DNA from: an uncultured Solirubrobacterales bacterium
GTDB lineage: Bacteria > Actinomycetota > Thermoleophilia > Solirubrobacterales > 70-9
Assembly (NCBI GenBank): GCA_903939845.1
Contig: CAJAIJ010000050.1
Span: 1 to 64,000, forward strand
Reading direction: 5' to 3'
DNA length: 64,000 bases
The notes under the pieces were generated by a model, which saw only the letters and a program-made list of their open reading frames with translations, was not told the origin of the DNA and did not search any database. Numbering within the stretch: position 1 is the first letter of the stretch; every line of letters starts with the position of its first letter. Below are positions 1 to 64,000 of this stretch, piece after piece. The position numbers and the translations under genes are program-made.

Positions 1-45
1 AAACCTCCTGATGGCAAGATTGGCAAGACGAAGTGCAGTAAGTAA
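1..45 (+). CDS. C-terminal tail of an upstream CDS (KPPDGKIGKTKCSK*)
   Basis: Frame 1 is open from base 1 to TAA at 43-45; too short to identify. Confidence 0.35.
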   Translation, partial: KPPDGKIGKTKCSK

Positions 46-409
46 AGCGGGAGCAGGGCCGAGGCCGTTGTCCGGAAGGCTAAGGTTATTCCGTGGCCTC
101 TTGACATAGGGATAGCACCCCGCGACTCGGGTTCTCCGCCCCGGTGGCCGGATCCCCTCACGGCCGCCAGTGGCATGAGGCCGGCCGGGACTGAATGTTT
201 GCATCCCCTTACACAAACATCGTCTCCGACTAATGCTATTCTGGCCACAGCCAAAGCCCAATCCATGGACGCAATCGTCGTCCCGGAGCGGGGGAACCAG
301 ATGGCCAGTCCCTTCGGACCGGCCGGGGGCGAATCGGATCAGATCCGTAGCGCAGCTCTTTCCAAGGCGCGAGCCCGTCAGCTAACCCCGCAGGCATTTC
401 GAAAGAGCA

Positions 410-1300
410 GTGGTGAATTCAGAAATTCGTAAACACCGAACCCTCGACGGCCGCCCCGGGCTTCTCGTCCTGGCGATTGCCGGTCTCGCGATGGCTCTCG
501 CGGCCGGACTGCCGTTGTCGGGAGTGGCAGAACGGACGACGGCAACCGCCGGCGCTTCGGTCGGGGGCGGACTCGGCGTACCCGGCAAGCCCCAGATCAA
601 GGGGTTCACATGCCTGGAGCGGTGCGTCGCCCCGCTCAAGGCCACGCCCGGGTCGAAGCTCCGCATCACTGGCGTCTACCTGAACAGGGTCCTCAAGGTC
701 GTTTTCCGGACAGAGGGCGGAACCGTCGGCACCAGGTTCGTCGATCGCGATGCAGCCTCGGTGGAGGTCGACGTTCCGGAAAAGGCGGTGACCGGAAAGA
801 TCTACGCGGTGACCGGGACCGGAACCAGGTCCAACAAGTCATCCGAACCCCTCGAAGTGCTTCCGGCCAGTCAGATCCCGAGAGAGGTCTTCCCGGTCCG
901 GGGCCGGGTCAGCTATGGCAGTGGCGGCGCGCGCTTCGGTGCCCCTCGGGGCGGCTACAGCCACCAGGGCCAGGATCTGATGGCCCCCTGCGGAACCGGA
1001 CTCGTATCCATCCGGAGGGCCAGGGTCCTCTTCAACACGTACCACTCGGCAGCCGGCTGGTACGTCGTGCTCCGGAACCTCGGCACCAACACGGAGTTCG
1101 CATACATGCACCTGATCGAGAAATCGAGGCTGAAGGTCGGCCAGAAGGTCGGAGCCGGCTCGGTCGTCGGACGGGTCGGCCAGACCGGTCGCGCCTATGG
1201 CTGTCACCTCCACTTCGAGTTCTGGCAGGGTCGTTGGCAGATGGGTGGGAGGCCGATCGATCCGTTGCCATACCTGCGCACCCTGAAGCGCTCCCGCTAG
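410..1300 (+). CDS. Secreted M23 family (LytM-type) metallopeptidase
   Basis: GTG start; N-terminal hydrophobic segment; HQGQDLMAPCGT...YMHL...GQTGRAYGCHLHFEFW matches M23 HxxxD / HLHFE motifs. Confidence 0.9.
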   Translation: MVNSEIRKHRTLDGRPGLLVLAIAGLAMALAAGLPLSGVAERTTATAGASVGGGLGVPGKPQIKGFTCLERCVAPLKATPGSKLRITGVYLNRVLKVVFRTEGGTVGTRFVDRDAASVEVDVPEKAVTGKIYAVTGTGTRSNKSSEPLEVLPASQIPREVFPVRGRVSYGSGGARFGAPRGGYSHQGQDLMAPCGTGLVSIRRARVLFNTYHSAAGWYVVLRNLGTNTEFAYMHLIEKSRLKVGQKVGAGSVVGRVGQTGRAYGCHLHFEFWQGRWQMGGRPIDPLPYLRTLKRSR

Positions 1301-1488
1301 CTCCGGAACGGACCATCCGGAACCGGTGCGGCCGGGCCGTTCGTCCGGCCCTCTGAATCGGGCGCCCGGTCGGTCGATGGCTGCCCCGGAAGCGCCGCTA
1401 CCTCGGTCCGGTTCGGGGGTTGGCTCAGGTAGAGTGGCCGCAGAGGAAGGAGGCTCTCCGAGCGGGGAGAACCAGCAGGTGGGAAAGC

Positions 1489-2880
1489 GTGACGTCAGCT
1501 AGCCAATCAGAGTCGGGCTCGGCATCTCTCCGCAGCCGATCATCACTCCTGCTCAGGGCCGGAATCCTGGGTTCGCTGATACTCGCGATCGTCCTGCTCG
1601 GGATCCTGATCTTCAGTGGCGGCGGCGGTCATCGCTACAAGCTCCTGTTCGAGAACGTGAGCCTGATCGTTCCCGGGAACCTGGTCATGGTCGGGGGCCA
1701 TCCGGTCGGATCGGTGAACGACATAAAACTGACCGACGACAGCATGGCCGAGATGGAGGTCGAACTGGAGGAGCCGCTCAGGGAAGGGAGCTCCTTCATC
1801 GTCCGCAAGAGTTCGCTCTCGAGCGTCCACAACCACTACCTGTCGCTGACTCCCGGACCGGATAACTCCCCGGAGATCCCCGAGGACACGGTCCTGAGCG
1901 AAGCCGACACGACCTCCGCGGTCGAGATCGACCAGTTCTTCGACATGTTCGATCGCAAGACCCGCAAGGGGCTCTCGAACCTGATCCGGGGTGTCTCTTC
2001 CATCTACGCCGGAGACGGTGCCCAGGGCGCCAACGAGACCTTCAAGTACTCGGGAGCCTCATTCAGCAGCACCCAGCGACTGATGGCCCAGCTCTCGGAT
2101 CAGGACTCCAAGCTCGACGTCTTCGTTCGGAACGTCGGCGGCCTGATGACCACGCTTGCCGAGGTCTCTCCGGAGATCACCGACCTGGTCGGGAATGCCA
2201 ACACGGCGCTCGGCGCCATCGCCAGCGAGAACGAGTCGCTCTCGCTGGCCCTCCAGGAGCTGCCCCCGACCCTGAGGCAGGGGAGCACTACGTTCGTCAA
2301 CCTCAGGGATTCGCTGGATGACGTCGAGGCCCTGATCCGGGCAAACGGGAGGGCGGCGGACGCAGGTTTTGCCGGCTTCCTGAAGAACGAACTGCGCCCC
2401 GTCCTCCAGCGGGCTCGTCCGGTCTTCAGTGACCTCGCGACGGTGGCCGGTCGACCGGGCCCGGACAACGACACCTCCGATCTGCTCAGCCGTCTGATCC
2501 CGCTCGAGGACAAATCCCGGACAGCTTTCGACGCCACCATCACGGCTCTCGACGACTCGCAGGAGGAGGTCGCCGAGACCCGTGCCTACATGCCCGACAT
2601 CCTCAACGCATTCGGGAAGCTCGGGGCGGCTACGGCCAACTACGACGCGAACGGTCACTACAGCCGGGTCAGGCCGACGGCCACCGGCGTCTACCAGCTC
2701 GACGGCACCGTGATCAACCCGGCCACTACCGAGATCTTCGGCGGTCTCGACGTGATCAGCGGCATCAACAGGTGTCCCGGTGGTGCGACGCAGCCGATCG
2801 CCGGCTCCAACCCCTTCCTCGACGACGGCAACCTGGTCGGTAAGTGCGATCCCGGTCAGGTCCCGGGGGGTGGCCCGTGA
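1489..2880 (+). CDS. MCE/MlaD family protein 1 of 6
   Basis: Single N-terminal TM then MlaD-like domain (YKLLFENVSLIVPGNLVMVGGHPVGSV); ORF open from 1420, GTG at 1489 is a likely start. Confidence 0.88.
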   Translation: MTSASQSESGSASLRSRSSLLLRAGILGSLILAIVLLGILIFSGGGGHRYKLLFENVSLIVPGNLVMVGGHPVGSVNDIKLTDDSMAEMEVELEEPLREGSSFIVRKSSLSSVHNHYLSLTPGPDNSPEIPEDTVLSEADTTSAVEIDQFFDMFDRKTRKGLSNLIRGVSSIYAGDGAQGANETFKYSGASFSSTQRLMAQLSDQDSKLDVFVRNVGGLMTTLAEVSPEITDLVGNANTALGAIASENESLSLALQELPPTLRQGSTTFVNLRDSLDDVEALIRANGRAADAGFAGFLKNELRPVLQRARPVFSDLATVAGRPGPDNDTSDLLSRLIPLEDKSRTAFDATITALDDSQEEVAETRAYMPDILNAFGKLGAATANYDANGHYSRVRPTATGVYQLDGTVINPATTEIFGGLDVISGINRCPGGATQPIAGSNPFLDDGNLVGKCDPGQVPGGGP

Positions 2881-4505
2881 GGCGGCTGGTGACGATCGGG
2901 GGGATCGGGCTGCTCGTAGTCCTGATGGTGCTCGTGCTGAGGGCCGTCAACGGGGACGACGATCCCTACAAGGTCAGGGCCGTGTTCGACAACGGAGCAT
3001 TCGTCGTCCCGGATGTCGACGTCCGGGTTGCCGGAGCCAACGTCGGCAACGTCGATTCGATCGACGTCTCCCAGCCCGATGAGGTCGTAACCGATGACCC
3101 CGATGACCCCTACCGTCCGGGCAAGGCCATCGTCGTACTCAACATCACCGACCCGGCCTTCAGGGATTTCAGGGACGACGCCTCATGCATCATCCGTCCG
3201 CAGTCTCTGATCGGCGAGAAGTTCCTCGACTGTGACGTCACCCAGCCCCGTCCGTCCGGAAGCCCGCCGCCGCCCCAGCTCGAGGAGATACCGGAAGGTC
3301 AGCCCGGCGCCGGCCAGTACCTGCTCCCGCTCGAGAACAACGGCCGGTCCGTCGATCAGGACCTGATCAACAACATCTACCGGTTGCCGTACGCCCAGCG
3401 ATTCCGGATCATCCTCAACGAGCTCGGGGTCGGTCTGGCCACCCGCGGGCCGGAGCTCAGGGAGACGATCACCCGGGCCAACCCGACCCTGCTCGAGGTC
3501 AACCGGGTCCTGAAGATCCTGTCCTCCCAGAATCGCAGGCTCGCCGAGCTCGCCAGGAACGGCGACAACAACCTCACCCTCCTGGCGGCCAAGCGCAGGA
3601 ACATGGTCGGCTTCTTCCGCTCGGCCGGGTACACGGCCGGAGCCACCGCCGAGCGCAGCGACGACATGCGGGAGAACCTGAGGAACCTTCCGACCACGCT
3701 GAGGTCCCTGCGAGAGACCTTCGGTGCCCTGAAGACCTTCGCCAGCGACACCCGTCCGACCATCGAGGCCCTCCAGCCGAACGCGAAGCAGATCGCCGAG
3801 GTCACGAAGAAGCTCCAGCCCTTCGCGGAAGCCAGCCAGATCTCGTTCGAGAGCCTCGGTGCTGCAACCAGGACGGCCGGACCCGACCTGATCGCTTCGA
3901 GGCCGATCATCCAGAAGCTGGGCGACCAGGCCCGCTCGGGCAAGGAGCCCTTCACGGATCTCAACTTCTTCCTCGGCAGCACCCGTACGGCCGACGGCTT
4001 CCGGAACCTGATGCGGTTCTTCTACAACACCGGCAGCGCCCTTTCGGGCTATGACCAGTTCGGTCACTACCAGCGGACGAACGTGATCATCACCGGCTGC
4101 ACCGAGTACAAGCTGGCCAGGTTCAGCAACTGTCCGACCCAGTGGGACTTCACCCGATCGGCCGTGACCTCGGCCGCCCGCGAGGTCATGCCCGACCTCG
4201 AGATCGGCCTGCCGGAAGCCGGCGACCTCGAAGCCCCGCAGGGTCCGACGGATGAGTCCGAAGGGGCCCTCGGTCCGACCGATGAAGCCGAAGATGAGTC
4301 CGGGGCGACCGGTGACTCTGACTCTCAGGGCACGCTCGAAGGAGTGAGCCCGTCCAGCCCCGAGCCGGCCTCGACACCGGACGGACAGACGGTCGCGGAT
4401 CGAACCACGGGAGGTTCGGCCGGATCGGGTTCCGGGGTCCGGGGACCCCGGGCGGCCAGGGCGGCAACGAGGATGGCGATCATGGAGTACCTGCTGGGAC
4501 GATGA
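2877..4505 (+). CDS. MCE/MlaD family protein 2 of 6
   Basis: N-terminal TM; AVFDNGAFVVPDVDVRVAGANVGNV; GTG at 2877 overlaps previous stop; acidic low-complexity C-terminus. Confidence 0.88.
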   Translation: MRRLVTIGGIGLLVVLMVLVLRAVNGDDDPYKVRAVFDNGAFVVPDVDVRVAGANVGNVDSIDVSQPDEVVTDDPDDPYRPGKAIVVLNITDPAFRDFRDDASCIIRPQSLIGEKFLDCDVTQPRPSGSPPPPQLEEIPEGQPGAGQYLLPLENNGRSVDQDLINNIYRLPYAQRFRIILNELGVGLATRGPELRETITRANPTLLEVNRVLKILSSQNRRLAELARNGDNNLTLLAAKRRNMVGFFRSAGYTAGATAERSDDMRENLRNLPTTLRSLRETFGALKTFASDTRPTIEALQPNAKQIAEVTKKLQPFAEASQISFESLGAATRTAGPDLIASRPIIQKLGDQARSGKEPFTDLNFFLGSTRTADGFRNLMRFFYNTGSALSGYDQFGHYQRTNVIITGCTEYKLARFSNCPTQWDFTRSAVTSAAREVMPDLEIGLPEAGDLEAPQGPTDESEGALGPTDEAEDESGATGDSDSQGTLEGVSPSSPEPASTPDGQTVADRTTGGSAGSGSGVRGPRAARAATRMAIMEYLLGR

Positions 4506-5986
4506 GTACGGGATCGACAGCCAAGCCCGGCGGAAAGGCCCGGATCTCTTCCAGCCCCCTTCTGGTGGGGGCGGTCGCGACCGTGATCGCGTTGGTCGGG
4601 GTCTTCTTCTCCTACAACGCCAACACGGGACTCCCGTTCGTGCCGACCTACAAGATCACCGCAGAGCTCCCGTCTGGCGGCTTGCTGGTCAATGGCAACG
4701 AGGTCAGGATCGCCGGGGTGAGGGTCGGCACCGTCTCCAACATCAAGCCCGTGCAGCTCGATGACGGCGAGACGATCGTCGAGCTCGAGATGAACCTCGA
4801 CCAGAGCGTCCGGCCGATCCCTGACGACTCCACGATCGTGATCCGACAGCGGTCCGCGCTCGGCCTCAAGTACCTGCTGCTCACTCCCGGCGACTCGAGC
4901 GACGGGATCCCCCAGGGAGGGACCCTGCCGATCAGCCAGGCCGTCCCCGAGCCGGTCGATCAGGATGAGTTCTTCAACATGTTCCAGCCCGATGTCCGTC
5001 GGGCGATACAGGAGAACTTCGCCGGCTACGGCGGTGCCCTGGCGGCGAGGGGTGATGCGATCAACCGGATCATCGGACAGCTTCCCGGTCTTCTGGAGGT
5101 GGCGAAGCCGGTCACCAGGAACCTGGCCTCGGAGGAGACCGACCTCGAAGGGTTCGTCAAGGGCCTCAGCCAGGCCGCAGCTGAAGTCGCACCTGTTGCC
5201 GACCTCCAGGCCGACAACTTCGTCCAGCTCGAGACCACCTTCGACGCGCTCGCGACCGTGGCACGGCCATACATGCAGGACTCGATCACCGAGAACGTCA
5301 AGACCCAGAAGGTGATCCAGCGGGAGGGCCCGAGGATCCGGCCGTTCCTCTACGCCTCGGCCCGGTTCGCGAGGGCGCTCAAGCCGGCCGCGGTGGCGCT
5401 CGGAGAGAGTGCCCCGGCCGTGAACCGGTCCCTGACCAAGGGCATTCCAGTGCTCAGGTCATCGCCCCGCCTGAACGACCAGCTCGGTCCGACGGCCCGG
5501 TCGCTCCGGCTGTTCGGCGAGAGCGCCGTTGTCAATACCGGGATCGACGACCTGATCGCCACCAATGAGAACCTGAGGCCATTCCTCCGGTTCTTCGCCC
5601 CGTCCCAGAACGTCTGCAACTACCTGGCGCTGTTGCTGAGGAATGCACAGGAGGTCGCTTCTACCGGCAACGAGCGCGGTCGCTGGATCCGGGCGATCAG
5701 CATCCTGCCCCCGGTGGGCACCGATGCCGAGGGGATGCCGGCTGCCGCTCCGGCCAATGGTGGAGCCCCGCTGCCCCAGTACGACACACCCGACCAGCGG
5801 GCGAGCAACTTCCTTCACTCGAACCCCTACCCGTGGACCGCCGCTCCCAGTCAGCCGAGGGTCTGCGCTGCCGGCAACGAGGGCTACACGGTAGGCCAGC
5901 AGGTGATCGGCAACGGTGACGCGGTCGACACGATCCTCACCAACGACCAGTCCGAGAAGCAGCTGAACTGGGGGCTGAACCCATGA
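4502..5986 (+). CDS. MCE/MlaD family protein 3 of 6
   Basis: YKITAELPSGGLLVNGNEVRIAGVRVGTVSNI; 4-bp overlap with previous gene. Confidence 0.9.
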   Translation: MSTGSTAKPGGKARISSSPLLVGAVATVIALVGVFFSYNANTGLPFVPTYKITAELPSGGLLVNGNEVRIAGVRVGTVSNIKPVQLDDGETIVELEMNLDQSVRPIPDDSTIVIRQRSALGLKYLLLTPGDSSDGIPQGGTLPISQAVPEPVDQDEFFNMFQPDVRRAIQENFAGYGGALAARGDAINRIIGQLPGLLEVAKPVTRNLASEETDLEGFVKGLSQAAAEVAPVADLQADNFVQLETTFDALATVARPYMQDSITENVKTQKVIQREGPRIRPFLYASARFARALKPAAVALGESAPAVNRSLTKGIPVLRSSPRLNDQLGPTARSLRLFGESAVVNTGIDDLIATNENLRPFLRFFAPSQNVCNYLALLLRNAQEVASTGNERGRWIRAISILPPVGTDAEGMPAAAPANGGAPLPQYDTPDQRASNFLHSNPYPWTAAPSQPRVCAAGNEGYTVGQQVIGNGDAVDTILTNDQSEKQLNWGLNP

Positions 5987-7497
5987 GCTCGCCCAAGCCC
6001 AAGAAGCGGAACATGCGCTACAACCAGGAGTTCTTCCGCGAGTGGGGCGGACTCGGTCCATTCGCGGTTGGGGCCATCGCACTCGTCCTCCTCGCGATCT
6101 TCCTCTTCTACGCCTTCACCAAGTCGATCCCGTTCACCGATCCGGGCTACGAGGTCCGGGCGACCTTCGCCAATGCCGTCAACATCGCCGAGAAGTCCCC
6201 GGTCAGGATCGCCGGGATCAACGTCGGCAAGGTGACGAACCTCGAACCCAAGGGAGATGCCACGGTGGTGACCTTCACCGTCGAGGAAGAGGGTCGTCCG
6301 GTCAGGATGGATGCCGCTGCCCAGATAAGGCCGAGGCTCTTCCTCGAAGGCAACTGGTTCGTCGACCTCGACCCCGGAACCCCCGGGACCGAAGAGATGC
6401 CCGAGGGCGGTGACATCCCGATCTCCCGGACCGGCACGGCGGTCCAGACCGGAGACGTGCTCAGGAACGTCCTTCAGCTTCCCGAGCGGGCCTACCTCCA
6501 GAAGGTCCTTGCCGGCCTCGGCGAGGGCCTGAACGCGGAGCCGACCGCGGCCGATGACCTGACCTTCGAGCCGCTCGCCCAGGGCCTGTCCGGCGGTCAG
6601 TCTCTGAATCTGGCTTATCGGAACGGTGGGCGGGCCGCGAGGGGGACCGCGATCGTCAGCGAGGCCTACCTCGGTGAGGGCCCGAACGATCTCCGCAACC
6701 TGCTCCGTGGCCTCGGCCGGCTTACCGGCACGGTCAATGAGCGAGCCGACGACGTCCAGGGATTCGTTCGGAACTTCGCCACGTTCACGGGGGCGCTCGC
6801 GGCCGAGTCCGACAACCTGGCCGCGACGATCAGGGAGCTCGGCCCGACCCTGAGGACGGCTCGTGTCTCCTTCACGAGCCTGAACGAGGCGATACCGGCC
6901 GTCCGCGGTTTCGCAGTGGCCGCGGAACCCGGGATCGACCAGATACCCAGGACGATCCGGATCGTCACGCCCCTCACCCAGCAGCTGAAGCCCCTGCTCA
7001 CCGACCGCGAGCTCGGCGGGCTTGCCCAGATTTCCCTCCAGGCGACCCCCGCAGCTGCACGGTCGGCAGCCGAGACTCTCAAGTTCCTGCCCCAGCTGAC
7101 CGATTTCAGTCGGTGCATCTCGGGCAACATCGTGCCGACCGGTGACCAGGTAATCACCGACAACGGGCTCGGCAATGGTCAAAAGGCATCTCGCCAGCCC
7201 CTCTACGCGGCGGTCAATGTCGCCGGCTCAGCCTCGACCTTCGATGGCAACGGCCCCTTCACCCGGTTCCAGATCGGTGGCGGCGACTTCTCGGTGAAGA
7301 TGGATGACCCGCTCGAATCCGGCATCTTCACGCCGCTCTACGGGCGCAGCCAGGTCGCACCGGTGGGGACCAGCCCCCTGAGCCCGGGGACACCGCCGAT
7401 CGTGACATCGGCCCGCTGCTACACGCAGGACGTCCCTGACCTCAACGGCCCGGCCGCCGGACCCGGTCCCGCAAGCCCGGAGGTCTACACCCCGTGA
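5983..7497 (+). CDS. MCE/MlaD family protein 4 of 6
   Basis: YEVRATFANAVNIAEKSPVRIAGINVGKVTNL; 4-bp overlap. Confidence 0.9.
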   Translation: MSSPKPKKRNMRYNQEFFREWGGLGPFAVGAIALVLLAIFLFYAFTKSIPFTDPGYEVRATFANAVNIAEKSPVRIAGINVGKVTNLEPKGDATVVTFTVEEEGRPVRMDAAAQIRPRLFLEGNWFVDLDPGTPGTEEMPEGGDIPISRTGTAVQTGDVLRNVLQLPERAYLQKVLAGLGEGLNAEPTAADDLTFEPLAQGLSGGQSLNLAYRNGGRAARGTAIVSEAYLGEGPNDLRNLLRGLGRLTGTVNERADDVQGFVRNFATFTGALAAESDNLAATIRELGPTLRTARVSFTSLNEAIPAVRGFAVAAEPGIDQIPRTIRIVTPLTQQLKPLLTDRELGGLAQISLQATPAAARSAAETLKFLPQLTDFSRCISGNIVPTGDQVITDNGLGNGQKASRQPLYAAVNVAGSASTFDGNGPFTRFQIGGGDFSVKMDDPLESGIFTPLYGRSQVAPVGTSPLSPGTPPIVTSARCYTQDVPDLNGPAAGPGPASPEVYTP

Positions 7498-9035
7498 TCA
7501 AGGCGATCAGAGATCACCTCAAGGATTTCGTTGCGATCGCGGCGATGTTCCTGCTCGCCCTGGTCACCCTGCTGGTGATCCTCTCCAACCAGAAGGCCGC
7601 GCTTCCTTCATGGATTCCGGGCCTCGGGCAGGAGTTCTACTCGATCAACGCCGAGTTCGAGACCGCCCAGGCGATCACTCCGGGACAGGGTCAGGCGGCC
7701 GTGATCTCCGGAATCGCGGTCGGCAAGGTCGGAGCGGCCAGCCTCGAGGACGGTGTCGCCAAGGTCCGGCTCGACATCGAACCCAAATACAAGGACCTGC
7801 TCCACCAGGACGCCGAATTCCTGCTCAGGCCGAAGACCGGGCTGAGCGACATGGTGGTCGAGATCGACCCCGGCACCGATGGCCCCCCGCCCGAGGAGGG
7901 GTCCACGATCCCGCTGGCCCGGGGGCTTTCGAACGTTCAGCTCGATCAGTTCTGGGCCAGTCTCGACCGCGAGACCCAGGATTACCTGGTGCTGCTCCTC
8001 GACAACGCAGGGGTGGCCCTCGACGGCAAGGGCAGGGAGCTTTCTCAGGGACTGAGAAGGTTCGGGCCGTTCGCCACCTACACGGCCCGTCTGAATGGAG
8101 CCCTCGAGAAGCGTCGCGACAACATCAGCGGGGGCGTAAGGGCCCTCAGTCTTCTCGCGACCGAGCTCGGAAACAACGATGAGGTGGTGGCCGACTTCAT
8201 CACCAACTCGAAGAACAACCTCCAGGCCTGGGCCGATGAGGAGGCCTACCTGAGGGAGGCCCTGACCGAGTTCCCCTCGACCCTGACGGCGGCTCGTGAA
8301 GGACTTGCGGCCTCCAACCAGCTCTCACTGGTGGTCAGGCCGACCCTGCTCGACCTGATTCCAGGTGTCAAGAGGCTCAAGCCCGGGCTCCTGGCCCTCC
8401 AGAGCCTCTCCCGGAACACGACCGACGACTTCCGGGACGACATCCGGCCATTCAGCCGGGACGTCCAACCCGTGTTCGAGGATCTGACCCAGACCAGCAG
8501 GGCCGCGGCGACGACGACTGCGCAGGTCAGGGGCTTCTACGTGAACCTGAACCGGCTGCTCGACATGCTGGCCTACAACCCCTCCGGAGCCACCGACGAA
8601 GGGTTCCTCTTCTGGGCCCCGTGGCTCGCACACAACTTCAACTCATCGATGAACCTCCAGGACGCAGGTGGTCCGGTCCGGCGCGGCATCAGCATGCTGA
8701 CCTGCAACACGGCCCGCCTCGGTGAGCAGGTCTCCTGGAACCCGGCCGTCGGCGGCGGATCGCCGCAGCTCCTGACCATCTATCGACTGGCCCAGCTGCC
8801 ACCTCCCTACAACCCGGCCCAGGGAGGCATCTGCCCGAACGCACCGATCCGGCCGGACAGCACCAGTTCATCGGCCTCGAGCGGGGGCGTCTCGCCGATG
8901 CTCATGCCCGAAAGTGACGATGTGGTCCCGCCGGTCGACCCGGCCGACGGAGCGACCGGGGTCGAAGGCCCGACCGGCACCACCGGCACCACCGATCCGG
9001 GGGTCGATGACGCCGAGACGGGGGGCGACAGGTGA
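7494..9035 (+). CDS. MCE/MlaD family protein 5 of 6
   Basis: TM plus INAEFETAQAITPGQGQAAVISGIAVGKV; 4-bp overlap. Confidence 0.9.
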   Translation: MIKAIRDHLKDFVAIAAMFLLALVTLLVILSNQKAALPSWIPGLGQEFYSINAEFETAQAITPGQGQAAVISGIAVGKVGAASLEDGVAKVRLDIEPKYKDLLHQDAEFLLRPKTGLSDMVVEIDPGTDGPPPEEGSTIPLARGLSNVQLDQFWASLDRETQDYLVLLLDNAGVALDGKGRELSQGLRRFGPFATYTARLNGALEKRRDNISGGVRALSLLATELGNNDEVVADFITNSKNNLQAWADEEAYLREALTEFPSTLTAAREGLAASNQLSLVVRPTLLDLIPGVKRLKPGLLALQSLSRNTTDDFRDDIRPFSRDVQPVFEDLTQTSRAAATTTAQVRGFYVNLNRLLDMLAYNPSGATDEGFLFWAPWLAHNFNSSMNLQDAGGPVRRGISMLTCNTARLGEQVSWNPAVGGGSPQLLTIYRLAQLPPPYNPAQGGICPNAPIRPDSTSSSASSGGVSPMLMPESDDVVPPVDPADGATGVEGPTGTTGTTDPGVDDAETGGDR

Positions 9036-10630
9036 ACAAGCAGGCACCTTCGGTCGGCCAGCTCATCACCATCGCCGGGTTTGCGCTGGCCTGTTTCGGC
9101 CTGCTGCTCTTCGTCTGGACGGCATTCGGTGGCCCGACGCCACTCGCGGCCTCCGGCTACAAGCTGAAGATGCCGCTCGTCCAGATAAATGCCCTGGCCG
9201 AGCAGTCGCAGGTCAAGGTGTCCGGCATCGAGGTGGGTCGGGTCAGCGGTGTCGAACTCGGCAAGGGCGAAGAGAAGGACCGGGCGTTGGTCACCCTCGA
9301 GATAGAGCCGGAGTACGCACCGCTCCCGGTCGACACGAGAGCGATCCTGAGGGCGAAGTCGTTGATCGGCGAGGCGTATGTGGAGCTCGCCCCGGGCAAC
9401 CGGGAGTCGGGGATGCTCGAGGATGGCGACTCGCTTCCGCCCGCCCAGGTGGCCCGTTCGGTCCAGCTCGACGAGATCTTCAGGACCTATGACAAGGAGA
9501 CGAGGGCAGCGTTCCAGAGCGGGGCGGTCGGTGCCTCGGTCGCGATCAACGGCAGGAGCGCAACCCTGAACCAGACGATCGGCGTGATCCCCGGGACTCT
9601 GACCGAGCTCGACGACGTGCTCACCATCCTCAACCAGCAGGAATCAGACGTCACACGGCTGATCAAGAACACCGGCGTCGTCTTCGACGCACTCAGCCGG
9701 CGCCAGGGTGAGCTTTCGGGCCTGATTCGCAACACCAACACCGTGTTCACCACCACGGCGGAACGAAACGAAGACCTGGCCAACACATTCCGGGCACTGC
9801 CGACCTTCCTCCGTGAGTCCCGTGCAACCCAGGAGCGGCTCGGTCAACTGGCAGTCGTCGGGACCCCGATCATGAAGAAGATGGTCCCGGTGGCCAGGCA
9901 GCTCGGACCGACGGCGAGAGCTTCGGGACGGCTCGCTCCGGTCAGCGACCGGCTCTACACGAACCTGAAGCCGGTGATCAGGAAGGCTCCGGCAGGGTTC
10001 GGGTCGCTCAGGGGCTTCCTGGACACCGAGGCCCCGCGCATCCTGGCCCGCCTGCCGGACTACCTCGACGAGCTCAACCCGATCATCAAGTCGGCCGATT
10101 ACTACAAGCGGGAGTTGGCGGCCTTCCTCGGCAACGCTGCCGCCGCCACAAACGCGAGTGCCACCTACCCGACCAATCCCGACGGCGTGCGCTACATCAG
10201 GGCCGGGGTGACGATGGGCCCAGAGACCTTCACGGCGTTCGACCAGCGGCTCACCACCAACCGGTCGAACCCATATCCGGCTGCCGGCTCCAGCCTCGAC
10301 TTCAGCACCGGGGGCCTCTCGGTCTTCGATGACTCGAACTGCTCGGGCGGCCTGAACGCCACGATCCCGACCTGGGCCGGGCTCGGAGCCGTCGGCCAGG
10401 CCCAGTACGGAACGAACCTGCGCTATCCGATCCTCCCGATACCGCCCGACCCGTTCGATCCGGCCGCGATCGAGCAGCAGTACGACAACTCGATCGTGTT
10501 TGGACTCAACGGCACCCTCCAGACCGACTCGGTCCCGACGCCGGCCTGCATCCAGCAGGCACCGTTCACCCCGATCGGCGATCCCTCCAGGCCGGCGACC
10601 CAATATCAGCACGTCTATCGCCAGCCCTGA
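9032..10630 (+). CDS. MCE/MlaD family protein 6 of 6
   Basis: TM plus MPLVQINALAEQSQVKVSGIEVGRVSGV; 4-bp overlap. Confidence 0.9.
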   Translation: MNKQAPSVGQLITIAGFALACFGLLLFVWTAFGGPTPLAASGYKLKMPLVQINALAEQSQVKVSGIEVGRVSGVELGKGEEKDRALVTLEIEPEYAPLPVDTRAILRAKSLIGEAYVELAPGNRESGMLEDGDSLPPAQVARSVQLDEIFRTYDKETRAAFQSGAVGASVAINGRSATLNQTIGVIPGTLTELDDVLTILNQQESDVTRLIKNTGVVFDALSRRQGELSGLIRNTNTVFTTTAERNEDLANTFRALPTFLRESRATQERLGQLAVVGTPIMKKMVPVARQLGPTARASGRLAPVSDRLYTNLKPVIRKAPAGFGSLRGFLDTEAPRILARLPDYLDELNPIIKSADYYKRELAAFLGNAAAATNASATYPTNPDGVRYIRAGVTMGPETFTAFDQRLTTNRSNPYPAAGSSLDFSTGGLSVFDDSNCSGGLNATIPTWAGLGAVGQAQYGTNLRYPILPIPPDPFDPAAIEQQYDNSIVFGLNGTLQTDSVPTPACIQQAPFTPIGDPSRPATQYQHVYRQP

Positions 10631-10754
10631 GGCCGGCCGAATCGCAACTCCCGGCCCTGAAAGGGTTTACACTTACGATCATCCGGTTACTTGGGGGCCG
10701 GACACCCGCAGGGGTGTCGGTCGGAGCCGGACAGACACAACAGGAGAGGATCGA

Positions 10755-12215
10755 ATGAAACTGCTCAAGCTGACCGGCCTCATAGCCGTCGTATCCATCG
10801 GAATCCTTGCGCCTTCTCAGGCCAGCGCTGCAGCGCCGACGCAAGAAACCGCGCCCGTCGTAACCGGCACCGCGACCATCGGCCAGACTCTGACCACGAC
10901 CGACGGCACCTGGACCGGCACTCCCACGTCCTTTACCTACAAGTGGTTCCGCTGCACCACTGGCGATCCTTTCCCTTCCGGTTGCACGGAGATCACCGGT
11001 GCCAACTCGACCAACAGCACCTATGCGCTGAAGACCAATCCGACGCCGGCCAACTCCGACCAGGGGAAGTTCATTCGGTCTCAGGTCACCGCAGTCAACG
11101 GCGACGGTTCGACCTCGGGATCCAGCAACTCGGTAGGTCCGATCAACTCCGGAACGATTCCGGCCTCGTCGCTCAGCCTGTCTCCGAAGAGCGGCTCGTT
11201 CTTCACCAATGCGTTCAAGGCGTCGAACATGACGGTCACGACCGGTGCCTCGGCTCCGAATCCGCCGATTACCGAACTGCTTCCGACCAGGTCCACCACC
11301 CTGAAGCTGCCGCCGGCATCCCAGTTGACCTTCAACCCGGGCAGCATGCCGGTATGCCCCGACGACCAGATCGGCCCGTCGACCAACAACAGCGTCGAGA
11401 TCCCGGTCATCGTTGCGCGGTGCCCGAACTCGATCATCGGTAACGGCACGGCTACCTTCCTGCTGAACCGGGTCAACAACCCGAACGCGACTCCGCCGAG
11501 TCTGGATGGACAGATCGTCGTGTTCAACGGTGGCCTCAATGGCGGACAGCCGAGGCTCAAGTTCTGGGCCTACTCCTACGACACGGGCGTCGCGATCTAC
11601 ACCGAGGGTACGCTCTCGACTCAGGGTGTTCTCGAGATCCCGATCCCGCAGCTGACTCAGGATTCGGCGGTCAACTCGCTCAACTTCAACCTCCCGGGCG
11701 AGACGATCACCCAGTACCTGCCAGCGCAGGACATCACGATCACCATTCCGGGCGGCCAGAAGGCCGACTACGTCCAGTCCAAGTGCGACACGGGCACGTT
11801 CCCGTTCTCGGCAGACTTCCTGCTCGGCAGGCGTCTCACCGACGGCACCCCGATAGGTAATGGTGAGGTCTACACCGACATCGGTAGCGACATCTCCTGC
11901 ACCGGAGTCCCGGCCGTGGCCAGGCTCGGCAAGGTGACCGTCACCGGCCCGAGCACCGCCAAGGTGGGCAAGGTCGCGACCTACTCGGTCAAGATCACGA
12001 ACACGGGCGGTGCTGCCGCCAGTGGAGTCCGGCTCGCAGTCTCGGGCAGGGGCGTGAAGATCAACACCTCGGTCGGCTCGATTGCCGGTGGAGGCAGCAA
12101 GACGGTCAAGATCAAGGCCAAGTTCAAGAGCAAGGGCAAGATCAAGGCCACCTTCAAGGCCTCTTCGTCCAATGGCGGAAGCGCCTCGGCGACGAAGACG
12201 GTGACCGTCAAGTAG
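10755..12215 (+). CDS. Secreted protein with N-terminal Ig-like domain and C-terminal CARDB/DUF11-like domain; paralog of next gene
   Basis: ATG at 10755 with AGGAGAGG upstream; signal peptide; TATIGQTLTTTDGTWTGTPTSFTYKWFRC; C-terminal TGPSTAKVGKVATYSVKITNTGGAAASGVRL. Confidence 0.75.
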   Translation: MKLLKLTGLIAVVSIGILAPSQASAAAPTQETAPVVTGTATIGQTLTTTDGTWTGTPTSFTYKWFRCTTGDPFPSGCTEITGANSTNSTYALKTNPTPANSDQGKFIRSQVTAVNGDGSTSGSSNSVGPINSGTIPASSLSLSPKSGSFFTNAFKASNMTVTTGASAPNPPITELLPTRSTTLKLPPASQLTFNPGSMPVCPDDQIGPSTNNSVEIPVIVARCPNSIIGNGTATFLLNRVNNPNATPPSLDGQIVVFNGGLNGGQPRLKFWAYSYDTGVAIYTEGTLSTQGVLEIPIPQLTQDSAVNSLNFNLPGETITQYLPAQDITITIPGGQKADYVQSKCDTGTFPFSADFLLGRRLTDGTPIGNGEVYTDIGSDISCTGVPAVARLGKVTVTGPSTAKVGKVATYSVKITNTGGAAASGVRLAVSGRGVKINTSVGSIAGGGSKTVKIKAKFKSKGKIKATFKASSSNGGSASATKTVTVK

Positions 12216-12243
12216 GCGGAGACCGGAAGCACTGAAGCAAGGG

Positions 12244-12283
12244 GGGGAGCGATCCGGCAAGGATCGCTCCCCTTCTTGTTTTC
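12244..12283 (+). terminator. Rho-independent terminator after the secreted-protein gene
   Basis: Perfect stem GGGGAGCGATCC / GGATCGCTCCCC, 5-nt loop, followed by TTCTTGTTTT. Confidence 0.93.
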
Positions 12284-12305
12284 GGGACGGGAAGAGAAGC
12301 CAGGC

Positions 12306-13508
12306 ATGGACGACAGGTACGGAACCGGAACTGGTTCGCGCCTGACCGGGGCTCGGCCGAGGCAGCCCTTCAGGAACTCGCGTGCTTCGGTGCTGCGTCT
12401 CCTGGCCGTCGTTGGCGTCGCTTCGTTGGTGGCCATCCTCCCCTCGATGCAGGCCCGGGCTTCGGATCCGGGTGAAGTCGCCTTCTCTACTCTCGAGATG
12501 TCGCCGATCGGTGGCAAGCTCTACAGGGAGGCGAGGGTCCCGGTCGAGTGGCGCGTTCAGGCCGAGATCTCGGCCCCTTTTCCCGAGGTACCCAAGGTGA
12601 GGCCGATCAAGACGATCACGGCCGCCTTCCCGCAGGAGATGGCCTTCGTTCCTGACCCCGACCTGCCCGTATGTCCGGATCGGATCCTGGGACCTGCCAC
12701 CTCCAGTCTCGGAGTTCCGGCCGAAACGATGATCGGCAAATGTCCCCGATCCCTGATCGGCAACGGGCGGGCGAAGCTCTACCTGGCTGCCTTCAACTCG
12801 GCCGAGGGGACCCAGCTGAACGGCACCGAGCTCGTCATCTTCTTCGGTGGCTTTTCGAAAGACGGCATCCCGAGGCTCAAGGTCTACGGATATAACGCCG
12901 AGGTGAACTCCGGCGTCTACATGGAGGGCACCTGGAAGAACAACGTGCTGGAGGTGTCGATCCCGAAACTTCCGTTCGGAACCTCGACGGGCTTCTTCGA
13001 GCTGGCCATCCCGGGCAGTAACAACGGGTTTCCGGACCGAGTCGGAAGAGACCCCGGTTTCGTGCGGGCGAACTGCCCGAACGGCTTCTGGGCTGGGACA
13101 TCCGAGTTCCTGCTGGGGGACCGACTCGATTCCGGCGAACCCTCCGGGGAGGAGGCCCTCGTTCGGGCGCCGGACTTCCGGTCCGACTGCGTCGGCCTGG
13201 ACGGGAAGGCGTTGCTCAGGCTCACGACACCCGGTGGATCGAAGCCGGTCGGTCGCCGGGCATCGCTCTCGGTGCTGGTCACCAATCCCGGCACGGCAAC
13301 CGCCAGGGACATAAGGCTCCGGGTGGCCGGAAAGGGAGTGCGACAGACCGCCCCGCTGCCGACCGTCTCGTCCCTGGCCCCAGGGGCCAGCCGCAGGGTG
13401 AAGGCAAGGGTCTCCTTCGTGAGGACCGGGCCGATCAGGATCGAGATCTCGGCCCTGGGAAGCGGCCTGAAGCCGGTCACTCTGGTCCGTTCGCTTCAGG
13501 TCCGATAG
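12306..13508 (+). CDS. Secreted protein, tandem paralog of the 10755-12215 product, CARDB-like C-terminus
   Basis: Shared LPVCPD..LG....CP.S.IGNG.A and EFLLG.RL.xG motifs; C-terminal TTPGGSKPVGRRASLSVLVTNPGTATARDIRLRV. Confidence 0.7.
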   Translation: MDDRYGTGTGSRLTGARPRQPFRNSRASVLRLLAVVGVASLVAILPSMQARASDPGEVAFSTLEMSPIGGKLYREARVPVEWRVQAEISAPFPEVPKVRPIKTITAAFPQEMAFVPDPDLPVCPDRILGPATSSLGVPAETMIGKCPRSLIGNGRAKLYLAAFNSAEGTQLNGTELVIFFGGFSKDGIPRLKVYGYNAEVNSGVYMEGTWKNNVLEVSIPKLPFGTSTGFFELAIPGSNNGFPDRVGRDPGFVRANCPNGFWAGTSEFLLGDRLDSGEPSGEEALVRAPDFRSDCVGLDGKALLRLTTPGGSKPVGRRASLSVLVTNPGTATARDIRLRVAGKGVRQTAPLPTVSSLAPGASRRVKARVSFVRTGPIRIEISALGSGLKPVTLVRSLQVR

Positions 13509-13598
13509 GTCAGACAACATCAGCCAATCGGCTGCCACCCGGTCTTCGCGATCGGGTTGGTCCTTGCCTTTCCACCCCTCGGTTGTATGGTTGAGGAC

Positions 13599-13943
13599 AT
13601 GGCTATGCCTTCACCACTTCCCCCCGATCTGGCCGAGATGATCGCGGCCCGCTTCAAGCTGCTCGGAGAGCCGATGAGGCTTCGGATCATCGATCGGGTG
13701 AGGGCGGGGGAGATGAGCGTCGGGACTCTTGCCGACGAGTTGGGGACTTCCCAGCAGAACGTCTCAAAGCATCTCCAGACCCTCCACGGAGCAGGAATCC
13801 TGGCGAGGAGGCGTGAGGGCAACTCCGTGCTCTATTCGCTGGCCGACTCCGGCATGGTCGAGATGTGCGATCAGGTCTGCGGGAGCATGGAGCAGCAGCT
13901 GACCAACGTCGCTCGAACGCTCGCCACCCTTCAGCAGGACTGA
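13599..13943 (+). CDS. ArsR-family winged-helix transcriptional regulator
   Basis: KLLGEPMRLRIIDRVRAGEMSVGTLADELGTSQQNVSKHLQTLHGAGILARRREGNSVLYSL; CDQVC pair near C-terminus; GAGGA before ATG. Confidence 0.9.
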   Translation: MAMPSPLPPDLAEMIAARFKLLGEPMRLRIIDRVRAGEMSVGTLADELGTSQQNVSKHLQTLHGAGILARRREGNSVLYSLADSGMVEMCDQVCGSMEQQLTNVARTLATLQQD

Positions 13944-14035
13944 GCCGGCTACCCGAGGGCAGGCGGTGATCCGCCAGGCGTGCTATCTTTTTGGTCCCTT
14001 ATACAACTCAACACTTGTGGAGTGGAATATTCGAG

Positions 14036-14329
14036 ATGAAGAGCGAGCCCGAACAGACAGCCGAAAGAAGTGCCACTGAGAATGGGGGAGAGTGCTCCTC
14101 CCGATTCAGCGGTAAGTGGCCGTTGGAGAGGGTCCTCTTTGCGATGGCCGGGACGATGGCGATTCTCAGTGCGGCGCTTGCGGCCTTCGTATCACCGTGG
14201 TTCCTGTTGCTCACGGTGTTCGTCGGCCTGAACCAGTGGATGTTCGTCGCCACCGGCGCCTGTCCGGCATCCCTGATTCTTTCGAAGGCCTTCGGATTCC
14301 GGTCGGCCACTCCGGGAGAGGGACGATGA
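14036..14329 (+). CDS. YgaP-like/DUF2892 transmembrane protein
   Basis: PLERVLFAMAGTMAILSAALAAFVSPWFLLLTVFVGLNQWMFVATGACPASLIL resembles DUF2892 two-TM domain. Confidence 0.75.
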   Translation: MKSEPEQTAERSATENGGECSSRFSGKWPLERVLFAMAGTMAILSAALAAFVSPWFLLLTVFVGLNQWMFVATGACPASLILSKAFGFRSATPGEGR

Positions 14330-16431
14330 CCAGCCTCTCGAATCCCGGTCCGTTCGGCCGTCTGGGCCGGTGGACCGCGACCCACTTCGGACTCGTCGCG
14401 GTGATCTGGCTGGTGGTAGCCGTCGGCCTCGGCTTCTTTGCCCCTCGCGTAGAGCACGCTCTTTCCGGCGCCGGATGGGAAGCGACCGGTTCCGAATCCC
14501 TGTCTGTAAGAGAGACGGTAGACGAGAACTTCGGAGGCATGTCCTCCTCGGCCCTGATGGTCGTAGTCAAGGGCGACGGTGTGACCGCAAAGGATCCCGA
14601 GTTCCGTCAGGCAGTTACCGAGGTCGAGGGAATTCTCGCCGCCAATGAGGACGTCTCTCAGGTAGTGGTCGATCCCATGTGGATCTCGAGAGACGGGGAG
14701 ACGGTCGTCGTCCAGGCAGGTGCCGCAGCCGACTCGAACCAGATGGTCCGGGTCGCCGACGACATCAAGGACGAGATCTCTGAGGCCGGAACCCCTGCGG
14801 TGTCGGCATCTTTGACCGGTGCGTCGGGCATGTGGTCCGACTTCAACAAGGCCAACAAGGACGCGATGATCAAGTCCGAGTTGATCTCGTGGCCGGTGAC
14901 CCTCGCGATCATGTTGCTTGCGTTTGGCTCTCTGGTTGCGGCCGGGTTGCCGCTGATGCTGACCATCATCGGACTCGTGGCGGCGGCCGGCTCCCTGTAC
15001 CTCGGGGCCCAAATCGCCGATATCTCGATCTGGGCACTGAACTTCGCCTTGATGTTCGCCCTCGCATTGGGGATCGACTATGCGCTCTTCATCGTGTATC
15101 GGTTCAGGGGGGCACTAACCGACGCCGATTCCCCGCTCGATGCGATCGAGACCACGATGGATACTGCGGGAAAGGCCGTCTTCTTCTCGGGCCTGACCGT
15201 CCTCATCTCGCTATCTGCGGTGTTGCTGGTCCCCAGTCCGGCCTTCCGGTCGATGGCGATCGGGATCATGCTCTCGGTCATCTTCGTGCTGGCGGCATCG
15301 ATGACGTTGCTACCGGCCGTGCTGGGCAAGATCGGACCGAAGGTCAACAGCATCTCGCTGCCCTGGGTTCATTCCGGCGAGCATCGCTCGCCTCTGTTTG
15401 CACGGTGGGCCGAGTTGCTCTGGCGCCGACCCCTCTGGTTCGGGATACCGGCGCTTATCGCGCTGGTGGCGATCGCCTTGCCGATCTTCTCGCTCGATAC
15501 CGGCATGCCTTCGATCAAGGTCGTCCCTGAGGACAAGCAGTCCAGACAGGGTTACGAACAGCTGACCGCGGCGTTCGGACCGGGCGCGCCCGGCACCCTC
15601 CAGATCGTCACCCCGTCCGAGGGTGCCGACGATGTGGTCGAGGTCGCCGGTGCGGATGAGGGCGTGGCGGTGGTGTTTCCCCCCATGCAGGGCAAGGGGG
15701 GAAACTCCCTGATCCTTGCCGTCCCGGCCGATGACCCCTCTTCGCCGGTGGTAGGGGACACGCTCGATCGACTCCGTGAGGACCTGCCCGCGACCGCGCT
15801 GGTGGGCGGGGCCGCAGCCGAGAACTTCGACCTCGAAGACGCGCTCGCCGGGAAGACGGCCCTCGTGATCGGGGTCGTCCTGGCCCTCGGCTTCCTCCTC
15901 CTGTTGGTAGCCCTGAGGGCACCGGTGCTGGCGTTCCTCGCGGTAGTGACCAACCTGCTCGCGGTAGGTGCCGCGTTCGGGGTCGCGAAGCTCGTCTTCC
16001 AGGACGGCAACCTCTCGGGCCTGTTCGGGTTCGAGTCCCAGGGGTTCCTCGACGCCTGGGCCCCGGTGTTCTTCTTCGCGATGATCTTCGCGATATCGAT
16101 GGACTACTCGGTGTTCCTGCTCAGTTCGGCTCGCGAACACTACGAGAGATCGGGCGACCCCAAGGACGCCATGATCAACGGCGTCGCCCATTCGGGGAAG
16201 GTGATCTTTGCCGCTGCGGCGGTGATGGTCGCGGTGTTCTTCACCTTCGCCCTCTCCGGTCCGCTCCCGCCGAAGGAGATGGGCATCATTCTCGGGGTCG
16301 CCGTCCTTCTGGATGCTCTTTTGGTTCGGCTGCTACTGCTGCCGGTCCTGATGAGACTCGTCGGGAAGTGGGCCTGGTGGTTGCCTTCCTGGGCCGACCG
16401 GATCCTGCCGAAAATCAGCTTCGCCCATTAG
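14326..16431 (+). CDS. MMPL/RND-family transporter
   Basis: About 12 hydrophobic segments; FALMFALALGIDYALFIVYRFR and FAISMDYSVFLLSSARE motifs; ATGA overlap with upstream gene. Confidence 0.93.
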   Translation: MTSLSNPGPFGRLGRWTATHFGLVAVIWLVVAVGLGFFAPRVEHALSGAGWEATGSESLSVRETVDENFGGMSSSALMVVVKGDGVTAKDPEFRQAVTEVEGILAANEDVSQVVVDPMWISRDGETVVVQAGAAADSNQMVRVADDIKDEISEAGTPAVSASLTGASGMWSDFNKANKDAMIKSELISWPVTLAIMLLAFGSLVAAGLPLMLTIIGLVAAAGSLYLGAQIADISIWALNFALMFALALGIDYALFIVYRFRGALTDADSPLDAIETTMDTAGKAVFFSGLTVLISLSAVLLVPSPAFRSMAIGIMLSVIFVLAASMTLLPAVLGKIGPKVNSISLPWVHSGEHRSPLFARWAELLWRRPLWFGIPALIALVAIALPIFSLDTGMPSIKVVPEDKQSRQGYEQLTAAFGPGAPGTLQIVTPSEGADDVVEVAGADEGVAVVFPPMQGKGGNSLILAVPADDPSSPVVGDTLDRLREDLPATALVGGAAAENFDLEDALAGKTALVIGVVLALGFLLLLVALRAPVLAFLAVVTNLLAVGAAFGVAKLVFQDGNLSGLFGFESQGFLDAWAPVFFFAMIFAISMDYSVFLLSSAREHYERSGDPKDAMINGVAHSGKVIFAAAAVMVAVFFTFALSGPLPPKEMGIILGVAVLLDALLVRLLLLPVLMRLVGKWAWWLPSWADRILPKISFAH

Positions 16432-16462
16432 GAAGCCAGTCAGGAAACGAGCATGAGGTCGG

Positions 16463-16514
16463 CCGGTCGGGATGCGGAAGAGCCCCGACCGGCTTGCCTC
16501 TCCCGGTCGGGGCT
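16463..16514. terminator. Tripartite inverted repeat between MMPL gene and tRNA-Leu; likely bidirectional transcription end
   Basis: CCGGTCGGG (16463-16471), AGCCCCGACCGG (16481-16492), CCGGTCGGGGCT (16503-16514); middle arm can pair with either flank. No strong U-tract. Confidence 0.5.
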
Positions 16515-16524
16515 CGATCTCGAG

Positions 16525-16608
16525 TGCGGCTGAGAGGAGTCGAACCTCCACGTCCTTGCGGACACAGGCACCTGAAGCCTGCGCGTCTACCAGTTCCGCC
16601 ACAGCCGC
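16525..16608 (-). tRNA. tRNA-Leu (anticodon CAG)
   Basis: Reverse complement GCGGCTGTGGCGGAACTGGTAGACGCGCAGGCTTCAGGTGCC...GGTTCGACTCCTCTCAGCCGCA folds as class II tRNA with variable arm. Confidence 0.95.
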
Positions 16609-16682
16609 TCGAGGAAGGACTCTAACGAGTGCTGACGGCAGTCGTTATGGCGACTCGCAGGTTGTTAGAATCGCGTCTCTCT

Positions 16683-16754
16683 GCCGCTATCGTCTAGGGG
16701 TTAGGACGCCGGATTCTCAGTCCGGAAACCGGGGTTCGATTCCCCGTAGCGGTA
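16683..16754 (+). tRNA. tRNA-Glu (anticodon CTC)
   Basis: GCCGCTATCGTCTAGGGGTTAGGACGCCGGATTCTCAGTCCGGAAACCGGGGTTCGATTCCCCGTAGCGGTA cloverleaf. Confidence 0.95.
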
Positions 16755-16761
16755 CTCCGCG

Positions 16762-17235
16762 TCAGGCGGATGCCTCCCGATTCTCGGCCTCGCGTCCGAC
16801 CGCGGCGAGCAGGCGGCGAGTGGCGATCACGTGTCCGCCCGAGCCGATGACCAAGGTCCGGTAGAGGGTTCCGATCGGACCGGGGAACTCGGCGCGGGTG
16901 ATTACTGCGAGCTCGGTCCGACCCGATCCGAGATCCGTCAGTTCGAAGACCATCTCGTGACGGGCGAAGCGATGGCTTCCGTCCAGCGTCAGCCGTCGCT
17001 GGTCCTCGGCCGCCGCAACCCGGAATCCGGGCAAAGTCGAGCCCGCCGACAGCGGTCGCGGTCCCGAGGCCCGGAGCTCCGACGCCCCGAGGGCCCGAGC
17101 TGCCTTGCGCGACGTTCTCGACTCCAGGGACCGGGCCAGAACCTCGAGCAGTGCGTCCCAGGCGGTCTCCCGGTCTGCCCCGATCTCGATCCCGAGGCGA
17201 TCGATGAAGGGCAGCGCCTGTGCTTCTCCGACCAC
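16762..17235 (-). CDS. SRPBCC-family (START/polyketide cyclase-like) protein
   Basis: IGADRETAWDALLEVL...LAGSTLPGFRV pattern; size and C-terminal helix typical. Confidence 0.6.
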   Translation of the reverse strand: MVGEAQALPFIDRLGIEIGADRETAWDALLEVLARSLESRTSRKAARALGASELRASGPRPLSAGSTLPGFRVAAAEDQRRLTLDGSHRFARHEMVFELTDLGSGRTELAVITRAEFPGPIGTLYRTLVIGSGGHVIATRRLLAAVGREAENREASA

Positions 17236-17362
17236 GGGGCGCAGCTTAATGGTCGATCGCGCCCGTCACGACTGTCGGGGGCGGCGTCGACCGGCACTCC
17301 CTTCATGGGGCGCTCCTCTAGGGTTCCGGGTCCAACGGACTACCGAAAGGACCTCGAATCTC

Positions 17363-17665
17363 ATGCATGTCGCCGAGTTCACCCTCCACGCAAAGCCGGG
17401 CCACTTCGATGAGCTGGCCGAGCTCTACTCAGCCTTTGCCCGTGACTTCCTCAGCATTCAGCCGGAGCTGGAAACGGTTCTGATCCTCGGGGACGAGGCG
17501 CAGGGCATCGTCCGGGGTATCGGGATCTTCGACGAGGAGGCTGCCGCCGATGCGGTCAACAGCAACCCCGAGTTCGCGGCCTTCAACGAAGCGGCATCCC
17601 CGCTCCTCGCAAGCCCGTCGGAGCGGGTCGAGCTGAAGCTTCTCCACAGCTACGTAAAGGTCTAG
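17363..17665 (+). CDS. Antibiotic-biosynthesis-monooxygenase (ABM)-like dimeric alpha/beta barrel protein
   Basis: MHVAEFTLHAKPGHFDELAELYSAFARDFLS; length 100 aa. Confidence 0.55.
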   Translation: MHVAEFTLHAKPGHFDELAELYSAFARDFLSIQPELETVLILGDEAQGIVRGIGIFDEEAAADAVNSNPEFAAFNEAASPLLASPSERVELKLLHSYVKV

Positions 17666-17797
17666 GGCCGGCACTCCGGGGAGCGGAGTTGTCGGCACCC
17701 GAAGGGAATTTCGGGTCCGAAGACGTAGCGGCTGAGGTGTCGTCCTCGATCCCGCTCTACTGTTCCCGGGTGGACCGCATCGAGATCGGATCGCCCC

Positions 17798-19672
17798 TTG
17801 GCTAAGAGGGTTCCCAGAGAGGAGGGGCTACGACGCATCCTTGGAGCGTCAGCCCTCTTTTCGGCCGCCTACGGCAACGTCGGCTCCTCGATCTACTACG
17901 CGCTCGGGGTTACGGCCGCTTTCGCACTCGGCCTGACCCCGGTCGCGTTCCTGATCGCGGGATTCATCTTCATCTGCACGGCCGCCACCTACGCGGAGGG
18001 GACCGTGATGTATCCCGAGGCGGGCGGTTCCTCGAGCTTCGCCCGTCACGCGTTCAACGAGGTGGTCAGCTTCATAGCCGCCTGGGGTCAGATGTTGAAC
18101 TACGTCATCACTGCTGCGATCTCGGCGTACTTCGTTCCCCATTACCTCGCCGTCTTCTGGGAGCCGCTGGGCAGGGCCCCGGGCGACATCATCACCGGAG
18201 CCCTCGTGATTGCGGCCCTGGCCTGGCTCAACGTCAGGGGCACCCAGGAGTCGGCCAGGTTCAATCTGATTCTCACCGTCGTCGATATCGCGACCCAGGT
18301 CGTCCTGGTCGGCATCGGAGTCTTCCTGGTGCTCAGTCCGGAGGTGCTGGTCTCGAACGTGCAGCTCGGCGTGGCTCCGAGCTGGCCTGACTTCGCTCTC
18401 GGGATCGCGGTCGGGATGATCGCCTACACCGGGATCGAGACCATCTCCAACATGTCGGAGGAGGCCCGGGATGCGGCCAGAACCGTCCCGCAGGGCGTGA
18501 TCCTGGTTGTGATCACGGTGCTCGCGCTCTACGCCTTCATCCCGATCGTCGCACTCTCGGCGATGCCGGTCGAACAGATGGCCGACGGCTCCTTCGTAAC
18601 TGAACTCGGCACGACCTACGCAGACGATCCGATCCTGGGGATCGTCGACAACCTTGGGGTCTCCGGTGGGCTCGCAGATGCGCTGAGGATCTACGTCGGA
18701 GTCCTTGCTGCCGTGATCCTCCTGATTGCGACCAACGCCGGCATGATCGGGGTGTCACGCCTCAGCTACTCGATGGGCCAGTACAGGCAGCTGCCCGAGG
18801 TGATCCGGAGGGTTCATCCGCGGTACAGGACTCCATACGTCGCCATCATCTTCTTCGCCGTGGCAGCGATCGTGACCCTCCTGCCCGGCAAGGCCGAATT
18901 CCTGGCGACCCTCTACTCGTTCGGAGCGATGCTTTCGTTCACGATTGCCCACGCTGCGGTCATCAGGCTCCGCCAAACCGAGCCGGACGCCGAGCGAGAG
19001 TGGATGCCGCCCCTGAACTTCCGGTTTAGGGGTCGAGTACTGCCCCTCACTGCCCTGATCGGTGGGCTCGGGACCTTCTCGGCATGGCTGGTGGTGATGG
19101 CACTGAACCCGGTCACTCTGGCTGTCGGACTCAGCTGGATGGCTGCGGGGATCATCGTCTACCTCCTCTATCGCCGCTATCAGCACCTCCCCCTGCGGGA
19201 GTCGGTTCGGATCGTGATGCCCGAGCCTCTCGGGGTCGAAGAGATCGAGTACAGGAGTGTGGTGGTGGGTCTGAGATCCGGGGAGGGTCTCTCGGATGAG
19301 CTGGTCGCAACGGCCCTGGCCCTGACATCCCAGACCAGAAGGGCCATTCACGTGGTGGCCCTGGTAACGGTGGCGGCCGACCTGCCCCTCGATGCAGACC
19401 TTCCGGAAGCCGAGGGTCACGCCCAGGGCGAGATCGAGCGAGGCCGAATCGAGGCCGGTCTCAGGGTCACGGGACAGGTCGAAAGGGTTCGCCCGGGCGA
19501 GGAGGGGTACTCGCTCGACCGGTTGGCACGTTCCCTCCAGGCGGAGGCCGTGATCATCTCGTTGCCTTCCAATCAGGGGCGCCCGGTCTACGACAAGGTG
19601 CTTAGGACTCTGCTCGCCAGGCGACCTTGCCGGGTGATCGTGGTCTCCGGGCAGGCGGCGGTGGCCTCTTGA
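17798..19672 (+). CDS. APC-superfamily permease with C-terminal USP-like domain
   Basis: TTG start; GNVGSSIYYALGVTA, TYAEGTVMYPEAGGSSSFARHAFNE; C-terminal cytoplasmic ~150 aa alpha/beta domain. Confidence 0.88.
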   Translation: MAKRVPREEGLRRILGASALFSAAYGNVGSSIYYALGVTAAFALGLTPVAFLIAGFIFICTAATYAEGTVMYPEAGGSSSFARHAFNEVVSFIAAWGQMLNYVITAAISAYFVPHYLAVFWEPLGRAPGDIITGALVIAALAWLNVRGTQESARFNLILTVVDIATQVVLVGIGVFLVLSPEVLVSNVQLGVAPSWPDFALGIAVGMIAYTGIETISNMSEEARDAARTVPQGVILVVITVLALYAFIPIVALSAMPVEQMADGSFVTELGTTYADDPILGIVDNLGVSGGLADALRIYVGVLAAVILLIATNAGMIGVSRLSYSMGQYRQLPEVIRRVHPRYRTPYVAIIFFAVAAIVTLLPGKAEFLATLYSFGAMLSFTIAHAAVIRLRQTEPDAEREWMPPLNFRFRGRVLPLTALIGGLGTFSAWLVVMALNPVTLAVGLSWMAAGIIVYLLYRRYQHLPLRESVRIVMPEPLGVEEIEYRSVVVGLRSGEGLSDELVATALALTSQTRRAIHVVALVTVAADLPLDADLPEAEGHAQGEIERGRIEAGLRVTGQVERVRPGEEGYSLDRLARSLQAEAVIISLPSNQGRPVYDKVLRTLLARRPCRVIVVSGQAAVAS

Positions 19673-19860
19673 GCAAGGGCCACGACAGGGTGACCAGGCT
19701 GCTCTCGGTGTTCCAGCTCCTGCTCGGCATCGCAATCATCGGGGTGACCCTGGTGCGGGGTGGTGGACCCCTTTCGCTCGGGGTCGTGCTGGGGGTCGCC
19801 CTCGTCGCCGTAGGGGTCGTGCGGCTCTATCTCCAGGCCCGTATCGGTGGGACCGAATGA
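19669..19860 (+). CDS. Small two-TM membrane protein
   Basis: TTG at 19669 overlapping upstream stop; overlaps next ATG; LLSVFQLLLGIAIIGVTLV...LGVVLGVALVAVGVVRLYL. Confidence 0.6.
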   Translation: MSKGHDRVTRLLSVFQLLLGIAIIGVTLVRGGGPLSLGVVLGVALVAVGVVRLYLQARIGGTE

Positions 19861-21803
19861 GCGAGATGAACGAGGGCCCGCGGGGTAGACCCGGAGCAGG
19901 AATCTGGCTCATCGCCGTCACCTATGCGGCGGTCGGCTCCTCCATCTACTTCGCGCTCGGGGTCATCGCCGACAACGGACTCGGCCTGACCCCGTTGATC
20001 CTTCTTGCCTCCGGGCTGCTCTTCGTGTTGACCCTTTTCGCCTACCTCGAGGGGGCGACGATGCTGCGTGAGCGGGGAGGTTCCTCGACTCTGGTCAGGA
20101 CGGCCTTCGGCGAGGTGGCGGGGTTCGTGGTCGGCTGGGTGGTTCTGCTCGACTTCACCGTCGCGATCGCTCTGGCAGTCCTTTCGATTCCCCCCTACCT
20201 CGAACCGTTCATCGGGGCAGTGGACGGAACGCCCTGGGAAGTAGTCCTCGTTGGGGCTCTGGTCGTCTACATCGTCGTCCTCAACCTCATCGATGTCACC
20301 GGCAGGCGGCGCCCGCGGTTTCTGGTCGGACTCGCCGTTGCCGACCTCGCAGTTCAGGCCCTGGTGCTGGTCATCGGAGTCGCACTTTTCCTCCAGGCAG
20401 ATTCACTCACGACCAGCCTGAACCTCGGCGCCGGTGGCCCCGAGTTCGACGAGGCGATCTACGCCGCCGTCATCGCGCTCGTGGCCTATGCCGGCATCGA
20501 AGCCGTGAGCGATCTCATTCCCGAGATGGAGGCTCCCTCTGCGGGCACGGGCAGGTTGATCGCAAGGTCGGCCTGGGCTCTACCGATTCTGTTCGCTGCC
20601 ATGGCGACGGTCGCTCTGCTTGCCCTTCCGGTCGTTTCAGGGCCGGAAGGTCCTTCGACCGAACTAGGCACGACCTGGCTGAAGGCTCCGCTCCTTGGTG
20701 TGGTCTCCACGTTCGATCCTGCATGGCTGTCGGAGGCCATGCGCTACCTGGTCGCAGTGGTAGCGTCGGCAACTCTGCTCTGGGCAGCCAACACAGGCCT
20801 GCTTGCCCTGTCTCGCCACACCTTCTCGCTGGCAGTCCATCGCCAGATCCCGATCCGGATAGGGATCCTCGGAAAGCGCTTCGAGACGCCCTGGCGGGTC
20901 CTCCTCCTCGCCGGAGTCGTCGTCTTCGTACTCGCCCTGTTCGGGGACGTCGAGACACTTGCCGGGCTTTTCGCCTTCGGAGCCACGATTGCGATGACCC
21001 TTGCTCATCTTGCAGTGATCAGACTGAGAATCGAACGTCCGGACGCCGAGCGGCCCTTCCAGGCGCCACTTTCGATTCCGTTCGGCCCGGCTCGGCTGCC
21101 CCTGACATCGATCGTCGGGGCGGTGCTCGCAGGGTTGGCCTTCCTTTCGGTCCTGCTCTACCACGAGCAGGCACGATGGGTCGGGATCGCCTGGCTCGTC
21201 GCCGGTCTCATCGGCTACGTGCTCTATCGCAGGGTCGTTCAGGGGGCGAGTCTCGGAGAGCGGATCGAGGTCGACATCAGAACACTGACCCGTCCTCGTC
21301 CGGAGGCAAGCCTGAGAAGGATCCTGGTTCCGATCTTCGGGACTCGCCTCGACGATGACATCGTGAGCACGGCAGGTCTGATGGCTGCCGAGGAAGAGCC
21401 TGAAGAGGGACGGCCTGGCGCAAAGGTAATCCTCCTCTACTCGACCGAAGTCCCCTTGGAGCGTTCGCTCGAAGACCCGATCAGTGAAGAGGCCGCGACG
21501 AGGGCGCGCGATGCCGGTGAACGGGCCCGGGCGATCGCCGATGAATACGAAGGCGTTACGGTCGACCTCGAGTTCGTGAGGACCCGGAGGGTCGGCGAGG
21601 CGATCGTGCAGGCAGCCCGGGATCTCGAAGTCGACGCGATCGTGATGGGCGCAGAGCCACCCAGTGGAATTGAGGGAGGCCCCCTGCTCGGCGGCCTCGG
21701 CGAGGCTCGCTACGAAGAGGTCGGCCCGGCGACCGTCTATGTGCTGTCGCGGGCGGATGTTCCGGTCGTGATCACGGCACCACCCCCCGAGAACAGCGAA
21801 TAG
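19857..21803 (+). CDS. APC-superfamily permease with C-terminal USP-like domain (paralog)
   Basis: AAVGSSIYFALGVIADNGLGLTPLIL, EGATMLRERGGSSTLVRTAFGE; C-terminal LRRILVPIFGTRLDDDIVSTAGLMA. Confidence 0.9.
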   Translation: MSEMNEGPRGRPGAGIWLIAVTYAAVGSSIYFALGVIADNGLGLTPLILLASGLLFVLTLFAYLEGATMLRERGGSSTLVRTAFGEVAGFVVGWVVLLDFTVAIALAVLSIPPYLEPFIGAVDGTPWEVVLVGALVVYIVVLNLIDVTGRRRPRFLVGLAVADLAVQALVLVIGVALFLQADSLTTSLNLGAGGPEFDEAIYAAVIALVAYAGIEAVSDLIPEMEAPSAGTGRLIARSAWALPILFAAMATVALLALPVVSGPEGPSTELGTTWLKAPLLGVVSTFDPAWLSEAMRYLVAVVASATLLWAANTGLLALSRHTFSLAVHRQIPIRIGILGKRFETPWRVLLLAGVVVFVLALFGDVETLAGLFAFGATIAMTLAHLAVIRLRIERPDAERPFQAPLSIPFGPARLPLTSIVGAVLAGLAFLSVLLYHEQARWVGIAWLVAGLIGYVLYRRVVQGASLGERIEVDIRTLTRPRPEASLRRILVPIFGTRLDDDIVSTAGLMAAEEEPEEGRPGAKVILLYSTEVPLERSLEDPISEEAATRARDAGERARAIADEYEGVTVDLEFVRTRRVGEAIVQAARDLEVDAIVMGAEPPSGIEGGPLLGGLGEARYEEVGPATVYVLSRADVPVVITAPPPENSE

Positions 21804-21812
21804 ACTGGCTCG

Positions 21813-22256
21813 ATGTTCGTCTTGATCGTGGGATGCGGAAGGACGGGTTCCCGGGTCGCCCGGCACCTGATCCAGCAGGAGGGAAACGAGGTCTCTGTAA
21901 TGGACAGGGATCCCGAGGCCTACGCCAGGCTCGAGGTAGGACTCGAGCGGCCCTGGAGCGAGCTTGGGGGAAAGTTCACCGTTGGAGCGGCACTCGAGAC
22001 CGAGGCACTCGAGCTGGCCGGAATCGAGAAGGCCGATGCTTTCGTGGCCTCGACCAATGGTGACAACACCAACATCGTGATTTCCCAGATAGCGAGGGAG
22101 CGCTACGGCATCGACAAGGTCGTGGCAAGGATCATGGATCCGGCAAGGGCCGAGTTCTACGGAGGTCGCGGATTGGAAATCATCTGCCCGACCTCGATCG
22201 CTGCCGGAATGCTTGGCGAGGCGCTTGGCTACCCGGCCACCGGGACGGTGTCCTGA
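21813..22256 (+). CDS. TrkA-N (RCK) NAD-binding protein, no TrkA-C domain
   Basis: MFVLIVGCGRTGSRVARHLIQQEGNEVSVMDRDP. Confidence 0.88.
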   Translation: MFVLIVGCGRTGSRVARHLIQQEGNEVSVMDRDPEAYARLEVGLERPWSELGGKFTVGAALETEALELAGIEKADAFVASTNGDNTNIVISQIARERYGIDKVVARIMDPARAEFYGGRGLEIICPTSIAAGMLGEALGYPATGTVS

Positions 22257-22915
22257 TGTACCTGCTGGTCATCGGAGCCGGCAAGGTCGGCACCAACCTG
22301 TCGAGGGAGCTGATCGAGCAGGGCCACGAAGTAACCCTGATCGAGACCTCCCAGAAGCGTTATCAGGCAATCGAGCCCCTGTTCGAGCACCGGATACAGC
22401 TCGGCGATGCTTCCGAGCTGTGGGTCCTCGAGCGGGCCGGTATCCAGCGGGCCGACATGGTCATCGCCGTGACCGGTGATGATGAGGACAACATTCTGAT
22501 CTGCCAGGTCGCAAAGGAGAAATACGGGGTTCCGCAGATCATCGCCAGAGTCAATAACCCGAGGAACAAGCAGCACTTCGACCTTCTCGGCATCGCTCCC
22601 GTCGTTTCCTCTACGAGTCTGATCCTGAGCTTCATCGAGCACGGTGTTCCCCAGAAGGGACTGATCAGGCTCCTCGATCTCGGCAGCGAGGGGATCGAGA
22701 TCATCGAAGTGCTCGTGGCCGAGGACTCACCGGTCAAGGACCGATCGGTGCAGGAGGTCGAACTGCCGGAGCGAACGCTCCTGATCTCGATACTCAGGGA
22801 AGGCAAAGGCTTCGTGCCGGAGTCCGACTCTGTGATCAGAGGGGGCGATCGGATCCTCGCCGTCCTGGATCCGGACCAGGAAGAAGGACTCAAGGCCGCA
22901 TTCGGCACCCGATGA
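22256..22915 (+). CDS. TrkA-N/TrkA-C (RCK) protein
   Basis: MYLLVIGAGKVGTNLSRELIEQGHEVTLIE; TrkA-C-like C-terminus (SPVKDRSVQEVELPERTLLISILREGKGFVPESDSVIRGGDRILAV). Confidence 0.9.
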   Translation: MYLLVIGAGKVGTNLSRELIEQGHEVTLIETSQKRYQAIEPLFEHRIQLGDASELWVLERAGIQRADMVIAVTGDDEDNILICQVAKEKYGVPQIIARVNNPRNKQHFDLLGIAPVVSSTSLILSFIEHGVPQKGLIRLLDLGSEGIEIIEVLVAEDSPVKDRSVQEVELPERTLLISILREGKGFVPESDSVIRGGDRILAVLDPDQEEGLKAAFGTR

Positions 22916-22927
22916 ATCGGCCGAGCG

Positions 22928-23416
22928 TCAGCTGACGACCAGGGCGAAGAAGAAGAGTGAAGCGACGATCATTGCCTTGATTCCGACCGCGCCGAAGGCG
23001 ATCGGCTCGATCCGGGCGGACTCCTCTACCGGCTCCTGAATCCAGGCGGGGATCTTCCGGAACAGGATCCAGGTCTGTGCCGCCGTGACAGCGACCAGAT
23101 TCAGCGGGAAGAGGTGCACGGCGACCACGTTGAGCACCGAGACGGCTACGGCAGTCCAGAGGATTGCTCTCAGCAGGCGGAAGTAGTCGGGCATCTCCAG
23201 GCCTGAGAGGGCGGCGAAAGCCCAGGTCGAAATCGCGGTCAGGACTGTGAAGATGATCGCGAGGAAGCCCGCCCCGAGCAGACCCATCTCGAGCTGGATC
23301 GGTCCGGTAATAAGAAGGCGAAGGGCAACCGCGAGGACCGTCCATGGCACCACTGAGACCGCGAGGGAGAACCGGAAGGTCTCCTTCCTGGTCCATGGCC
23401 GGTGGCGGAGATACAT
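22928..23416 (-). CDS. Conserved-looking four-TM membrane protein, unknown function
   Basis: 162 aa ORF with four hydrophobic segments, convergent with trkA genes. Confidence 0.6.
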   Translation of the reverse strand: MYLRHRPWTRKETFRFSLAVSVVPWTVLAVALRLLITGPIQLEMGLLGAGFLAIIFTVLTAISTWAFAALSGLEMPDYFRLLRAILWTAVAVSVLNVVAVHLFPLNLVAVTAAQTWILFRKIPAWIQEPVEESARIEPIAFGAVGIKAMIVASLFFFALVVS

Positions 23417-23452
23417 ACCGTCAGGATAGACGGGTCTCGAGTCGGTCTCGGA

Positions 23453-24112
23453 CTATCGCCGGGCCGAGAGGGTCATGCCCCCCGAGTTGTCCTCGGAGAT
23501 ACAGCCGAGCCCGCATTTGCCGAGCTGTCGGATGCCTTTGATCATCAGCTGGAATTCGTCGTTCCTGCGGCGGGTGAGGCCGGCGAGCACATACCTCTTG
23601 CCGCCCGATATCACGCCATCGAAGATTCTCATCTGGCGGGCGGCAGTCAGGTAGTTGCCCTTGCGGACGTGCCAGGCGATGTTCGTCTGACGGGTGAACC
23701 CGTTGGACTTCCGGAAGTCGAGGTAGCCGGCGCCGAGATTGAATGTGAACGAGGTCAGCGCAGTGACCATCGGCCCGGTCACCTTTGCCTTGCCGATGCG
23801 CTGGAAGACCTGGGCCTCGTACTTTGCGAGATCGGTCCTGAGCAGGCGCATCGCTTCGACCTGAGACAGGTAACCCGGCTTCTTCTGACCCCTGACCCAG
23901 ATGTCCTTGCGGTCTGAGGCCGAGACGGGGCGGTACCCGAGCAGATGGCCGTATCCGACCGTGGCGAAGCCGGCGGGATCGTTGTAGGGCTTTCCGTAGT
24001 AGCCCTCGAAACCGGCGATGAATTCGGCCGTGGACTTGCTCACCGCCCCGGCGGGGGAGGCCGGAATGAGCATTCCGAGACCTACGAGAAACGCGATCGT
24101 CAGGCGACGCAT
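23453..24112 (-). CDS. Secreted GH24 (phage-type) lysozyme-like protein
   Basis: Signal peptide then EFIAGFEGYYGKPYNDPAGFATVGYGHLLGYRPVS (GH24 E...D..G..T.GYGH pattern). Confidence 0.8.
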   Translation of the reverse strand: MRRLTIAFLVGLGMLIPASPAGAVSKSTAEFIAGFEGYYGKPYNDPAGFATVGYGHLLGYRPVSASDRKDIWVRGQKKPGYLSQVEAMRLLRTDLAKYEAQVFQRIGKAKVTGPMVTALTSFTFNLGAGYLDFRKSNGFTRQTNIAWHVRKGNYLTAARQMRIFDGVISGGKRYVLAGLTRRRNDEFQLMIKGIRQLGKCGLGCISEDNSGGMTLSARR

Positions 24113-24192
24113 GGGCCAACTATAAAGAAACGCTCACACAGAAAAGGTGATGGCCCGCGACCGCAACGGTCCATTCGCCGGGATCCCGCTCG

Positions 24193-24939
24193 TTATCGGG
24201 GGTCCAGGTCTACCTGAACTTCGTCGGCCTCTTCGATCACGGGTGTCTCGAAGGGTTCGACTACCTCTTCTTCGGACTCATTCCCACCCGAGGAGCGCCT
24301 GCGCCTCGTGGCGAGCCCGAGCTCGAAGATGATCGGCAGCACCGAGATGAACACGATTGCGATCAGGATCGGCTCGATGTTCGCCTTGACGAAAGGGATC
24401 CCGCCGAGGAAGTAGCCGAGGGCCGTCACGCCGACACCCCACAGGAGGCCTCCGATCACGTTGTAGGTGACGAACACCCTGTAGTTCATCCTCGAGGTTC
24501 CGGCCATGACCGGAACGAATGTCCTGACGATCGGCACGAATCTGGCCAGAACGACCGTCTTCGGTCCGTGCTTCTCGAAGAACTCGGCCGACCGGTCGAC
24601 ATATTCGCGTTTGAAGAATCTGCTGTCGGGTCGTTCGAAGAGGGGCGGTCCGAACTTGCGACCGATCGCGTAGCCGACCTGGTCGCCTGCGATTGCGGCA
24701 ATCGGAATCGTGATGAGGAGGATCCAGATCGGGGGGAGGACTCCGGCGGCCGAAAGGAGACCGGCCGTGAAGAGCAGGGAGTCGCCCAGGAGGAAGAAGC
24801 CGACGAGGAGCCCCGACTCGATGAAGACGATGGCCAGGATGCCGACAGTGCCGAATGTCCTGATCAGGAACTCGGGGTCGAGCCAGCTCGGGCCGAGGGC
24901 GAGGGGCAGGTGGGCCGCGAGGTGTTCGATCAGGTCCAC
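24193..24939 (-). CDS. DedA family membrane protein
   Basis: FIESGLLVGFFLLGDSLLFTAGLL, GDQVGYAIGRKFGPPLFERP, RFVPIVRTFVPVMAGTSRM; ORF open to 24993, GTG at 24939 plausible. Confidence 0.92.
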   Translation of the reverse strand: MDLIEHLAAHLPLALGPSWLDPEFLIRTFGTVGILAIVFIESGLLVGFFLLGDSLLFTAGLLSAAGVLPPIWILLITIPIAAIAGDQVGYAIGRKFGPPLFERPDSRFFKREYVDRSAEFFEKHGPKTVVLARFVPIVRTFVPVMAGTSRMNYRVFVTYNVIGGLLWGVGVTALGYFLGGIPFVKANIEPILIAIVFISVLPIIFELGLATRRRRSSGGNESEEEVVEPFETPVIEEADEVQVDLDPR

Positions 24940-25059
24940 ACCGACACGGTACCGGGACCGACGGATATGCGAGCTCACGGGGCCCGCCGGCAACTCATCT
25001 ACTGGCTCATCCGAACTACCCGGGGCCCCGTCCGGTTGCTTGCGCTACTCTGTTCGTGA

Positions 25060-25212
25060 AGTCGGTCGTGCCCCTTGTGGGGCCAGGGAATCCGGTCGAA
25101 ATCCGGAACTGGCGCGCAGCGGTAGGGACGCACTCCTGACGGCTCAAATGCCACTGGGTACAACCCGGGAAGGCAGCCGGTCAGAAGCGTCCGAGTCCGA
25201 AGACCTGTCGGC
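25060..25212 (+). promoter_or_regulatory. Cobalamin riboswitch aptamer
   Basis: CAGGGAATCCGGTCGAAATCCGGAACTGGCGCGCAGCGGTAGG...AAATGCCACTGGG...CCCGGGAAGGCAGCCGGTC...GTCCGAAGACCTGTCGG matches B12-box architecture. Confidence 0.93.
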
Positions 25213-25294
25213 TTCGTGTTCTCTCGATCTAGATGGAGAGGACGCTTCTGAAAAAGGTGGCCTCGCGCACAGGCCCGGAGAAAAAAGGACAAAA

Positions 25295-26053
25295 ATGAAC
25301 AGGTTCATCGCAGCCTTGGTGGCGGCCTTCGTGCTCGTCGCGGCTGGCCAGGCAGAGGCATCGACCGACCGGAAGGCCCCGGTGGAGGTCAGGGTCGTCA
25401 ACTGGAAGGGTGAGATCCTCGTGGACCGCCCGGTCGTGGCCCAGACCACTTCCGTTCCTACCAGCAGCAAGGCGCTCTGCTTTGGAGGCACTCCCTCCGA
25501 TGGATCGAAGATCCTCGCCGGCACGACGGCCCTGGGTGCTCTCCAGCGGGCGACGGTCGGGGTAGCCGAACTCAGGCCGCTGCTTCTGACCAACGCGTTC
25601 GACTTCGGACTCGGCGTCTGTGCCGTCGGCCGATACGCCCCGGAGGGTGAAGAGTGGTGGGCTCTGAAGGTGAACGGTTCACTGGCCACCACCGGCGGTG
25701 ACTCGACCTTCCTCGAGGCCGGAGACAGGGTCCTTTGGTACCTGGATCAGAGCTACAGCGCTCCGCTGCCCGACGAGCTCCGGTTGATAGCTCCGGCGAC
25801 GGTCAGGAGGGCATCACTTACTACCGTCCGGGTCCTCGCCTACGACGGCGAGGGCAAGGCTCGACCGGCCTCGGGAGCAAAGGTATTCGTCGGTCCGGTC
25901 CTGGCCGGTGTGACCGATTCCTCCGGCCGGATCACGGTGAGGGTTACCTCGACCGTTCGTCTGGTCGCCCGGTCGGCAGGACTCATTCCCTCCAATCGCT
26001 CGGTCATAGAGCTGGGTAATCAGACGCGCCAGCAGGCGGCACGACAGGGCTGA
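25295..26053 (+). CDS. Secreted DUF4430 (transcobalamin-like C-terminal) protein with C-terminal Ig/carboxypeptidase-regulatory-like domain
   Basis: Signal peptide; WWALKVNGSLATTGGDSTFLEAGDRVLWYLDQSY is a DUF4430-type motif; first gene after riboswitch. Confidence 0.82.
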   Translation: MNRFIAALVAAFVLVAAGQAEASTDRKAPVEVRVVNWKGEILVDRPVVAQTTSVPTSSKALCFGGTPSDGSKILAGTTALGALQRATVGVAELRPLLLTNAFDFGLGVCAVGRYAPEGEEWWALKVNGSLATTGGDSTFLEAGDRVLWYLDQSYSAPLPDELRLIAPATVRRASLTTVRVLAYDGEGKARPASGAKVFVGPVLAGVTDSSGRITVRVTSTVRLVARSAGLIPSNRSVIELGNQTRQQAARQG

Positions 26054-26065
26054 ACGGCTTCCTCG

Positions 26066-26995
26066 GTGAGAGCTCTCGTCACGGCGATCGCGTGTGGTCT
26101 GGCCCTCGCTTCGACTGGGTGTGGAGTGGGCTTCGGTCCCGGATCGGTAGACGGAGAGGTGGGGCTCTCCGTTACGAGGGACTACGGCCGGACACCGGTT
26201 GCCGGCCCGGTCGAGCATGAGCTCGGGGCCTCGGACACCGTGATGCGCCTCCTGGACCGGACCACCGAGGTCGAAACCTCCTACGGAGGCAGGTTCGTTG
26301 ATGCGATCGACGGCATCGAGACGACCGTCAGTCCGCGGAGTCGCGACTGGTTCTACTTCGTCAACGGCATCGCTGCCGAGATCGGTGCTGCCGAGTTCGA
26401 CCTGAGCTCGGGTGACTCGGTCTGGTGGGACTATCGGGACTGGACAGCGGCGATGGAGGTCGGCGCCGTGACTGGGAGCTACCCGGCGCCCCTCGCACCG
26501 GGTTCCGTGGGAGCCGGGAGTCGGGCCTCGCTCTCCTGCCGGGCGCCGGAATCCATCTGTGATCTGGCCCGTGGGCAGCTGTCCGATGACGGCGTCCAGT
26601 TCGCTCGGTCTGACGGGGGCGGAGTCAGGGTCGAGGTCGGCTCTTTCGGGGACCTCGAGGATTCCGGCCTCGACTCCGATCCGGCCGAAAGTGGCGTGTT
26701 CGCGAGGTTCGCAGGTTCTCCCGGGGGCGAGGCGACTCTGGAGTTGCTCGACCAGAACGGGGTGAGGGCAGATGTCCTGGGGCCGGGATCGGGCCTCATC
26801 GCGGCCGTCCGCGAACCCGGAGGGCCGCCGGTATGGATCGTCACCGGGACCGATGACGAAGGTGTCGAGATCGCAACCGCGGCCCTCGAACCCGAAGTGC
26901 TGGGATCCACCTATGCGGTAGCGATCACTCCCGCGGGGACCCCGGTTCCTGTGCCCGTCCCGACCGATGACAGCGGGAAAGGCGGAGGAAACTGA
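26066..26995 (+). CDS. DUF4430 (transcobalamin-like C-terminal) lipoprotein
   Basis: GTG start; lipobox ASTGC; WFYFVNGIAAEIGAAEFDLSSGDSVWWDYRDW. Confidence 0.85.
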   Translation: MRALVTAIACGLALASTGCGVGFGPGSVDGEVGLSVTRDYGRTPVAGPVEHELGASDTVMRLLDRTTEVETSYGGRFVDAIDGIETTVSPRSRDWFYFVNGIAAEIGAAEFDLSSGDSVWWDYRDWTAAMEVGAVTGSYPAPLAPGSVGAGSRASLSCRAPESICDLARGQLSDDGVQFARSDGGGVRVEVGSFGDLEDSGLDSDPAESGVFARFAGSPGGEATLELLDQNGVRADVLGPGSGLIAAVREPGGPPVWIVTGTDDEGVEIATAALEPEVLGSTYAVAITPAGTPVPVPVPTDDSGKGGGN

Positions 26996-27888
26996 AGACG
27001 CTGCTCGATCCGCCGCTCGCCTACGTTCCTTCACGCGGGCCGCTTCAGTCTGCCTCGCTCGGACCGGTCGGGATCTACCTCGGGGCCTACCTCATCGTCT
27101 GCCTGTTCTCCGGTGACCCATTGGTCCTGCTTGCCGGGACGTTGGGCGCCGCTCTGGCCGGAGTCGGTGCCGGCTGTGGCAGGGCCGTCCTCTTCTCGAT
27201 CAAGATCGGAGGCGCGATCGCGGCCCTGATGATCCTGGTCAATGGTCTGGTCACCGAGAGGGGAGCCACTGTCCTCCTCAGGCTGGGGGAGTGGCCCCTG
27301 TTCGGTGCGGTCGATGTGACCGCCGAGGCTCTGATGGCCGGTGCCGTGATCGGCCTGAGGGCTCTCGGCACGATGGTCGTGATCGGTGTCTGGTCTGCCG
27401 CAGTCGATCCCGACCGGGTCTTGACTTCGGTCCATCGGGTCGCGCGCCGGTCGGCCCTGACCGCAACCCTGGTTTCGCGACTGGTCCCTCTTGCGGTGGC
27501 AGACCAGGCCCGTCTGGCCGAGGCCTCCTCCCTGAGGGGTCCCGCGGCAACCCCGGTTGGCAAGGCGGCAGCTGCCAGGCGACTGTTGGCGGGATCGCTG
27601 GACAGGTCGGTGGACGTGGCCGCAACCCTCGAGTTGAGGGGCTACTCGATCGGCAACAAGGACTCGGCCCCTGCCCGGCGGCGCTCCCGCCACGACCGCC
27701 GGTTCCTGCTTTCAGGTCTGGCGATTCTGGCCGCGCTCACTGTGAACCTCCTGGCCGGCGGGTCGCAGTTCGACCCCTATCCCACGATCACCTGGCACTT
27801 CGGTCCGACCTCGCTCCTGCTGGCAGCAGTCCTGGTCCTGGGCGGACTGGTGACCCGTAGCGGTTCGGGAGGCATCCGTGGAAGTTGA
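26992..27888 (+). CDS. ecfT: ECF transporter transmembrane component (EcfT)
   Basis: Frame open from 26971; PLAYVPSRGPL...TM helices; coupling motifs ASSLRG and AATLELRGY. N-terminus has no ATG/GTG/TTG before 27121, CTG at 26992 or 27001 after GGAGG proposed. Confidence 0.82.
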   Translation: MKTLLDPPLAYVPSRGPLQSASLGPVGIYLGAYLIVCLFSGDPLVLLAGTLGAALAGVGAGCGRAVLFSIKIGGAIAALMILVNGLVTERGATVLLRLGEWPLFGAVDVTAEALMAGAVIGLRALGTMVVIGVWSAAVDPDRVLTSVHRVARRSALTATLVSRLVPLAVADQARLAEASSLRGPAATPVGKAAAARRLLAGSLDRSVDVAATLELRGYSIGNKDSAPARRRSRHDRRFLLSGLAILAALTVNLLAGGSQFDPYPTITWHFGPTSLLLAAVLVLGGLVTRSGSGGIRGS

Positions 27889-29536
27889 TGCCCCGATCAC
27901 GACCGACCGGCCACAGCTCCTGCTCGACGGGTTCTCATGTTCATACCCCGACTCTGACTCCTTCGCCCTGCGGGAGGTCTCGCTCACCGTCGGGTCAGGT
28001 GAGTTCGTGGTCCTGGCGGGACGGTCGGGATCGGGCAAGTCGTCGCTCCTGAAGGCCGCCTGCGGACTCATTCCCCACTTCCACGGTGGCACCGTGAGCG
28101 GGACCGTGATGGTCGGCGGCCGGGACACCTCTGAGTTCGGACCGGGGGACCTTGCAGACCTCGTCGGCTATCTCGCTCAGGATCCCGAGACCCAGGTCGT
28201 CTCGACCACCGTCTCGGCCGAGATCGAACTTCCACTCAGGTTCCGGGGTGACGGTGACGCGGCTCGCGCCCGTGCGGTCGAGGAGGTAGCCCTCGCCCTG
28301 GCGATTCCCGACCTGCTCGATCGAACGGTGGCATCCCTCTCGGGCGGGGAGCTGCAACGGGTCGCCCTTGCTGCTGCCCTGGTCACCAGACCGTCGCTGA
28401 TCCTTCTCGACGAGCCGACCTCGCAGCTCGATCCCGTTGCCGGCGATGAGCTGATCTGGCTCCTGCGTCGCCTGAACGAGGAGTGGGGGGTGTCGGTGGT
28501 CCTCGCCGAGCACAGGCTGGAGCGCTGTCTCGCCGCAGCCGACCGGGTAGTCGCAATGGACCGGGGATCGGTCGCCTTCGACGGCAGGCCGGAGGGTTTT
28601 CTCGAGTTCGCATTGGCGGTGGAGCCGGCGCTGGCGACTCCTGCCGCCCGGATGTTCTCTCTGGCCGGCCTGCCTTCGCTTCCGGTCGGGGTCAGGCAGG
28701 CCCGTTCGGCCTTGAGCGGTCTCGTTTCGGCCCCCGGTGCCGACCGGTCGGACCGAAACCGGTCCGGCGACCCAACTGTGAGGGTCGGGAACGGCCGTGC
28801 CCTGCGGTGCGAGGATCTCTGGGTCGAGCTCTCCTCGGCGGGACGTTCGGCAGATGTCCTACGGGGGGTCGATCTCGCGGTCGAGCCCGGGGAGAAGGTC
28901 GCCCTGATGGGAAGGAACGGTGCCGGGAAGTCGACCCTGCTCAGGGCCGCTGCCGGCCTCGTTCCCCCGGTGGCCGGGAAGGTCGTAGTCCGCGGCGGAG
29001 TGGCGCTCCTGACCCAGAACCCCGGCGACTACCTCGTCAGGGAGTCGGTCGGAGCCGAGCTCGAAGGTCCCGGAGGTCGAGCGGCACTCGATGCGGTCGG
29101 ACTCGAGGTCGACCCCTCGGTTGACCCGCGTGACCTCTCGGGTGGCGAGAGACAGAGACTCGCCCTGGCGATCGCCCTCGCCGGCCGGACAGAGGGCGAT
29201 GCCCTGCCCGATCTCGTCGCCCTCGACGAGCCGACCAGGGGAATGGACCGGAGCCTGAAGGACGGGCTGGCCCACCTGATCGAGACGATCGCAGAGCGGG
29301 GAGCGGCCGTCGTGGTCGCCACGCACGATGTCGAGTTCGCTGCCGGCTTTGCCGACCGCGTCATCCTGCTCGGCGATGGTGAGTTGATCGCCGACTCCGA
29401 TACAGGCGAGGTTCTCGCGGGCGGCTGGTACTTCGCGACCGAGATCTCGAGGGTGCTGGACATGCCGGGTGTCGTGACGGTCGAGGATGGAGTCGTCGCT
29501 CTGGGGCAGATGACCGGCCGGGAAGGCCCGGAATGA
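27878..29536 (+). CDS. ECF transporter ATPase, two ABC domains fused
   Basis: Two Walker A (GRSGSGKSS, GRNGAGKST) and two signatures (LSGGELQR, LSGGERQR). Confidence 0.95.
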   Translation: MEVDAPITTDRPQLLLDGFSCSYPDSDSFALREVSLTVGSGEFVVLAGRSGSGKSSLLKAACGLIPHFHGGTVSGTVMVGGRDTSEFGPGDLADLVGYLAQDPETQVVSTTVSAEIELPLRFRGDGDAARARAVEEVALALAIPDLLDRTVASLSGGELQRVALAAALVTRPSLILLDEPTSQLDPVAGDELIWLLRRLNEEWGVSVVLAEHRLERCLAAADRVVAMDRGSVAFDGRPEGFLEFALAVEPALATPAARMFSLAGLPSLPVGVRQARSALSGLVSAPGADRSDRNRSGDPTVRVGNGRALRCEDLWVELSSAGRSADVLRGVDLAVEPGEKVALMGRNGAGKSTLLRAAAGLVPPVAGKVVVRGGVALLTQNPGDYLVRESVGAELEGPGGRAALDAVGLEVDPSVDPRDLSGGERQRLALAIALAGRTEGDALPDLVALDEPTRGMDRSLKDGLAHLIETIAERGAAVVVATHDVEFAAGFADRVILLGDGELIADSDTGEVLAGGWYFATEISRVLDMPGVVTVEDGVVALGQMTGREGPE

Positions 29537-31443
29537 GTTGGCAGATCGGATCGCTGATCCTCGTCCTGCTGGTGATCGGGGTCGGCCTGATCTGGTACGA
29601 GCGCTCCCGACCGCCCTCCCAGATCGTCGCTCTGGTGGCGGTGCTGGCAGCGATGGCCGTGGCGGGCCGGGTTCTCCTGGCACCGGTTCCGAACGTGGTC
29701 GCGACGACCGACCTGGTCCTCTTCGCCGGTTACGCGCTCGGACCGGCGCCGGGGTTCGCGGTCGGTGCGATCGGTGGCCTGGTCTCGAACTTCTGGCTGG
29801 GGCAGGGGATCTGGACACCGTGGCAGATGGTCGGATGGGGCATGACCGGTGTTGCGGGCTGGCTCCTGTGGAAGGTGACCGGCGGCGGTGCCGGAAGGGT
29901 GAGGCTGGCCATCGCCTGCGGGCTGGCCGGGCTGTTCTTCGGGATGTGGATGAACTTTCAGTTCCTGGTCGGATTCGGGGGGGAGGTGAGCCTGGACCGC
30001 TACCTTGCCTTACAGGTGAGATCGATCCCGTTCGACCTGGCACACATAATCGGCAACGTAGCTTTCGCCCTGGTGGCGGGCCCCGCGATCGTTTCGGCGA
30101 TCGGGAGGTTCCGCAGTCGGTTCGAGTGGGAGCGGCTTCCCGGTACGGTCGGGGTCCTGCTGGTGGCGGTGTCCCTGACCATCGTCACCTTTGCCCCGTC
30201 CGCCGAGGCCGCCCTTTCGGATCAGGCCCGTAAGGCCAGGAACTGGGTCACAGCACAACAGAACCGCGATGGCGGGTTCGGCGTCGCGCCCGGTTCCGAG
30301 TCCTCGATCACGATTACCTCCAGGGTGATGATCGGTCTGGCAGCCGCGGACCGAAACCCTCTCGACGTTCGGCGCTCCGGCTTCAACCCTCTCGACTTCC
30401 TGCGGGCCAGGCAGAACGGGATCGACGATCCGAATGAGCTGGCACTCGCGATCCTGGCGAACCATGCGACCGGGTCCGATCCACGCAGGTTCGGATCGAG
30501 GAACCTCGTCTCGGAACTCGACCGGAACAGATCGAACGACCGGACCTTCGGCGGGAAGGTGAACGTGGCCGCATTCGCGGCGCTCGCCTTCAGGTCCGTC
30601 GGTGCAGACGGAGCGGCCCGGAACGTGGTCGACTGGATTCGTTCCGTCCAACGACCGGATGGTGGCTGGGGAGTAACTGCAACGGCCTCCAGCGACCCCG
30701 ACTCGACTGGTACCGTCCTCCAGCTCCTCTCCTCCGGAGGGGCCGCGGACCGGGCCCTCTCGTGGCTCGGATCGGCCCAGAGTTCTTCCGGGGGCTTCGG
30801 CTATCGCTCCGCCGTCAACTCCCAGTCGACCGGGCTGGTGCTGCAGGGCCTGGGTGCTCTCGGATTGAAGCCGAGCTACCTGACCAGAGGCGGCAAGTCC
30901 GGGCTCGACTACCTCCGGGCCCGACAGACCGCATCCGGTGCCATCGACTACTCGGCCGCCAGCAGCCAGACTCCTGTCTGGGTGACCGGCGACGCACTGA
31001 TCGCCCTTGCCGGCCAGAGCCTTCCCGTGGCCGCTCCGCCACGCCAGCCGATCGAGCCTGTCCCGGGAGGCGGCTCCGGCGGGTCTTCTTCCGGAAGCGG
31101 TTCCGGTGGCTCGTCCTCGGGAGGCGGAACCGGAGGTTCGGCATCGCCGGCTCCATCCGTCCCGGGAGTGAACGGGGAAGGGAGCTCCGATGGCACCGGT
31201 TCGGGCGGAGTTCAGCCGGGAGATCCCGTTCCCCTCGATCCGATCGCGCCCGATGGGGTCGCTCCCGGAGAGGCCGAGGGATCGATCTTCCAGACGACTC
31301 CGATCGCTCCGACCGAAGCCCTGTTGGCGGCCTCCGAGAGCGGTCCGAAGCCATCGCCCGTGCTGGCCGTATTGATCGGTCTGGTCACTGCGGCTGGCCT
31401 GGCCGGCCTGACCATCCTGCTGGTCAGGAGAAAGGGCTGGTGA
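29533..31443 (+). CDS. ECF S-component fused to extracellular prenyltransferase/squalene-oxidase-repeat alpha/alpha toroid and C-terminal TM anchor
   Basis: RVLLAPVPNVVATTDLVLFAGYALGPAPGFAVGAIGGLVSNFWLGQGIWTPWQM (S-component); QQNRDGGFG, QRPDGGWG, QSSSGGFGY repeats; Gly/Ser linker; VLIGLVTAAGLAGLTILLVRRKGW. Confidence 0.88.
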   Translation: MSWQIGSLILVLLVIGVGLIWYERSRPPSQIVALVAVLAAMAVAGRVLLAPVPNVVATTDLVLFAGYALGPAPGFAVGAIGGLVSNFWLGQGIWTPWQMVGWGMTGVAGWLLWKVTGGGAGRVRLAIACGLAGLFFGMWMNFQFLVGFGGEVSLDRYLALQVRSIPFDLAHIIGNVAFALVAGPAIVSAIGRFRSRFEWERLPGTVGVLLVAVSLTIVTFAPSAEAALSDQARKARNWVTAQQNRDGGFGVAPGSESSITITSRVMIGLAAADRNPLDVRRSGFNPLDFLRARQNGIDDPNELALAILANHATGSDPRRFGSRNLVSELDRNRSNDRTFGGKVNVAAFAALAFRSVGADGAARNVVDWIRSVQRPDGGWGVTATASSDPDSTGTVLQLLSSGGAADRALSWLGSAQSSSGGFGYRSAVNSQSTGLVLQGLGALGLKPSYLTRGGKSGLDYLRARQTASGAIDYSAASSQTPVWVTGDALIALAGQSLPVAAPPRQPIEPVPGGGSGGSSSGSGSGGSSSGGGTGGSASPAPSVPGVNGEGSSDGTGSGGVQPGDPVPLDPIAPDGVAPGEAEGSIFQTTPIAPTEALLAASESGPKPSPVLAVLIGLVTAAGLAGLTILLVRRKGW

Positions 31444-31447
31444 ACGG

Positions 31448-33160
31448 GTGATCGGGCGGGCCGAGGCCCTCGAGAGCATCGCCGGATCCCACTTCGAGGT
31501 GGTCGTGATCGGCGGCGGGATAACCGGCGCGGCGGTCGCCCTCGACGCAGCATCGCGGGGCTACTCGGTGGCGGTCCTGGAGGCCCACGACTACGCCTTC
31601 GGAACCTCGTCGCGATCGTCGAAGATGGTCCACGGGGGACTCCGATACCTCGAGAACTTCGATCTCGGTCTGGTCAGGGAGGCACTCCAGGAGAGGCAGT
31701 TGATGGTCCGGCTTGCCCCGCACCTCGTCTATCCGACCCCGTATCTGGTCCCGAGCTTCAGCGGGGACCGGCCCGACCGCAGGGTCGGGATCGGCCTCAA
31801 CGCCTATGACGTCCTGGCGAGCTCGAGGGCCGCGAGACAGTCACCGGGGGAAGGCGAGCGAAAGCGTTTCGGGAGACCCGGAGAGGCAGAGGGGGGATGG
31901 TCCCCCGACCGTCACCGCACGATCGATGGCGACGAAGCGGTCTCGATGATCCCGGCGCTCGGGGATCGGAGCCCCGAGTCGGCCTACCTGTTCTACGACT
32001 GCCAGACCGATGACTCCAGGCTCGTCCTGACCGCCTTCGCCGAGGCCGAGAGATACGGCGCCGTCTGCCTGAACAGAGCCGAAGTCCGGTCCGTGAACGC
32101 CAGCCGTATGAAGGCCGACACGATCGTCTTCCTCGATCGAGAGTCGGGCGAAGAGGTCTCGGTCACAGCCGACAACATCGTCAACGCGACCGGAGTCTGG
32201 GCCGACCGGATTCGGCCGGGCGAAATCGAGAGCGAGGAGGGAATCCCGAGGATCGCGCCGAGTCGCGGTACACATCTCCTCGTCGACTCCGCCTCGCTCG
32301 ACATGGGCCGCGCCGCCTGCATCGTGCCGGCCGGTGAGGGCCGAAGCATCTTCGCCCTGCCCTGGTACGGGCGGACCCTGATCGGAACCACGGATGTCGA
32401 CTATCGGGGAAGCCTCGATGCCGTGGCGGCTCCGGAGACGGATATCGAGTATCTGCTGGATGCCGTCAATGCCTTCTTCGGCTCCTCGCTCGGCCAGGCC
32501 GACATCGTCGGAGCCTACGCCGGGGTGAGGCCACTGATCAGCACCGGAGACCCGAAGAAGTCGGTCGACATCTCCCGCAAGGCCGAGCTCTACGAAACCT
32601 CGTCCGGCATGCTGACGATCACCGGCGGCAAGCTGACCACGTGGCGCCGCATGGGCAAGCAGACGGTCGATCGGATCGTCGAGCGAGCCGGTCGTATCGC
32701 CCCCTGCATGACCGACCAGATACCGCTCGGTATGGAGCTGGATCCGGCCACGGTCGACCCCCCGGAAGGGGTCGGGGAGGAGGCAGTTCGGCAGCTCGCC
32801 TTCCGCTACGGGCACATCGCCGAGAAGGTCCTCGATCTCGTCCGCAAGGATCCCGATCTCGGCCGACCGGTGGTCGAGGGCATGCCGGACCTGATGGCCG
32901 AGGTGGTCTGGGCGGTCGAGGCCGAGCAGGCTCGCGACATCGAGGACGTCCTGCTGAGGAGGACCAGGCTCGGTCTCACTGCGGCCCGGGACCTTGCCGA
33001 CGCCGTATCGGTTGCGCCGGTAGCCGAGCTCATGGCCGGCCTCCTGGGATGGACCGAGTCCGAAACTGCGGTCAGGACCGACGCCTGGCTCTCGACCGTC
33101 GAGGCCGAGGGTCTGAATCCGGCCGGTGGTCAGGCGCTGGCAGGGGCCGACACCCAATAA
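31448..33160 (+). CDS. glpD: FAD-dependent glycerol-3-phosphate dehydrogenase
   Basis: VVVIGGGITGAAVALDAASRGYSVAVLEAHDYAFGTSSRSSKMVHGGLRYLEN. Confidence 0.93.
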   Translation: MIGRAEALESIAGSHFEVVVIGGGITGAAVALDAASRGYSVAVLEAHDYAFGTSSRSSKMVHGGLRYLENFDLGLVREALQERQLMVRLAPHLVYPTPYLVPSFSGDRPDRRVGIGLNAYDVLASSRAARQSPGEGERKRFGRPGEAEGGWSPDRHRTIDGDEAVSMIPALGDRSPESAYLFYDCQTDDSRLVLTAFAEAERYGAVCLNRAEVRSVNASRMKADTIVFLDRESGEEVSVTADNIVNATGVWADRIRPGEIESEEGIPRIAPSRGTHLLVDSASLDMGRAACIVPAGEGRSIFALPWYGRTLIGTTDVDYRGSLDAVAAPETDIEYLLDAVNAFFGSSLGQADIVGAYAGVRPLISTGDPKKSVDISRKAELYETSSGMLTITGGKLTTWRRMGKQTVDRIVERAGRIAPCMTDQIPLGMELDPATVDPPEGVGEEAVRQLAFRYGHIAEKVLDLVRKDPDLGRPVVEGMPDLMAEVVWAVEAEQARDIEDVLLRRTRLGLTAARDLADAVSVAPVAELMAGLLGWTESETAVRTDAWLSTVEAEGLNPAGGQALAGADTQ

Positions 33161-33277
33161 GCTGACGGCACCAGCAAATCCCGACAACGACGGGATCCGT
33201 TCCGGTGCCGAGACAAGATGCCGCGCATCTCCGGCTCCGATGGGGACCCCGGGATAGACAAGGAGAACGAAATAAAC

Positions 33278-34600
33278 ATGGGCAAGATCGACGAACTCGA
33301 GTCGATGTCTCTGGCAAAGCTGCACGAGCTGGCCGACCGGGCCGGGATCAAGGGCTTTCGGAAGATGAGGCGTGAGGATCTGGTCACGGAGCTCGACCAG
33401 GCCGATGTGGATGCCCCGTCAGGCAGCTCCGACGGCCGTTCCGGCCGCTCTCAGGGAGGGCGGAATCAGTCCGGCCGAAGGCGCAGGCGAAGCTCCGGCG
33501 GCTCCAGGGAGAAGTCAGGTGGGCGTGAACGCGAGTCGGCCCGCGATGAGACATTCGACCTGACCGAGGTCACAGGCGTTCTCGAGATCGTCGGCCGGGG
33601 AAGCGGCCTGATCCGCGGTGAGGGCATCCCTGACTCTGGCGTCTATGTATCGCCCTCGCAGATCAAGCGTTGCGAGCTCAGGTCCGGCGATGAGGTCTCG
33701 GGTCCGGTTCGGCCGCCCAGGCGTGGAGAGCGCAGGCCCTCTCTGACGAGGGTCGAGACCGTGAACGGTGAGGCGCCGGACGAGGGGAGGGGCACCGCTT
33801 TCGAGCGACTGACCGCCGTCGCACCGCACCGCCACATCCCGCTCACTCCGGCGGACGACGATGTACTTGCCCGTTCGGTCGATCTCCTGGCGCCGCTCGC
33901 CTTCGGACAGCGGGTCCTGGTCGAGGCCCAGCCTCGATCGGGCCGGACCGGCTTCCTTCGGTCGCTCGCGACCTCGATAAGGGCCGGCTCGGAGGAGCCG
34001 CCCGAGGTGATGGTTCTGCTGGTCGACGAGCGACCCGAAGAGGTCACGTCCTGGACTCGTGAAACCGAAGGGCTCGCGATCGAAGCCGCACCGGCCGATC
34101 TCGGTGCCCGTGAACAGAGCAGGGTCGCGGAGCGGGTGCTCTCGAAGGTTCGGCGCCAGGCCGAGTCCGGCTCCGACGTCGTCCTGATCATCGATTCGTT
34201 GACCAGGCTCGCCAGTGCCTTCGGTGAGCCGGGCTCGGTCAAGCCCTTCTTCGGTACAGGCAGGGAGCTCGAAGAGGAGACGGCCGGTTCGGTGACCGTG
34301 ATCGCGACCGCCCTCTGGGGTGCTCCGGGCGATCAGGAAGTGATCGATGCCGTCAGGACCACCGAGAACTCGACCATCAAGCTGAGCGCGGAGCTGGCCG
34401 CTGCCGGGGTATTTCCCTCGCTCGACGTGTCCGGTTGCGAGGTCGCAGGCGAAGAATCGGTGCTCTCGGAGAACCAAGTCGAGGCGGTGGCGAAGCTGAG
34501 GTCGGAGTTGGCCGGACTCGACGCAATTCCTGCGGCGGAACGTCTCGCGGAACTGATCAGAGAGACATCGGACAACGCCGCGCTGCTCGAGAAGTTCTAG
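33278..34600 (+). CDS. Rho-like transcription termination factor, degenerate ATPase site
   Basis: IYVSPSQIK-like GVYVSPSQIKRCELRSGDEVSGPVRPPRRGER; LLVDERPEEVTSWTRE; DSLTRLASAF; Walker A reads QPRSGRTGF. Confidence 0.88.
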   Translation: MGKIDELESMSLAKLHELADRAGIKGFRKMRREDLVTELDQADVDAPSGSSDGRSGRSQGGRNQSGRRRRRSSGGSREKSGGRERESARDETFDLTEVTGVLEIVGRGSGLIRGEGIPDSGVYVSPSQIKRCELRSGDEVSGPVRPPRRGERRPSLTRVETVNGEAPDEGRGTAFERLTAVAPHRHIPLTPADDDVLARSVDLLAPLAFGQRVLVEAQPRSGRTGFLRSLATSIRAGSEEPPEVMVLLVDERPEEVTSWTRETEGLAIEAAPADLGAREQSRVAERVLSKVRRQAESGSDVVLIIDSLTRLASAFGEPGSVKPFFGTGRELEEETAGSVTVIATALWGAPGDQEVIDAVRTTENSTIKLSAELAAAGVFPSLDVSGCEVAGEESVLSENQVEAVAKLRSELAGLDAIPAAERLAELIRETSDNAALLEKF

Positions 34601-35191
34601 CTAGCGGCGAAAGGCGACGCGGCGCCAGGAAGGCTCCCGGGAGAGGGAGATCGCCTCGGTGCTGCGGCCGGGCTGGACGTAGCCGAAGGCCTGGCTGGAT
34701 CCATCGAAGACGACGTCGAGTTCGCCTTCCTTGACCCGCTGATCGAGCCACGCCCCCCTGAAGACCAGTCGTCTTATCCAGTGGACGAAACTCTGGTTCG
34801 ACGGGCCGACCAGCTCTTCCCAGTTGACGACTATGTGCTCTCCGAGTTCGGAGATCGGTTCCTCGATCTCACCGCTCACGGCGACATGGAGGAGATCGTG
34901 GATCTCGTTGGGGGTGAGGCCGGGCTCGACGAGTCCGAGCCGGACGGCTGCCTGCTCGACCCGCTGGCAGAAGTCCTGCTCGTTGAAGGAGAAACGGAGG
35001 TCACCGTATTCGAGCACGTAGTCGGTGCCCGATTCGTAGTTGCCTCGCTGCTTGTTTCTGGTCGTCTTCTCTTCCACGGTTGAAGCCCGGTCGTGCCGGG
35101 ATGGATCGACCCGGACGAGGGTGGAGGCATCATCACCCCGCCCATCGAAAGGCAGCCGCACCCTTTCTCCCTGAAAACCGGTTTGCACCAT
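34601..35191 (-). CDS. Hypothetical protein
   Basis: Long ORF with non-repetitive balanced composition; stop codon abuts the rho-like stop; start uncertain because it overlaps the upstream end of the DUF192 ORF. Confidence 0.55.
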   Translation of the reverse strand: MVQTGFQGERVRLPFDGRGDDASTLVRVDPSRHDRASTVEEKTTRNKQRGNYESGTDYVLEYGDLRFSFNEQDFCQRVEQAAVRLGLVEPGLTPNEIHDLLHVAVSGEIEEPISELGEHIVVNWEELVGPSNQSFVHWIRRLVFRGAWLDQRVKEGELDVVFDGSSQAFGYVQPGRSTEAISLSREPSWRRVAFRR

Positions 35192-35268
35192 CGGCCGCCC
35201 TCTTCGTGATATCCGACCCGGCCCCGGCCGTAGGGGGAGAGGTGGCGCGGGTCACGACTGAGGTCCAG

Positions 35269-35646
35269 ATGGACCGCCCGCTCGAGATTCCGGCCAGGTT
35301 CGACTCTCTTCCGCTCCGGAGGCTCTTCGGTATCGACTTCCCCGTCGCCAAAGGTCCCCTGGCCAGACTCAGGGGGCTCTCCCTGCTCGAACCGGATGCC
35401 GCCGGCCCCGGCCTCCTGATTCCCCGGTGCCGGTCCGTCCACACCCTCGGGATGAGGTTTCCGATCGACGTCGCGTTCCTCGATCGGCAGGGTGTCTGTC
35501 TCTCGGTCCGTCGGCGGGTCGGTCCGGGTCGGGTCGTCTCGGATCGGAGGGCCGAATCGGTCCTCGAGTCCGTGGGGCTGCTCGATTTCGAGTGGGCCGA
35601 CCGGGGTGAGCTTGGCGGGGGGAGAGAATCGATTCGTCGGGACTGA
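35269..35646 (+). CDS. DUF192 protein
   Basis: RLRGLSLLEPDAAGPGLLIPRCRSVHTLGMRFPIDVAFLDRQGVCL; start approximate (ORF open from 35080). Confidence 0.78.
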   Translation: MDRPLEIPARFDSLPLRRLFGIDFPVAKGPLARLRGLSLLEPDAAGPGLLIPRCRSVHTLGMRFPIDVAFLDRQGVCLSVRRRVGPGRVVSDRRAESVLESVGLLDFEWADRGELGGGRESIRRD

Positions 35647-35653
35647 GGTATCC

Positions 35654-36367
35654 ATGCTTCCCGAACGCGAAGAGATTGCACAGGTGGTCGTCTGCGAAGA
35701 CGATCGCGCCACTCTCGATCTGCTGAGCGAGAACCTGGTCGCTGACAGGTTCGGAGTGATGCAGGCGCCGTCGGCCTCAGACGCCTTGAGGCTCTGTCAG
35801 TACGGGAACCCCGATCTGTTGCTGCTCGATCTCAACCTTCCCGATGCGGCCGGACTCGACGTCCTCCGAGAGCTACGGGATCCCGACCGGGCGGTGAGTC
35901 GCTTCGACCTCGGCCTCGGTGTGATCATCCTGAGCGGGCGTTCGACCGAGCGGGATCGGGTCAGGGGGCTCAGGCAGGGGGCAGACGACTATTTGGTCAA
36001 ACCCTTCCACTACCCGGAACTCCTGGCCAGGATCGAGGCCGTGCTGAGGCGTCGCCGCGGCAGACGGAGCGCACCGACTCACGTCGCCGACATCAGGATC
36101 AGCCACGAAGAGCGGACCGTCTCGGTCGGGGATCGTCGGGTAGAGCTGTCTGCCAAGGAGTTTGCGCTGCTCGCCGTGCTTGCCGGCGAGCCGACCAGGG
36201 TCTTCTCGAAGGAGGAACTGCTCCGGGACGTCTGGGGATACCGGTCGATCGGCCACACGAGGACTCTCGAGGCTCACGCCAGCCGGCTTCGGAGGAAGCT
36301 GGATCCAGAGGGCGGCAAGTTCGTCCTGAACTGCTGGGGAGTCGGATACAGGCTGGTGGAGCCGTGA
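35654..36367 (+). CDS. OmpR/PhoB-family response regulator
   Basis: VVCEDDRATLDLL, LLLLDLNLPDAAGLDVL, DDYLVKPFHYPELLARI, winged-helix C-terminus. Confidence 0.94.
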   Translation: MLPEREEIAQVVVCEDDRATLDLLSENLVADRFGVMQAPSASDALRLCQYGNPDLLLLDLNLPDAAGLDVLRELRDPDRAVSRFDLGLGVIILSGRSTERDRVRGLRQGADDYLVKPFHYPELLARIEAVLRRRRGRRSAPTHVADIRISHEERTVSVGDRRVELSAKEFALLAVLAGEPTRVFSKEELLRDVWGYRSIGHTRTLEAHASRLRRKLDPEGGKFVLNCWGVGYRLVEP

Positions 36368-37152
36368 GTCCCGGCGACCTGGTCGCATCGCAGTTTGGGC
36401 CTGCCGTGTTCGCCGCGACGCTGATGGCGGGCTGGGCTCTGCTGAGAGTCAGGTCGAGATCGCGGAAGATCCAGGCCCTCAACCGGTCGCTTCACGAGAT
36501 ACGGCGCCCCCTCCAGGTTCTGGCCTTCGCCCTCCCGGAGGCCCGGATACCGGCTGCGGCCGGCCCTTCGGGCCGTCTGTCGTCCGAGTCCGTACGACAG
36601 GCCATCTCGGCGCTCTCGTTGCTCGATCGCCAGATAAATGGGGCTGCCGCCTCGCCTTCGAAGCCGGTCCGAACCGAATTGGTGGCGGTGAGGCTGATGG
36701 CCGATGCCTGTGTGAGGCGATGGCTTCCCTTTGCGAGGCTCGCTGGATCGGAGCTCCGCATGGTCTGGACCGGACCGGACGTACTCGTACGCGGTGACGG
36801 GACGGCCCTTGCCGGAGCACTCGAGAACCTGATCGCAAATGCGATCGAACACGGCGGGTCCGAGATTGAGGTTTCGGGTGTGGCGATCGGGAGAAAGGTC
36901 CGGTTGGCGATCGCCGATTCCGGAGTTGCCTCCCGCGCCGAAGGGCGGCCGAGGCCGTCGATGACCGGGATCGATGGAATGGCGGACCTCGCCGGCCACG
37001 GTCATGGACTGGAGGTGGTCCGGGAGACGGTGTCCAGGCATGGAGGGAAGTTCGAGGCCGACTTCGGGCCGGCTAAATCGGCTGCCGTGGTGGTGCTCCC
37101 CGTCAGTCCGGCACGCAGGACGGGGGTGAGTGGCGTGAAGGTCAACTGGTGA
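36364..37152 (+). CDS. Short sensor histidine kinase
   Basis: GTG start; one TM; LHEIRRPLQVL H-box; LENLIANAIEHGG N-box; IADSG. Confidence 0.82.
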   Translation: MSPGDLVASQFGPAVFAATLMAGWALLRVRSRSRKIQALNRSLHEIRRPLQVLAFALPEARIPAAAGPSGRLSSESVRQAISALSLLDRQINGAAASPSKPVRTELVAVRLMADACVRRWLPFARLAGSELRMVWTGPDVLVRGDGTALAGALENLIANAIEHGGSEIEVSGVAIGRKVRLAIADSGVASRAEGRPRPSMTGIDGMADLAGHGHGLEVVRETVSRHGGKFEADFGPAKSAAVVVLPVSPARRTGVSGVKVNW

Positions 37153-37799
37153 CCCGGCGCGGCCGCCTGCTGGCGACGGCCGGGGCGGCATCGGTGGCGG
37201 CGATCACCGGAGCGGTCACCGTGATCGGCTACACGGATTCTGTATCGGACCAGTTCGGGTCGCTTCGGCCGGTAGTGGTAGCCACCACCACGATCGAGCG
37301 CGGTAGGGCCCTTACATCGCAGATCGTCCAGAGGTCCATGGAGGTTCGCCGCATTCCCTCGAGATTCGTTCCGGCGGGAACTCTGACCGATCGATCAGGG
37401 GCGATCGGACTCGAAGCGGCCGTGGACCTTCCGTCCGGCACCTACATCTCGTCGGTCCTGCTCAGGCCTCCCGGTTCGGTGGGGCGGCGGCCTCGCCCGG
37501 TAGCGCGCCCCGGGCTCCACCCCGTCGAGGTGACCGTCCACGGAGCCGGCGCGATCCCTCCAGGCGGGGGGCGGTTCGACGTTCTGGTCACCCCGCTGGA
37601 CGACCGGGGAACAACCGGGCGGACCCGGGTCGTTTCACGATCGGCCACGATCGTCACCCGGTTTCCCGTCGACCGGTCCGGGCCGGGAGCGATCACTACC
37701 CGTGTCACTCTGGCCGTCCCCAGGAAGCAGGCGATCAGGTTGATCGATGCGGAGGCACGAGGCGAGCGCCTGACCCTGCTGGCGGTCGGCGACCAGTGA
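37149..37799 (+). CDS. SAF-domain protein, CpaB-like
   Basis: N-terminal TM, VVATTTIERGRALTSQIVQRSMEVRRIPSRFVPAGTL typical SAF. Confidence 0.75.
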   Translation: MTRRGRLLATAGAASVAAITGAVTVIGYTDSVSDQFGSLRPVVVATTTIERGRALTSQIVQRSMEVRRIPSRFVPAGTLTDRSGAIGLEAAVDLPSGTYISSVLLRPPGSVGRRPRPVARPGLHPVEVTVHGAGAIPPGGGRFDVLVTPLDDRGTTGRTRVVSRSATIVTRFPVDRSGPGAITTRVTLAVPRKQAIRLIDAEARGERLTLLAVGDQ

Positions 37800-38905
37800 C
37801 TACTTCGAAGGGTCGGGTCGATCCCGAAGAGACCTCCGTTCTGATCGAGCGAATAGCGAGATCGGTACATGCCGATCTCATCGACGGAGTATCGGCTTCC
37901 GGTTCGAATTCGGGTCGGGTGGAGGACACGGTCAGGGTCCTTGTCGATCAAAGGGCATCGATTCTGTCGGTGGCGATGCGAGAGCAAGTAGTCGAGCGAG
38001 TGATGCGGGACGTCTCGGGTCTGGGTCCGCTCGAACCCCTGATGGCCGACCGAACCGTGGAAGAGGTGATGGTCAACGGCCCCGATCTGGTCTATGTCGA
38101 GCGGGCAGGCAGCATCGAGCAGACCGATGCCCGCTTCGAGGACGAGGAACACCTGAGCAACACGATCGAGCGGATACTGGCCCCGCTCGGTCGTCGTGTG
38201 GACGAATCCAGTCCGATGGCAGATGCCCGTCTGGACGATGGGTCCAGGGTGAACGTGGTCATTCCACCCCTGGCAATCGACGGGGCCGCCCTCTCGATCA
38301 GGCGGTTCCCTCGCGATCGGCCGGGCCCCGATTGGCTCGTCGGCAACGGCACTCTCGGTCGCGATCAGGCAGACGAACTGAACGAAGCGGTGGGGAGCAG
38401 GAAGAGCATCATCGTTTCCGGCGGCACGGGTTCCGGCAAGACGACCCTCCTCAACGCCCTGGCCGGATTCATCCCGGAAGGCGAGCGAATCGTGACCATC
38501 GAGGATGCCGCCGAGTTGGAGATCGGCCAGCCGCACGTCGTCAGGCTCGAGTCCCGTCCGGCCAACGTCGAAGGAAGGGGGGAGGTGACGATCAGGGAGC
38601 TGTTACGAAACGCCCTTCGGATGCGCCCGGACCGAATAGTGATCGGGGAGGTTCGGGGTCCCGAGGCGCTCGATCTGCTCACCGCAATGAATACCGGTCA
38701 CGACGGAGTCCTTTCGACCGTCCACGCGAGCTCCGCCAGTGATGCCCTCGCCAGAATCGAGGTGCTTTCCCTGATGGCAGGGATCGGCCTGCCCCTCGGA
38801 GTCATCTCGACCCAGCTGGAGCGGGGGCTCGATCTGGTCGTGCACATCGAGAGGGTCGGGGACGGTTCCCGTCGCGTCACTGAGATCCTCGAGGTCGGGT
38901 CCTGA
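37796..38905 (+). CDS. tadA: CpaF/TadA-type secretion ATPase
   Basis: [51 protein letters not shown]. Confidence 0.94.
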
Positions 38906-38922
38906 CCGGCCCGGCCTTCGGT

Positions 38923-39756
38923 GTGATCGCTTCGGCGGCGGCCCTCGGCCTGACCGTGGCCCTCCTGGTCGAGTTCCTGGTCGGCAGCAGGTCGGCACGG
39001 TCCTGGGTCTCGGGTTCGCTCGAGCCGCTCCGGAGGACGATGAGGGAGGGGCATCTTCCGTCGGTCCCCGAGCGGGTTCGACTGGCGATCCTCGCCGGCC
39101 TGGCCTCGATCGCGATCGGGTGGTTCGTGGCCGGCCCCGGAGTTGCGGCACTGCTGGCTGCCGTTGCTCCGTTCGGTGCAGTGGCGACCGTGAACAGGTC
39201 GGCGGCCAGATACCGAAAGGCAGCAGCCAGGTCGCTCCCCGACCTGGCACGGGCCGTGGCCGACTCGTTATCGGCCGGCCAGTCGCCAAGGGGTTCCCTG
39301 GCGGCAGCAGCCGACTCACTGGAGCACGAGATCGGATTCGAGATGGCGAGGCTCGGGCATCAACTGGATCTCGGGGCGCCGACCGGGGAAGCCCTCGACG
39401 GCATGGCCGAAAGGCTCGCCTCCGAGAGGATCGACGCCTTCGTAGGTGCGGTCAAGAGCCAGCGAACGACCGGTGGCGATCTGGCTGGACTGCTCAGACG
39501 CCTGGCCGATGGCGCCGCTGAGCGCGACAGGGTGGCCGATGACGCCCGAACGGCCACTGCACAGGCCAGGTTCACGGGATACCTCGTTGCCGCCATGCCG
39601 ATCGGAGCAGCGCTGTTCTCCGAGGCGGCCTCTCCCGGCCTGATCGCCTCGGTCGCAGGATCGGTTCCGGGCACGATCCTGGTCCTGCTTTCGATCCTGC
39701 TTCAGGCATTCGCCTTCCTGGCGATTTCGAGGATCGCGAGGATCGAGGTGTCGTGA
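38923..39756 (+). CDS. tadB: TadB-like type II secretion F domain protein
   Basis: SLPDLARAVADSLSAGQSPRGSLAAAAD; multiple TM; start could be CTG 38902. Confidence 0.82.
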   Translation: MIASAAALGLTVALLVEFLVGSRSARSWVSGSLEPLRRTMREGHLPSVPERVRLAILAGLASIAIGWFVAGPGVAALLAAVAPFGAVATVNRSAARYRKAAARSLPDLARAVADSLSAGQSPRGSLAAAADSLEHEIGFEMARLGHQLDLGAPTGEALDGMAERLASERIDAFVGAVKSQRTTGGDLAGLLRRLADGAAERDRVADDARTATAQARFTGYLVAAMPIGAALFSEAASPGLIASVAGSVPGTILVLLSILLQAFAFLAISRIARIEVS

Positions 39757-40571
39757 CTTCCCTGGTGCCGCTCGCCTTCTCGGCATCCCTTGGACTGTTG
39801 GTCGCCGGCCTGGCCTCGCTCCTGCTGGGCAGGCGGGAGGAGCACTCATCGCCGAGTGGTGGCACGCGAGCAAGGGTCCGGCCCGGCTCCGGCATCGAGG
39901 ACCTGCTGGCCCGCTCGGGACGGAGCGATGAGCTCACGGCCCGTTCGGTGTCTCTCGCCCGAATACTGGGCGCCACCGTCCTGCCTCTCCTCTCGCTGCC
40001 AGTGGCCGGCCTTCTGCCGGGAAGGGCCGGACTGTTGCTGGTGGCCGGAATGGCCACGTCCGGCTTCCTGGCACCGAACTTCATCCTCGAGCGTGCGGCC
40101 CGCAGGCGACTGGCGAAGGTCGTCTCGAGCATGCCCGATGCCCTGGATCTCCTGTCGGTGCAGCTTGCCTCGGGGCGCTCCATCGGTGCGGCCATGGAAG
40201 ATCTGGCCCGTTCGGGCAAGGGGCCTCTCGCGATCGAGATGGGGATCGCCGCTGACGAGATGGCGCGGGGGGTGTCGCAGGCCACTGCCCTTCGGGGTCT
40301 CCGTCGGCGGACCGGGGGCAGGGAAATCGCGACTTTCTGCTCGAGCGTCGATCGGTCCCGGCGACTCGGGTCGCCCCTTGCGGTCGAGCTCAGAAGACAG
40401 GCCTCGGCTGCCAGGATCGATCAGAGCAGGGCGGTGGTCGAGCGGGCGGCCCGAGCGGCACCGAAGATCCAGCTCGTGATCGCTCTGGTCCTCGTTCCGG
40501 CCGTGATGCTCCTCGTGGTCGCGGCCCTGGTCGCGAACTCGGATCGGTTGATCGGGTTCGCCTTCGGCTGA
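39753..40571 (+). CDS. tadC: TadC-like type II secretion F domain protein
   Basis: MPDALDLLSVQLASGRSIGAAMEDLA; multiple TM; follows tadB. Confidence 0.82.
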   Translation: MTSLVPLAFSASLGLLVAGLASLLLGRREEHSSPSGGTRARVRPGSGIEDLLARSGRSDELTARSVSLARILGATVLPLLSLPVAGLLPGRAGLLLVAGMATSGFLAPNFILERAARRRLAKVVSSMPDALDLLSVQLASGRSIGAAMEDLARSGKGPLAIEMGIAADEMARGVSQATALRGLRRRTGGREIATFCSSVDRSRRLGSPLAVELRRQASAARIDQSRAVVERAARAAPKIQLVIALVLVPAVMLLVVAALVANSDRLIGFAFG

Positions 40572-40750
40572 GCCTCGGCGGCCCCGGTCATCCAGACCGA
40601 TGACGAGCAGCCGAGGCCATCGTTTGGGCCCCTTCCGACAAAAAAATTTCAGGCACGATCAGGTGTTCGTATCCCAACCGGCGATCCGCTTGGCCATGCC
40701 GGATCCCGAATCGTCCCCTCGGGGCGAGTCGTGGCGGAAACGGATGGAAT

Positions 40751-40785
40751 GTGGGCAGTCGTGTTGCAAAGTGGGGGAAAGTGGG
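40751..40785 (+). promoter_or_regulatory. MraZ-box-like direct repeats upstream of mraZ
   Basis: 10-bp period: GTGGGcagtc GTGTTgcaaa GTGGGggaaa GTGGG. Confidence 0.8.
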
Positions 40786-40916
40786 TTATGTTCCCCGCCA
40801 GTTGAAGCCAAGGACCGGGGTGATGAGGTTCCTCCCACCTCACCACCTCGGTCCGAATCTTTCGCAGTCGATCAAGACCAACACCACCGGGGACACCAGA
40901 GGGACAGAGAGACACC

Positions 40917-41354
40917 GTGGCTTTCAGAGGTCAATACGAACACAGCCTCGACTCCAAGGACCGCCTGACCGTCCCGGCCCGCTTCCGCGAGGCACTCTCG
41001 GGCGAACTCGTTCTCGCCAAGGGTCCCGACACCTGCCTCTGGCTCCTGACCGAGCAGGCCTTCGATGAGATGTCCGATCAATACATCGCCCCGCACAGCC
41101 CGTTCGGCGAGAACGCACGGAAGATGCGCCGCCTCTTCAACTCGGGTGCAGCCGAGGGTGAGCTCGATTCGGCCGGAAGGGTCCGGATCCCCGGCCACCT
41201 GGTCGAGAGTGCCGGACTGAAGGGCTCCTGCACCGTCATCGGGGCGGGGGAGTACCTCGAGATCTGGGACACGGACGAATGGAACCGGGAGAACGAGAAG
41301 CTCCAGAGCGAGTTCTCCGAAATTGCCGAGGGCATGTCGGAGGCGGGGGCGTGA
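40917..41354 (+). CDS. mraZ: Transcriptional regulator MraZ
   Basis: GTG start; FRGQYEHSLDSKDRLTVPARFREALSGELVLAKG. Confidence 0.95.
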   Translation: MAFRGQYEHSLDSKDRLTVPARFREALSGELVLAKGPDTCLWLLTEQAFDEMSDQYIAPHSPFGENARKMRRLFNSGAAEGELDSAGRVRIPGHLVESAGLKGSCTVIGAGEYLEIWDTDEWNRENEKLQSEFSEIAEGMSEAGA

Positions 41355-42337
41355 GTGCGGCCCCGGCACTCACGGCCTGGGAGGCGAGGATGAACCCGGA
41401 GGCTTCAGGTCACGTCCCCGTGCTCGCCAACGAGCTGGTCGAGCTGGTCTCGCCCCGGCCTGGTGACACGGTCATCGATTGCACGTTCGGGGCCGGTGGA
41501 CACGCCCGGCTCTTCGCCGACCGGATCGGCCCGGAGGGAACTCTGATCGCGATCGACCGCGACCCCTCGGCAGGACCCCGCTTCCTCGAGTTCTCTGCCT
41601 CGGTCGGCTGCCGCACCAGATTCATCGGCTCGGACTTCAGCGAGGCCCTGGCCGAGCTCGGCCGGGAGGGGCTCCAGGCCGACGCGGTCTACATGGACTT
41701 CGGAATGTCGTCCCTTCAGCTCGATGCCGTCGAACGGGGCTTCTCCTACTCGCACGAGGCCCCGCTCGATATGAGGATGGACCCCCGCCAGTCCCTGACT
41801 GCGGCCGAGATCCTCAACGAGTGGCCGGAGTCGAGGATCCGCGAGATCCTCAAGACCCTGGGTGAAGAGCGCTACGCCGGTGGAATCGCTCGCGAAATCG
41901 TCTCCCGAAGGCCGCTCAGGACGACCTCCGACCTGGCAGCAGCCGCCCGCTCCGGCATGCCGCAGGCCGCCCGCTTCGGCTCCGCTCATCCGGCTCGCAG
42001 GACCTTCCAGGCATTGAGGATCGCCGTCAACGGCGAACTCGACTCGATCGACGCGGCCCTGCCGATGGCCTGGGACGTCCTGGCCGTCGGCGGACGGCTT
42101 GCTGCAATCTCGTTCCATTCTCTGGAGGACCGCAGGGTGAAGCGTTTCCTCGCCGCACTTGCCACCGGCTGCACCTGTCCACCCGAGATCCCCATCTGCG
42201 TCTGCGGTCACGAGCCCGAGGCCGAGGTCCTGACCAGGCGGTCCGTGGTTCCGGGTGAGGAAGAGGTGGAAGCCAACCCCCGCTCCCGCTCGGCCCGGCT
42301 CCGAGTGGCGGTCAAGCTCGAGGAGCCGAGCGTCTGA
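41351..42337 (+). CDS. rsmH: 16S rRNA (cytosine1402-N4)-methyltransferase
   Basis: HVPVLANELVELVSPRPGDTVIDCTFGAGGHARLF; SAHPARRTFQALRIAVNGEL. Confidence 0.95.
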   Translation: MSAAPALTAWEARMNPEASGHVPVLANELVELVSPRPGDTVIDCTFGAGGHARLFADRIGPEGTLIAIDRDPSAGPRFLEFSASVGCRTRFIGSDFSEALAELGREGLQADAVYMDFGMSSLQLDAVERGFSYSHEAPLDMRMDPRQSLTAAEILNEWPESRIREILKTLGEERYAGGIAREIVSRRPLRTTSDLAAAARSGMPQAARFGSAHPARRTFQALRIAVNGELDSIDAALPMAWDVLAVGGRLAAISFHSLEDRRVKRFLAALATGCTCPPEIPICVCGHEPEAEVLTRRSVVPGEEEVEANPRSRSARLRVAVKLEEPSV

Positions 42338-42834
42338 TGGCTGCCAGAGCCGCAACGGTTCTGCCGGCACCTTCCCGTCGGACGGCACCGACCCGCCGTC
42401 CCGCGAGGACGGCCCCGGCTCGAGTGCCTCGTCGCAGGCCCGCACCGGGCAAGAGTTCGTCACCCGGTCTGGTCGGTCGCTCGGCCCGCGTTGCGATGCG
42501 CCTTCCGGACTCCGGAGCGGTCAGGGGGGTCTCGCGGTCTCGGCTCTGGATCGTTGTGATCGGCCTGCTGCTTACCGGAATCGTCGCCGTCAACGTGGTC
42601 GCGGTGAGCTTCGCCACCCAGGCCAGTCGGAATCAGTCAGCCATTCAGGAGCTGGAGCGGGAAAACTCGATCCTGCGCTCGGCCGGGATAGAGGCCATCT
42701 CGATGCCCACGGTCATCTCCGAAGCGGCCGAGACCGGGATGGCTCATCCCGACCCGACCACCATCCGTTACCTCGAGCACTCTCCCTCCGACATCGCGGC
42801 CGCCGCCCAGCGTCTGGCGGCCGAAGGCGGCTGA
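42337..42834 (+). CDS. FtsL-like cell division protein
   Basis: Position in dcw cluster; basic N-terminus, single TM, short coiled-coil. Confidence 0.72.
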   Translation: MAARAATVLPAPSRRTAPTRRPARTAPARVPRRRPAPGKSSSPGLVGRSARVAMRLPDSGAVRGVSRSRLWIVVIGLLLTGIVAVNVVAVSFATQASRNQSAIQELERENSILRSAGIEAISMPTVISEAAETGMAHPDPTTIRYLEHSPSDIAAAAQRLAAEGG

Positions 42835-42841
42835 CCCCGAG

Positions 42842-44494
42842 ATGATTCGACCTCAGGCCCGGGTCGGCATCCTCTTCCTCTGCTCGCTCGTCCTTCTCTC
42901 GGGCCTGCTTCTCAGGTCCTTCTGGTTGCAGGGCATCCAGGGCCCTGCCTTCGCGTCCGAGGCGGCCTACCAGCAGGAGGACACGGTTCCGGTCCCGGGG
43001 ATGCGAGGGACGTTCTTCGATCGCAACGGCAGAGAGCTGGCCGGATCGGAGCCGGGGGTGAGCGTCTTCGCGACCCCGTACCAGATGAGGGAGCCGGCAG
43101 CCCAGGCCGACGCCCTGTCGGGTGCCCTGGAGGCCGACCGCGACTCCGTCTACGAGGCGATCACGGCACCCGGAGGCTTTTCCTACGTGGAGCGAAAGGT
43201 CGACCTTGCCCGGGCAGAGAAGGTCGAGAAGCTCGGTTATGAAGGAATCGGCCAGCACCCGGACACGATCAGAACCCGGCCACAGGGGGCACTTGCTGCC
43301 CAGGTGATCGGCGCGGTAAGCCCGGAGGGGGAAGGGCTCACCGGCCTCGAACAGAGCCAGGACGAGGTCCTGAGGGGCACTGATGGAGAGATGCGGATGA
43401 TCGAGGACGCGACCGACGAGCCGATCTCTTTCGAGACCGTTCGGGAAGCAAGAGACGGCCGGCCGATCCGCCTGACTCTCGACGCCGCGATTCAGGCAGA
43501 GGCCGAACGGATCCTCGGGGAACTCGGCGAGGCCAACGATCCCGAGAACGCCTCGATCGTCGTTATGGACGCGAGGGACTCCGAGGTTCTCGCGATGGCG
43601 AACTGGCCACCCGTAGACCTCGATCACCTCGAGGAGGCAGAGGCAGACCAGCTCCTGAACATCGGCACCTCCTACACCTACGAGCCAGGCTCGACCTTCA
43701 AGGCCTTCACGGTCGCGGCAGCCCTGGAGGAGGGCGCGGTGGCCCCCACCAGCACCTTCACTCTGGCTCCCACCTTCACCCTTTACGACCGCACGGTCGA
43801 GGAGGCACATGCGCGGGGTACCGTGACCCTGAGCGTTGCCGACATCCTCGCCCAGTCGTCGAACGTTGGTGCGATCACGATCGGGATGGAGCTCGGCGGC
43901 AGAAATCTGAGCAGGTGGATAGACCGCTTCGGCTTTGGTCGTCCGACCGGAGTCGAGTTCCCCGGCGAGGAGCAGGGCATCGTTCCTCCCTACCGCGACT
44001 GGTCCGGCACGACGATCGCCAACCTCCCGATCGGCCAGGGTCTCTCGGTCACCCCGATCCAGATGGTCGCGGCCTACGGGGCGCTCGCCAACGGGGGGGT
44101 GCTACGGGAACCCAGGCTCGTGGATTCGGTCGATGGCATGCCTGTGCCCCGGGACAGGGGCAGGAAGGTCCTCTCGGAGCCGGTGGCGGCCGAGGTGAGG
44201 CAGATGCTCGCCGGAGTGCTCGCAGACGGTGGAACGGCATCGGAGGTCGAGATCCCGGGCTACACGGCTGCCGGCAAGACCGGCACGGCCCAGATCGCCG
44301 AGGACGGGGGCTATTCCGAGACTCGCTACGTGGCCTCCTTCATGGGGATGGCCCCGGTCGACGACCCCGCGATCGTCGTCTCGGTCATGGTCAACGAGCC
44401 GAAGTACGGTCACTCGGGTGGCGCCGTCGCCGCCCCGGCCTTCGGCGAGCTCGCCTCGTTTGCCCTGCCCTACCTCGGCGTTCCCACCGGGTAG
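42842..44494 (+). CDS. ftsI: Peptidoglycan transpeptidase FtsI/PBP3
   Basis: YEPGSTFKAFTVAAALEEG, SSNVG, KTGTAQ motifs. Confidence 0.93.
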   Translation: MIRPQARVGILFLCSLVLLSGLLLRSFWLQGIQGPAFASEAAYQQEDTVPVPGMRGTFFDRNGRELAGSEPGVSVFATPYQMREPAAQADALSGALEADRDSVYEAITAPGGFSYVERKVDLARAEKVEKLGYEGIGQHPDTIRTRPQGALAAQVIGAVSPEGEGLTGLEQSQDEVLRGTDGEMRMIEDATDEPISFETVREARDGRPIRLTLDAAIQAEAERILGELGEANDPENASIVVMDARDSEVLAMANWPPVDLDHLEEAEADQLLNIGTSYTYEPGSTFKAFTVAAALEEGAVAPTSTFTLAPTFTLYDRTVEEAHARGTVTLSVADILAQSSNVGAITIGMELGGRNLSRWIDRFGFGRPTGVEFPGEEQGIVPPYRDWSGTTIANLPIGQGLSVTPIQMVAAYGALANGGVLREPRLVDSVDGMPVPRDRGRKVLSEPVAAEVRQMLAGVLADGGTASEVEIPGYTAAGKTGTAQIAEDGGYSETRYVASFMGMAPVDDPAIVVSVMVNEPKYGHSGGAVAAPAFGELASFALPYLGVPTG

Positions 44495-44511
44495 CCGCCT
44501 AGAATCGGGCC

Positions 44512-45966
44512 ATGAGGCTGGACGAAACCGTCCGCGATCTCGATTCGGACGAGATCGACGGAGACCCCTCGACCGAGGTCTCGGATCTCGCTTATGACAG
44601 CCGCCTCGTCGGTAAGGGGTCCCTCTTCTTCTGTGTCCCGGGCGAGAGGTTCGACGGGCACGACCATGCCCCGGCCGCGGTCGATGCCGGAGCGGTTGCC
44701 CTCGTCTGTGAGCGTCCAATGGGGTTGGGCGTGCCGGAAGTCATCGTGCCCGATGCCCGGGCCGCGATGCCGAGAGTCGCAGCCCACTTTCAGGGTTACC
44801 CGACGGGTGATCTGGCGCTTGCCGGGATCACCGGGACCAATGGAAAGACGACCACCTCCTTCCTGCTCAGGGACATCCTCGAAGGGGCCGGCAGGCAGAC
44901 CGGACTCATCGGGACGGTGATGCAGGTCGTCGGTGGGGTCGAGTCGGGGGCCAGCAGAACGACGCCGGAGGCAGTCGACCTCCAGGCCACCTTTCGCCAG
45001 ATGGTCGATGCGGAGGACGTCGCCTGCGTGATGGAGGTCTCGTCCCACGCCCTGGCTCTGGGCAGGTGCGAGGCCATCTCGTTCGACGTGGCGGTCTTCA
45101 CCAACCTGAGTCAGGACCATCTCGACTTCCACGCCGACATGGAGGACTACTTCGGAGCAAAGAGATTGCTGTTCGAGTCCGCCCCGGGGATGTCGATCGT
45201 GAACCTGGACGACGAGTACGGTCGGCGGCTGGCGGCGGAGTTCGATGCCCTCACGTTCTCGGTGGATGGCAGGGAGGCCGATTACGTCGCGTCCGGGATC
45301 GAGTTCGACCCGGCCGGCTCGAGATTCGCACTCGAGACGCCGGACGGCTCGTTCCGGGCCACCACCGGGCTGCCCGGCAGATTCAATGTCTCGAATTCGG
45401 TTGCGGCGGTTGCGGCGGCCGTCTGCCTCGGGGTCGACCCCGACGTCGCAGTTGCCGCACTCGCGTCGGCGGGTCCGGTTGCCGGACGTCTGGAACCGGT
45501 GGACGAGGGCCAGGACTTCTCCGTCCTCGTCGACTACGCCCATACCCCGGACTCCCTCGTGAACGTGCTGGAGGCCGCAAGGGAACTCTCTTCCGGCCGT
45601 GTGATCACGGTAGTCGGGGCCGGCGGCGATCGTGACCGGACCAAACGACCCCTGATGGGTGGAGCCGCCGCTGCCGGATCGGATCTGGTCGTGATCACTT
45701 CAGACAACCCACGCTCCGAGGATCCCGAGGCGATAATCGCCGAGGTCGTCGAAGGCGTGCCATCCGAAAGCGACCGGATCGTCGAGGTCGATCGTTTCGA
45801 GGCGATCGGGATTGCGATCACGGCGGCCGGGCCGGGCGATGTCGTCCTCATCGCGGGCAAGGGACATGAACAGGGCCAGGAGTTCGAGGGTGGACGGAAG
45901 ATCCCGTTCGACGACCGCGAAGTGGCCGGGGAGCATCTTCGGAAACTCACCGGAGGGGCTTCATGA
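44512..45966 (+). CDS. murE: UDP-MurNAc-tripeptide synthetase
   Basis: GITGTNGKTTTSFLL; DNPRSEDPEAI (DNPR motif typical of meso-DAP-adding MurE). Confidence 0.95.
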   Translation: MRLDETVRDLDSDEIDGDPSTEVSDLAYDSRLVGKGSLFFCVPGERFDGHDHAPAAVDAGAVALVCERPMGLGVPEVIVPDARAAMPRVAAHFQGYPTGDLALAGITGTNGKTTTSFLLRDILEGAGRQTGLIGTVMQVVGGVESGASRTTPEAVDLQATFRQMVDAEDVACVMEVSSHALALGRCEAISFDVAVFTNLSQDHLDFHADMEDYFGAKRLLFESAPGMSIVNLDDEYGRRLAAEFDALTFSVDGREADYVASGIEFDPAGSRFALETPDGSFRATTGLPGRFNVSNSVAAVAAAVCLGVDPDVAVAALASAGPVAGRLEPVDEGQDFSVLVDYAHTPDSLVNVLEAARELSSGRVITVVGAGGDRDRTKRPLMGGAAAAGSDLVVITSDNPRSEDPEAIIAEVVEGVPSESDRIVEVDRFEAIGIAITAAGPGDVVLIAGKGHEQGQEFEGGRKIPFDDREVAGEHLRKLTGGAS

Positions 45967-47324
45967 TCGACCTGACTGCCGACCGGATCGCTGAAGCGAT
46001 GTCGGCCGAGGTGGTCGTCACCGGACCGGACACGAAGCCTTCCCGGGCCGAGATAGACACCAGAAACCTCGAGGGCGGCGAACTTTTCTTCGGACTCCCA
46101 GGCGAGAACGTGGATGGTGGCGAGTTCGGGAGCAGTGCTCTCGAGGCCGGTGCGTGGGGGGTGGTGCTCGGCCGTGAGCATGCCGAGCTGTTCGGCCAAG
46201 CCGGTGCCGAGGCCTCCCCACGGTGGGTGTTCGCCGTCGAGGACCCCCTCCTCGCGATGCAGCGCCTGGCTTCCGAGTGGCGTCAGGAGACAGGGGCGAG
46301 AGTCGTCGGGATCACCGGCTCGGTCGGCAAGACTTCGGTCAAGGACATGACCCGGGACCTGCTCCCGGGAGTCGTCCATGCCTCCGACCAGAACATGAAC
46401 ACCGAGATTGGAGTGCCGCTCACGATCCTTTCGGCCGGGCGCAACACCGAGTTCCTGGTCCTCGAGATGGCAATGAGGGGGCGGGGTCAGATCGCCGAGC
46501 TGGCAGAGATAGGCCGGCCCGACGTAGCCGTGATCACCACAGTCGGTCCCGTACATATCGAGCTGCTGGGCTCGGTCGCCGCCATAGCCGAGGCGAAGGC
46601 CGAGATCATCGGGGGGCTCGGCCCGGACGGGATCCTGGTCGCCCCGGTCGAGGCAGGTGAGCTCGAACCGCACCTCGCGAGAGCGCCCGGTCTGATCCGT
46701 TTCGGCGACGGTGGCGACGTCAGTGCGACCGAGGTCGAGATCGACGCTTCGGCCGGAACCACGAAGGCCCGGATCGAGTCCCCCTCGGGCTCGGCCGAGT
46801 TCGAATTCCCTTTTCCCGAGCGACATAACCTGCTCAACGCCCTGGCCGCGGTCGCGGTCGGCAGCGCTCTCGGGGTCGAACCGGGGGAGATGTCCGCCCG
46901 AGCTGGTCGAATAACGCTTTCCCGACTCCGTGGAGAACGGATCGAACTCGAAAGCGGGACACTGCTCCTCAACGACTGCTACAACGCCAATCCCGTTTCG
47001 ATGCGGGCTGCCCTGGACGCACTTGCTGCCGAGCCAGCCGATGAGAGGATCGCCGTCCTCGGGTTGATGGGTGAACTCGGGCCCGGATCGGTCGGGTTCC
47101 ATTCCGAGGTCGGGGAGTACGCAAGGAGCCTCGGGATAGACACCGTCATCGGGGTCGGACCGGAGGCGCGGGACTACCGCCCGGACATCTTCGTCGACGA
47201 CCCGGAAGGTGCGGCCGAAGCCGTCCGGGCAGCTGCCGGACCGGACTCCGTTGTCCTGATCAAGGGTTCCCGCTCGGCCGGTCTCGAGGCCGTGGCCGAG
47301 GCGCTGGCCGGAGGCGATGCCTGA
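45963..47324 (+). CDS. murF: UDP-MurNAc-tripeptide-D-Ala-D-Ala ligase
   Basis: GITGSVGKTSVKDM; LLNDCYNANPVSMRAAL. Confidence 0.94.
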   Translation: MIDLTADRIAEAMSAEVVVTGPDTKPSRAEIDTRNLEGGELFFGLPGENVDGGEFGSSALEAGAWGVVLGREHAELFGQAGAEASPRWVFAVEDPLLAMQRLASEWRQETGARVVGITGSVGKTSVKDMTRDLLPGVVHASDQNMNTEIGVPLTILSAGRNTEFLVLEMAMRGRGQIAELAEIGRPDVAVITTVGPVHIELLGSVAAIAEAKAEIIGGLGPDGILVAPVEAGELEPHLARAPGLIRFGDGGDVSATEVEIDASAGTTKARIESPSGSAEFEFPFPERHNLLNALAAVAVGSALGVEPGEMSARAGRITLSRLRGERIELESGTLLLNDCYNANPVSMRAALDALAAEPADERIAVLGLMGELGPGSVGFHSEVGEYARSLGIDTVIGVGPEARDYRPDIFVDDPEGAAEAVRAAAGPDSVVLIKGSRSAGLEAVAEALAGGDA

Positions 47325-48304
47325 TGGGCGAAATGGTGATCGGGGGGCTCGCCTCGATGCTCATCTGCCTGTTCCTCTCCCCGAGGTTCATCGAGCTGCT
47401 CCGTCGGCGCGAGTTCGGCCAGCACATCCGGGAGGAGGGCCCATCGGGACATCAGTCCAAGGCCGGGACTCCGACCATGGGCGGACTGATCATCTTCACC
47501 GCGATAATCGTTCCCTTCCTCGTCCTTTATGACGGGGAGCGGGACGGGTTCGCTGCATTGACGGTGTTCGGTGTGGCACTCGGATGTGCGGCCCTCGGAT
47601 TCGCCGACGACTACATCAAGATCGTCAAGAAGAGGTCCCTCGGCCTGCCGGCGCGCTACAAGCTGCTGGCACAGGTGGTCCTTGCCTTCGCACTCTGGCT
47701 GGTGGCCAGGCACGTGCTCGACCTCGACCCGACACTCTTCCTCAGGATCGGGGGGGACACCGCAGTGGACATCGGTCCGGTGGCCTATTTCGTGCTCGTC
47801 TTCCTGGTGTTGGCCGGTGCGACGAACGGTGTGAACCTGACCGACGGCCTCGATGGCCTTGCGGCCGGCTGCAGCGCGATCGTTCTGCTGACCTATACCG
47901 CGATCACCTACATCACGGCCGGTCAGGAGGGACTGGCGCTGCTGGCCATCTGCCTGGTCGGAGCCTGTATCGGCTTCCTCTGGTTCAACGCGTTTCCGGC
48001 CTCGATATTCATGGGGGACACGGGCTCGCTCGGTCTCGGCGGTGCGATCGGGGCCTTCGCGGTGGTGACGCAGACCGAGGTACTCCTGATCCTGATCGGC
48101 GGGATCTTCGTGATCGAGGCCCTCTCGGTCCTCATTCAGGTGTTCAGCTTCAAGACGTTCGGCCGCCGGGTGCTGCTGATGGCACCGCTGCATCACCACT
48201 TCGAGATGATGGCCTGGTCCGAGACCAAGGTCATGCTCCGGTTCTGGATAATCGCCGCCGTCTGCGGGGGTATCGGCTTCGCCCTCTACCAGCAGTCGAT
48301 CTGA
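47324..48304 (+). CDS. mraY: Phospho-MurNAc-pentapeptide transferase
   Basis: GTPTMGGLIIFTA, TNGVNLTDGLDGLAAG, MGDTGSLGLGG, APLHHHFEM. Confidence 0.96.
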   Translation: MGEMVIGGLASMLICLFLSPRFIELLRRREFGQHIREEGPSGHQSKAGTPTMGGLIIFTAIIVPFLVLYDGERDGFAALTVFGVALGCAALGFADDYIKIVKKRSLGLPARYKLLAQVVLAFALWLVARHVLDLDPTLFLRIGGDTAVDIGPVAYFVLVFLVLAGATNGVNLTDGLDGLAAGCSAIVLLTYTAITYITAGQEGLALLAICLVGACIGFLWFNAFPASIFMGDTGSLGLGGAIGAFAVVTQTEVLLILIGGIFVIEALSVLIQVFSFKTFGRRVLLMAPLHHHFEMMAWSETKVMLRFWIIAAVCGGIGFALYQQSI

Positions 48305-48381
48305 GTCGGTTCCGCCAGTTTCTCCGGGTTCGGAGCTGGAGTTTCGTATTGCGCGGTCGGTGAAGGAGAAGGCGGTCAGTC

Positions 48382-49776
48382 GTGGAAGGGGATCAGGTGG
48401 AAACCGTTTCTTCTTCAAGGGGCCGGCCGCCGCTTCCGGAGGGCCCCTTCCTCGTGGCCGGTCTGGCACGTTCGGGCGTTGCGGTCGCCCGGGCGCTCAG
48501 ATTTCGGGGTCAGGAAGTCACCGGGGTCGATTCCTCGAGGCCGAACGATCTCGAGATGCTGGACCTCGCCGGGGTCCCGTACTTCCTCGAGACCGATGGG
48601 ACCGGGTTTCTGGACGGCGTTCGGACCGTGGTCAAGAGCCCCGGCATACCCCAGGACGCCCCGATCGTGCTGGCTGCCCGGGAGAAGGGCATCGCCGTGA
48701 TTGGTGAGCTCGAGATCGGGTGGAGGCTCGTCGAGGGAAGGTTCCTGGCGATCACCGGGACCAACGGAAAGACGACGACGACCGAGCTCGCAGCCCATCT
48801 GTTCAGGGAGGCCGGCCTGCCGGTCGAGGTAGCCGGAAATGTCGGGAACCCCCTGTCGGGGCTGGTCGAAGGGCCCGTCGAGCCGGATCGGACGGTCGTC
48901 TGTGAATGCTCGAGCTTCCAGCTGGAGGACACCACGGAGTTCGCTCCCGAGTGCGCCGTCTTCCTGAACCTGGCCCCTGATCACCTCGACCGATACTCCG
49001 GCTTCGAGAGCTACGGAGAAGCCAAGCTCGCGATCTTTGCCAACCAGGAGGGCGGTGACGTGGCCGTCTTGAACGCCGCCGACCCCTGGCTCTCCGATCA
49101 CCCCGTCCCGGGTGGTGCTTCCCGGATCAGGTTCATGCCGGCCCGACCCGAAGGAGGTGAGGTCGAGGTCTGGCTCGAGTCGGGCGAAATCGTGGTCGAA
49201 GGCGAATCGCTCCTTCCGATCACGGACCTGAAGCTGATCGGAGAGCACAACGTCGCCAATGCCATGGCTGCTGCCGCAGCGGCGCTCTCGCTCGGACTCT
49301 CCCGGGAGTCGGTGGCGAAGGGCCTCTCTTCCTTTGCCGGCGTTCCCCACAGGCTCGAACCCGTGACCGAGATCGACGGAGTCCTGTGGATCAACGACTC
49401 GAAGGGGACCAACGTGACAGCGACACGGACGGCCCTCGATGCCTTCGACCGTCCGGTCAGGCCGATCCTCGGTGGATCGGCCAAGGGCGAGGACTTCGAC
49501 CCTCTGGCACTTGCTGTCGCCGGGCGGTGCCCATCCGTCTACCTGATTGGCGAGGCCGGGGCCGAGATAGGCGAGGCGATCGAGAGGGTCGGCGAACCCG
49601 GTACCGAGACGATCGAGTGCGGCGACCTCGAAAGCGCAGTCCGGCTGGCAGCCGCAGACGCCGACCCCGGAGACGTGGTGTTGCTCTCGCCGGCCTGTGC
49701 CAGCTTCGATCAGTTTCGCGACTACGAGGAGCGCGGAGACCGCTTCCGGATGCTCGTCGGGGCTCTCGATGCCTGA
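48382..49776 (+). CDS. murD: UDP-MurNAc-L-Ala-D-Glu ligase
   Basis: AITGTNGKTTTTELAAH; WINDSKGTNVTATRTAL. Confidence 0.95.
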   Translation: MEGDQVETVSSSRGRPPLPEGPFLVAGLARSGVAVARALRFRGQEVTGVDSSRPNDLEMLDLAGVPYFLETDGTGFLDGVRTVVKSPGIPQDAPIVLAAREKGIAVIGELEIGWRLVEGRFLAITGTNGKTTTTELAAHLFREAGLPVEVAGNVGNPLSGLVEGPVEPDRTVVCECSSFQLEDTTEFAPECAVFLNLAPDHLDRYSGFESYGEAKLAIFANQEGGDVAVLNAADPWLSDHPVPGGASRIRFMPARPEGGEVEVWLESGEIVVEGESLLPITDLKLIGEHNVANAMAAAAAALSLGLSRESVAKGLSSFAGVPHRLEPVTEIDGVLWINDSKGTNVTATRTALDAFDRPVRPILGGSAKGEDFDPLALAVAGRCPSVYLIGEAGAEIGEAIERVGEPGTETIECGDLESAVRLAAADADPGDVVLLSPACASFDQFRDYEERGDRFRMLVGALDA

Positions 49777-51151
49777 ACGGAGAGACAGGAGGAGGGGGCG
49801 TCGATCGGCTCGGCGCCCGGAGTCCGGCAAGACGACATCGCGCCGGTCGAACAGCAGGGCCGAGACGGTCAAGAGCGTTCGGGCCAAGGCCCGCAAGCAG
49901 GCACCCCCGATCGAATACAGCATCCTCCTCACCGCGACCGTGATGCTGATCGCGTTCGGAGCCGTGATGATCTTCTCGGCATCCTCGACCGCAACGATCC
50001 TGAGGGACGGCGGCCTCAGCGCGAGCGTTTCCTTCCTCACCATGACTCTGATCGCAACCGTGATCGGTCTGGTCGGCCTCTTTCTCGCCTCCCGGCTGCC
50101 GCTGGACAGAGTCAGGGGCCTGACACCGATAATCCTCGGCGGCACTCTGGTCCTGTTGCTGGTCGTCCTTGCCGTCGGTCAGACGGTCAACGGAACCAGG
50201 GGCTGGCTCTCGGTCGGTCCGATCCAGATCCAGCCGGCCGAATTCCTGAAGATCGCGATCGTCCTGTACGGAGCTCACCTCTTCGCGAACCGCCCTGACC
50301 GACTGCACTCGATCAGGGAGCTCGCGCCGTACATCGGGATGACCGGCCTGGCCTGTCTGCTCGTACTGATCCAGCCCGACATGGGAAGCGCGCTCATCGT
50401 CGTCGCGGCGGCAACGATCACCCTCATCGTGGCCGGCGCCAAGATCAGGGACCTGGCCCTCGTCGGTGCCTCTCTCGTTCCCGCCGCCCTCCTCTTCGCG
50501 ATCGTGAGTCCGGAGAGACGCGAGCGTCTCCTGACCTTCCTCGACCCTTCCGCGGACCCGACCGGAGCCGGCTACCAGGTAACCCAGGCTGCGATTGCGA
50601 TCGGGTCTGGGGGCATCGGAGGGGTCGGCATCGGCAACAGCATCCAGAAGGCGCTCTACCTGCCGGAAGCCCACACCGACATGATCCTGGCGGTGATCGG
50701 TGAGGAGTACGGCATGTTCGGCATCTTCCTGCTGGTCGGTGTGTTCGGGGCTCTCGCCTTTGCCGGCTTTCGGATAGCCAAGGAGGCACGAGACGATTAC
50801 GGGAGGATTCTGGCTGCAGGTCTTACCGGGCTGATCATCTTCCAGGCCTCTCTGAACATGTACGCAGTGATGGGTCTGGCGCCGCTTACCGGGGTTCCGC
50901 TGCCGTTCGTCTCCTATGGCAACAACAGCCTCGTCCTGATGCTGATCGCGGTCGGCCTGATCCTCAACGTGGCTCGGGGCGGAGCGCTCTCGGGCTCGTC
51001 CGGGAGGAGAGCCGGTGGTGGTGCGAGACTGAGGGTGATCCAGGGTGAGAAGTCGACCTCCAGAAACGGAAAGGCAGTCAGAAGTGCCTCGGGCACTGAT
51101 CGCGGCCGGCGGCACGGCGGGGCACGTCGTGCCGGCCCTCGCCGTGGCTGA
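49769..51151 (+). CDS. ftsW: SEDS glycosyltransferase FtsW
   Basis: GTRGWLSVGPIQIQPAEFLKIAIVLY; LPEAHTDMILAVIGEEYG; GVPLPFVSYGNNSLV. Confidence 0.94.
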   Translation: MPERRDRRRGRRSARRPESGKTTSRRSNSRAETVKSVRAKARKQAPPIEYSILLTATVMLIAFGAVMIFSASSTATILRDGGLSASVSFLTMTLIATVIGLVGLFLASRLPLDRVRGLTPIILGGTLVLLLVVLAVGQTVNGTRGWLSVGPIQIQPAEFLKIAIVLYGAHLFANRPDRLHSIRELAPYIGMTGLACLLVLIQPDMGSALIVVAAATITLIVAGAKIRDLALVGASLVPAALLFAIVSPERRERLLTFLDPSADPTGAGYQVTQAAIAIGSGGIGGVGIGNSIQKALYLPEAHTDMILAVIGEEYGMFGIFLLVGVFGALAFAGFRIAKEARDDYGRILAAGLTGLIIFQASLNMYAVMGLAPLTGVPLPFVSYGNNSLVLMLIAVGLILNVARGGALSGSSGRRAGGGARLRVIQGEKSTSRNGKAVRSASGTDRGRRHGGARRAGPRRG

Positions 51152-52172
51152 TCGGCTCCGTTCGAAGGGCTTCGAGGTGACCTTCGCCGGAGCCCGGGGT
51201 CGGACCGAGGCCGAGCTCGTGCCCCGGGCCGGATACCCGATCGACCTGCTGGATCTCGCAGGGATCGACCGGCGAAACCCGGTGAAGGCGGCCCGTGCGG
51301 CCGGCCTCGCCGCGATGGCCGTCCCGGGAGCGAGGAAGATCCTCCGAGACCGCAGGCCCGACGTGGTGATGGGCGGAGGAGGGTTCGTGGCCGGGCCGGC
51401 AGGCCTGGCGGCCATCACGCTCGGGATTCCGCTCGTCCTGACGGAGGCCGACCGGCATCTCGGGTTGGCTAATCGTCTGCTGAAGGGCAGGGCCGACGTC
51501 CTCTGCCTGGCCTTCGACTCCCCGGGGGTCTCGGGGCCCAACGTGGTCGTGACCGGGCGGCCGGTCGAGAAGGCCGTGCTCGACGGAGATCGCGATCGGG
51601 CTCGCAGCCGCTTCGGGATCGGGGAGGGCAGAAAGTGTCTGCTGATCGTGGGCGGGAGCCTCGGAGCCCGTTCGATCAACCGGGTTGCGGTCGAGGCCTT
51701 CGCCGATCCTGCGAGTCGGGACTTCGACGTGATCCAGATCTCGGGAGTCAGGGACCACCCGGAGGTCGGGGATCTGTTGGCATCTGCCGGCGACCCGGTC
51801 GGCTACACACTGCTCGAGTACGAGCCAGACCTCGGAGACTGTCTCGCCGCGGCAGATCTCGTCCTCGGCAGGTCCGGTGGATCGGTCTTCGAACTCGCGG
51901 CCACCGGAACGCCAGCGATCCTCGTCCCGTATCCCCACGCCACCGGCGACCACCAGACTTCGAATGCCGAGTGGATGGCCTCGGCCGGAGCCGCAGTGAT
52001 CGTCGCCGACGACGACCTCGATCCCGTCGGGCTGAAGGCGCTGGCCTCCGATCTGCTCGATGACGACGAGCGGCTGCGCGACATGGCGGCGGCGTCCTCT
52101 TCGCTGGCCCGGCCCGATGCGGCCGAGCATGTGGCCGATCTCGTCGCCGACGCGGCGGGGGTGGCGAGTTGA
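51084..52172 (+). CDS. murG: UDP-GlcNAc:lipid I transferase
   Basis: GTG start; ALIAAGGTAGHVVPALAVAD; GRSGGSVFELAATGTPAILVPYPHATGDHQTSNA. Confidence 0.95.
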   Translation: MPRALIAAGGTAGHVVPALAVADRLRSKGFEVTFAGARGRTEAELVPRAGYPIDLLDLAGIDRRNPVKAARAAGLAAMAVPGARKILRDRRPDVVMGGGGFVAGPAGLAAITLGIPLVLTEADRHLGLANRLLKGRADVLCLAFDSPGVSGPNVVVTGRPVEKAVLDGDRDRARSRFGIGEGRKCLLIVGGSLGARSINRVAVEAFADPASRDFDVIQISGVRDHPEVGDLLASAGDPVGYTLLEYEPDLGDCLAAADLVLGRSGGSVFELAATGTPAILVPYPHATGDHQTSNAEWMASAGAAVIVADDDLDPVGLKALASDLLDDDERLRDMAAASSSLARPDAAEHVADLVADAAGVAS

Positions 52173-53491
52173 CCGGGTCCGACTGGACCGGTCGGCGACT
52201 CCACCTGATCGGGGTTGGCGGAGCCGGGATGAGCGGCCTGGCCGTCGTCTGTCGCGCTCTCGGCTGTGAGGTGACCGGGTCCGACCGATCCGATTCGACC
52301 TACCTCGAGCGAGTGCGCTCAGCCGGCGTCGAAGTCGTGATCGGCCATGACGAGTCGAACCTCCCCGAGGGGGCGGAGGTCGTGGTTTCGAGTGCCATCT
52401 CCGAGGACAACCCCGAGCTGGCTGCGGCCCGGAAGGCCGGGGTTGCTGTCCTGCACAGGTCCGATCTGCTGGCCGAGATATGTCGCGATCGCCAGGTGAT
52501 CGCGGTCGCCGGAACCCACGGCAAGACGACGACGACGGCGATGATCGCCTGGGCCCTGGCCGGGACGGGAAGGCCTTTCGGTTTCTTCGTGGGCGGAGAG
52601 GTGCCGGAGCTGGGCCCCGATGGTTCCTCTGCCAACTCGGGATGGTCGGACGAAGGACCGATCGTGGTCGAGGCCGACGAAAGCGATGGCAGCTTCCTCC
52701 GGCTCGAACCATCGGTTGCCGTCGTTACGAATCTCGAGATGGATCACCACGCGAACTGGTCCGGCATGGCCGAGCTGAAGGCGGCATTCTCGGATTTCGT
52801 GGGACGAGCGGAGGTGGCCGTGGTTCCCTCCGGGGATCCCGCATGCGAGGGCCTCGCTTCGGAAGGCGTCGAGGTCGTGCCGTTCTCGGCCTCCGGACCT
52901 GGCCCGTCGGATCTCGAGCTCAAGGTGCCCGGGCTACACAATCTTCTGAACGCCAGAGCCGCCCTCGCCGCCCTGATCGGGGCCGGAGAGGACCCCGACC
53001 GCTGCGCCGCCGCCCTGGCCACTTTCCCTGGTGTCGCCAGGAGACTCGAATACAAGGGCGATGCGATGGGGGCCGCCGTCTACGACGACTATGCCCATCA
53101 TCCGACCGAGGTGGCCGCCTCGATCGAAGCCCTGCGCTCCATCGGTCCGGAACGGGTGGTCGTGGTCTTCCAGCCGCACCTCTACTCACGGACCAAGGCC
53201 TTCGCTGCCGAGTTCGGAAGAGCGCTGGCCGCTGCCGACCGTGCCGTCGTGATGGACGTCTACCCGGCGAGGGAGGTCCCCGAGGGTCCCTTCGAGGGTG
53301 TTAGCGGACTGGATGTCCTGCGAGCGACGGCCGACAGCAACGGCGGGAGGCAGACCGTCTGGGCGCCCGACCTCGAGACTGCCCGACGGGCAGTCGAACG
53401 ATTCGTCGAGCCCGGTGCGGTGGTGGTCACGATGGGAGCTGGCGACGTCACGACTCTCTCCGACTCGCTGGTGGCGGGCGGGCGATCGTGA
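52169..53491 (+). CDS. murC: UDP-MurNAc-L-alanine ligase
   Basis: HLIGVGGAGMSGLAVV; AVAGTHGKTTTTAMI; YDDYAHHPTEVAA. Confidence 0.96.
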   Translation: MTGSDWTGRRLHLIGVGGAGMSGLAVVCRALGCEVTGSDRSDSTYLERVRSAGVEVVIGHDESNLPEGAEVVVSSAISEDNPELAAARKAGVAVLHRSDLLAEICRDRQVIAVAGTHGKTTTTAMIAWALAGTGRPFGFFVGGEVPELGPDGSSANSGWSDEGPIVVEADESDGSFLRLEPSVAVVTNLEMDHHANWSGMAELKAAFSDFVGRAEVAVVPSGDPACEGLASEGVEVVPFSASGPGPSDLELKVPGLHNLLNARAALAALIGAGEDPDRCAAALATFPGVARRLEYKGDAMGAAVYDDYAHHPTEVAASIEALRSIGPERVVVVFQPHLYSRTKAFAAEFGRALAAADRAVVMDVYPAREVPEGPFEGVSGLDVLRATADSNGGRQTVWAPDLETARRAVERFVEPGAVVVTMGAGDVTTLSDSLVAGGRS

Positions 53492-54423
53492 CCCAGCGAC
53501 CCGAAATCGTCGAGGTCGACCATCCGCTCTGGCGGTTGACCACCGTCAGGACCGGTGGTGACGCCGATTTCTTCGCCAAGCCCGAGTCGGTAGACCAGCT
53601 CGTCGAACTGCTGGCATGGGCCGAGACGGAGGCAGTCGCGGTCGGGATCATCGGCTCCGGCTCGAACCTGCTCGTTTCCGATCAGGGCTTCCGGGGCCTG
53701 GCTCTGAAGCTGGCCGGCCCCTTGACGGATATCGAACACCAGGGAACCAGGGTGATCTGCGGAGGTGGAGCCAGGCTGCCCTCCGCTGCCGCGAAGAGCG
53801 CCGGATGGGGGCTCACGGGACTCGAGTTCGGAATCAATATCCCCGGGACGGCGGGAGGGGCCGTTCGCATGAACGCCAACGCCTACGGCGGTCGACTGGC
53901 CGACGTGCTCGAGGAGGTCGAGGTCTGCGACGGCAATGGAGTCCGTTCCCTGAGTCCGGATGAACTCGGCTTCGGGTATCGGAGCTCTGCGCTCGGGTCC
54001 GGGCAGATCGTCTCCGGGGTCACCTTCCAGCTAGCTCCGGACGAACCGGAGACGATCAAGGAGAGATTGGCCGAAATGCGGGCCTGGAGACGTGAGGCCC
54101 AGCCATCGGGGATCAAGACCTTCGGCTCCACCTTCAAGAACCCGGACGACCCTGCGGCCGACGGGCGGAGCGCAGGGCAGCTGCTCGACCTCGCCGGGTG
54201 CAGGGGCCTGACGGTGGGAGGGGCGCGTCTGTCGGAGAAGCACGCCAACTTCATCGAAAACATGGGCGAGGCGACGACGGCCGACGTGATCGCGGTCATG
54301 GCGGCCGGTTCGGACCGGGTTCGGACCGAGTTCGGAGTCGAGCTCGAGCCCGAGGTGCAGGTCCTCGGGGAAGTCGATTGGCCCTTCCCCCGGGTGTCCG
54401 GCGACGATGGAGGCCTGAACTGA
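53488..54423 (+). CDS. murB: UDP-N-acetylenolpyruvoylglucosamine reductase
   Basis: TTVRTGGDADFFAKPES; GSGSNLLVSDQGFRGL; EFGINIPGTAGGAVRMNANAYGG. Confidence 0.96.
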   Translation: MTQRPEIVEVDHPLWRLTTVRTGGDADFFAKPESVDQLVELLAWAETEAVAVGIIGSGSNLLVSDQGFRGLALKLAGPLTDIEHQGTRVICGGGARLPSAAAKSAGWGLTGLEFGINIPGTAGGAVRMNANAYGGRLADVLEEVEVCDGNGVRSLSPDELGFGYRSSALGSGQIVSGVTFQLAPDEPETIKERLAEMRAWRREAQPSGIKTFGSTFKNPDDPAADGRSAGQLLDLAGCRGLTVGGARLSEKHANFIENMGEATTADVIAVMAAGSDRVRTEFGVELEPEVQVLGEVDWPFPRVSGDDGGLN

Positions 54424-54446
54424 CTCCCAGGGGCTCGACATCCGCG

Positions 54447-55199
54447 GTGAAGGGCGCCGCCGAGAAGCTGCAGCGACGTCAGCGAGGTAGACGGCGGGCG
54501 GCCGTCGTTCTGCTGGCGCTGCTCCTGTTGGCGGTGGCCCTCGTGGCGACCTGGTTCCTCTGGTTTCGCGACAGCTCCGTGGTCTCCATCCAGGAGGTCC
54601 GGGTGGTCGGCCTCCAGGAACTGGGCGAGGAAGGCGACGCCGAAGAGATCGAACAGGCGGCCAGGGCGAGCGTTGGCGGAATGACCACGCTCAATGCCAG
54701 CGAGAGCGACCTGGAGAGTGACCTGTCGGTATTCCCCCGGGTCTCTGGCGTCGAGATCGACACCGACTTTCCCTCGGCCGCAACGGTCGCTATCTCGGTC
54801 CGGGGAGACGGTTCGGTCCTCGGGGAAGGTAGCCAGGCGCTCCTGATCGCGGACGACGGCACGATTCTCGGGAGCGCCGAGGGGGTGGAGGGGGATCTGC
54901 CGGCCCTCGAGGGAGATCGCCCCGCCGCCGACGCGACCCGTCTCGAGGGCCCGGACCTCTCGAAGGCCCTCGTGCTCGGCGCGGTCCCCGCGGAGATCAG
55001 GCCATTCGTGGTCAGTGCCTCGAGTGGTGAGCAGGGGATAGAGGTCGCACTGACCAACGGCCTGACCCTGGTCTTCGGAGACGACTCGAAGGCGGAGGCC
55101 AAGTGGCGGGCCGCCGCATCGGTCATCGCAGATCCCGAGTTGAGCGGGGCGACTTCGATCGACCTCAGCTATCCGCTGAGGCCCGCTGTCCGATTTTGA
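54447..55199 (+). CDS. ftsQ: FtsQ/DivIB cell division protein
   Basis: TM then POTRA-like VSIQEVRVVGLQELGEEGDAEEI...; start uncertain (CTG 54420 also possible). Confidence 0.85.
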   Translation: MKGAAEKLQRRQRGRRRAAVVLLALLLLAVALVATWFLWFRDSSVVSIQEVRVVGLQELGEEGDAEEIEQAARASVGGMTTLNASESDLESDLSVFPRVSGVEIDTDFPSAATVAISVRGDGSVLGEGSQALLIADDGTILGSAEGVEGDLPALEGDRPAADATRLEGPDLSKALVLGAVPAEIRPFVVSASSGEQGIEVALTNGLTLVFGDDSKAEAKWRAAASVIADPELSGATSIDLSYPLRPAVRF

Positions 55200-55223
55200 G
55201 GATTCGACCCCGAGAGCCGTGAG

Positions 55224-55267
55224 GGGAATCGCGCCGGCCCGTAGTCCGGTGGGCCGGCGATTCTCCC
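55224..55267 (+). terminator. Large GC-rich stem-loop downstream of ftsQ
   Basis: GGGAATCGCGCCGGCCC ... GGGCCGGCGATTCTCCC; no U-tract so terminator role uncertain. Confidence 0.5.
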
Positions 55268-55387
55268 GAGCGCCAGCGCGATTCCTGGCGATTTCCGACC
55301 CTTCGATATACCTCGACCAAAGGTTGAGGGTTGCCAAACCTTCAAGTAAAACTTGAGAGTTTGAGCCTGAAGGATGTCTTTCGCTCG

Positions 55388-55416
55388 TTGACAGATCGTG
55401 CGAAATCGCCTACTTT
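55388..55416 (+). promoter_or_regulatory. Sigma70-type promoter upstream of ftsZ
   Basis: TTGACA - 17 nt - TACTTT. Confidence 0.7.
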
Positions 55417-55548
55417 GGGCCATCTTCATCGCTTCCGAGGGGTCATCGTCCAACCCTGGACTCAGGCTGGAGGGCCTGCGGACCCCGGAGGAAGAGCTTC
55501 AAGGATTGCTTCAACCCAAGGCTTCGACAGAACAGGACCCGAAAGACA

Positions 55549-56628
55549 ATGGAGAACACTTACCTCGCCGTGATCAAGGTTGTCGGCTGCGGCGGAGGCG
55601 GCACCAACGCCATCAGTCGAATGATCGACGCCGGAGTGCGCGGTGTCGAGTTCATCGCGATCAACACCGATGCCCAGGCACTTCAGAAGTCTGAGGCCGA
55701 TGTCAAGATCTCGATCGGTCAGGAGTTGACCCGCGGACTGGGAGCAGGCGGCAGGCCCGAGGTCGGTGCCGGTGCTGCGGCAGAGAGCAGGGACGAGATC
55801 AAGGAGGCCCTGAAGGGGGCCGACATGGTCTTCGTAACGGCCGGCGAGGGCGGAGGCACGGGCACGGGCTCAGCTCCGGTCATCGCCGAGATCGCCAAAG
55901 AGGAGATCGGCGCCCTGACGGTCGGTGCAGTGACCAAGCCCTTCGAGTTCGAGGGCAAGAAGCGGATGCAGCAGGCGATGGAGGGAATCGAGCGCCTTCG
56001 CAATCACGTGGACACCCTGATCATCGTTCCCAACGAGAAGCTTCTCCAGGCGGTCGAGAGGCGCACGACGATGATCGAGGCCTTCCAGATGGCTGACGAC
56101 ATTCTGCGTCAGGGCGTTCAGGGGATCACTGACCTGATCACGATCCCGGGATTGATCAATCTCGACTTCGCCGACGTTCGGACGATCATGCGCGACGCCG
56201 GTTCCGCCCTGATGGGGATCGGGACCGGCCAGGGCGAGAGCAGGGCGATCGAGGCGGCCAAGGCCGCGATCACTTCGCCCCTGATCGAAGAGTCGATCAC
56301 CGGCGCCACCGGCATGCTCCTCAACATCACCGGACCGGAAGACCTCGGCCTCTTCGAGGTCAACGAGGCGGCTCAGCTGATTCAGGAAGAAGCCGACCGT
56401 GACGCCAACATCATCTTCGGCTCCGTGGTCGACCAGTCGATGGTCGACGAGGTCCGGGTGACCGTTATCGCGACCGGTTTCGAGGGCTTCGAGCTGTTGG
56501 CCAGGTCCCCGCAGCGGGTCAGGCGGCGGTATGAGAGCACCAAGAGGGTTCCGGCCGACGAGAAGGACCTTCGCGATCTCGAAGTCCCGGATTCCGACAT
56601 CGAAGTGCCGCCCTTCCTCAGGGACTGA
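55549..56628 (+). CDS. ftsZ: Cell division GTPase FtsZ
   Basis: [39 protein letters not shown]-terminal [10 protein letters not shown]. Confidence 0.98.
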
Positions 56629-56703
56629 GTCCCCCGAGCCATATGCCCTGACGGGCCTGCTGTCTGGCCGTTGGCAGCCGTCGCGCTGGCGTAGACTCGC
56701 CGG

Positions 56704-57792
56704 GTGGAAGCGACCGGCCCCGAACCATCCAGAACGCCCCTGCACGGCGCGCACCTGGCGGCCGGAGGGCGCATGGTCGACTTCGCAGGCTGGGAGATGC
56801 CGATCCAGTACGACGGGATCCGCGAGGAGCACCTCGCAGTGCGGACCCACGTCGGGATGTTCGATGTCTCTCACATGGGCCGGATCGAGGTCGAGGGTCC
56901 GGCCGCGCTCGAGCTCCTGATGGCCGCCCTGACCAACGATGCCTCCCGCCTCGAGGTAGGTGAGGCTCAGTATTCGCTCCTCCTCGACGATTCCGGCGGA
57001 GTGATCGATGACCTGTTCCTCTATCGACTCGGCGGTGACCGGTTCCTGATCGTCACGAACGCTTCGAATCACCCGGATGATCTGGCCGAGATCGGATCTC
57101 TGGCCAGGGGGATGGACGTGTTCGTCAAGGATGTCTCGGACCGGTGGGCGATGATCGCGGTCCAGGGTCCGAACGCGCGGTCGACGGTCGGTGCCCTGCT
57201 CGGGATCGATCTCCCGCCCCGAAACAGGGTGATCGGAGAGAAGGTCGGCGGACGTGCAGCGCTCGTCTGCGGCACCGGATACACGGGCGAGGACGGGATC
57301 GAGCTGCTGGTCGATCCGGACGCCGCGACCGCGATCTGGGCCGAGATGCTCGACGCCGGCGTCGTTCCCTGCGGACTCGGGTCCAGGGACACCCTCAGGC
57401 TCGAGGCCTGCTTCCACCTGCACGGGAACGATCTCGATCGCGATACCGACCCGGTCGGTGCCGGGCTCGGCTGGGCCTGCAGGTCGGGCGGGGGCTATCG
57501 AGGCGGCGAGGTGGTCGAGCGCCTGAAGGCCGATGGTCCCGAGCGGCTCACGGTTCCGTTCGTGATCGATGGCGAAGGCATTCCCAGAAGCGGAAACCCG
57601 GTCCTCGATGGGGAGCGGATCGTGGGAGTGGTGACCAGTGGAACCTTTTCACCATCCCTGGAACAGGGGGTCGGCCTGGCGTCGGTGGAGACCGCCCTGG
57701 CCGAAGAGGGGACGGCCCTGGTGGTGGATGTGCGCGGGAAGCATCGGGACGCACGCGTATCCTCCAAGCCCCTGTATCCACCCCGTCGCTGA
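56704..57792 (+). CDS. gcvT: Glycine cleavage system T protein
   Basis: GTG start; MVDFAGWEMPIQYDGIREEHLAVRTHVGMFDVSHMG. Confidence 0.96.
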   Translation: MEATGPEPSRTPLHGAHLAAGGRMVDFAGWEMPIQYDGIREEHLAVRTHVGMFDVSHMGRIEVEGPAALELLMAALTNDASRLEVGEAQYSLLLDDSGGVIDDLFLYRLGGDRFLIVTNASNHPDDLAEIGSLARGMDVFVKDVSDRWAMIAVQGPNARSTVGALLGIDLPPRNRVIGEKVGGRAALVCGTGYTGEDGIELLVDPDAATAIWAEMLDAGVVPCGLGSRDTLRLEACFHLHGNDLDRDTDPVGAGLGWACRSGGGYRGGEVVERLKADGPERLTVPFVIDGEGIPRSGNPVLDGERIVGVVTSGTFSPSLEQGVGLASVETALAEEGTALVVDVRGKHRDARVSSKPLYPPRR

Positions 57793-57835
57793 GCCTGAGC
57801 CGCCAGCAGAGAAACCAGAGAAAGGGTTCCGTCGG

Positions 57836-58225
57836 ATGTCCGAACCGAGTTATCCGGAAGACCTCCTCTATCACCCCGAACACGACTGGGCCCGAATCGA
57901 TGGCTCAGAGGCCACGCTCGGGATCACCTGGTATGCCCAGGACTCACTCGGCGAGGTCGTCTTCTTCGACGGACCCCAGCCGGGCGACACGATCTCGAAG
58001 GACTCCCCTTACGCCGAGGTCGAGTCGGTCAAGGCGGTCTCTGACGTGATCGCTCCACTCTCGGGAGAGGTGATCGAGGTCAACCCCGACCTGGCCGATG
58101 CCCCCGAAGCCGTCAACGCCGATCCGTACGGCACGGGCTGGATGGTCCGGATCAGAATTGCCGATCCCGCCGAGGCCGAGGCCCTCATGGACGCGGCGGC
58201 CTACCGTGCGAGTCTGGAGGCCTGA
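57836..58225 (+). CDS. gcvH: Glycine cleavage system H protein
   Basis: YHPEHDWARIDGSEATLGITWYAQDSLGEVVFFDGPQPGD...YAEVESVKAVSDVIAPLSGEV (lipoyl Lys). Confidence 0.96.
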   Translation: MSEPSYPEDLLYHPEHDWARIDGSEATLGITWYAQDSLGEVVFFDGPQPGDTISKDSPYAEVESVKAVSDVIAPLSGEVIEVNPDLADAPEAVNADPYGTGWMVRIRIADPAEAEALMDAAAYRASLEA

Positions 58226-58231
58226 GGGGCG

Positions 58232-59650
58232 ATGGCCGGATACTCACCTCTCACCGACTCCGACCGCGAGGCGATGCTCGGGGCCCTGGGTCTCGATTCC
58301 GTCGATCAGCTGTTCGAGACCGTGCCCGAGCAGGTCAGGCTCGACCGGCCGCTCGACCTCGCCCCGGGAGCGCCGGAGAACGAGGTCTTCGATCGGATGT
58401 CGGAGCTCGCCTCCCGCAACCGTGACCCCGAGGCCGACCCGTGCTTCCTCGGGGCAGGCATGTACGACCACTACGTGCCTGCGATCGTCGACGCAATCAC
58501 TTCGCGCTCGGAGTTCCTCACCCCGTACACCCCCTATCAGCCCGAGGTTTCCCAAGGTGGCCTCCAGGTCATGTTCGAGTTCCAGACCGCGATGTCGGAG
58601 CTGACCGGTCTCCCGGTCTCCAACGCCGGGCTATACGAAGGAGCATCGGCCGCGGCCGCAGCGGCCTACATGGCCATCGGGGCGACCGGGCGCCATCGAC
58701 TGATCGTCTCACGAGGCCTTCATCCCCATGCCAGAGAGGCTCTCGCCACCCATGCCGTCGGTTTCGGGTGTGAGATCGAGGAAGTAGGGCTGGCCGGGGG
58801 GCTGACCGACCCGGACGACCTCGCAAGGGCCCTCGACGACGAGACCGCCGTGGTGTTCCTCCAGAACCCGAACTTCCTCGGATCGGTCGAGGATCTGGCC
58901 GGGCTCTCCGAAGTGGCCCACGCAAGGGGGGCCCTCGTTGCGGCCTCGGTCGACCCGGTGACCCTGGGGATTCTGGAGTCACCGGGAAAGTGCGGGGTCG
59001 ATATCGCCTTCGGAGAAGGACAGGCACTCGGCAATCGACTCGACTTCGGCGGCCCGTCCTTCGCCTTCTTCTGTGCCGGCGAGGAACATCTGAGACGGAT
59101 GCCAGGGAGGATCGCGGGCGAGACCACAGACGTAGACGGTCGTCGGGGGTTCGTCCTCGCCCTCCAGACCCGAGAGCAGCACATTCGGAGGGAGAAGGCC
59201 ACCTCGAACATCTGCACCTCGCAGGCCCTCAACGCTCTGGCCGGCATGATCCACCTCGCCTGGCTCGGAAAGCAGGGCCTGGTCGAACTCGGCGCCCTGC
59301 TGGCACGAAGGACGGCCTTCGCACGGGACCAGATCAGCGCGATCGAGGGCTTCGAGCCGCTCCACGACGCTCCCGTGGTGCGTGAGTTCGCGGTCAGGTC
59401 CACGGCCGTCCCGGTCGAGATGCTGAGGGTCGGGGGCGATCAGGCCGGCAGGCCGCTGGCGGTCTATCCCCTCGCTCGGGATCTGCCCGAGTTCGGTGAT
59501 TCCTTCCTGGTCGCGATCACGGAGCAGCGCTCGATCGACGACATCCACTGGCTCGTCGACTCGCTTCGTGAGTCCGCATCTGGTGCACGACCTTCGTTCA
59601 ACGGCAACCGGATCGGAACCACCGATGCCGAACCGAGGAAGGCAGCCTGA
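58232..59650 (+). CDS. gcvPA: Glycine dehydrogenase (decarboxylating) subunit 1
   Basis: FLGAGMYDHYVPAIVDAITSRSEFLTPYTPYQPEVSQGGLQVMFEFQT. Confidence 0.96.
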   Translation: MAGYSPLTDSDREAMLGALGLDSVDQLFETVPEQVRLDRPLDLAPGAPENEVFDRMSELASRNRDPEADPCFLGAGMYDHYVPAIVDAITSRSEFLTPYTPYQPEVSQGGLQVMFEFQTAMSELTGLPVSNAGLYEGASAAAAAAYMAIGATGRHRLIVSRGLHPHAREALATHAVGFGCEIEEVGLAGGLTDPDDLARALDDETAVVFLQNPNFLGSVEDLAGLSEVAHARGALVAASVDPVTLGILESPGKCGVDIAFGEGQALGNRLDFGGPSFAFFCAGEEHLRRMPGRIAGETTDVDGRRGFVLALQTREQHIRREKATSNICTSQALNALAGMIHLAWLGKQGLVELGALLARRTAFARDQISAIEGFEPLHDAPVVREFAVRSTAVPVEMLRVGGDQAGRPLAVYPLARDLPEFGDSFLVAITEQRSIDDIHWLVDSLRESASGARPSFNGNRIGTTDAEPRKAA

Positions 59651-61197
59651 TGACCGAAGGATCTGAGGTCGTTCCGGGAACGACGCCGGAGACGGCGCTC
59701 GAGACGCCGCAGCAGGCCGACAGGGCCCGGACGATCTTCGAGAAGTCCGTACCTGGACGGCGGGCGGCCAGGCTCGCAGAGGCAGGCATCGAGGAACGGC
59801 CCCTCGACGAACTGATTCCGGCCGATCTTCTGAGAGATGAGCCCCCCGGACTGCCCGAGGTCTCCGAGCCCGAGATCGTCCGCCACTACAACCGTCTTTC
59901 ACGCCGGAACTTCGACCTCGACACCGGCTTCTACCCGCTCGGGTCTTGCACGATGAAGTACAACCCCCGGCTCAACGAGCGGGTCGCGGCCCTCCCGTCG
60001 TTCTCCCGCCTCCATCCCGCGACCAATCCCGAGGATGCCCAGGGTGCTCTCGAGTTGATGTTCCTTCTCCAGGAGGCGCTGTCCGAGATCTGCGGGCTTC
60101 CGCATGTGAGCCTTCAGCCTTCGGCCGGCTCTCAGGGTGAGCTGGCCGGGTTGCTCCTGACCAGAGCCTGGCAGGCCGACAAGGGCAGGAACCCGACCAA
60201 GGTCCTGACTCCGGACACGGCTCATGGGACAAATCCGGCCTCGGTCGCGATGGCCGGCTACGAAGCGGTCAAGGTCGCCACGAATCCCTCGGGAGGCGTC
60301 GATCTCGACGACCTGAGGTCCAAGCTCGATGGCGACGTGGCCTGCTTGATGTTGACCAACCCGAACACGCTCGGTCTGTTCGATCCGAACATCTCCGAGA
60401 TCGCCGGGCTCGTTCACGACGAGGGCGGGCTCCTCTATTACGACGGAGCCAACCTGAACGCGATCATGGGTCTTGCGAGGCCAGGGGACATGGGGTTCGA
60501 CATCGTCCACGTCAATCTCCACAAGTCTTTTTCACAGCCCCACGGAGGCGGCGGGCCTGGCGCGGGACCGATTGCGGTTTCCGAGACTGTCGAGCCCTTC
60601 CTGCCCAGACCCCAGGTCGTCCGTCGGCCCGGATCGGCCGGAGTCCCCGAGTTCGACCTCGACTTCGACCGTCCGAAGTCGATCGGCCGGATGCGTGGAT
60701 TCCAGGGGAACTTCGGTGTGTTCGTCAGGTCGTTCGCGTACATCCTCAGTCTCGGTGGCGACGGACTCCGGGAGGCCTCGGAGGGCGCAGTCCTCAACGC
60801 CAACTACCTCAGGAAGAGACTCTCGGAAGGGCGGGCCGGCCGCTACCTCCCGATCGGGTTCGATCAGCCCTGCATGCATGAGTTCGTCCTGTCCGGCGGA
60901 CCGATGAAGAAGGAACTCGGACTCAAGACTCTGGATCTGGCCAAGCGGATCCTCGACTTCGGCTTCCATCCTCCCACCGTGTACTTCCCGCAGCTGGTCG
61001 AGGAGGCCCTGATGATCGAACCGGTCGAGACCGAGTCACGCGAGACGCTCGACTCGTTCGCCGATGCGATCGAGCAGATCCTGGAGGAGGCCGAGCGGGA
61101 TCCCGAGATCGCGATGGGCGCCCCTTACACGACTCCCGTGAGGCGTCTCGACGAAGTCGGTGCCACCCGGAATCCGGTTCTTCGGGAAGCCGCCTGA
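59650..61197 (+). CDS. gcvPB: Glycine dehydrogenase (decarboxylating) subunit 2
   Basis: FYPLGSCTMKYNPRLNE; PLP lysine VNLHKSFSQPHGGGGPG. Confidence 0.96.
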   Translation: MTEGSEVVPGTTPETALETPQQADRARTIFEKSVPGRRAARLAEAGIEERPLDELIPADLLRDEPPGLPEVSEPEIVRHYNRLSRRNFDLDTGFYPLGSCTMKYNPRLNERVAALPSFSRLHPATNPEDAQGALELMFLLQEALSEICGLPHVSLQPSAGSQGELAGLLLTRAWQADKGRNPTKVLTPDTAHGTNPASVAMAGYEAVKVATNPSGGVDLDDLRSKLDGDVACLMLTNPNTLGLFDPNISEIAGLVHDEGGLLYYDGANLNAIMGLARPGDMGFDIVHVNLHKSFSQPHGGGGPGAGPIAVSETVEPFLPRPQVVRRPGSAGVPEFDLDFDRPKSIGRMRGFQGNFGVFVRSFAYILSLGGDGLREASEGAVLNANYLRKRLSEGRAGRYLPIGFDQPCMHEFVLSGGPMKKELGLKTLDLAKRILDFGFHPPTVYFPQLVEEALMIEPVETESRETLDSFADAIEQILEEAERDPEIAMGAPYTTPVRRLDEVGATRNPVLREAA

Positions 61198-61298
61198 GGG
61201 CTTCCACCGGGCCGCTCGTGGGTGGTACGCCGGCCCGGGTTCACGTGTAGATTTGCCTTTCCGCCGCCACGAAAGCCGAACCGACAAGGGGTAGATAG

Positions 61299-62462
61299 AT
61301 GACGACCGCCACGACTACAGAGGGTCAGTATTCGCTCAACCAGGAGCAGCGCGACTTCCTCGAGGTGATCCGACAGATGGTGGTCGAGAAGGTCGCCCCT
61401 CGGGCGGCCGAAATCGACGAGACCGGAGAGTTTCCCGAGGACATCAGGCAGCTCTTCGCCGAGCACGACATCTTCGGTCTCCCGTTCGAGCAGAAATATG
61501 GCGGAACCGGCACCGGGGAGCTGATGCTCTGTCTCGCCATCGAGGAGATATCGAAGGCCTGCGCTTCCTCGGGAGTGATGCTCGCCGCCCAGGATCTCTC
61601 CTCGCTCCCGATCAGGCTTTACGGCTCCGACGACCTCAAGGACCGCCTGTTGCCCGAGATGGCGGCCGGCCGGATCCTCGGTGCTTTCGCACTGTCCGAG
61701 CCGGAGGCCGGTTCGGACCCTGGCTCGATGCGGACCTCTGCGAAGAAGGTCGAGGGGGGATGGGTCCTCAACGGTGCAAAGAACTGGATCACCAACTCCG
61801 GCGTCGCCGACATCTACATCACGTTTGCGGTTTCGGATCACGACGTGAAGTTCTCTCAGGGGATTACGGCCTTCGCCGTCCGTGGCGATGCCGAGGGTTT
61901 CAGGATCGATTCGCTGGAGAAGAAGATGGGCATGAAGGGATCCCCGACCGGATCTCCGGTCTACGAAGATGTCTTCGTTCCTGATGAAGACGTGATCGGC
62001 GAGCCCGGCGAAGGCTTCAAGGTCGCTATGGCGACTCTCGACAGGTCGCGTCTTGGGATCGCGGCTCAGGCCGTGGGCATCGCCCAGGGGGCGACCGACT
62101 TCGCGGCGAACTACGCCAAGGAGAGGATCGCCTTCGGGAAGCCGATCAATCGCCTCCAGGGAATCCAGTTCAAGCTGGCCGACATGGAGACCCACACCGC
62201 CGCTGCCCGGGAGCTGCTCTACCGGGCCGCCTCCATGGCGGAGCAGGACGACCCCGGACTGGGCAAGTTCTCCGCGATGGCCAAGCTGTTTGCTTCCGAC
62301 GTGGCCATGGACGTGACGGTCGAGGCCGTCCAGGTCCTCGGCGGCTTCGGTTATGTCAAGGAGTATCCGGTCGAACGGATGATGCGGGATGCCAAGTTGA
62401 CCCAGATCTACGAAGGGACCAACGAGATCCAGCGGGTCGTAGTGGCGCGGACACTGGCCTGA
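61299..62462 (+). CDS. Acyl-CoA dehydrogenase
   Basis: AFALSEPEAGSDPGSMRT; QVLGGFGYVKEYPVERMMRDAKLTQIYEGTNEIQRVVVAR. Confidence 0.96.
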   Translation: MTTATTTEGQYSLNQEQRDFLEVIRQMVVEKVAPRAAEIDETGEFPEDIRQLFAEHDIFGLPFEQKYGGTGTGELMLCLAIEEISKACASSGVMLAAQDLSSLPIRLYGSDDLKDRLLPEMAAGRILGAFALSEPEAGSDPGSMRTSAKKVEGGWVLNGAKNWITNSGVADIYITFAVSDHDVKFSQGITAFAVRGDAEGFRIDSLEKKMGMKGSPTGSPVYEDVFVPDEDVIGEPGEGFKVAMATLDRSRLGIAAQAVGIAQGATDFAANYAKERIAFGKPINRLQGIQFKLADMETHTAAARELLYRAASMAEQDDPGLGKFSAMAKLFASDVAMDVTVEAVQVLGGFGYVKEYPVERMMRDAKLTQIYEGTNEIQRVVVARTLA

Positions 62463-62476
62463 ACGGGAACGCGCGC

Positions 62477-63472
62477 TTGAGGATCTTTTCCGGAATCCAG
62501 CCCACCGGCGAGAAGCATCTCGGCAACTACATCGGTGCGATCAGGCAGTACGTCGAAGGCCAGGACCGTGCCGACCCGGCCATCTACTGCATAGTCGACC
62601 TGCACGCGATCACCGTTGCCTTCGATCCGGAAGAGCTCCGGAAGAGGCTGTACGACACGACCGCAATCCTGCTCGCCTCGGGCCTGGACCCCGAACGGTG
62701 CGTGCTGTTCAGGCAGTCGGACGTCCACGAACACACTGAACTGTGCTGGCTTTTGGCAGGCGTCTGTGCCCACGGCGACCTGAATCGAATGCACCAGTTC
62801 AAGGAGAAGTCCGAACGTCAGCGCGAACTGGTTTCAGCCGGGCTCTTCTTCTACCCGGTGCTTCAGGCAGCCGACGTGCTCGCCTATCGGGCTGACGAAG
62901 TCCCCGTGGGTGAAGACCAGCGTCAGCACATCGAGCTGATGAGAGAGATCGCTCGCCGCTTCAACGAGCGGTTCGGCGAGGTGCTGGTGGTGCCCGAGCA
63001 CAGGATCCCGGCTACCGGGGCCAAGGTGATGGACCTGCAGGAGCCCGAGCGGAAGATGTCGACCACCGTGGGGGCGGATTCCGGCCGGGTCTACCTGCTC
63101 GATGAGCCGGATGCGATCCGGTCCAAGTTCGGATCGGCCGTGACCGATTCCGGACGGGAAATTCTCCGGGCACCCGACAAGGCCGGCATCTCCAACATGA
63201 TCGGGATCCTCGCCGTCGCGACCGACAGGTCCGAGCAGGAGGTCGAGGCCGAGTTCGCAGAGGCCGGTTACGGCGATTTCAAGAAGGCCGTCGCCGAAGC
63301 CGTAGTCGAGTATCTGCGCCCGGTCAGGGAGGCCTACCCCGCGATACGGGAAGACGAGAAGAACCTGGAGCGGATCCTCGCAACCGGAGCCGGGCGGGCA
63401 CGGGAGATGGCATCCCAAACCCTCGGTGACGTCCGAGCCGCGATGGGGGTCGGTGTACCCCCTTCGGGGTGA
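62477..63472 (+). CDS. trpS: Tryptophanyl-tRNA synthetase
   Basis: TTG start; IFSGIQPTGEKHLGNYIGAI; KMSTT (KMSKS-like). Confidence 0.95.
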   Translation: MRIFSGIQPTGEKHLGNYIGAIRQYVEGQDRADPAIYCIVDLHAITVAFDPEELRKRLYDTTAILLASGLDPERCVLFRQSDVHEHTELCWLLAGVCAHGDLNRMHQFKEKSERQRELVSAGLFFYPVLQAADVLAYRADEVPVGEDQRQHIELMREIARRFNERFGEVLVVPEHRIPATGAKVMDLQEPERKMSTTVGADSGRVYLLDEPDAIRSKFGSAVTDSGREILRAPDKAGISNMIGILAVATDRSEQEVEAEFAEAGYGDFKKAVAEAVVEYLRPVREAYPAIREDEKNLERILATGAGRAREMASQTLGDVRAAMGVGVPPSG

Positions 63473-63497
63473 CCGACCGCTCGAATACTCTGTTGCT

Positions 63498-64000
63498 GTG
63501 GCACTGAGGGCAGGACTTCTCGACCTCGACCTGGACCTCGACGTCTTCGTCGGACCCTTCGACCTGCTCCTGACCATCGTGCTGCGGGAGGAGGTCAGCC
63601 TGCTCGAGGTGGAGCTGGGGGAGATCGCGGCCGCCTATGTCGAGCGGCTGGAGGAGCAGGGCGAGATCGAGCTCGACGTGGCTACCGAGTTCCTGATCCT
63701 GATCGCCTCTCTGCTCGAGCTGAAGTCCCGTCTGATGCTCCCCGGAGCCGACGAAGACCTGGCTTCGATGGAGCCGGCCGAGGCGGTGGAGGAGCTGGTG
63801 TCCCGCATGCTCGAATATCGGCGCTACCGTGACGCTGCAGCGGTCCTCGATCAGATCTTCGCGAAGGAGAGGCCGTTCCTCTTCAGGTCCGCTCCACTGC
63901 CTCCGGAGCTACGGAGGGTCGCGGTCGAGAGTGCGACCAAGGTCTATGAGCCCGATTCGCTTGCGTCCGCGATCGGAGATCTGCTCACCCCTCCGGAACA
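63498..64000 (+). CDS. scpA: Segregation and condensation protein A, truncated by window end
   Basis: GTG start; LDLDVFVGPFDLLLTIVLREEVSLLEVELGEIAAAYVERL; open to end of window. Confidence 0.9.
   Translation, partial: MALRAGLLDLDLDLDVFVGPFDLLLTIVLREEVSLLEVELGEIAAAYVERLEEQGEIELDVATEFLILIASLLELKSRLMLPGADEDLASMEPAEAVEELVSRMLEYRRYRDAAAVLDQIFAKERPFLFRSAPLPPELRRVAVESATKVYEPDSLASAIGDLLTPPE

Follow-up and report, generated by a model that had tools for sequence, protein, structure and literature searches.

A gene cluster led by a cobalamin riboswitch in an uncultured Solirubrobacterales bacterium is probably best explained as a riboswitch-controlled ECF importer of corrinoids, in which two exported DUF4430 proteins (D1 and D2) and an alpha6/alpha6 toroid would capture the substrate outside the cell. 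Systems of this kind have been known in outline since 2007; what is new is the fusion of the toroid to the S-component of the transporter, with its DUF4430 partners in trans. No earlier report of an S-component–toroid fusion was found in a literature search covering few subscription journals.

The window, that is, the whole stretch of 64,000 nucleotides that was analysed, carries D1, D2, EcfT, a fused EcfA-EcfA and the S-component–toroid gene in this order 3′ of the riboswitch, all on the + strand and nearly gapless. This content, including the export of both DUF4430 proteins, had been proposed in the first-pass annotation and was confirmed, the export being predicted from the N-termini. The identical gene order is found in many Solirubrobacterales genomes, and therefore chance is excluded as its cause. 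The CbiQ-like EcfT (26992..27888, + strand) matches PF02361 marginally, at 25.2 bits against a cut-off of 25, and probably starts at a CTG that overlaps the stop codon of D2 (CTGA); ATG, GTG and TTG are absent at the conserved start, and most junctions of the D2/EcfT type in homologues read ATGA or GTGA. The fused ATPase (27878..29536, + strand) contains two ABC_tran stretches (157 bits) and has NCBIfam ECF ATPase matches, and the last gene (29533..31443, + strand) encodes the S-component–toroid fusion protein of 636 aa. EcfT, despite its marginal score, two EcfA domains and an S-component are encoded together, which is the make-up of an ECF transporter, and the CbrT-like S-component, EcfT and the fused EcfA-EcfA would form an ATP-driven importer.

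The riboswitch aptamer (RF00174; 25046..25226, + strand) was recognised by cmscan over the full length of the model (positions 1-189 of 189), with 92.2 bits versus a gathering score of 31.5 (E 1.4e-21). It begins 14 nt upstream of the region first noted, which starts at 25060, and a search of the bacterium's own genome showed it to be the sole copy. RF00174 is also located 5′ of the cluster in 20/20 scanned Thermoleophilia relatives with upstream DNA, comprising 17/17 scanned Solirubrobacterales loci and the loci L081, L082 and L084, and no different riboswitch occupies its position among the scanned relatives. We infer that the operon would be made when internal B12 is low and that plentiful AdoCbl, or another corrinoid, would lower its expression through the 5′ riboswitch; an expression platform is not clearly visible in the minimum-free-energy fold of the leader.

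Besides the riboswitch, the most direct evidence on the substrate is, at the sequence level, the homology of the S-component to CbrT. Residues 28-201 of the fusion protein (29614..30135, + strand) align by phmmer with residues 8-180 of 6FNP chain A, the CbrT subunit of ECF-CbrT (E 5.5e-12), so that the homology extends over the membrane domain. ECF-CbrT of Lactobacillus delbrueckii transports cobalamin (B12) and cobinamide (PMC5997447). The operon could instead encode an importer of cobalt, nickel or another vitamin that was placed under B12 control, as suggested by the match of EcfT to CbiQ, annotated for cobalt transport, and by the weak matches of the S protein to the riboflavin and folate S families. 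Cobalt importers, too, are under the control of B12 riboswitches. However, the S-component matches CbrT, Pfam and NCBIfam profile searches with the S protein returned neither CbiM nor NikM, D2 has a predicted transcobalamin-beta fold, and the genome appears to lack CbiC, so that cobalt for B12 synthesis would be unneeded; an importer of metal or of another vitamin is therefore highly improbable. A dedicated cobalamin/corrinoid ECF importer is very probable.

The metabolism of the host is in line with such an importer. Its genome, a 1.9 Mb MAG, encodes the B12-dependent enzymes MetH and methylmalonyl-CoA mutase, the latter in more than one copy, together with an adenosyltransferase. CbiC was not found in this assembly, which is 92% complete, so that gene absences are not certain, and the host apparently cannot make B12. 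No other B12 importer was seen in the genome; BtuCDF was considered for this role and rejected, since the only FecCD permease above the cut-off adjoins two HtaA haem-binding proteins. In the 43 relatives with a completeness of 90% or more, 32/34 genomes without CbiC have the S locus, versus 3/9 genomes with CbiC (Fisher p 3.3e-4, uncorrected for ancestry). B12-making relatives tend to lack the cluster, as expected of a B12 scavenging system. The proposal of B12 import made in the first-pass annotation is thus supported by the riboswitch, the CbrT homology, the auxotrophic genome and the phylogenetic profile, and on these four lines of evidence B12 can be regarded with high confidence as the transported ligand.

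D1 (25295..26053, + strand) has a signal-peptide-like N-terminus, as expected of a secreted protein, and a transcobalamin-like C-terminal domain, with DUF4430 at 25649-25747 (28.5 bits). D2 (26066..26995, + strand) is a predicted lipoprotein with a lipobox-like LASTGC at its N-terminus, in which DUF4430 (26234-26437; 54.2 bits) is followed by an extra C-terminal alpha/beta domain. Both proteins exceed the Pfam cut-off for DUF4430 (PF14478), 23.8 bits, and their profiles match each other (E 1.1e-5), which indicates that the domain is common to both. When the AlphaFold2 model of D2 (mean pLDDT 74.6, built on 16 aligned sequences) was compared with the PDB by Foldseek, the DUF4430 structure 3u7z came first, followed by the beta-domains of transcobalamin, haptocorrin and intrinsic factor (E 1.4e-4 to 2.3e-3, TMt up to 0.69). 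The human transcobalamin beta-domain alone (5no0, 5np4) gave a TMt of 0.65-0.69, and whole transcobalamins, haptocorrin and intrinsic factor are also among the matches. By sequence profile alone, the comparison of D1 and D2 with transcobalamin was not significant. The transcobalamin-like SLBB (DUF4430) domain is consequently recognised by Pfam in D1 and D2 and by predicted fold in D2 only, the protein for which the resemblance to transcobalamin that had been claimed for DUF4430 is borne out. D1 and the lipoprotein D2 would carry these transcobalamin-type beta-grasp domains outside the membrane. The second domain of D2 (residues about 154-300) resembles the N-terminal domains of alpha-glucuronidases and parts of BcsB.

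The toroid occupies residues about 230-505 of the fusion protein (30220..31047, + strand) and is predicted to be extracellular. It was delimited by AlphaFold2, Pfam (PF13243, PF00432) and Foldseek, and its model, with 12 helices and a mean pLDDT of 96.1, confidently predicts the alpha6/alpha6 barrel that the first-pass annotation had proposed. The relationship to transcobalamin proposed along with it was not supported by the searches, in which the closest relatives by both sequence and fold are terpene cyclases, namely squalene-hopene cyclases and drimenyl diphosphate cyclases/synthase, with glycosidases as the next fold neighbours and transcobalamin absent among the first 50 Foldseek matches. 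Profile–profile comparison of the toroid with three transcobalamins by hhalign was not significant (E 0.034, probability 1.5%), and its assignment by sequence to the transcobalamin alpha-domain was set aside on that basis; the human transcobalamin query agreed with PDB 2bb5 chain A at all 409 residues compared. The hhalign alignment places an N-x-x-S-T-x-x-x-L-Q motif in register in both families, which is a lead only.

DxDD is the catalytic motif of class II terpene cyclases, and the S-D-x-D-x-T motif of the toroid recalls it. The window toroid reads D-P-D-S at this site, at variance with a class II terpene cyclase; the fourth position is D in 9/23 homologues and one Asp is invariant. Because DxDD is not kept, the barrel is probably non-catalytic. 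The invariant polar residues of the modelled fragment (S40, S170, D173, N212, S215, T216, Q262 and T263) are located at helix starts or adjoin them. A link of the toroid with B12 is suggested by its genomic context.

As had been proposed, the two halves of a transcobalamin-like carrier lie on different proteins, the toroid on 29533-31443 and DUF4430 on D1 and D2 (Pfam), which sets the system apart from a single-chain transcobalamin or intrinsic factor. The toroid would be displayed next to the S-component, outside the membrane, where it and a DUF4430 domain, as separate chains, would bind a corrinoid from two sides in the manner of transcobalamin; the bound corrinoid would then be passed to the S-component. 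We infer this closure of toroid and DUF4430 around B12, with hand-off to the S-component, at evenly balanced confidence. The main rival to such a joint clamp is that D1 and D2 capture the corrinoid by themselves and that the toroid of this B12 importer is a surface scaffold, a binder of cell wall or glycan, or an enzyme. The terpene cyclase and glycosidase neighbours of the toroid and its DxDD-like motif favour a role of this kind, as does the possibility that D1 and D2, both of the transcobalamin-beta type, pair together. In addition, in one family of clusters (f4) the riboswitch, D1, D2, T, AA and S are kept but no toroid is linked to them, and only a distant, unlinked toroid is encoded elsewhere. 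Nevertheless, the association of the toroid with DUF4430 and ECF genes is maintained throughout Thermoleophilia, other actinobacteria have a separate toroid gene next to ECF and DUF4430-like genes, and the full DxDD has been lost in most homologues, the window included, leaving one invariant Asp. Fusions of a toroid to a transcobalamin-beta domain are, moreover, described for other bacteria and animals in the 2007 study (PMC1796856). Altogether, a toroid without a part in B12 capture is a serious contender, though a rather doubtful one.

In its most specific form, the joint clamp would be a split, two-chain transcobalamin, in which the S-component carries the toroid in cis, the DUF4430 half is secreted or anchored by a lipid, and B12 is delivered directly to the S-component; this can be put forward tentatively, leaning slightly to the doubtful side. 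ECF importers normally work without a separate binding protein, the S-component itself binding the substrate. Transcobalamin-like capture proteins on a B12-specific ECF importer would add an extracellular stage to this scheme, and if the split clamp is true, the transporter gains a built-in capture device. Such a device would suggest how actinobacteria that do not make B12 compete for it, and the fusion allows a simple two-component test, namely whether toroid and DUF4430 have a common B12 site.

Burroughs et al. (2007) described transcobalamin-like domains in bacteria, fused to toroids, and paired extracellular paralogues in operons with CbiO and CbiQ, in hosts without B12 synthesis; they predicted that these operons serve B12 scavenging and were the bacterial source of the animal proteins (PMC1796856). 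The window operon resembles them in its exported DUF4430 proteins, of which there are often two, its toroid, its ECF ATPase and T genes, and the absence of B12 synthesis. In those operons the toroid is fused to DUF4430, whereas in the window the S-component is its fusion partner and DUF4430 resides on separate proteins; the passages of that paper that were consulted mention neither an S-component nor a riboswitch. The fusion provides physical linkage evidence for the 2007 prediction that animal B12 carriers came from bacteria. Like animal transcobalamin, intrinsic factor and haptocorrin, the window system combines a DUF4430 fold matching the beta-domain, as modelled for D2, with an alpha6/alpha6 toroid; unlike them, it has the halves on different chains and a toroid closer to terpene cyclases, and its B12 binding is putative. 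ECF-CbrT also has a homologous S-component, EcfT and two ATPases, but no toroid, and its single ECF module is common to other S-components (PMC5997447). In the window, one operon encodes the module together with its S-component and the capture proteins, and the two ATPases form a single fused protein. In acI actinobacteria, riboswitch-led ECF modules were reported in 2017 as putative B12 transporters, which likewise places an actinobacterial ECF module under a B12 riboswitch in B12 auxotrophs; the available part of that report describes no toroid or DUF4430 with it (PMC5301498). Finally, Streptomyces clusters of the SCO2321 type (NF053823) encode the toroid on its own, next to the genes for EcfT, EcfA-EcfA and S, with RF00174 absent in the three loci scanned. 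The window toroid reaches 103.9 bits against NF053823, far below the curated cut-off of 300, and so falls outside the SCO2321 family, on which a literature search gave nothing relevant.

The tethering of the toroid to the transporter, which was also part of the earlier proposal, is confirmed as a gene fusion and has to be qualified as a lasting attachment. One open frame covers S-component and toroid in 38/61 relatives examined; in G037 and G046 the in-frame stops are located 3′ of the toroid, so that these are true fusions. At residues about 206-228 (30148..30216, + strand), hydropathy reveals a hydrophobic helix ending in A-x-A, and a hydrophobic stretch followed by A-x-A precedes the toroid in nearly all of 24 homologues. 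Judged by its sequence, this junction resembles a signal peptide left over from a toroid gene that once stood alone, and therefore the tether may be cleaved. A second anchor, a predicted C-terminal transmembrane segment at residues 613-631 (31369..31425, + strand; hydropathy), follows a Gly/Ser/Pro linker. Other gene arrangements are also found: in L084, from another order of the same class, the S-component gene overlaps a separate toroid gene by GTGA, and this toroid carries a signal peptide of its own; G058 encodes a secreted toroid between D1 and D2; and in G052 the toroid and S genes are on different contigs, the toroid having a signal-peptide-like start.

It can be argued that signal peptidase splits the fusion protein into S-component and toroid, so that the fusion would couple their synthesis alone. 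This alternative, which concerns the tether only, draws on the A-x-A junction shared by nearly all homologues, on the separate toroid gene of L084 that overlaps the S stop, and on the second anchor of the window protein. Several homologues (L034, L036 and L037), however, end just after the toroid and lack the C-terminal anchor, and cleavage there would release the toroid. Processing of the fusion thus falls just short of an even chance, and it is compatible with B12 import.

EcfT, which follows the DUF4430 lipoprotein gene D2 in the cluster, appears from the sequence to start with a CTG codon at window position 26992, overlapping the stop codon of D2. Comparison of the homologous loci revealed that most homologues have ATGA or GTGA at this D2/EcfT junction. 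The C-terminal domain of D2 (window 26525-26965) resembled in a fold search the N-terminal domains of GH67, GH84 and GH115 enzymes and also BcsB, and a cell-wall glycan may be a ligand of this domain. A glycerol-3-phosphate dehydrogenase-like gene (window 31448-33160) begins 4 nt past the stop codon of the S-component–toroid fusion gene, and its homologue is also found 3' of the cluster in many relatives.

No RF00174 (cobalamin riboswitch) match was found in the three Streptomyces-type SCO2321 clusters that were scanned (L071, L072 and L086), which harbor a toroid together with ECF genes; therefore, their regulation or substrate may differ. In the f4 genomes, whose cluster contains the riboswitch and the remaining genes without a linked toroid, a distant toroid is encoded at another place in each genome (G042, with matches in G039, G045, G048 and G051). 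That of G042 (L110, about 3803-4898) has a signal-peptide-like start.

In genome G058, two RF00174 elements on opposite strands, overlapping in part, adjoin the cluster (L082, 16418-16806). The window itself carries a c-di-AMP riboswitch near its start (245-412; 72.6 bits), and the same genome (G000:C51, L097) encodes a haem importer cluster with two HtaA proteins, a Peripla_BP_2 protein, a FecCD permease and an ATPase.
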